A DNA stretch of 32,288 nt from an uncultured Pelagibacteraceae bacterium. GTDB taxonomy: Bacteria; Pseudomonadota; Alphaproteobacteria; Pelagibacterales; Pelagibacteraceae. The DNA lies in assembly GCA_902624495.1 (NCBI GenBank), contig CACNYH010000006.1:1-32288 (forward strand), given 5' to 3'. The notes under the pieces are model-generated. The model was not told the origin of the DNA, did no database searches, and was given only the letters and a program-made list of their open reading frames with translations. A program made the position numbers and the translations under genes. Positions 1 through 32,288 of this stretch are shown in pieces (the first letter of the stretch is position 1; the number at the start of each line of letters is the position of its first letter).

Positions 1-1680
1 AAAGAACTTGGTGAAATTGATGAGGGAAAAGATGAACTTTCCTCTCTTTCAAAAGCGATATCTGAAGCAAAAATGCCTAAATTAGCAAAAGACAAATGTT
101 TGTCCGAATTGAAAAAATTAAAATCTATGAGCCCTATGTCGGCAGAGGCAACCGTAGTAAGAAATTATCTAGATTGGATGACAGATTTACCTTGGTCAGC
201 AAAATCAAAAATAAACACTGATTTGGTAAATGCTCAAAAAATTTTAGATGAAGATCATTATGGTCTCGAAAAAGTTAAAGAGAGGATAATTGAATTTTTA
301 GCTGTTCAAAAGAGAATTAAAAAAATGAAAGGGCCAATATTATGTTTAGTAGGCCCTCCAGGAGTAGGGAAAACTTCGCTGGGTAAATCAATTGCTAAAG
401 CAACAAATCGAAAATTTATAAGAATTTCTTTAGGAGGAATAAGAGATGAGGCAGAAATACGAGGTCATAGAAGAACTTATATAGGATCTTTGCCAGGCAA
501 AATTATTCAAATGATGAAAAAAGCAGGTACTAATAACCCGCTTTTTCTTTTAGATGAAATCGATAAAGTTGGAAATGATTATAGGGGTGACCCGTCTTCA
601 GCATTGTTAGAAGCACTAGATCCCGAACAGAATAAGGAGTTTAATGATCACTACCTAGAAGTGGATTATGATCTATCAGATGTAATGTTTGTGACTACAG
701 CAAATACTCTAAATATATTACCACCACTTCTTGATAGAATGGAAGTAATCAGATTATCAGGATACACTGAAGATGAAAAAGTTAATATATCTCAAAAATA
801 TTTAATCCCAAATCAAAGTAAATATAATGGTTTAAAAAGTGATGAGTGGAAAATAGATGAAAATATTAATAGAAAAATCATTAGAAACTATACAAGAGAG
901 GCAGGGGTAAGAAATCTTGAGAGAGAAATTTCTAAAATTGCAAGAAAGTTAGTAAAGAAAATAGATAATAAAGAAAAAGTAAATATACCAGTCGATGAAA
1001 AAGACCTAAAAGACTTACTCGGAGTTGAAAAATTTAAATATGGAGAGATAGAGGAGGAAAACAGAATAGGTGTTGTTACAGGTCTGGCATGGACAGAGGT
1101 TGGTGGAGAAATTTTAAAAATTGAGTCCGCAGTAATGCCAGGTAAAGGTAAAATGCAAATCACTGGAAAACTAGGCGACGTAATGCAAGAGTCGGTCAAA
1201 GCAGCTAAATCTTATATAAGATCAAAAAGTTTGGACTACGGAATAATTCCTCCAATTTTTGACAAAAAAGACTTTCATATTCATGTTCCAGAAGGAGCGA
1301 CACCTAAGGATGGGCCATCAGCGGGAATCGGAATGGTAACTTCAATAGTTTCAGCAATAACCGAAATCCCAGTAAATAAAGATGTAGCTATGACAGGTGA
1401 AATAACTTTAAGAGGACTTGTTTTGCCAATTGGAGGTTTAAAAGAAAAATTACTAGCAGCACACAGAGCTGGAATTAAAAAAGTTTTGATTCCTCAAGAA
1501 AATAAAAAAGATTTGGCCGACGTTCCAAAAACTGTAGTAGAGTCAATGGAAATTATACCAGTTAAGAACGTAGACGAAGTTTTAAAAGTAGCTCTTACAA
1601 AATCTTTAAAAAGTGTTGAATGGGTAGAGGTAGATCAAATAGCAGACAAAAGCAAAGATAAGGAACTTAGCACCCATTAG
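1..1680 (+). CDS. lon: ATP-dependent Lon protease, 3' part (5' end outside window)
   Basis: Lon is a cytoplasmic AAA+ serine protease that unfolds and degrades misfolded and regulatory proteins. The reading frame is open from base 1, so the ATG at 73 is internal. About 559 residues are present, and roughly 240 N-terminal residues (substrate-binding domain) should lie upstream, judging from the usual length near 800. Visible in order: Walker A GPPGVGKT (bases 352-375), Walker B LLDEID (547-564), the sensor/lid region, and the C-terminal protease domain. The catalytic serine is in DGPSAG (codon 1318-1320) and the catalytic lysine is the second K of GGLKEK (codon 1447-1449). They are 43 residues apart, as in E. 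coli Lon (S679/K722). The gene ends 4 bp before the stop of the convergent glycosyltransferase gene. Confidence 0.97.
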
Positions 1681-1684
1681 TGAC

Positions 1685-2575
1685 TCATTCGAGCCATTCT
1701 TGAAAGATCTTTTCGTTTTTGGAAATGTAATCAGGAAGAAGACTCAAATCTATCTTTTTTAAAGAAGATTTTCCACTCCATTTAAAATCTTTTTGATCAA
1801 CTTTATAATCATAAATAATTCTTTTCTCATTTATAAATTTTTTAATATCATGTAGTTTAATACCACTTATCTCGAATTCGTAATGGTGAGCAAAATTTAA
1901 TAATTTTTTTTCTAAATCTTCAGGTCTTTTTAGGCACGTGAAGTGCCACCCTCCATTTTTTGAAAATACCAAATTAGAATATTTTTTTTTTGAAAAAAAT
2001 ATATCTAACCTCCATTTAGGATATTTTTTTCCTTTAATATTTCTTAACCATTGGGGTGATAGTAGATTCTTATTTTTGATAGCTCTTGTTCCATACCAAG
2101 AAAAATTTTCGTAATGCAAATTAAATTTATAATAAAATATTTTTTGTTCGAAGAAAAGAATATTATTTTTAATCTTTGTAAAATCTAAATTATTAAGGTT
2201 TGGAATTTCATCCAAATCGCTTATCAAAATTATATCATCGTCTTTAGCTTCTACTAATCCTTTTTTAATACTTTCTCTTTGATGATAGTCTCTAGCCATA
2301 CCGTTTAGAATAAGTTTTTCACCTCTTTTATTTTTACTTTCACCCTCAATGAGTTGTTTTATATTTTCAGGCTCTTCATCTACAGTGATGTAAATTATTT
2401 TGTCTTTAAACTTTTTGAATTTATTTATATCAAAATTAAATTTCTTTTTACTTCCATTATGAGTGTAATTAGCTTCAGTAATTACAAACTTATGTACAAA
2501 TTTATCAAGGTAATTTAACCTTATATCTAACAGTAAATCCTCATCAAAATACATGAAGCAATCATATATATTCAT
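1685..2575 (-). CDS. Glycosyltransferase family 17-like protein
   Basis: A 296-residue protein resembling GT17 (beta-1,4-N-acetylglucosaminyltransferase-like) enzymes, which transfer a sugar from a nucleotide donor to a glycan. The N-terminus MNIYDCFMYFDEDLLLDIRL matches the family opening, in which a D-x-F motif is followed by an acidic stretch and an R-L. The nucleotide/metal site is ISDLDEIP (residues 118-125, acidic D120, D122, E123). A GGWHFT motif (208-213) and NFAHHYEF (about 227-234) follow, both typical of the family. The frame stays open upstream to 2686, but the ATG at 2575 is chosen because homology begins exactly there and a longer form would run into the divergent gene. No signal peptide is evident, so a cytoplasmic or membrane-associated role is likely. 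Donor and acceptor cannot be told. Its divergent neighbour is a sugar-nucleotide enzyme, which suggests a shared role in a surface glycan. Confidence 0.8.
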   Translation of the reverse strand: MNIYDCFMYFDEDLLLDIRLNYLDKFVHKFVITEANYTHNGSKKKFNFDINKFKKFKDKIIYITVDEEPENIKQLIEGESKNKRGEKLILNGMARDYHQRESIKKGLVEAKDDDIILISDLDEIPNLNNLDFTKIKNNILFFEQKIFYYKFNLHYENFSWYGTRAIKNKNLLSPQWLRNIKGKKYPKWRLDIFFSKKKYSNLVFSKNGGWHFTCLKRPEDLEKKLLNFAHHYEFEISGIKLHDIKKFINEKRIIYDYKVDQKDFKWSGKSSLKKIDLSLLPDYISKNEKIFQEWLE

Positions 2576-2627
2576 GCTATTTGAGTTATAATAAATTATA
2601 ATATAAGTAAATATTAATAAAACTTTC
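2576..2627. promoter_or_regulatory. Divergent promoter region between the glycan genes
   Basis: This 52-bp spacer separates the starts of the GT17 gene (minus) and the fusion gene (plus), so promoters for both must lie here or inside the genes. It is almost pure A+T and holds a TATAAT at 2597-2602 on the plus strand plus TATTAT-like boxes on the minus strand. A plus-strand pair TTGAGT (2581-2586) and TATAAG (2602-2607) has a 15-bp spacer, which is short. In DNA this A+T-rich such boxes occur by chance, so no single start point is claimed. Confidence 0.35.
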
Positions 2628-5180
2628 ATGAAAAAAAAAATTATAATCACAGGCGGTATTGGGTATATTGGCACAGAGCTTTGCAAGCTTTATTCAGGAT
2701 TGAGTTGGTATCATGAGATATTAGTAATAGACAATAGGTTTATTTCAGAGAGGGTTAATCAACTAAGAAACTGGAATATGAATTTTTTACAAGGTGATAT
2801 TCTCGATAAAGAAATGGTTAATAAATATTTCAAAGATGCTGATGTTGTTCATCACTTGGCAGGAATTACTAATGTGCCTAGGACACATAGTGAGGCAGTT
2901 AAATCTAATGATGAAAAAATATTGAGCGTAGCAAAAGATGGGACACAAAACATATTAGATGCGATTAACGATAATTGTAAGATTATTTTTCCCTCTACTC
3001 ACGTAGTTTATGAGGGGTTAGGCGAGGTTTCAAAAGACATAAAAGAGGAAGAAGAAACAAAACCAGTTTTAAGTTATTCTCAATCAAAAGCATTAAATGA
3101 AAAACAGATAAAAGAGTCAAAAAAGAATTATATTATTTTGAGACTTGGCTCTGTGTACGGTTATTCCAATGACACAATGCGTACAGATATAATGCCTAAT
3201 CTTTTTTCTAAACTATCGTCACAAGATGGAACGCTAAAACTTTTTGCAGGGGGGCGACAGATAAAAAGTTTAGTACCTTTGATTGATGTTGCTAGATGTT
3301 TTAAATTTATGGAAGAAAATGAAAAGATTAATTCTGAACTATTTAATTTAACTAAAGAAACGTTAACTGTTAAAGAGGTTGCCCAAATTTGCAAAAAGCA
3401 CAACCCAAAGGTAACACTCAAAGAAACAAATGACGAAGTTCCAAATTTAGGATTTTCTTTATCAAATCAAAAATTACTGAATACTGGATTTGAGTTTTTA
3501 TATAATCTTGATAAAAATATTAAAGAGATGATAGAAAAATGGTCCAAACAAGAAATTACTAAAGATTTAGAACACGTAAGGGATGGAAAAAATATTTTCA
3601 AAGATAAAAGAGGGATTATAAGTAATCACGAGTTACCAGAACCTATAAATTTAATTGGACTTATTGAGTCAAAAAAAGGAACGATGAGAGCTAATCATTA
3701 TCATCCACAGCAAGAGCAAAAATGTTTATTTACAAAAGGCCAAATTATAGAAGTTTTTCAAGATATAATAAATCCAAATGCTCCAAAAGTTACACAAGTG
3801 GTAAACGAAGGCCAACTTTCCATAATTAAACCTAATGTTGCTCATACAATGGTATTTTCAAAAGATACAACTTTTTTAAATCTTGTTAGGGGTGAAAGAG
3901 ATCATGAAAATTATGGAATTACACATACGATAAAACATAATTTTGTAGATGAGAATGAAAAAAAACTTTTACTAGAAAATTATAAATTTGAATGTAGATC
4001 TTGTGGAAATGATAATTTAAAAAGAGTTGTCTCTTTAGGTTATCAACCCTTAGCTAATAATTTATTAAAAAAATTGAGTGACAAATGTGAATTATATCCT
4101 CTTGAGGTAAATTATTGTGAGATTTGCCATAACTGTCAATTATCTGTTGCCGTAGATCCAAAAAAAATGTTTGCAAATTATCTTTATACATCATCTACCT
4201 CAAAAGTTTTTAGAGATCATTTTATTAATGCAGCAAAAAAATATTGTAAAGATTTTAAACTAAGTAAAAAGAACTCATATATAATTGATATTGGAAGCAA
4301 CGATGGTATAGCATTAAAACCATTTTTAGATATGGGTTATAAAAAGATACTCGGTATTGAACCTGCAAAAAACCTTGCAAAACTTGCTAATAAAAACAAA
4401 ATAAAAACATTAAATTTTTTTCTTGAAAAGAAAAATTTAAAAAAGATAAAAAAAAATGCAAACTTGATTTTGGCATCAAATGTTTTTGCTCATTCTGATA
4501 AACTTAAAGAAATGACGGAATGTATGATGCATCTTTTATCCAAGAACGGCATTATAATTATCGAAGTTCAATATTTAATGAATACTTTAAAAGATCTCAC
4601 CTTTGATAATATCTACCATGAGCATTACAATTATTGGTCATTAACTTCTTTAGTAAATTTCTTCAATCAATTTAACGCAAAAATTTTTAGATGTGAAAAA
4701 GTTGATACTCATGGTGGATCTTTAAGAGTTTATATAAGTAAAAATAATAAAACTAAAAGTGATAAAAGTGTTGTTCAAATACTCGAAGAGGAAGAAAAAT
4801 ACGGTATAAAAAATTATAAAACGTATAAAGATTTTGGTGAAAAGGTATATAAAATCAGAGAAAATGTAATTCAAAATATAAAAAAACTTAAAACTAAAAA
4901 AAAACAAATTATTGGCTATGGAGCTCCAGCGAAAGCAACGACAGCATTAAATTTTTTTGGAATTTCTAAAGAAATAGATTTTATTGTTGAGGACAATAAT
5001 CTCAAGCACGGAAAATTTGTTCCAGGAGTAAAAATACCTATAAAATCTAAATCTAAAATCAAAAATAAAAATAATTATCTACTTGTTTTAGCTTGGAATT
5101 TTTTTAAAGATATTAAAAAAAATAACGATAATCTTTCAGAAAATTTTATTAATATTAAAGATTTAGAACTTAATAAATAA
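2628..5180 (+). CDS. Three-domain sugar-nucleotide enzyme: SDR reductase/epimerase + cupin + C-methyltransferase
   Basis: An 850-residue fusion. Residues 1-310 are an extended short-chain dehydrogenase/reductase: NAD(P) motif TGGIGYIG (8-15), S123 region, and catalytic Y150 and K154 in YSQSK. Residues 320-445 are a cupin with a complete metal site: H357, H359, E363 in the first motif and H406 in the second (IIKPNVAH). SDR followed by cupin is the order in CapF, where the cupin epimerises and the SDR reduces. Residues 450-850 resemble sugar C-methyltransferases (TylC3/KijD1/TcaB9 type): zinc-binding cysteines C456, C459, C497, C500 (C503 nearby), SAM motif DIGSNDG (554-560), the active-site YHEHYNYW (663-670), and GYGAPAKA near residue 765. 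Together these could epimerise, methylate and reduce one keto-sugar nucleotide, giving a branched deoxysugar. Substrate and reaction order are inferred. No other enzyme of such a pathway is in the window. The last 11 bp overlap the convergent downstream gene. Confidence 0.85.
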   Translation: MKKKIIITGGIGYIGTELCKLYSGLSWYHEILVIDNRFISERVNQLRNWNMNFLQGDILDKEMVNKYFKDADVVHHLAGITNVPRTHSEAVKSNDEKILSVAKDGTQNILDAINDNCKIIFPSTHVVYEGLGEVSKDIKEEEETKPVLSYSQSKALNEKQIKESKKNYIILRLGSVYGYSNDTMRTDIMPNLFSKLSSQDGTLKLFAGGRQIKSLVPLIDVARCFKFMEENEKINSELFNLTKETLTVKEVAQICKKHNPKVTLKETNDEVPNLGFSLSNQKLLNTGFEFLYNLDKNIKEMIEKWSKQEITKDLEHVRDGKNIFKDKRGIISNHELPEPINLIGLIESKKGTMRANHYHPQQEQKCLFTKGQIIEVFQDIINPNAPKVTQVVNEGQLSIIKPNVAHTMVFSKDTTFLNLVRGERDHENYGITHTIKHNFVDENEKKLLLENYKFECRSCGNDNLKRVVSLGYQPLANNLLKKLSDKCELYPLEVNYCEICHNCQLSVAVDPKKMFANYLYTSSTSKVFRDHFINAAKKYCKDFKLSKKNSYIIDIGSNDGIALKPFLDMGYKKILGIEPAKNLAKLANKNKIKTLNFFLEKKNLKKIKKNANLILASNVFAHSDKLKEMTECMMHLLSKNGIIIIEVQYLMNTLKDLTFDNIYHEHYNYWSLTSLVNFFNQFNAKIFRCEKVDTHGGSLRVYISKNNKTKSDKSVVQILEEEEKYGIKNYKTYKDFGEKVYKIRENVIQNIKKLKTKKKQIIGYGAPAKATTALNFFGISKEIDFIVEDNNLKHGKFVPGVKIPIKSKSKIKNKNNYLLVLAWNFFKDIKKNNDNLSENFINIKDLELNK

Positions 5181-5706
5181 TTAATAAGTCTTTAATAATT
5201 TCAAAAATATTTCTTATACTCTCAAAAAAATAATTTAAGTAATACTCTGAAACGGGAAGCTTTTCTATTATATATTCTTGCGCAAAATATAACATCCTAG
5301 CTAAAAAAATTGCTAAAAATATAAATAAAATTAAATAGTTATAAAATCCAAAAGAAACTTTCTCTTTACCTTTTTCTTTTTTACCAATATTTTTTACAGG
5401 CTGTGAGTCATTAATATTTATACCATGTTTTTTTGCTAAATATTCTGGTGAGTACAAACTGATTTCTCTTGATTTTTTTGGAATGGTTTTTTTTAACTTT
5501 TTCGGTTTTTGTATTTTTTGTTGAAACAGCTGAGGCCTGGAAGCTACTTTTTGTGGGCGAGAAATTGATTGAGGTTTTGTAGTTTCTAAAGGGAACTGTT
5601 TCCACTTATTTCCGCATGAGCCACATTGAACCATTCTACCAGATACAGTTATGGCATTATCTGGAACAACAAATTTTTTACCACATGAATTACAAGTTAA
5701 AATCAT
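5170..5706 (-). CDS. MJ0042-type zinc-ribbon membrane protein
   Basis: A 178-residue protein of unknown function. The N-terminus MILTCNSCGKKFVVPD, with C5, C8, C28 and C31 as two CxxC pairs, is the MJ0042/zinc-ribbon_5 domain common at the start of alphaproteobacterial membrane proteins. A long lysine- and proline-rich, probably unstructured linker (about 40-118) follows. One hydrophobic membrane segment (about 121-142) comes next, then a short C-terminal tail with several aromatic residues. The likely topology is a cytoplasmic zinc ribbon tethered to the inner membrane. The start ATG at 5706 is fixed by the domain, which begins at residue 2. Its 3' end overlaps the convergent fusion gene by 11 bp. 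It is divergent from the tRNA pair. Partners and function are not recognisable. Confidence 0.85.
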   Translation of the reverse strand: MILTCNSCGKKFVVPDNAITVSGRMVQCGSCGNKWKQFPLETTKPQSISRPQKVASRPQLFQQKIQKPKKLKKTIPKKSREISLYSPEYLAKKHGININDSQPVKNIGKKEKGKEKVSFGFYNYLILFIFLAIFLARMLYFAQEYIIEKLPVSEYYLNYFFESIRNIFEIIKDLLIIY

Positions 5707-5742
5707 ACAAATTCAATAATACTGCTATTTATATAAATTACA

Positions 5743-5792
5743 CGAGAAATTAAATACTTTTTTACTTTATAAAGTTTTTATTGTATATCTCG
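5743..5792. repeat. Long imperfect inverted repeat before tRNA-Val
   Basis: Nested dyad in the 100-bp spacer between the divergent zinc-ribbon gene and tRNA-Val. The outer arms are CGAGA (5743-5747) and TCTCG (5788-5792), the middle arms ATAC (5754-5757) and GTAT (5783-5786), and the core is the perfect 12-bp palindrome ACTTTATAAAGT (5764-5775). Centres differ by about 2 bp, so the repeat is imperfect. It could be an operator or a structured DNA site. It does not look like a terminator for either flanking gene, since both point away from it. Confidence 0.5.
5761..5789 (+). promoter_or_regulatory. Candidate promoter of the tRNA pair
   Basis: TTTACT (5761-5766) and TATATC (5784-5789) are separated by 17 bp and each match four of six sigma-70 consensus bases. 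Transcription would start near 5796, about 11 nt before mature tRNA-Val. The boxes lie inside the inverted repeat described at 5743-5792. A+T richness makes chance matches common. Confidence 0.35.
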
Positions 5793-5806
5793 ATTTTATT
5801 TAATTA

Positions 5807-5882
5807 GGGCGGTTAGCTCAGTTGGTAGAGCATCTCGTTTACACCGAGAGGGTCATAGGTTCGAGTCCTTTACCGCCCACCA
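5807..5882 (+). tRNA. tRNA-Val (anticodon UAC)
   Basis: A 76-nt cloverleaf with encoded CCA. Acceptor GGGCGGT pairs with ACCGCCC, with discriminator A. The D arm is GCTC/GAGC and the anticodon stem TCTCG/CGAGA. The 7-nt loop TTTACAC gives anticodon TAC. The T loop is TTCGAGT. The T stem ATAGG/CCTTT has a T-T mismatch at its second pair (5856/5870). It lies 8 bp before tRNA-Asp, so the two are probably co-transcribed. Confidence 0.96.
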
Positions 5883-5890
5883 TTAAATAT

Positions 5891-5968
5891 GGGGGTGTAG
5901 CTCAGTTTGGTTAGAGCGCCTGCCTGTCACGCAGGAGGTCGCGGGTTCGAGTCCCGTCACTCCCGCCA
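5891..5968 (+). tRNA. tRNA-Asp (anticodon GUC)
   Basis: A 78-nt cloverleaf with encoded CCA. Acceptor GGGGGTG pairs with CACTCCC (one G-T pair), with discriminator G. The D arm is GCTC/GAGC, the anticodon stem CCTGC/GCAGG, and the loop CTGTCAC gives anticodon GTC. The T arm is GCGGG-TTCGAGT-CCCGT. No clear terminator lies between it and nuoA, so read-through into the nuo operon is possible. Confidence 0.97.
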
Positions 5969-6050
5969 ACAGTTGATAATCGTTTTCATCTAAAAAGCTA
6001 AAAATCAACATTTATTCATCAAAAAAAATGCTTCCTTCTGTCCTGTACTC

Positions 6051-6114
6051 TTTAGGGATAAATGCTATAAATAAACGCTATTAATATAAGAATCCTTAAA
6101 CTACGGTATTAAGG
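6051..6114 (+). promoter_or_regulatory. Competing hairpins in the nuoA upstream region
   Basis: The segment ATCCTTAAA (6092-6100) can pair with the upstream TTTAGGGAT (6051-6059; nine pairs, one G-U; loop 32 nt). Its inner part CCTTAA (6094-6099) can instead pair with TTAAGG (6109-6114; six pairs, loop 9 nt). The two folds exclude each other, as in attenuators, but no T-run follows the second stem. A simple rho-independent terminator is therefore not supported. Confidence 0.3.
6063..6071 (+). promoter_or_regulatory. nuoA: Candidate extended -10 promoter for the nuo operon
   Basis: TGCTATAAA fits the extended -10 form TG-n-TATAAT with one mismatch. No good -35 box is visible about 17 bp upstream, which an extended -10 can tolerate. 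Transcription would start near 6078, leaving a leader of about 57 nt to the nuoA ATG at 6135. The rest of the 166-bp spacer (5969-6134) holds an inverted repeat GTTGAT (5972-5977)/ATCAAC (6004-6009) and no recognisable gene. Confidence 0.35.
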
Positions 6115-6134
6115 TAGATATTAATAAAACAAAC

Positions 6135-6503
6135 ATGATTTACAATTTTTTATCAGACTATTTATCAATTATAATATTTTTATTCATAGCTTTATTTTTA
6201 AGCATTGGTTTTATATTAGCAAATTATTTAGCCTCACCCTCCAATCCCGATCCTGAAAAATTATCTGCATATGAGTGTGGATTTGAAGCATTTGATGACT
6301 CGAGGATGGAATTTGATGTCCGATTTTATTTAGTGGCAATTTTATTCATAATTTTTGATCTTGAAATAGCATTTCTTTTTCCCTGGGCAATTTCGCTAGG
6401 AAGCTTAGGTGTGCTTGGTTTTTGGTCAATGATGATCTTTTTAGGAGTTCTTACTATTGGATTTATTTATGAGTGGAAAAAAGGAGCTTTGGAATGGGAA
6501 TAA
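6135..6503 (+). CDS. nuoA: NADH-quinone oxidoreductase subunit A
   Basis: A 122-residue inner-membrane subunit of proton-pumping complex I, of normal length for NuoA. Three hydrophobic helices are visible (about 7-30, 63-83 and 90-112). The conserved loop [19 protein letters not shown], including the cysteine and acidic residues near the quinone-site entrance, lies between the first two and leads into [12 protein letters not shown]. It is the first gene of a complete nuoA-N operon. It overlaps nuoB by 10 bp (ATGGGAATAA carries the nuoB start and nuoA stop). A promoter candidate lies about 65 bp upstream. Confidence 0.98.
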
Positions 6504-7030
6504 AATTTAGTTTAAATCCTGAAAAAGAAAAGAAAATTCCGGAAGAATTTAAGGATCTAGCAAAAGATTTTGCTGAAAAAGGTTTCATAACAACTTCATC
6601 TGAAAATTTAATTAATTGGGCTAGAACAGGCTCGTTACATTGGATGACTTTTGGTCTTGCTTGTTGTGCTGTTGAGATGATGCAAACTTCAATGCCAAGA
6701 TATGATCTTGAAAGATTTGGTGCAGCTCCAAGAGCTTCACCAAGACAGTCGGATGTGATGATAGTAGCAGGTACATTGACAAACAAAATGGCTCCGGCTT
6801 TAAGAAAAGTCTACGATCAAATGCCAGAGCCAAGATATGTAGTTTCCATGGGTAGCTGCGCAAATGGTGGTGGTTATTATCATTACTCTTATTCGGTTGT
6901 CAGAGGTTGCGATAAAATTGTTCCAGTTGATATTTATATTCCAGGCTGCCCACCATCAGCCGAAGCTCTTTTATATGGAATTTTACAACTTCAAAAAAAA
7001 ATTAGAAGAGAAGGAAACTTGCAAAGATAA
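6494..7030 (+). CDS. nuoB: NADH-quinone oxidoreductase subunit B
   Basis: A 178-residue peripheral-arm subunit that carries the terminal 4Fe-4S cluster N2, the electron donor to quinone. The ligand cysteines are visible as the tandem pair C57-C58 (LACCAVEMM), C122 (GSCANGGG) and C152 (PGCPPSAEA). The frame is open from an ATG at 6473. The ATG at 6494 is chosen because AAGGAG at 6481-6486 sits 7 nt before it and the protein then starts [10 protein letters not shown] with the usual small overlap. One base separates its stop from the nuoC start. Confidence 0.97.
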
Positions 7031-7031
7031 T

Positions 7032-7646
7032 ATGATTGATAATCTAAAAAAATTAGAAACTTATTTGAACTCCGAACTTTCTATTAAAATTCGAAATTCA
7101 TTAATTGAAAATAATGAGTTATTAATAGAAGTCGATCAAAAAGATTTAGTTCAAGTTATTCAATTTTTAAAATCTGATGACAAATGTAAATTCAGACAAC
7201 TAGTTGATATTGCAGGTGTTGATTATCCCTCAGACGAAAATCGTTTTAAATTAGTATATTTATTTTTATCTCATGAAAATAATAACCGAATTAAACTTTC
7301 AATAAAATTCAAGGTAAATGAAATTATAAATTCAATAACAAAAATTTTTCCTTCAGCCAATTGGATGGAAAGAGAAGTTTTCGATATGTATGGTATTAAA
7401 TTTAAAAATCATCCTGATTTGAGAAGAATATTAACTGATTATGGTTTTAAAGGACATCCTTTAAGAAAAGACTTTCCTCTAACCGGTTTTAATGAAGTTA
7501 GATATAGCGAAAAAGAAAAAAAAGTTATTTATGAACCTGTAAAGCTTGAACAGAATTATAGAAATTTCGATTTTGAGAGTCCTTGGGAGGGAACGAGTTA
7601 TTTAAAAGAAATAACAAAAAAAGAAACAAATGGTAAAAAAAACTAA
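7032..7646 (+). CDS. nuoC: NADH-quinone oxidoreductase subunit C
   Basis: A 204-residue peripheral-arm subunit (30 kDa family) of complex I that binds NuoD at the membrane interface. The family signature is in the second half: [14 protein letters not shown] followed by HPDLRRIL and [11 protein letters not shown]. The frame extends upstream to 6864 inside nuoB, but that part encodes a hydrophobic shadow with no family similarity. The ATG at 7032, one base after the nuoB stop, is therefore taken. AAGGA at 7011-7015 is rather far (16 nt) to be a good ribosome site. It is separate from NuoD, unlike the fused NuoCD of E. coli. It overlaps nuoD by 17 bp. Confidence 0.96.
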
Positions 7647-8805
7647 ATCATTAAATTTAAACTTTGGACCTCAACACCCAGCTGCACATGGTGTTTTAAG
7701 GCTGATATTAGAGCTAGATGGTGAAGTTGTAGAAAAAGCTGATCCGCATATAGGATTATTACATAGAGGGACTGAAAAACTTATAGAGCAAAAAACATAT
7801 ACTCAAGCATTACCTTATTTCGATCGTTTAGATTATGTTGCTCCAATGAATCAAGAACATGCTTTTGCTTTAGCAGCTGAAAAACTACTTAAAATAGAAG
7901 TTCCAATAAGAGCAAAGTATATAAGAGTTATCTTTTGCGAAATTGGCAGAATTTTAAGTCATATATTGAACGTGACCACACAAGCTTTAGATGTTGGCGC
8001 ATTAACACCATCTTTATGGGGTTTTGAAGAACGTGAAACCTTAATGACTTTTTATGAGCGAGCCTCAGGATCAAGATTACATGCTAATTATTTCAGAACT
8101 GGTGGAGTGCACCAAGATATTCCAATTAAATTAGTAGATGATATTGAAAAATTTTGTAAATCATTTCCAAAAATTATTGATGATCTTGAAGGTTTATTAA
8201 CTGACAATCGTATTTTTAAACAACGGAATGTTGAAATTGGAGTGGTATCTAAACAGGAAGCTTTAGATCATAGTTTTTCTGGAGTAATGCTAAGAGGATC
8301 CGGAGTGCCTTGGGATTTAAGAAGATCCCAACCTTACGAAATATATAACGATTTAGATTTTAAAATTCCAATTGGAAAAAATGGAGACTGTTATGATCGT
8401 TACCTTTGTAGAATAGAGGAAATGAGAGAAAGTGTTAAAATTATCTTACAATGCATTGAAAGACTACCAAAAGGTCCAGTAAAATCTATAGATGGAAAAA
8501 TATCTCCTCCAAATAGAGATGATTTGAAACAATCTATGGAAGCTTTAATCCATCATTTTAAATTATTCACAGAAGGATATAGGGTCCCAAAAGGAGATGT
8601 ATACACAGCAGTTGAGGCTCCAAAAGGTGAATTTGGAGTTTATTTAATATCAGATGGTAGCAATAAACCTTATAGATGTAAAATAAGAGCACCAGGTTTC
8701 TCACATCTTCAAGCAATGGATTATTTAATTCGAGGCCACATGTTAGCTGATGTTCCAGCCGTATTAGGATCTCTTGATATTGTTTTCGGAGAGGTGGATA
8801 GATGA
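7630..8805 (+). CDS. nuoD: NADH-quinone oxidoreductase subunit D
   Basis: A 391-residue 49-kDa-type subunit that, with NuoB, forms the quinone-binding pocket of complex I. The protein opens with the conserved [26 protein letters not shown] and [16 protein letters not shown] follow, and it ends with the conserved [19 protein letters not shown] and the terminal GEVDR. Length is normal for the unfused form. The start overlaps nuoC by 17 bp and the stop overlaps nuoE by 4 bp (ATGA), consistent with translational coupling. Confidence 0.98.
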
Positions 8806-9407
8806 GTTTAAAAAAAGTGCACGATGAACAACCGAAAGAATTTAAATTTTCAAATGAAAATTTAAAAAAAGCTGAGGAGATCCTAAAAAAATATCCCGAA
8901 AAAAATAAAAAAAGTGCAGTGATGCCTTTTCTTTACTTAGCTCAAAGGCAAAATAACAACTGGATACCCTTAGCTGCTATGAAATATATAGCTAATTTTT
9001 TATCAATGCCATATATATCAGTTTATGAGGTAGCTACTTTCTATACAATGTATAATTTAGCACCTGTAGGGAAACATTTTATTCAAGTATGCACAACTAC
9101 ACCATGTTTAATACGTGGAGCAGATAAAATAGTTAAACTATGTAAAGAAAAAATTTCTTCTAAAGAAAATGAATTATCCAAATCAGGAAACTGTTCTTGG
9201 ATGGAGGTAGAATGTTTGGGTGCATGTGTTAGTGCACCAATGATACAGATTAATGATGATTATTACGAAGATCTTGATGAAAAAAGTGCAAATGATATTT
9301 TAGATTCATTAATTAAAGATAAACCTTTAAAACCAGGTTCTTACAGAGGAAGAACAAATACATCTCCTGAAAAAAAACAGAACATTAACGGAGAAAATCA
9401 TGCTTAA
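8802..9407 (+). CDS. nuoE: NADH-quinone oxidoreductase subunit E
   Basis: A 201-residue 24-kDa-type subunit carrying the 2Fe-2S cluster N1a next to NuoF. The thioredoxin-like domain has the four ligands: C97 and C102 in the CTTTPC motif, and C138 and C142 in CLGAC. A helical N-terminal part ([11 protein letters not shown]) docks on NuoF. A polar tail of about 30 residues ([16 protein letters not shown]...) follows the domain. It overlaps nuoD by 4 bp and nuoF by 8 bp. Confidence 0.97.
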
Positions 9408-10731
9408 AAAAGAGGATAAAATCTTTAAAAATTTATATAATGAATTTGGTTGGGAAATCGAAAACTCTATCAAAAGAGATGACTGGAAAGATACTAAAAA
9501 TATAATCTCAAAAGGAAGAGATTGGATAATTAGTGAGATTAAAGCATCCGAGCTGAGAGGAAGAGGTGGAGCTGGTTTTTCAACAGGTTTAAAATGGTCT
9601 TTTGCTCCCAAGGAAGTTGGTTCAAGACCACATTACTTAGTTATAAATGCTGATGAGTCTGAACCAGGCACTTGTAAAGATAGAGATATTTTGAGATTTG
9701 AACCCCAAAAATTAATTGAAGGATGTTTAATAGCTGGTTTTGCCGTAAATGCTCACGTTTGTTATATTTATATTAGAGGTGAATATTTTAATGAGGGTAA
9801 AAGATTACAAGTTGCAATTGATCAGGCCTACGAGAAAGGTTTCTTAGGAAAAAATGCATGTAGCTCTGGTTGGGATTTTGATATTCATATCCATTATGGA
9901 GCTGGGGCTTATATTTGCGGGGAAGAAACAGCGTTATTAGAAAGTATAGAAGGCAATAAAGGTCAACCAAGACTTAAACCTCCTTTTCCTGCTTTGGTAG
10001 GTTTATATGGTTGTCCCACAATAGTAAACAATGTTGAAACTATTGCTGTTGTACCAACAATTTTAAGAAGAGGGGGTAAGTGGTTTGCGTCAATAGGAAA
10101 ACCAAAAAATACTGGAACAAAAATATTTTGTATATCTGGAAACGTTAACTCTCCTTGTAATGTAGAGGAGGAAATGGGCATACCTCTCAAAGAGTTGATA
10201 GAAAAGCATGCTGGAGGTGTAATTGGTGGCTGGGATAATCTTCAAGCAGTAATTCCTGGAGGCTCGTCAATGCCATTATTGTCGAAAAAAATTTGTGATA
10301 CAATTACAATGGACTTTGACGCTTTAATAGAAAATAAAAGTGGTTTAGGAACAGCAGGGATAGTCGTAATTAATAAAGACCAAGATATAATTTCTTGTAT
10401 GGCTAGGATTGCTAGATTTTACAAACACGAAAGCTGTGGTCAATGCACACCTTGTCGAGAAGGAGCAGGATGGATGTGGAGAATACTTGATAGAGTAGAA
10501 AAAAGAAAAGCAACTTTTAGTGATATTGATCTGTTATCTGATGTTACAAAACAAATAGAGGGTCATACAATTTGTGCATTTGGCGAAGGCTCTGCTTGGC
10601 CAGTTCAAGGTTTATTAAGACATTTTAGAAAAGAAATCGAAAGTAGATGCAGAGAGGAACCCTTGATTAAAAAGAAAACTAACAACCCTTATTTAGTTGA
10701 CCAGCATCTTTTGGAGAACAAGAATGCCTAA
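9400..10731 (+). CDS. nuoF: NADH-quinone oxidoreductase subunit F (NADH-binding)
   Basis: A 443-residue 51-kDa-type subunit, the electron entry point of complex I, which binds NADH, FMN and cluster N3. The glycine-rich NADH/FMN motifs are [16 protein letters not shown] (about 51-66) and [19 protein letters not shown] in the middle. The 4Fe-4S ligands are C346, C349 and C352 in [11 protein letters not shown], plus C392 in [12 protein letters not shown] at 9390-9393 lies 6 nt before the ATG. The gene overlaps nuoE and nuoG by 8 bp each. Confidence 0.98.
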
Positions 10732-12781
10732 AATTACTATTAATGGAAAAGAAATAGAATTTGAGAAAGGCATGACAGTTCTTCAAGCATGCGAGCTTGC
10801 TAATGTAGAAATTCCAAGATTTTGCTACCATGAAAAATTATCCATAGCCGGAAATTGCAGAATGTGTTTAGTTGAAATGGAAAAATCTGCAAAACCTATA
10901 GCATCATGTGCAATGCCAGCAGCCGAGGGCATGAATATTAAAACAAATACTCCTTTTGTTGAAAAAGCTAGAAAAGGTGTAATGGAATTTTTATTAGCTA
11001 ATCATCCTTTGGATTGTCCGGTTTGCGACCAAGGTGGTGAATGTGATCTTCAAGATCAATCAATGTACTACGGAGTTGATAAATCAAGATTTGTAGAAAA
11101 TAAAAGACAAGTCAAAGAAAAATACATGGGCCCACTAATAAAAACTCAAATGACGAGATGTATACATTGTACAAGGTGTGTGAGGTTTGCGACAGAAGTC
11201 GCAGGCGTTCCTGAAATAGGGGCAATAGGAAGAGGTGAGAATATGGAAATAACTACATATTTAGAAAAAGCCATGGAGTCAGAACTTTCTGCAAATGTTA
11301 TAGATTTATGTCCAGTGGGAGCTCTTACTTCCAAACCGTACGCTTTTGAAGCTCGACCTTGGGAACTTAAAAAAACTGAAAGTGTAGACGTAATGGATGC
11401 AGTTGGCTCTAATATAAGAATTGATACTTATAATTGGGAAGTTAAAAGAATATTACCGAGACTTAACAATGATATTAACGAAGAATGGATTTCAGATAAA
11501 ACAAGATATTCATGTGATGGCCTATTAAAACAAAGGCTAGATGTGCCTTACATAAAAAAAAATAACAAACTTCAAAAATCTAACTGGGATGAAGCAGTCT
11601 CAATTTTGGTTGAGAAAATTAAAACATTAAATCCAGATGAAATAGGCGGCCATATCGGTGATATGGTTAATTTAGAAAACGCCTTAAGCTTTAAAAAATT
11701 TTTCTCTGTTCTAAAAAGTAATAATTTGGAATTTAGAGAAAAAAATTTTTTTATAGATCCATCTGAAAAAAGCAACTATATATTTAATTCTTCAATAAAG
11801 GGTATAGAACAGTCTGATTTAATACTTCTAATTGGAACAAATCCCAGACATGAAGCAACAATGCTCAACGCAAGAATTCGAAAAGTTTTTGCCCAAAAAA
11901 AAGTCCCAATTTACTCAATAGGAAATCCAGGTGACCTTACATACGATTATACTATTATTGGAAATAAGACAGATGATATAAAGAAAATACTGAGCAACGA
12001 ATCAAATTTTTCAAAAATATTATCTTCCTCAAAAAAACCTGTGATTATAATTGGAGAGTCGGCATTAGAATTAAAAAGTGGAAAATATTTAATTGAAGGT
12101 TTTAAAAATTTTTTAAAAAACAATAACTTTATAAATAAAGATTGGAATGCTTTTAACTTTTTACCTCAAAATGCTTCAACAGTTGGTTTAATAGATTTAA
12201 ATATAATATCCAAAGAAGAAAACAAAAGAAATTTATTTTTTGAGAAATTAAAAAATAATCAATTTAAGTTATTATACCTTTTAGGGTCTGATAATTTAGA
12301 TATAAAAAAAAATAATGAGTTTATTGTTTACCAAGGAAGTCACGGCGATAGAGGGGCTGAAATTGCGGATTTAATTCTTCCAAGTGCTGCTTTTACAGAA
12401 CAGAACGGTCTTTATGAAAATCTTGAGGGAAGAGTACAAGAATGCAAAAAAGCTTCTTACCCTATAGGAGAAGCTTTAGAAGATTGGAAAATATTAAATT
12501 TAATATTGAAAGGTTTAGGAAAAAATGAAAATTTATTTAATTTCGAATTCTTAAGAAAAGAAGTTTTAAATTTAATTCCAAATTTTACAAAACTAAATGA
12601 ATTACCAAACTTTAAAGAAAGCAGATTAATTAATACATCTCCCCACTTTGAAAGTGAGGATGTCAATATAAAAGAATTGGATTATTTTTTTACGAACGCT
12701 ATTTCAAGAGCCTCAAAAACGATGAGTGAATGTAGACAGATCAAGTATAGTTCAAAAAAAACTGGCACAGATAATTTATGA
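10724..12781 (+). CDS. nuoG: NADH-quinone oxidoreductase subunit G
   Basis: A 685-residue subunit that relays electrons through several Fe-S clusters in the complex I arm. Visible sites: 2Fe-2S ligands C34, C45, C48, C62; the histidine-ligated 4Fe-4S set H94, C98, C101, C107; and a second 4Fe-4S set C146, C149, C152, C196. A molybdopterin-oxidoreductase-like domain without cofactor function fills the rest. Length matches the short alphaproteobacterial/mitochondrial form (E. coli NuoG is about 900). The frame is open from 10697. The ATG at 10724 is chosen because the ferredoxin fold begins there ([13 protein letters not shown]) and GGAG at 10713-10716 is 7 nt upstream. It ends in an ATGA overlap with nuoH. 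Confidence 0.97.
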
Positions 12782-13785
12782 TAGAGTATTTACAAATTTT
12801 GGCGCAAGAGGTTTATAAAATAATTTTTTTACTTGTTCCAATTCTAGTTTCCGTAGCTATGATTGTTTGGTTAGATAGAAGAGTGTGGGGCTTAGTTCAA
12901 AAAAGAAGAGGACCCAATGTTGTTGGTCCCTTTGGACTTTTTCAAACTTTAGCTGATGCATTAAAGTATATCTTTAAAGAAATAATTATTCCTGCTAGTG
13001 CTAATAGAGTAGTTTTCATTCTTGCCCCAATCATAACTATGACATTGGCCTTGGTCGCTTGGGCAGTTATTCCTATGAGTGAAGATTTAGTTTTAGCAAA
13101 TATAAATGTAGGAATTTTGTATTTGTTTGCAATTTCTTCTCTTGGAGTTTACGGCATTATCATGGGAGGATGGGCATCTAATTCAAAATACCCTTTCCTT
13201 GGAGCTATAAGATCTGCAGCGCAGATGGTTTCTTACGAGGTTTCGATAGGTATAATAATTATCAATGTTCTTTTATGTGTCGGGTCATTAAATTTAAACG
13301 ATATAGTTATTGCACAAAAGGAATTATGGTATGTGATTCCGCTTTTTCCTATGTTTGTCATTTTTTTTATTTCTGCACTAGCAGAAACAAACAGACCTCC
13401 TTTTGATTTACCAGAAGCCGAAGCTGAGTTGGTGGCAGGCTATCAAACTGAATACTCAGGTATGATGTACGCAATGTTTTGGTTGGGAGAATACGCAAAT
13501 ATATTATTAATGTGCGCGATGGGTTCTATACTTTTTCTTGGAGGTTGGTTGCCTCTAATGGACATTTATCCACTTAATATAATTCCTGCCCCAATATGGA
13601 TGATATTAAAAATTTTGTTTTTATTTTTATTATTTGCTCTGATCAAGGCAATTGTTCCAAGATATAGATATGATCAACTAATGAGATTGGGCTGGAAAAT
13701 ATTTTTACCGTTTTCACTAATTTACCTCGTGTTAACTGCGAGTTTTTTATTTTATTTTGACAAATTACCAAAGGTGAACATTTAA
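12778..13785 (+). CDS. nuoH: NADH-quinone oxidoreductase subunit H
   Basis: A 335-residue membrane subunit with about eight hydrophobic helices that joins the peripheral arm to the membrane arm and lines the quinone tunnel. Conserved elements seen are [21 protein letters not shown] near the N-terminus, [20 protein letters not shown], and [17 protein letters not shown], whose acidic residues take part in proton/quinone coupling. It overlaps nuoG by 4 bp and nuoI by 1 bp (TAATG). Confidence 0.98.
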
Positions 13786-14270
13786 TGAATTTTAGTAGGC
13801 TATTAAAAACTATATTTCTAGTTGAGTTTATATCTGGTCTCTACATGGCAGTAAAAGAATTGTTTAGAAAATCTAAAACAATTAATTACCCTTTTGAAAA
13901 AGGCCCAATCAGCCCTCGAATGAGAGGAGAACATGCTTTAAGAAGATATCCCAACGGAGAAGAGAGATGTATAGCTTGTAAATTATGTGAAGCTGTTTGC
14001 CCTGCTCAAGCTATTACCATTGAGTCTTCAGAGAGATCAGATGGAAGTAGGAAAACAACTCGTTACGATATTGATATGCTTAAGTGTATTTATTGTGGAC
14101 TTTGTCAAGAATCTTGCCCAGTTGATGCAATAGTTCAAGGACCAAACTTTGAATTTGCTACTGAAACAAGAGAAGAGCTTTATTATAATAAAGAAAAACT
14201 TTTAGAAAATGGGGATAGATGGGAGTCTGTCTTGGCAAAAAATATCAAGCTGGATAAACCTTATAGATAG
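13785..14270 (+). CDS. nuoI: NADH-quinone oxidoreductase subunit I
   Basis: A 161-residue TYKY-type subunit with two 4Fe-4S clusters (N6a and N6b) that pass electrons to NuoB. Two ferredoxin motifs are intact: C62-x2-C65-x2-C68-x3-C72 ([12 protein letters not shown]) and C101-x2-C104-x2-C107-x3-C111 ([12 protein letters not shown]). The N-terminal helix and [18 protein letters not shown] are typical. Its stop is directly followed by the nuoJ ATG. Confidence 0.98.
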
Positions 14271-14897
14271 ATGATAGTCCACTCAATTTTTTTTTATTTC
14301 TTCTCCGTAATTGCTATTTTTTCATCTTTAATGGTAATAACTTCAAGAAGTACCATTAACTCAGTTTTCTTCTTAATTTTAGATTTTATTTCAGTTGGGT
14401 GCCTATTTATTATGGTTGGAGCTGAATTTTTGGGAATGATATTATTAATTGTTTATGTAGGTGCAGTCGCAGTATTATTCTTATTTGTTGTAATGATGTT
14501 GAACGTTGCAGAACAAAAACAATCATGGTTTATTGGTAAAAAGTCAACTCATATCCCAACAGGCTTAATTGTGAGCGTATTAATTTTATTGGAATTATTA
14601 GTTGTAGTAGGAGGGTGGAAGTATAAAGAGGATTTAATGTCAAGTAGCACCTTACTTTTATCGGAAATTTCAAACACCCATCAATTAGGTCTAGTTATGT
14701 ACACTGACTATATCTTATATTTTCAGTTGGCTGGAATAGTGCTTTTATTAGCGATGATCGGAGCTATTCTTTTAACTTTTCGAGAAAGAGTAGGCGTAAA
14801 AAAACAAAGTTATCTAAATCAAATTTCAAGGGATCCATCAAATGCAGTTGAATTAATTGAGGTCAAATCTAACCAAGGAGTTAAGGTAGATGACTGA
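14271..14897 (+). CDS. nuoJ: NADH-quinone oxidoreductase subunit J
   Basis: A 208-residue membrane subunit with five predicted helices. The conserved third helix [23 protein letters not shown] is split by the pi-bulge glycine/tyrosine region that links proton channels in known complex I structures. A polar C-terminal tail of about 40 residues follows the last helix, containing [18 protein letters not shown]. It overlaps nuoK by 8 bp. Confidence 0.96.
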
Positions 14898-15201
14898 AAT
14901 TGGTTTAGGACATTATTTATCTTTAGGTGCAATAATTTTTTTCTTAGGGGTAATTGGAATTTTTTTAAATAGGAAAAATATTATAGTTATTTTGATGTCT
15001 ATTGAGCTAATTTTGCTTGCGGTGAATATAAATTTAATATCTTTTTCAATTTTTTCTGGTGATATTTTAGGTCAAATTTTTACTATGCTTATTCTCACAG
15101 TTGCAGCAGCAGAGGCAGCGATAGGTCTGGCTATTATTGTAGTTTATTACAGGAACAGAGGTTCCATAAGAGTTGAAGATATTCACGGAATGAAAGGCTA
15201 A
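14890..15201 (+). CDS. nuoK: NADH-quinone oxidoreductase subunit K
   Basis: A 103-residue, three-helix membrane subunit related to MrpC. The two buried glutamates needed for proton transfer are present: E39 in [11 protein letters not shown] and E75 in [11 protein letters not shown] (equivalents of E. coli E36 and E72). It abuts nuoL with no spacer. Confidence 0.98.
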
Positions 15202-17109
15202 ATGGAATACGCGATATTGTTTTTACCGTTAATTGGTTCTCTTATAGGCTATTTGGGCAGGTCCGCTACAAAATATTTTGCTGAAATCTCTACAAGTTTA
15301 TTCGTTAGTATCTCAGCGGTGCTTTCTATTCTTGTCTTTTGGAATGGAATTCAGAACGATACTTATGGAAATTATAAAATTTTTGAATGGATAAGTTCCG
15401 GCGGGTTCACAGCAAACTGGTCAATTAAGATTGATCCATTAAGTTCGATAATGCTAGTAGTTGTTACTTTTGTATCAGCATTAGTGCATATTTATTCTAT
15501 TGGATATATGAGTCATGATCCTCACAAACCAAGATTTATGTCTTATTTATCATTATTTACTTTTTCAATGTTAGCTTTAGTTGTATCAGATAATTTTTTA
15601 CAACTTTTTTTTGGATGGGAGGGTGTTGGATTATGTTCTTATCTTTTAATTGGTTTTTGGTATAAAAAAGAGACTGCAAATAATGCGGCTATTAAAGCAT
15701 TTATCGTAAACAGAATAGGAGATTTTGGTTTAGCAATTGCAATATTTTTAATCTTTTTCTTTTTTGGCACTATTAATTTTGAAGAAACCTTTCAGGCCAC
15801 AAGTCAGTTTGCTGAAAAAAAAATAATTTTTTTTGGCTTTGAGGCAAATTTAATAACATTAATATGTGTTTTCCTTTTTATTGGAGCGATGGGAAAATCT
15901 GCTCAATTTTTACTTCATACTTGGCTACCTGATGCAATGGAGGGACCGACACCGGTTTCAGCCTTAATTCATGCAGCAACAATGGTAACTGCTGGTGTTT
16001 TTCTTGTAGTCAGATGTTCGCCGATATTCGAATATTCTCAATATGCTTTAAATCTGGTTACAGTTGTAGGAATGATAACTGCGATATTTGCTGCATCAGT
16101 TGCTCTTGTACAGAATGATATTAAAAAAATAGTTGCTTACTCAACCTGCAGCCAATTAGGGTATATGTTTTTTGCAGCAGGAGTTGGAGCTTACCATGTT
16201 GCGATGTTTCATTTATTTACACATGCTTTTTTTAAGGCATTATTGTTTTTAGGCGCTGGTTCAGTAATACACGCATTTAAAGATGAGCAGGATATTAGAA
16301 ACATGGGCGGTGTAAGAAAAAAACTTCCATATACTTATACTTTTATGTTACTAGGAACTTTGGCGTTAACAGGGTTTCCTTTCTTGTCGGGCTTTTACTC
16401 AAAAGATGCAATTATTGAATTTGCATATCTTAAAAATTCTGCTTTAGGAAATTACGCAGCTACAATTGGTATCTTTACAGCTTTCTTAACTTCAATTTAT
16501 TCGTGGAGGTTATTTTTCAAAGCATTTCATGGACCTTACAATAATAAAAAAATTCCTATACACGAAACTCACGAGTCACCTTTAGTAATGTTGATCCCTT
16601 TGGTATTTTTAGGTATCGGGGCGATATTTTCTGGCTATATTTTTAAAACCACTTTTATTGGTCATCACAGTAATGAGTTTTGGCAAGAGTCAATATTTTT
16701 TTTAAATGAAATAAAACATGAGACTATACCATTATGGTTTTTACTAATTACTCCGATCTTAGTTTTAATATCGATACCTATCTCTTTTTATTTATACATT
16801 TTAAAACCTAAAATTCTGGAGGATTTTAAAAATACAAATATGCCTTTATACAACTTTTTATTAAATAAGTGGTACGTAGATGAATTTTATGAAAAAGTTT
16901 TCGTAAATCCAGCGAAAAAAATAGGCTCATTTTTTTGGAAAAAAGGAGATGTGGGTATAATAGATAGGTTTGGACCTGATGGTATTTCAAAATTAGTTAA
17001 AATAATTTCTAATAAAACTGCACGCCTTCAAACAGGATTTATTTATGATTACGCCTTTGTGATGCTACTAGGTTTATCGATTTTACTAACTTATTTGATT
17101 TTAAAATAA
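15202..17109 (+). CDS. nuoL: NADH-quinone oxidoreductase subunit L (antiporter-like)
   Basis: A 635-residue distal proton-pumping subunit of the complex I membrane arm, with many hydrophobic helices. Key helices are recognisable: GWEGVGLCSYLLIGFWY with the channel glutamate, MGKSAQFLLHTWLPDAMEG with the channel lysine, and STCSQLGYMFFA in the following discontinuous helix. The C-terminal 100 residues include the amphipathic connecting helix (about 535-600) and a last membrane helix, so the gene is full length. The spacer to nuoM is one base. Confidence 0.97.
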   Translation: MEYAILFLPLIGSLIGYLGRSATKYFAEISTSLFVSISAVLSILVFWNGIQNDTYGNYKIFEWISSGGFTANWSIKIDPLSSIMLVVVTFVSALVHIYSIGYMSHDPHKPRFMSYLSLFTFSMLALVVSDNFLQLFFGWEGVGLCSYLLIGFWYKKETANNAAIKAFIVNRIGDFGLAIAIFLIFFFFGTINFEETFQATSQFAEKKIIFFGFEANLITLICVFLFIGAMGKSAQFLLHTWLPDAMEGPTPVSALIHAATMVTAGVFLVVRCSPIFEYSQYALNLVTVVGMITAIFAASVALVQNDIKKIVAYSTCSQLGYMFFAAGVGAYHVAMFHLFTHAFFKALLFLGAGSVIHAFKDEQDIRNMGGVRKKLPYTYTFMLLGTLALTGFPFLSGFYSKDAIIEFAYLKNSALGNYAATIGIFTAFLTSIYSWRLFFKAFHGPYNNKKIPIHETHESPLVMLIPLVFLGIGAIFSGYIFKTTFIGHHSNEFWQESIFFLNEIKHETIPLWFLLITPILVLISIPISFYLYILKPKILEDFKNTNMPLYNFLLNKWYVDEFYEKVFVNPAKKIGSFFWKKGDVGIIDRFGPDGISKLVKIISNKTARLQTGFIYDYAFVMLLGLSILLTYLILK

Positions 17110-17110
17110 A

Positions 17111-18589
17111 ATGAATTTTCCAATATTATCGACTTTAATTTTTTTACCTTTAGTTAGTTCTTTCTTCATCTTATTATCCAAAGATAAAACTAAAAATGTA
17201 AGTTCAATCTCTATTTCACTATTTAGTAGTGTTGCTACTTTTTTTCTTTCATTGTTTTTGTGGTATTCTTTAGATATAAACACCTCTGAATTCCAATTTG
17301 TAGAAGAAAAATCTTGGATTAATAATTATATAAAATTTAAATTAGGTGTTGATGGTATATCAATACTCTTTATAGTTTTAACAACTTTTATTACTCCGAT
17401 TTGTATCATTTCTTGTATTAATAGCGTTAAAGTAAGAGTTAAGGAATTTTTAATAGCTATTTTAATTTTAGAAACATTCATGATTGGTGTTTTTTGCTCA
17501 CTTGATCTTGTAATTTTTTATTTGTTTTTTGAAGCGGGCTTAATACCAATGTTTTTAATTATAGGAGTTTGGGGTGGTCCAAAAAGAGTATATTCTGCCT
17601 TTAAATTTTTTCTTTTTACTTTACTTGGCTCGGTTTTAATGCTTGTGGCTATAATAGTTATATATTGGATAACAGGTACTACCGACATTACTCAGATATA
17701 TGAAATTCAAATACCAAAAGAATATCAGAATATACTTTGGCTAGCTTTTTTAAGTTCTTTTGCGGTTAAAATGCCTATGTGGCCAGTACATACTTGGCTA
17801 CCTGATGCGCATGTAGAGGCGCCAACAGCAGGTTCCGTTATTCTTGCAGCTATATTATTGAAAATGGCTGGCTACGGTTTTTTGAGATTTTCAATACCAA
17901 TGTTTCCTATAGCATCAGAATATTTTACTCCTCTTATTTATACTTTAAGCATAATAGCTATAATTTACACGTCTCTAGTAGCATTAATGCAAGATGACAT
18001 GAAAAAGTTAATTGCTTATTCCTCTGTAGCTCACATGGGTTACGTCACTTTAGGAATTTTTACTTTAACAAAGCAAGGAATAGAGGGAAGCATTTATCAA
18101 ATGATCAGTCATGGTTTGATATCAGCAGCATTATTCTTGTGTGTCGGGGTAGTTTATGACCGTTTACATTCGAGAATGATAAGCACTTATGGAGGATTAG
18201 TAAATTATATTCCAAAATACTCTTTTTTATTTTTAATATTTGCTTTAGCTGCTTTAGGATTGCCTGGCACTTCAGGGTTTTTAGGAGAGTTTCTTGTCTT
18301 AGCAGGCACATTTCAAAAAAGTTTTTTAGCAGCAATGTTGGCAACATTTGGTGTCGTGTTAGGCGCAGCTTATATGCTTTGGCTAACAAAAAGAGTTATT
18401 TTTGGTGTTACAAATAATTCAGAAATCAAAAAAATTAATGATATCAATAAATCTGAAGTTGTTATGTTAGTTACTTTGGCTTTTTTTATCTTATTTTTTG
18501 GTTTTTACCCTCTTCCATTAATGGAAACTTTTAATGTTTCAGTGAATAGTTTAATCAATAATTATGAAACAGCATTAATTACAAATTAA
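17111..18589 (+). CDS. nuoM: NADH-quinone oxidoreductase subunit M (antiporter-like)
   Basis: A 492-residue proton-pumping membrane subunit. Conserved channel elements are FEAGLIPMFLIIGVWGG with the essential glutamate, KMPMWPVHTWLPDAHVEAP with the essential lysine, and AYSSVAHMGYVTLGIF. Length and about 14 hydrophobic stretches are normal for the family. Two bases separate it from nuoN. Confidence 0.97.
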   Translation: MNFPILSTLIFLPLVSSFFILLSKDKTKNVSSISISLFSSVATFFLSLFLWYSLDINTSEFQFVEEKSWINNYIKFKLGVDGISILFIVLTTFITPICIISCINSVKVRVKEFLIAILILETFMIGVFCSLDLVIFYLFFEAGLIPMFLIIGVWGGPKRVYSAFKFFLFTLLGSVLMLVAIIVIYWITGTTDITQIYEIQIPKEYQNILWLAFLSSFAVKMPMWPVHTWLPDAHVEAPTAGSVILAAILLKMAGYGFLRFSIPMFPIASEYFTPLIYTLSIIAIIYTSLVALMQDDMKKLIAYSSVAHMGYVTLGIFTLTKQGIEGSIYQMISHGLISAALFLCVGVVYDRLHSRMISTYGGLVNYIPKYSFLFLIFALAALGLPGTSGFLGEFLVLAGTFQKSFLAAMLATFGVVLGAAYMLWLTKRVIFGVTNNSEIKKINDINKSEVVMLVTLAFFILFFGFYPLPLMETFNVSVNSLINNYETALITN

Positions 18590-18591
18590 TC

Positions 18592-20007
18592 ATGATAAAC
18601 AATTTATATATAATGTTTCCCGAGATCTTTTTATCTTTGTCAATTTTTTTTATTCTAATGCTTGGTGTTTTCATAAAAAAGAGCTTTAATCTTATATTCA
18701 ATCTTACATCTTTGATTATTATTATTACTATTTCAATTATTTTAACAAACCCTAACAATGAAGAAAGAATATTTTTAGAAAGTTTTATAAGAGATCCTTT
18801 TTCAAATTATTTTAAAATTTTAATTCTTTTATCTACGTTATTTGTTCTTAACTCATCTAAAAATTTTATTATTGATAATAAATTAGATAAATTCGAGTAC
18901 CCTGTGATTATTCTTTTGTCGATTCTCGGAATGTTTTTTATGGTTAGTTCTAATGATTTAATACTTTTCTATTTAGGATTAGAATTACAATCTTTATCAC
19001 TTTATATTCTCGCTTCAATTGATAGAGATAACTTAAGATCAACTGAATCCGGTGTAAAGTACTTTGTATTGAGTGCGCTATCTTCAGGTTTATTATTATA
19101 CGGATGTTCATTATTATATGGATTTACAGGTTCAACAAATTTTGAATTAATTGCTGATCAACTTAATAAAGATAATACAGGTGCAGTTTTTGCAATGGTA
19201 TTTATATTAGTAGGTCTTGCATTCAAAGTTTCTGCAGTTCCATTTCATATGTGGACACCAGATGTTTATGAAGGAGCACCAACATCAATCACAAGTTTCT
19301 TTGCCGTTGTTCCAAAAGTCGCTGGACTAGCATTATTAATAAAATTTATGTTTGTTCCCTTTTCAAATATTTTATTAGAGTGGCAAACGATAATAATTTT
19401 TATTTCTATTGCATCGATGATATTAGGAGCAATAGCAGCAATGATCCAAAAAAACTTCAAAAGACTTTTGGCTTATAGCTCAATTGGTCATATTGGTTAC
19501 GCGCTCGCAGGAGTTGCTACTGGAGCTATAACAGGCTACAAAAGTGCAATAGTTTATATTTCAATTTACGTAATTATGAATATCGGGGCTTTCTCATGTC
19601 TATACTTATTAAAGAAGGATGGACAATATAAAGAAAATATTTCTGATTTGTCAGGAATATCAAAAAAAAATCCTCTTATAGCTATTTCATTATTGATAAT
19701 TTTGTTTTCGCTAGCTGGAGTACCACCTTTAGGAGGATTTTTTGCAAAATTTTATGTTTTTGTCGCTGTATTGGAAAAAGAAATGTATGCTTTAGCAATT
19801 ATAGGTTTAATTACTACAGTTATGTCAGCATTTTATTATCTCAAAATCATAAAGACTATTTATTTCGATGATAGCATTATCACATTTGAGCCAACAAAAA
19901 ATAGAACTGCTCAATTTTCCGTAATTGCTAGTTGTACAATTCTAATTACATTTTTTTTGTATCCTTCAATTTTGAATAATTTAGTAAACACATTATTCGT
20001 TAGTTAA
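18592..20007 (+). CDS. nuoN: NADH-quinone oxidoreductase subunit N (antiporter-like)
   Basis: A 471-residue third antiporter-like subunit, nearest the hydrophilic arm. Recognisable elements are FYLGLELQSLSLYIL, FKVSAVPFHMWTPDVYEGAP and AYSSIGHIGYALAG, followed by SLAGVPPLGGFFAKFYVF. It completes the operon, so all 14 subunits A to N are present once, in standard order and unbroken. Its stop overlaps the birA start by one base (TAATG). Confidence 0.97.
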   Translation: MINNLYIMFPEIFLSLSIFFILMLGVFIKKSFNLIFNLTSLIIIITISIILTNPNNEERIFLESFIRDPFSNYFKILILLSTLFVLNSSKNFIIDNKLDKFEYPVIILLSILGMFFMVSSNDLILFYLGLELQSLSLYILASIDRDNLRSTESGVKYFVLSALSSGLLLYGCSLLYGFTGSTNFELIADQLNKDNTGAVFAMVFILVGLAFKVSAVPFHMWTPDVYEGAPTSITSFFAVVPKVAGLALLIKFMFVPFSNILLEWQTIIIFISIASMILGAIAAMIQKNFKRLLAYSSIGHIGYALAGVATGAITGYKSAIVYISIYVIMNIGAFSCLYLLKKDGQYKENISDLSGISKKNPLIAISLLIILFSLAGVPPLGGFFAKFYVFVAVLEKEMYALAIIGLITTVMSAFYYLKIIKTIYFDDSIITFEPTKNRTAQFSVIASCTILITFFLYPSILNNLVNTLFVS

Positions 20008-20570
20008 TGAGGATTAACGTAATAAAATATAAAAAAGTAAAAAGTACAAACGATACTGCCCTGAAACTAATTAAAAAAAATATAACAAATCCAACTCTAG
20101 TTACGACTGAAAAACAAACTAATGGAAGAGGCACAGTAGGAAAAAAATGGGTTTCTGAAAAAGGAAATCTTTTCATATCATTATTTTTTAAATTTGATCA
20201 AAAAAAGATCAATTTTAAACAATTTGCAATTTTGAATGCATTTTTGCTAAGAAAAGTGCTTTCAAAAACAATTCCAAAAAAAATAAAGATAAAATGGCCA
20301 AATGATTTGCTTGTAAACCAAAGAAAATTTTGTGGAATTTTACAAGAGGTAATAAGATTCAATAATTTTGATTATTTGATAGTAGGTATAGGTTTAAACA
20401 CTAACATAGCTCCACATAACAAAAGCTTTTATTCGACTAGTTTAAAAAATATATTAAATATAAAAATTAACAATCAAAAAATTTTAAAAAAAATAATTAA
20501 TGCTTATGAAAAATTTTTAACAGAAAAAAACAATTTATCATTTGCAGACATGAAAAGAAAATACAAATAA
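20007..20570 (+). CDS. birA: Biotin--[acetyl-CoA-carboxylase] ligase, catalytic domain only
   Basis: A 187-residue biotin protein ligase, which makes biotinyl-AMP and attaches biotin to the carrier subunit of acetyl-CoA carboxylase. Visible motifs are KSTNDTAL (12-19), the biotinyl-AMP loop GRGTVGKKW (40-48), KWPND (96-100), K107 with GIL (110-112), and GIGLNTN (127-133). There is no N-terminal DNA-binding domain, so it is not a repressor like E. coli BirA (321 residues). The small C-terminal SH3-like domain also seems missing or very reduced. Position directly after nuoN is usual in alphaproteobacteria. Confidence 0.93.
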   Translation: MRINVIKYKKVKSTNDTALKLIKKNITNPTLVTTEKQTNGRGTVGKKWVSEKGNLFISLFFKFDQKKINFKQFAILNAFLLRKVLSKTIPKKIKIKWPNDLLVNQRKFCGILQEVIRFNNFDYLIVGIGLNTNIAPHNKSFYSTSLKNILNIKINNQKILKKIINAYEKFLTEKNNLSFADMKRKYK

Positions 20571-20575
20571 TTGAA

Positions 20576-21319
20576 ATGAATTATATAATAGGTGACATAG
20601 GAAATACTTCTACAAGAGTATGTCTATTTGATAAATCAAAAATTTTAAAATCGATTATTTTTGATACTAAAAAAATTTTTTTAAAGGGTTTTTTTAAAAG
20701 GATTATTAATAAATTTGGTAAAAAAAATTTAAAAAATGAAATATTATTTTCATGTGTCGTTCCCTTAGCATTAAAAGAAATCAAAAAAAACCTTAAAAAA
20801 ACAAATTATAGAGTATTAGAAATAAAAAGTTTGAATTTAAAGAAAATGATTAAAATAAATATAAAAAATTTTAAGCAACTTGGTTCAGATAGAATTGTAA
20901 ATTCTATAAAGGGTAAAGAATTTAAAAATTGTCTAATAATAGATTTTGGAACTGCAACGACTTTTGATATTGTGAAAAACAAAACATATGAAGGTGGCGT
21001 TATAGCTCCAGGTATTAAATTATCTATTAAAAATTTAAGTCAATCTACAGCTTTACTTCCAATGTTCGATTTGAAAAATCAGCAAAAGAGCTATGGAAAA
21101 AATACCAAAGACGCTTTAAATGCTGGCTTTATTTGGGGTTATGAGGGATTAATAAATAATATAATTAACAAAATAACAAGAAATTGGAAAATGAAATATA
21201 AAATAATACTTACAGGAGGATATGCAAATCTATTTAAAAAAATTATAAAAAGAAGAACTATTGTTGATCAAAATATTACGATCAAAGGAGTTTCAGAAGT
21301 TTATAGGAAATTATTATGA
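20576..21319 (+). CDS. coaX: Type III pantothenate kinase
   Basis: A 247-residue cytoplasmic enzyme for the first step of coenzyme A synthesis (pantothenate + ATP to 4'-phosphopantothenate). Type III (CoaX) hallmarks of the ASKHA fold are present: GDIGNT (6-11) for phosphate binding, GSDR (103-106) with the catalytic aspartate D105, DFGTATTFD (123-131), and GGVIAPGI (140-147). It starts 5 bp after birA, the largest gap in this gene run, and overlaps rnj by 4 bp. Confidence 0.95.
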   Translation: MNYIIGDIGNTSTRVCLFDKSKILKSIIFDTKKIFLKGFFKRIINKFGKKNLKNEILFSCVVPLALKEIKKNLKKTNYRVLEIKSLNLKKMIKINIKNFKQLGSDRIVNSIKGKEFKNCLIIDFGTATTFDIVKNKTYEGGVIAPGIKLSIKNLSQSTALLPMFDLKNQQKSYGKNTKDALNAGFIWGYEGLINNIINKITRNWKMKYKIILTGGYANLFKKIIKRRTIVDQNITIKGVSEVYRKLL

Positions 21320-22977
21320 GTAAAGAAGAATTGATTTTTTGTCCTCTAGGTGGATCTGGTGAGATAGGTGGAAATATGAATTTATATGCCTATGGAAAAG
21401 AGGATGAAAAAAAATGGATTATAGTAGATATGGGAGTTTCTTTTGCTGACGACTCTGTACCCGGAATTGATCTTATTATGCCAGATGCAGGTTTTATTAT
21501 AGATAAAAAAGATGATCTGCTTGGTATCGTTCTCACTCATGCTCACGAGGATCATATAGGTGCAGTCGCGCATATATGGCCAAGTCTTAAATGTAAAATT
21601 TACGCTACACCATTTACCGCGGCCTTAATTCTTGAAAAATTTAAAGAAAAAAAAATTGAAATTTCTGCGTATTTAGAAGTGGTGCCTTTGAATAGTAAAA
21701 TTAATCTGGGAAGTTTCGAAATCGACTTTGTTACCTTAACACATTCTATTTTAGAGCCTAATGGTTTGAGCATAAAAACCCCTCTAGGAACAGTTTTACA
21801 TACCGGAGATTGGAAAATCGATCCTAACCCGTTGATCGGAGGTCAAATCGACGAGCAGAAATTAAAATCTATCGGAAATATCGGTGTGTCGGCAATGATA
21901 TGTGACTCTACAAATATTTTTAGCCCAGGAAGAGCTGGTTCAGAGTCTGATGTGAGAGATAGTTTATTAAGAATTATGGAATTAAAAACTAATAGAATTC
22001 TCATTACTTCGTTTGCTTCAAATGTAGCTAGAATGGAGTCTATTTTCTATTGTGCCAAAAAAACTGAGCGAAATATTTGTTTAGTTGGTAGATCTATGCA
22101 AAGAATTTACAAAGCGGCGCGAAAATGCGGTTATCTTCAAGGGCTTATTGAGCCTTTAGAGCCGAGAGACGCAAAAAAAGTATCCAAAAATAAAATTATA
22201 TATTTAGCTACTGGCAGCCAGGGAGAGCCAATGGGTGCTATGACTAGAATAATTAATGGCGTTCATCCAGATGTACATTTAGAAAAAGGGGACTGTGTAA
22301 TCTTCTCATCTAAAATTATACCAGGAAATGAGAAAAAATTATATCATTTACAAAATTTAATAGTAAAAAATAAAATGGAAATGATTAGTGAGGAAAATGC
22401 TTTTGTACATGTTTCCGGTCACCCAAATAGAGATGATCTAAAAGATATGTATAATTGGGTAAAACCTAAATGTGTAATACCAGTTCATGGTGAGCACCGA
22501 CATATGGCTGAACACGTATCGTTTGCTAATGAAATGCAGGTTCCAAAAACTTTATTGATTGAAAATGGAGATATAATAAAAATTCTTCCTGGAAATAAGC
22601 CAGAAATTATTGATAAAGCGCCATCAGGAAAAGTTTATCTTGATGGAAATATTAATGTGGAAACAGACTCTCAATCTATAAAAGACAGAAAAAACTTATC
22701 TGTAAATGGATATTTAGAAATTACACTTATTATATCAAATAACGGAAGTATAAAAAAACCAGTAATTTCATATAAGGGAATTCCTGAAAAAAATGAGGAT
22801 GATACTTTTATTTTTGATATGGAAGATGAAATAATGAATATTTGTAGAACCTTTTCAATAGAAAATAAAAAACAGCAACAAAATCTAATCGAAACTCTTA
22901 AACAAAATTGCAGAAGAATAGTTAGAGAAAAAACCGGAAAAAAACCTTACACAAGTATCAATATTGCAAGAATTTAA
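21316..22977 (+). CDS. rnj: Ribonuclease J
   Basis: A 553-residue metallo-beta-lactamase/beta-CASP ribonuclease that processes and degrades RNA with endonuclease and 5'-3' exonuclease activity. The zinc motif HAHEDH is at residues 75-80, with further ligands in VLHTGDWKIDP and ICDSTN. The beta-CASP part includes ATGSQGEPMGAM and HVSGHPNRDDL, then PVHGEHRHM. A C-terminal RNase J domain (about 455-553) completes the protein. It overlaps the next gene by one base. Confidence 0.95.
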   Translation: MSKEELIFCPLGGSGEIGGNMNLYAYGKEDEKKWIIVDMGVSFADDSVPGIDLIMPDAGFIIDKKDDLLGIVLTHAHEDHIGAVAHIWPSLKCKIYATPFTAALILEKFKEKKIEISAYLEVVPLNSKINLGSFEIDFVTLTHSILEPNGLSIKTPLGTVLHTGDWKIDPNPLIGGQIDEQKLKSIGNIGVSAMICDSTNIFSPGRAGSESDVRDSLLRIMELKTNRILITSFASNVARMESIFYCAKKTERNICLVGRSMQRIYKAARKCGYLQGLIEPLEPRDAKKVSKNKIIYLATGSQGEPMGAMTRIINGVHPDVHLEKGDCVIFSSKIIPGNEKKLYHLQNLIVKNKMEMISEENAFVHVSGHPNRDDLKDMYNWVKPKCVIPVHGEHRHMAEHVSFANEMQVPKTLLIENGDIIKILPGNKPEIIDKAPSGKVYLDGNINVETDSQSIKDRKNLSVNGYLEITLIISNNGSIKKPVISYKGIPEKNEDDTFIFDMEDEIMNICRTFSIENKKQQQNLIETLKQNCRRIVREKTGKKPYTSINIARI

Positions 22978-23231
22978 TGGGTATAACAGGCTCTATAATC
23001 GTTTATGTAATGATCTGGTGGATAATATTTTTTTCAGTACTACCAATCGGAATTCGGTCTAATAAAGAAGTTTTTAAGGATAAAATTGGTGGAGTTGATC
23101 CTGGAGCCCCAAAAAATCCAAAAATAGGAAAAAAGTTTTTAATAACTACATTAATTACTACTATAATATTTTTAGTCATATATTATCTTGTTAAGTTTGA
23201 TTTGTTAAATTTAAGAGAGTTTTTACAATAA
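22977..23231 (+). CDS. DUF1467 family small membrane protein
   Basis: An 84-residue inner-membrane protein with two hydrophobic helices (about 4-24 and 50-68) and a polar loop containing GVDPGAPKNPKIGKK. The WWIIFFSVLPIGIRS start and the D-P-G-A-P loop match DUF1467, a family found almost only in alphaproteobacteria between the RNase J and proS genes. Function is unknown. Single-base overlaps with rnj and proS suggest co-translation. Confidence 0.9.
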   Translation: MGITGSIIVYVMIWWIIFFSVLPIGIRSNKEVFKDKIGGVDPGAPKNPKIGKKFLITTLITTIIFLVIYYLVKFDLLNLREFLQ

Positions 23232-24544
23232 TGTATCTTTCAAAGCTTTTTATACCTATTACAAAAAATCTTCCCTCAGAGGCAAAAATTAAATCTCATC
23301 AATTAATGATACAAACAGGCATGATTAAGCAGTCTTCAGCAGGAATATATTCATGGCTTCCATTAGGTTTTAAAGTAATGAAAAAAATAGAACAAATTGT
23401 AAGAGAAGAACAAAATTTTATAGGGGCTCAAGAAATGTTGATGCCTACTATTCAGTCATCAGAAATTTGGAAAGAGAGCGGAAGATATGAGGACTACGGA
23501 GAAGAAATGTTAAGAATTAAAGATCGTCAAGGCAGAGAAATGCTTTATGGACCAACAAATGAAGAGTTGATAACAGATGTTTTTAGAACTAGTGTAAAAT
23601 CCTACAAATCACTTCCACAACTTCTTTATCATATACAGTGGAAATTTAGAGATGAGATCAGACCAAGGTTTGGAGTAATGAGATGTAAAGAATTTTATAT
23701 GAAAGACGCATATTCTTTTGATTTATCAGATGAAGACGCAAAAAAATCTTATAATAAAATGTTTTACTCATATTTAAAAACATTTAGTAGATTAGGTTTA
23801 AAGGCCATTCCAATGGCAGCAGAAACAGGACCAATCGGGGGAGATTTATCACATGAATTTGTAATTTTAGCTGAAACGGGGGAAAGTCAAATTTATGCAG
23901 ATAAAAGAATTTTACAAATAGATCCTTCTCAATACAAATTTAATGATGTGTCTTTACAAAAAATGCGTAAAGATTTTTCTACAATTTATGCAGTTACAGA
24001 TGAAAAATTTAAGGAAAATGAATTTAATAAACAAGTAAGCAAAGAAAACCAAATGGTCGCAAAAGGAATTGAAGTTGGACATATTTTTTATTTTAGTGAT
24101 AAATATTCAAAACCGATGAATTGCTTGATAGATGACAAAGACGGAAAAAAAACTTCGGTTAAAATGGGATCTTATGGCATAGGGGTTTCGAGACTAGTAG
24201 GAGCTTCTATCGAGGCAAATTTTAATAATAATATTATGAAATGGCCAAAAACGATCTCACCATTTGATGTAGTTATAATACCTAGCATTAGTAAAAATAA
24301 TAAAGAAAACCTTATAAAAGCCGAAAATGTTTATAAAGAATTAAAAAAACAAAATATTGACGTATTGTTAGATGATGTTGATGAGAATATGTCTAACAAA
24401 TTTAAAAAGCATGACTTAATTGGAGTCCCTTATCAAATAATTATTGGCTCAAAATCTGAAAAAGATAATTTTGAATTTAAAGAACTAAATTCTAAAAGTG
24501 AAATTTTAAGTCTTGAAAAAATTAAATCAAAACTAAAATTATAA
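23231..24544 (+). CDS. proS: Prolyl-tRNA synthetase, short alphaproteobacterial form
   Basis: A 437-residue class II enzyme that charges tRNA-Pro. Seen are the YGPTNEELITDVFR substrate loop, class II motif 2 in KFRDEIRPRFGVMRCKEFYMKDAYSFD (about residues 138-164), motif 3 GSYGIGVSRLVGA, and a C-terminal anticodon-binding domain (about 345-437). The bacterial-type editing insertion (INS, about 180 residues between motifs 2 and 3) is missing, as is usual in alphaproteobacteria. Such enzymes rely on a separate deacylase (ProXp/YbaK type) to clear mischarged tRNA; none is in the window. Confidence 0.96.
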   Translation: MYLSKLFIPITKNLPSEAKIKSHQLMIQTGMIKQSSAGIYSWLPLGFKVMKKIEQIVREEQNFIGAQEMLMPTIQSSEIWKESGRYEDYGEEMLRIKDRQGREMLYGPTNEELITDVFRTSVKSYKSLPQLLYHIQWKFRDEIRPRFGVMRCKEFYMKDAYSFDLSDEDAKKSYNKMFYSYLKTFSRLGLKAIPMAAETGPIGGDLSHEFVILAETGESQIYADKRILQIDPSQYKFNDVSLQKMRKDFSTIYAVTDEKFKENEFNKQVSKENQMVAKGIEVGHIFYFSDKYSKPMNCLIDDKDGKKTSVKMGSYGIGVSRLVGASIEANFNNNIMKWPKTISPFDVVIIPSISKNNKENLIKAENVYKELKKQNIDVLLDDVDENMSNKFKKHDLIGVPYQIIIGSKSEKDNFEFKELNSKSEILSLEKIKSKLKL

Positions 24545-24548
24545 TAAA

Positions 24549-25781
24549 TTGTTTACAAAAGCTGAGAGACTTATTTCATTAAGAAATTTAAAACCCAAAA
24601 AAAAAGAGGGTTTTTTAAAAATTATTTCAATATTTTCATTTCTAGGAATAATGCTTGGAGTTGCCATTCTTATAATTGTAATGTCGGTAATGAATGGATT
24701 TAAAACCGATCTAACACAAAAAATTTTAGGTTTAAACCCACATGTTGTAATTCAACCTAATAATTTTAAAATTAATGATGATTTTATTTTAAAATTAAAA
24801 AATAATTTTGAAAATATAAATTTGAGTAAATCATATTCAGGTGAAGGAATCATAATAAGCAATGAAACTGCTAAAGGTGTGATTTTGAAAGGGATTAATA
24901 AAAATGAAAAAAAAATAATTGAATTTTTTGATAAATTTTCTCCAAAAAACAATATCGAAGATTTTAACTCTAATAATATTTATGTTGGCTCAGAGCTTGC
25001 TTTTGATTTAGGTTTAAAAAAGGGAGACACTTTAAACTTGATGTCTTCAGCTTTTGTTATGACTCCCCTTGGAAGTTTACCTAAACAAGAAAATTTTAAA
25101 GTAGCAGGTATATTTAACACCGGCTTCCTTGATTTTGATCAAAACATTGCGTTTGTAAACATTGAAGACGCTCTTTCAATTTTTGAAAAAGAAAGAGATG
25201 ATCAAAATATTGAAATATATTTGGATGATCCTTTAAGAGCAAATATTTATAAAGATAAAATCCAAAAAATAAATCAAAACTATTTTATTTATACTTGGTC
25301 AGACTTAAATAAATCACTTTTTAGCGCACTTAAAGTTGAGAGAAATGTAATGTTTATTATTCTTTCGCTAATTATTGTAGTGGCTGCTTTCAATATCATT
25401 TCTGGATTGACTATTTTAATTAAGAACAAAACTAAAGAAATAGCAATTTTAAAAACTTTAGGATTAAGCAATCGTTCCATAAGAAAAACATTTTTTTTAA
25501 CTGGTTTAACGATTGGTTTTTTCGCAACAATCAGTGGAATATTGTTTGGAGTTTTATTTTCTTCAAATATTGAAAAAATTAGAATTTTTTTATCAAAAGC
25601 ATTTAATTTTGAAATTTTTCCTTCAGATATTTATTTTTTAGATGAACTACCTAGCGAGATAAATTTAAATTCAATAATAATTATATTCATTATTTCTTTG
25701 GCAATTTCTGCAATTGCTTCATATTTGCCTGCTAGAAAAATTTCAAAAATGAATACTTTTAGAGCTTTAAGATATGAATAA
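24549..25781 (+). CDS. lolC: Lipoprotein-releasing ABC transporter permease (LolC/LolE type)
   Basis: A 410-residue inner-membrane permease that, with LolD, extracts outer-membrane lipoproteins and hands them to LolA. Four membrane helices flank a large periplasmic domain (about 45-260). The N-terminal helix carries the signature FSFLGIMLGVAILIIVMSVMNGF, the later ones follow ERNVMFIILSLIIV, and the end is PARKISKMNTFRALRYE. TTG at 24549 is taken as start: the family N-terminus begins there (MFTKAERLISLRNL), and the first in-frame ATG lies inside the first helix. Only one permease gene is present, so it may act as a homodimer as LolF does; a second copy elsewhere is possible. It overlaps lolD by 8 bp. 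Confidence 0.92.
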   Translation: MFTKAERLISLRNLKPKKKEGFLKIISIFSFLGIMLGVAILIIVMSVMNGFKTDLTQKILGLNPHVVIQPNNFKINDDFILKLKNNFENINLSKSYSGEGIIISNETAKGVILKGINKNEKKIIEFFDKFSPKNNIEDFNSNNIYVGSELAFDLGLKKGDTLNLMSSAFVMTPLGSLPKQENFKVAGIFNTGFLDFDQNIAFVNIEDALSIFEKERDDQNIEIYLDDPLRANIYKDKIQKINQNYFIYTWSDLNKSLFSALKVERNVMFIILSLIIVVAAFNIISGLTILIKNKTKEIAILKTLGLSNRSIRKTFFLTGLTIGFFATISGILFGVLFSSNIEKIRIFLSKAFNFEIFPSDIYFLDELPSEINLNSIIIIFIISLAISAIASYLPARKISKMNTFRALRYE

Positions 25782-26463
25782 AATTTTATTAGAAACAACA
25801 AATCTTAAAAAAAGTTTTGAACATGTGAATGGAAGAATAACTTTATTTGAAAATATAAACTTAAAAATACAAGAGGGTGACCTTGTAGCGTTAGTCGGTC
25901 CCTCTGGTTCTGGAAAATCTTCTTTGCTACATTTACTAGCTTTATTAGATGAGCCGACAAAAGGGGAGATAATATTAAATAAAAAAAAAACTAAAAATCT
26001 CTCAGATAGCCAAAGAGATGAGATTAGAAGAAAATATATTTCTATAATATTTCAAGATAATAATTTATTGACTGACTTTACGGCATTGGAAAATGTAATG
26101 ATGCCCTTAATTATTAATGATGAAAGCAATGATATTATAAAAGAAAAATCTAAAAAAATTTTGAGAGATGTCAAAATTTTAAATAGATCAAATCATTTTC
26201 CAAAAGAACTTTCAGGAGGTGAGCAACAAAGAGTAGCAATCGCAAGAGCTTTGGTAGCAGAAACTAAATTGATTTTAGCAGATGAACCTACAGGTAATTT
26301 AGATTTTAAAACGTCTAGAGAAATTTTTTCACTTTTTTTGAAATTAAAAAAACTGAAAAAAACAATAATATTTGCAACTCATAATAGAGAACTTGCTAAC
26401 AGAGCTGATTACAAGTTGTTTATTTCTGAGGGTAATATAAAACGAGCTAATGCTCTCAAGTGA
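25774..26463 (+). CDS. lolD: Lipoprotein-releasing ABC transporter ATPase
   Basis: A 229-residue ABC ATPase of the MacB/LolD/FtsE group that powers the permease encoded just upstream. Walker A GPSGSGKS (42-49), Q-loop FQDNN (about 93-97), signature LSGGEQQ (146-152), Walker B LILADEP (166-172) and the H-loop in ATHNRE are all present. Pairing with the LolC/E gene, with an 8-bp overlap, supports the Lol assignment over other exporters. It overlaps dnaE by 14 bp. Confidence 0.95.
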   Translation: MNKILLETTNLKKSFEHVNGRITLFENINLKIQEGDLVALVGPSGSGKSSLLHLLALLDEPTKGEIILNKKKTKNLSDSQRDEIRRKYISIIFQDNNLLTDFTALENVMMPLIINDESNDIIKEKSKKILRDVKILNRSNHFPKELSGGEQQRVAIARALVAETKLILADEPTGNLDFKTSREIFSLFLKLKKLKKTIIFATHNRELANRADYKLFISEGNIKRANALK

Positions 26464-29400
26464 CAAAAATTTTAATAACATTAAAATTCACACACAATAT
26501 TCAATTTGCGAAGGTGCAATAAAAATTGATGATTTAGCAGAATATTGCAAAAATAATAAAATTAAATCACTTGGCTTAGCTGATACCCTCAATTTATGTG
26601 GTGCATTAGAATTTTCAGAAAAGCTGTCTAAAGTTGGAACTCAACCAATTATTGGAACTCAAATCAATTTGAAAAGACAAAACATTTTAGGCAAAGTGAC
26701 ATTATTTGCAAAAACTGAGGAGGGTTACAAAAATTTAACAAAATTATCTTCACTAAGCTATTTGAATAGTAAAGAAAATGAAGATCCGGTGTGTGAAATT
26801 GAAGATTTAATTAAAAATAATTATGATTTAATTTTACTAACCGGAAATTATAGAGATTTTTTTGGAAAATTATTTCAAGCGAATAAAATAAAACTTTTCA
26901 ATGAATTATTAAACTTACTTAAAAAAAATTTTGATGATAGAATTTATTTAGAAATTCAAAGACACAAAGAAAATGAAGAAAAAAATTTTGAAAATTTTAT
27001 TCTCAATAATTCTAAGACTTTAAATATTCCCCTAATTGCAACTCAAGAGGTTTTTTACCTTGATAAAGACATGTACGAAGCCCATGATGCTTTAAGATGT
27101 ATTGGAGAAAAAAGTTTTATAGATGATAAAAACAGATTTAGATTAAGTAATGAACATTTTTTGAAATCTACTGATGATATTGTAAAATTATATTCTGATA
27201 TTCCAGAGGCTTTGGAAAACAACTACAATTTTCATTTAAGATTTAATTTTAAACCGAAAAAATCTAAACCGATTTTACCTTCTATTTCCCATTCGGAAAA
27301 CAATAATGCAGAAGAGGAGCTTTTAAATCAAGCAAATGATGGACTAAATAAAAGATTAAAAAATTTCATTATTAAAAAAAATTCATCAAAAAATAAGGAT
27401 CAAATATTCAATGATTATAAAAAAAGACTAAAACATGAAATTAACATTATAAACTCAATGGACTATGCAAGCTATTTCCTAATAGTTTCAGATTATATTA
27501 AATGGGCAAAAAAAAATTCTATTCCAGTGGGACCAGGCAGAGGATCAGGCGCAGGTTCTCTAGTTGCTTATTGTTTGGATATTACTGACCTTGATCCAAT
27601 CGAATACGATTTAATTTTTGAAAGATTCCTAAATCCAGATAGAATTTCGATGCCTGATTTTGATATTGATTTTTGTGAAGAGAAAAGAGACCAAGTTTTC
27701 GAATACTTAAAAAATAAGTACAAAGATGGAGTAGCTCATATTATTACTTTTGGAAAACTTAAAGCTAGAATGGTGCTAAGAGATGTTGGAAGGGTTTTGG
27801 GTTTATCTTATGGTCATGTGGACAGACTTTGCAAAATGGTTCCATTTGACCCATCACGTCCTTTAACGTTGCGAGAGTCAATTGATCGAGAACCACGCTT
27901 TAAAGAAGAGGTTAAAAATAACCCAAAAGTTAAAAAACTTTTAGATTTATCTCTACGTCTTGAGGGTCTAAATAGAAATATGGCAACACATGCCGCGGGA
28001 GTTGTAATAGCTGGTGAGAAATTAGCTGAGCAATTTCCATTATATATCGATCATAGCTCAAACCTAATATTACCATCGACACAATATGACATGTACTCAT
28101 CTGAAAATGCAGGTTTAGTAAAGTTTGATTTGTTAGGTTTAAAAACATTAACCGTAATTGATAAGACTCTAAAAACATTGAGAGCAAAAAATATAAATTT
28201 AGACATAAGCAAAATTAATCAAAACGATGAAAAAGTCTTCTCACTTTTGTCTACTGGAGAAACTACTGGACTTTTTCAATTGGAAAGCGCAGGCATGAGA
28301 GAGGCTATTAAACAAATGAAACCTAGCAGGTTTGATGACATAATAGCCTTAGTTGCACTTTATCGTCCCGGTCCAATGAGCAATATTCCTATTTATAATG
28401 ATTGTAAAAATGGATTGAGAGAACCAGATTATATTCACCATACTTTAAAAGATATTCTGAAATCAACTTACGGTATAATTATTTATCAAGAACAAGTTAT
28501 GCAAATTGCTCAAACATTAGCAGGATTTACTGCAGGAGAAGCTGACATATTAAGACGTGCAATGGGAAAAAAGAAAAAAGCTGAACTTGACAAACAAAAA
28601 GAAAGATTTGTTAATGGCGCTATCAAAAATGGGATTGCAAAAGACGTAGCAAATTTTGTTTTTACAAAAATAGAACCATTTGCTCAATATGGATTTAATA
28701 AGAGTCATGCAGCCGCATACGCATTAATTGCATACCAAACAGCATATTTAAAAACATATCACAAAGAGGATTTTATAGCAGCCACAATGACGACTGAACT
28801 CACTAATACATCTAAATTAAGAGAATTTGTGGAGGAATTAAAAAGATTAAAAGTTGAGATAATTAGACCCTCGATAAATGCATGTTTTGCAGAATTTAAA
28901 GCCAAAGAAGGAAAAATTATTTATGGTTTAGGAGCAATTAAAAATGTTGGTTTTGAAGCAATTTCTAACATTTTAAAAGAAAGAGAGAATAATGGAAAAT
29001 TTAAATCATTTTCCGATTTTATAAATAGAGTAGATGCAAAAGACGTGAATAAATTACAATTAGAAGGTTTGACTAAAGCTGGTGTGTTTGATGAATTAGA
29101 AAAAGATAGAAGTAAAATTTACAACTCAATACCTAAAATAATTCAAAAAATAAAGAATATTAATGAAGATAAAACTAATAACCAAAGTAGTCTTTTTGGA
29201 AATAGCGAAAATCAAGAAAATGAATTTGAGTTTGTTTCATCTAGTGTCTGGGAACAAAAGGAAGTTTTGTCTGAAGAGTTTAAGTCGTTAGGTTTTTATA
29301 TTTCTGATCATCCGTTAAATGAATATGAAGATATATTTAATCAATTAAAAGTTATTTCTTATGACCACTTTCTTAATATTGATGTTAATGAAGGATTAGT

Positions 29401-29866
29401 TGCGGGTACAATAATGTCTATTCAAGAGAAAAAAAGCGCTAAAGGTACACCTTATGCCATTATAAAATTTAGCGATAAAACAAGAGAGTTTGAGCTGTTT
29501 TTATTTTCTGAAATGCTAGTAAAAAATAGAGAGAAATTGAAAGAGTCAGAGTCTTTCGTTCTAACCCTGCAAAAAGAAAAAACTAGTGGAGACACAGAAA
29601 GAAGGAGATTAAACGTTAAAAAAATATTATCGCTCGATGAACTAATAAATGAACCTTATTCAAAAGTTACAATTGAATTAAAAGATAATTTTGAGGTTAA
29701 TGATATTAGAAATATTTTATCAAAAAAAGGGAACACTAAGGTTAATTTGATTATAAATAAAAACAACCAAAAAGCTTGTTATTCATTGCAAAATAATAGA
29801 AAATTTGATTTAGATCATTATAATCTCTTAAAATCAAAGGAATATGTGCTAAAAATAATCGTTTAG
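26450..29866 (+). CDS. dnaE: DNA polymerase III subunit alpha
   Basis: The 1138-residue catalytic subunit of the replicative polymerase, close to E. coli DnaE (1160). The order is PHP domain (1-270), palm/fingers, tandem HhH region, OB-fold (from about 980) and C-terminal tau-binding part. Catalytic aspartates are D403 and D405 in PDFDIDF and D560 in KFDLLGLKTL. GPGRGSGAGSLVAYCLD and YGFNKSHAAAYALIAYQTAY are conserved. The PHP metal site is degenerate (IHTQYS and LADTLNLCG instead of HxH and TDH), as in other proteobacterial DnaE proteins, so it should not bind metals or proofread. It starts inside lolD (14-bp overlap); no better start is visible. Confidence 0.97.
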   Translation: MLSSDKNFNNIKIHTQYSICEGAIKIDDLAEYCKNNKIKSLGLADTLNLCGALEFSEKLSKVGTQPIIGTQINLKRQNILGKVTLFAKTEEGYKNLTKLSSLSYLNSKENEDPVCEIEDLIKNNYDLILLTGNYRDFFGKLFQANKIKLFNELLNLLKKNFDDRIYLEIQRHKENEEKNFENFILNNSKTLNIPLIATQEVFYLDKDMYEAHDALRCIGEKSFIDDKNRFRLSNEHFLKSTDDIVKLYSDIPEALENNYNFHLRFNFKPKKSKPILPSISHSENNNAEEELLNQANDGLNKRLKNFIIKKNSSKNKDQIFNDYKKRLKHEINIINSMDYASYFLIVSDYIKWAKKNSIPVGPGRGSGAGSLVAYCLDITDLDPIEYDLIFERFLNPDRISMPDFDIDFCEEKRDQVFEYLKNKYKDGVAHIITFGKLKARMVLRDVGRVLGLSYGHVDRLCKMVPFDPSRPLTLRESIDREPRFKEEVKNNPKVKKLLDLSLRLEGLNRNMATHAAGVVIAGEKLAEQFPLYIDHSSNLILPSTQYDMYSSENAGLVKFDLLGLKTLTVIDKTLKTLRAKNINLDISKINQNDEKVFSLLSTGETTGLFQLESAGMREAIKQMKPSRFDDIIALVALYRPGPMSNIPIYNDCKNGLREPDYIHHTLKDILKSTYGIIIYQEQVMQIAQTLAGFTAGEADILRRAMGKKKKAELDKQKERFVNGAIKNGIAKDVANFVFTKIEPFAQYGFNKSHAAAYALIAYQTAYLKTYHKEDFIAATMTTELTNTSKLREFVEELKRLKVEIIRPSINACFAEFKAKEGKIIYGLGAIKNVGFEAISNILKERENNGKFKSFSDFINRVDAKDVNKLQLEGLTKAGVFDELEKDRSKIYNSIPKIIQKIKNINEDKTNNQSSLFGNSENQENEFEFVSSSVWEQKEVLSEEFKSLGFYISDHPLNEYEDIFNQLKVISYDHFLNIDVNEGLVAGTIMSIQEKKSAKGTPYAIIKFSDKTREFELFLFSEMLVKNREKLKESESFVLTLQKEKTSGDTERRRLNVKKILSLDELINEPYSKVTIELKDNFEVNDIRNILSKKGNTKVNLIINKNNQKACYSLQNNRKFDLDHYNLLKSKEYVLKIIV

Positions 29867-29870
29867 AGAG

Positions 29871-29898
29871 TTGATTTTTTGCAATGTTTCTATATATC
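29871..29898 (+). promoter_or_regulatory. rpsB: Candidate promoter of the rpsB operon
   Basis: TTGATT (29871-29876) and TATATC (29893-29898) are spaced 16 bp apart, each matching four of six sigma-70 consensus bases. Transcription would begin near 29905, just before the structured leader starting at about 29911. A new promoter after dnaE is expected because this is the first large spacer in over 23 kb. Confidence 0.45.
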
Positions 29899-29910
29899 AA
29901 TGACTAATTT

Positions 29911-29986
29911 CGCACACAGTTAAAAGGGCAAAGCCCTACCGGTCCATATATTTGGAATTACTGTGGTGGATTAACCGGAAAAAAAA
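29911..29986 (+). ncRNA. rpsB: Ribosomal protein S2 leader RNA (cis-regulatory)
   Basis: The spacer before rpsB is richer in G+C than its surroundings and can fold as a pseudoknot. Stem A is CACAGT (29915-29920) with ACTGTG (29960-29965), extended by CA/TG around a bulged G. A hairpin AGGGC-AAA-GCCCT spans 29925-29937. Stem B is CCGGT (29939-29943) with ACCGG (29974-29978). B begins inside A and closes after it. The GGA at 29977-29979, 7 nt before the ATG, is the only Shine-Dalgarno-like element, and its GG lies in stem B, so the folded leader should block translation. A cis-regulatory motif before the S2 gene was reported from Pelagibacter by comparative genomics. That this is that motif, and that S2 is the ligand, is inferred from position. 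Confidence 0.8.
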
Positions 29987-30745
29987 ATGAACGTACCAAA
30001 AATAGATATTAAACAACTATTAGAAGCAGGCGTGCATCTTGGACACAAAACTTTAAGATGGAACCCAAAAATGAAAAAATACATTTTTGGAGAAAAAAAT
30101 TCAATTCACATAATTGATTTAACACAAACAGTGGAATTCCTAAAAAACGCACTTGTAAAGGTACATAACGTTATATCTGCGGGTGGAAAATTATTGATTG
30201 TTTCTACCAAAAAACAAGCCTCAGAACAAATAAGTGACTTAGCAAAAGACACAAAACAGTTTTATGTTAATTACAGATGGCTAGGTGGAATGTTAACTAA
30301 TTGGAATACAATTCAAAATTCAATTAAAAGACTTAAAAAATTAGAAGATCAATTATCTAAAGAAAATTTGGGATTCACCAAAAAAGAAATTTTAAAATTT
30401 GGCAAGGAAAAAGAAAAACTCCAGAGATCTCTTGGCGGAATCGCAGAGATGAAAAAAACACCTGAATTGATTTTCATAATTGACACTAATATAGAATCTC
30501 TTGCTGTAGCTGAAGCCAAAAAACTTGGTATCCCAATTATAGGAATTTTAGATACTAATTCTGATCCAACTGGAATTGATTTTCCAATTCCAGGTAATGA
30601 TGATGCTAGGCGGTCTATTAATCTTTATTGCGATCTTTTAAAAAATACGATTAAAGATGCTGAAAAATTTATCAAAGGGCCTGACGAAAACCAAAAAAAG
30701 GCAAAAGAAGAAAAAAATAAAAATCCAATAAATAAAAAAAAATAA
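29987..30745 (+). CDS. rpsB: 30S ribosomal protein S2
   Basis: A 252-residue protein of the small ribosomal subunit body that binds late in assembly next to S1. Family signatures are [19 protein letters not shown] near the start, [11 protein letters not shown] in the middle, and [12 protein letters not shown] with [10 protein letters not shown] towards the end. A lysine-rich tail of about 25 residues follows the core. The start ATG is preceded by an A-run and only a minimal GGA. Expression is probably controlled by the leader directly upstream. It is followed by tsf after 19 bp. Confidence 0.98.
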
Positions 30746-30764
30746 TTTTAAAAATTATTTATCA

Positions 30765-31631
30765 ATGTCAAATAAAAGCTTATTAGATAATATTAAAAAA
30801 TTAAGAGAGTTAACGGGGGTAGGTTTCAATGATTGCAAAGTTGCTCTAGAAGAAAATGATGGAGTAATAGAGAAATCAATAGAATTTTTGAGAAAAAAAG
30901 GAATTGCTAAAGCTTCAAAAAAAATGTCTAGGACTGCAAGTGAAGGTTTAGCTTTAGTCAGTGAAGAAAATGGAGAAGTAGCAGTCATTGAGATAAATAG
31001 CGAGACAGATTTTGTTGCAAAAAATCAGGATTTTATAAATTTCTGTAAAGAATTATCCAGCTTAAACTTGAAAAATAAAGGTGATTTAAAAAAACTTGAT
31101 GAGTCAAAAATGTCTAGCGGCCTCTTAGTAAAAGATAGTTTGATAAATTTAATATCAAAAATAGGAGAAAAAATCACAATAAGAAGAGCACATTTTTTTA
31201 ATAACTCCTCTGGTATAAATTTCTTTTACGTACATTCTGCTATAGAAAAAAATATTGGCAAGATAGTTTCGATTATAAAATTAGGAAACGCAGATAAGAC
31301 TCAGGATCAGGATTTAGGTAATAAATTATCAATGCATATTGCTGCTTCAAATCCTTTAGCAATAGATAAAGATGGAATTGATAAAAAGATTGTCGATAAA
31401 GAACTAGAAATTATTAAAGCTGAAGTTATAAATTCTGGGAAGCCAAAAGAATTGGCAGAAAAAATATCTAAAGGAAAGATTGCGAAATTTTTAAACGACA
31501 ACTCACTTTTAAACCAAATTTGGATAATGGATCCAAAAAAAACTGTTAAAGATATTCTGAAAGAGAATTCAATAAATAAAGAAATTAAAGTACTGGATTA
31601 TATCAGGTATAAAGTAGGTGAAGGTGTTTAA
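30765..31631 (+). CDS. tsf: Elongation factor Ts
   Basis: A 288-residue nucleotide-exchange factor that regenerates EF-Tu-GTP. The N-terminal UBA-like domain (LRELTGVGFNDCKVALEE, 13-30) and the exchange motif TDFVAKN (81-87) are intact. Two dimerisation-type repeats follow, and the protein ends normally. Order rpsB-tsf is near universal. No clear Shine-Dalgarno is seen. frr starts 5 bp downstream, where pyrH is usually found. Confidence 0.98.
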   Translation: MSNKSLLDNIKKLRELTGVGFNDCKVALEENDGVIEKSIEFLRKKGIAKASKKMSRTASEGLALVSEENGEVAVIEINSETDFVAKNQDFINFCKELSSLNLKNKGDLKKLDESKMSSGLLVKDSLINLISKIGEKITIRRAHFFNNSSGINFFYVHSAIEKNIGKIVSIIKLGNADKTQDQDLGNKLSMHIAASNPLAIDKDGIDKKIVDKELEIIKAEVINSGKPKELAEKISKGKIAKFLNDNSLLNQIWIMDPKKTVKDILKENSINKEIKVLDYIRYKVGEGV

Positions 31632-31636
31632 TATCA

Positions 31637-32197
31637 ATGAGCACAGAATTTAATCAAAATAATTATTCAATTAAAATGGATAAAAGCATATCCTCTTTTA
31701 AAAAAGATATTTCAACATTAAGAACAGGAAGAGCCAATACAAATATGCTAGATACGATAAAAGTAGATTGTTATGGTCAATTAATGCCCATTGAACAACT
31801 CGCGACTGTGAGTGTGCCAGAGGCAAGATTAATTTCCATTCAAGTTTGGGATAAAACTAACGTAGCTCTTATAGACTCTGCAATTCAAAAATCTGAACTT
31901 GGAATTAACCCTCAGATTGATAGCCAAACTATAAGATTGAGAATTCCAGATCTTACTGAAGAAAGGAGAAAAGATTTAATAAAAGTTTTAAAAAATATGA
32001 GTGAAAAAAGTAAAATTTCAATAAGAAATATCAGAAGAGAGGCTAATGAGGAATTAAAAAGAAAACTCAAAGATAAAACTATTTCTGAAGATCAGAATAA
32101 AAATTTTGAAAAAATAATTCAAAAAATTACCGACACAAGTATAGACAATATTGAAAAAATAACCTCAGAGAAAGAAAAAGAGATAATTCAAATATGA
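31637..32197 (+). CDS. frr: Ribosome recycling factor
   Basis: A 186-residue factor that, with EF-G, splits the post-termination ribosome. The typical features are FKKDISTLRTGRANTNMLD near the N-terminus, the hinge region GQLMPIEQLATVSVPEAR, and LTEERRKDLIKVLKNMSEK leading into the long C-terminal helix. Length matches the family (about 185). Its stop overlaps the uppS start by 4 bp (ATGA). Confidence 0.98.
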   Translation: MSTEFNQNNYSIKMDKSISSFKKDISTLRTGRANTNMLDTIKVDCYGQLMPIEQLATVSVPEARLISIQVWDKTNVALIDSAIQKSELGINPQIDSQTIRLRIPDLTEERRKDLIKVLKNMSEKSKISIRNIRREANEELKRKLKDKTISEDQNKNFEKIIQKITDTSIDNIEKITSEKEKEIIQI

Positions 32198-32288
32198 ACA
32201 AACTCAACCATATTGCATTCATAATGGATGGCAATGGCAGGTGGGGAAAAAGAAAAAAAAGAGGTAGAAATTTTGGACATTTAAAAGG
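32194..32288 (+). CDS. uppS: Undecaprenyl diphosphate synthase, 5' end only
   Basis: The first 31 codons of a cis-prenyltransferase that makes the C55 lipid carrier for cell-wall and surface glycans. The opening HIAFIMDGNGRWGKR (6-20) contains the family's P-loop-like motif with catalytic D12, followed by R-x-x-GH. The gene runs off the window. Its place after frr is standard. Confidence 0.95.
   Translation, partial: MNKLNHIAFIMDGNGRWGKRKKRGRNFGHLK

Follow-up and report, generated by a model that had tools for sequence, protein, structure and literature searches.

The window, a stretch of 32,288 nucleotides of DNA from an uncultured member of the Pelagibacteraceae, contains the rpsB-tsf-frr gene region and, directly upstream, a leader that begins 44 bases after the end of the neighbouring dnaE gene. 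No intrinsic terminator was found when the rpsB leader was searched. The genes and the elements of the leader are listed below with the evidence for each in brackets.

26450-29866, forward strand: dnaE, DNA polymerase III subunit alpha (NCBIfam NF004226, E 0)
29911-29920, forward strand: 5' strand of stem P1 with A29914 bulged, the stem A of the original prediction (sequence, Rfam, minimum-free-energy fold, covariation in 77 leaders)
29925-29937, forward strand: P2 hairpin AGGGC-AAA-GCCCU (minimum-free-energy fold; kept with altered letters in relatives)
29939-29943, forward strand: 5' strand of the pseudoknot, CCGGU, in J2-3, the stem B of the original prediction (sequence, covariation)
29943-29956, forward strand: P3 hairpin UCCA-UAUAUU-UGGA (minimum-free-energy fold)
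29960-29968, forward strand: 3' strand of P1, ACUGUGGUG (sequence, Rfam, minimum-free-energy fold, covariation)
29974-29978, forward strand: 3' strand of the pseudoknot, ACCGG, at -13 to -9 relative to the AUG (sequence, covariation)
29977-29979, forward strand: GGA, the only Shine-Dalgarno-like triplet at normal spacing, 7 bases from the AUG (sequence, Shine-Dalgarno analysis)
29987-30745, forward strand: rpsB, ribosomal protein S2 (TIGR01011, E 8.6e-94)
30765-31631, forward strand: tsf, elongation factor Ts (TIGR00116, E 6.2e-75)
31637-32197, forward strand: frr, ribosome recycling factor (TIGR00496, E 3e-62)

The original prediction was that stems A and B interleave as a pseudoknot, and direct reading of the sequence agrees, as CACACAGU (29913-29920) faces ACUGUGGUG (29960-29968) and CCGGU faces ACCGG. 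Both stems had been described as fully paired apart from one bulged G. There is one bulge and CCGGU and ACCGG are perfectly complementary, but the bulged base is A29914 rather than G29965. Hairpins P2 and P3 were absent from that description; U29943 is common to P3 and the 5' strand of the pseudoknot, so that one of the two must be a pair shorter. The GG of the GGA at 29977-29979 is part of the pseudoknot stem as had been proposed, although this GGA is not the only one, a second being located at 29968-29970, 16 bases from the AUG and beyond the usual Shine-Dalgarno range.

When the leader was dinucleotide-shuffled 3000 times, 18 of the shuffled sequences (0.6%) held interleaved stems that were equally strict, and single-sequence folding was only mildly better than that of shuffled sequences (z -1.54), a value at which thermodynamics alone is insufficient to establish a structure. 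A strict scan for interleaved stems on both strands of the whole window returned two places, the leader and one near 25021; the latter, at 25014-25110, is likely a chance occurrence. The shuffle rate makes chance unlikely but not absurd, and it is therefore conservation that decides.

The pseudoknot is confirmed as real but was already published as part of the rpsB motif, a putative S2 autoregulatory leader described in 2009 from the close relative 'Ca. Pelagibacter ubique' (Meyer et al., BMC Genomics 10:268; PMC2704228). A focused Rfam scan matched RF01815 'rpsB' to positions 29911-29995 with 31.9 bits and an E value of 1.5e-4. The curated cut-off of 40 bits is reached neither here nor in 396 of the 397 family genomes searched, so that routine annotation misses the leader; the low score is a matter of the annotation threshold. 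The leader lies directly upstream of rpsB and has a long, covarying P1 of nine pairs, P2 and P3 as the variable arms of a three-stem junction in the predicted fold, and a pseudoknot of five pairs formed by J2-3 and the 3' extension that follows P1. Comparison with the published motif, which occupies the same dnaE-rpsB gap and has the same pseudoknot and a P1 enclosing P2 and P3, equates stem A with P1 and stem B with the pseudoknot (PMC2704228). This order of genes, the base composition and the searches point to a SAR11-like organism as the source of the window. The window differs in its predicted P2 of five pairs and P3 of four pairs, compared to three and two in Ca. P. ubique (PMC2704228). 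The main text of Meyer et al. makes no mention of a Shine-Dalgarno sequence or of an overlap with it (PMC2704228). The t44 model (RF00127), which describes the gamma-proteobacterial S2 leader, gave no match in the genome, and the leader is not placed in that family. The SAM-V riboswitch of SAR11 likewise has a pseudoknot within 10 bases of a start codon and occurs in the same organisms, but differs in sequence, ligand and genes, and no membership is claimed for the leader in the window (PMC2704228).

With RF01815 as the model and a strict filter, a single match per genome was obtained for 145 of 240 Alphaproteobacteria; in the family to which the window belongs, this held for 228 of 397 genomes. 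The rpsB genes of the order were also retrieved by protein and their upstream regions then read, which avoids a choice of leaders based on structure, and the element was present in every readable leader obtained in this way, including those of genomes missed by the model (for example G312, G354, G372 and G416). One SAR11-family leader (L138:1405-1503) has a P2 that is about 20 bases longer and forms an extended hairpin.

Covariation in P1 was assessed in an alignment of 77 dissimilar leaders of the order. In the Rfam register 98.1% of the cells were paired and two-sided changes occurred in six of the nine pairs. This register has A29914 bulged, as does the minimum-free-energy fold, and pairs 29911-29913 with 29966-29968, where two-sided changes were seen at the outer pairs; the register with G29965 bulged, in which 95.3% of the cells were paired, was rejected. 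For the structure as a whole the covariation score was 0.230, compared with 0.090 for shuffled and 0.010-0.084 for slid alignments. RNAalifold returned the six inner P1 pairs alone, pseudoknots being beyond what this program models.

None of the 180 leaders of the order that were parsed has a disrupted pseudoknot stem, and the stem is nearly invariant there; the shifted strand ('AACCG') given for two leaders in one parse and for five in another represents one-base alignment shifts in which the letters ACCGG are present. With so little variation to judge by, CCGGU and ACCGG might be conserved as sequences contacted by a protein rather than through pairing. The pseudoknot was examined in 308 leaders, with the 5' strand chosen by its likeness to CCGGU and blind to complementarity. 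Two-sided changes were found at four of the five pairs, and pairing was complete in 15 of 17 non-consensus cases, whereas shuffling gave a mean of 7.3 and never reached 15 in 5000 rounds; this shuffle ignores relatedness, yet the changes are of several kinds and in different families. Compensated variants across the class included CUGGU/ACCAG, UCGGU/ACCGA, CCAGU/ACUGG and CCGAU/AUCGG, and within the order L105 had changed on both sides to CCUGU/ACAGG. Such compensation refutes the protein-contact explanation in the main and leaves it very improbable. Chance complementarity in an AT-rich gap, where CCGG is its own reverse complement, draws on the fraction of shuffles that hold a comparable pseudoknot, but is refuted by the covariation in both stems and by a fold that is conserved in every leader parsed from the order, and its likelihood is negligible. 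The absence of compensatory changes in homologous leaders had been named in advance as grounds for discarding the predicted fold, and compensatory changes are present in stems A and B alike. Judged by sequence comparison, evolution supports both P1 and the pseudoknot stem.

The two-sided change in L105 (L105:2185-2263, genome G729) spares the GG of the ribosome site and is a natural counterpart of the ideal test mutant.

The position of the pseudoknot relative to the ribosome site was compared in 158 SAR11-type leaders, 22 leaders of the sister family and 111 others, nearly all from Alphaproteobacteria. Across the order the pseudoknot ends 2-10 bases before the AUG, and the median distance was 8 bases in the SAR11-type leaders, 9 in the sister family and 16 in the others. 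A Shine-Dalgarno tetramer wholly downstream of the pseudoknot was present in 2 of 158 SAR11-type leaders, in none of the 22 from the sister family and in 97 of the 111 others, while in the sister family GGAG straddles the edge of the pseudoknot in 22 of 22. The median anti-Shine-Dalgarno energy downstream of the pseudoknot was 0.0, -0.1 and -6.0 kcal/mol for these three groups respectively, and became -3.5, -6.6 and -6.8 kcal/mol when the 3' strand was freed. The Rfam model includes the Shine-Dalgarno sequence and may have biased the comparison set, so a further 67 were retrieved through the protein, many of them in genomes missed by the model; among the 59 with an ACCGG-like strand, 52 had a free Shine-Dalgarno sequence.

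Burial of the ribosome site, as originally predicted, therefore holds by geometry in the order of the window, where the AUG follows within 2-10 bases and nearly all of the anti-Shine-Dalgarno match lies in or against stem B, but does not extend to most Alphaproteobacteria, in which the Shine-Dalgarno sequence is free downstream. These data support burial as a trait of this order. No earlier description of this shift was found in the literature compared, which was a limited set.

Small AT-rich genomes outside the order were found to keep a separate Shine-Dalgarno sequence (for example L249, 1.2 Mb; L287 and L311, 1.4 Mb). Two other alphaproteobacterial leaders from small genomes outside the order, L366 (G008) and L373 (G030), have a GGAGG that overlaps the pseudoknot strand (AACCGGAGG, gap 8-9). 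These are a stronger version of the overlap in the order, and such exceptions indicate either several origins of the overlap or its sharing with other small-genome lineages. In L354 (G089, 1.1 Mb) some 75 bases apparently separate the S2 motif, here with CCAGU/ACUGG, from the start codon downstream of it, and an extra AT-rich stretch and a separate Shine-Dalgarno sequence are located in this interval.

The Shine-Dalgarno sequence of the window is weak (GGA, -3.5 kcal/mol). Use of such sequences was estimated on 20 kb stretches (L321-L332; G480, G207 and G748) with simple ORF calls, giving a lead only, and reached 30% of ORFs against a background of 10% in the genus of the window; in a sister genus (g3) it was 14% against 12%, which is no enrichment by this simple test. 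The anti-Shine-Dalgarno tail CCTCC is present in relatives with an assembled 16S gene, and bS1 is encoded in the order. With a weak Shine-Dalgarno sequence here and modest or undetectable use in the order, blocking of the 30S footprint may be more important than concealment of the Shine-Dalgarno sequence itself.

In E. coli, autorepression of rpsB-tsf by S2 is established and requires S1, and the ribosome binding site is reported to lie outside the S2 operator (review PMC10931766). The E. coli rpsB-tsf leader (t44, RF00127; Aseev et al. 2008, reviewed in PMC10931766) shares with the window the rpsB-tsf order and the presumed ligand S2, but in the window the ribosome binding site is inside the pseudoknot. 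The fold, its conservation and covariation and the overlap with the ribosome site were observed directly: P1 carries P2 and P3, and the CCGGU junction pairs with ACCGG just past P1 to form the pseudoknot. We propose that excess S2 would most probably bind and stabilise the fold, reducing translation of rpsB and, by coupling, that of tsf. In this order the 3' strand of the pseudoknot coincides with the ribosome site (-13 to -9), and closure of the pseudoknot and binding of the 30S subunit would be mutually exclusive. That S2 is the ligand in this lineage and that repression works through occlusion of the site are plausible inferences. If the pseudoknot closed even in the absence of S2, an essential gene would be shut off, which means that the stability of the pseudoknot must be marginal or dependent on S2. 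We consider it fairly probable that the element is an S2 autoregulatory leader with its ribosome site in the pseudoknot, where closure by S2 excludes 30S binding and the reverse.

It is also conceivable, although rather unlikely, that S2 acts via the same fold without covering the Shine-Dalgarno sequence, for example through an inactive 30S complex or through S1, and that the overlap arose as a side effect when the intergenic gap shrank in a streamlined genome. The E. coli ribosome binding site outside the operator and the need for S1 (PMC10931766) fit such an explanation, as does the free Shine-Dalgarno sequence of most Alphaproteobacteria, since the ancestral mechanism cannot then rest on its pairing. 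Some members of the order also make only weak use of Shine-Dalgarno sequences, and this, the weak sequence in the window and the E. coli arrangement count against the proposed mechanism. However, small genomes such as those of L249, L287 and L311 keep a separate Shine-Dalgarno sequence, which argues that a small genome does not in itself impose the overlap, and all sister-family leaders compared have GGAG placed precisely over the edge of the pseudoknot. Returning to direct competition between S2 and the 30S subunit, we suggest, with slightly more doubt than confidence, that the S2 operator has merged with the ribosome site in the Pelagibacterales. The free Shine-Dalgarno sequence would have been lost and the pseudoknot 3' strand left as the sole element for ribosome attachment, which would turn a distant operator into a direct competition switch.

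As the element itself was already published, the gain lies in its lineage-specific variation and in a cleaner experimental handle. A lineage in which operator and ribosome site overlap is a simpler and testable case than E. coli, and if the proposal is true, the commonest bacteria of the ocean would here have a feedback control of ribosome synthesis, of which few are known there.
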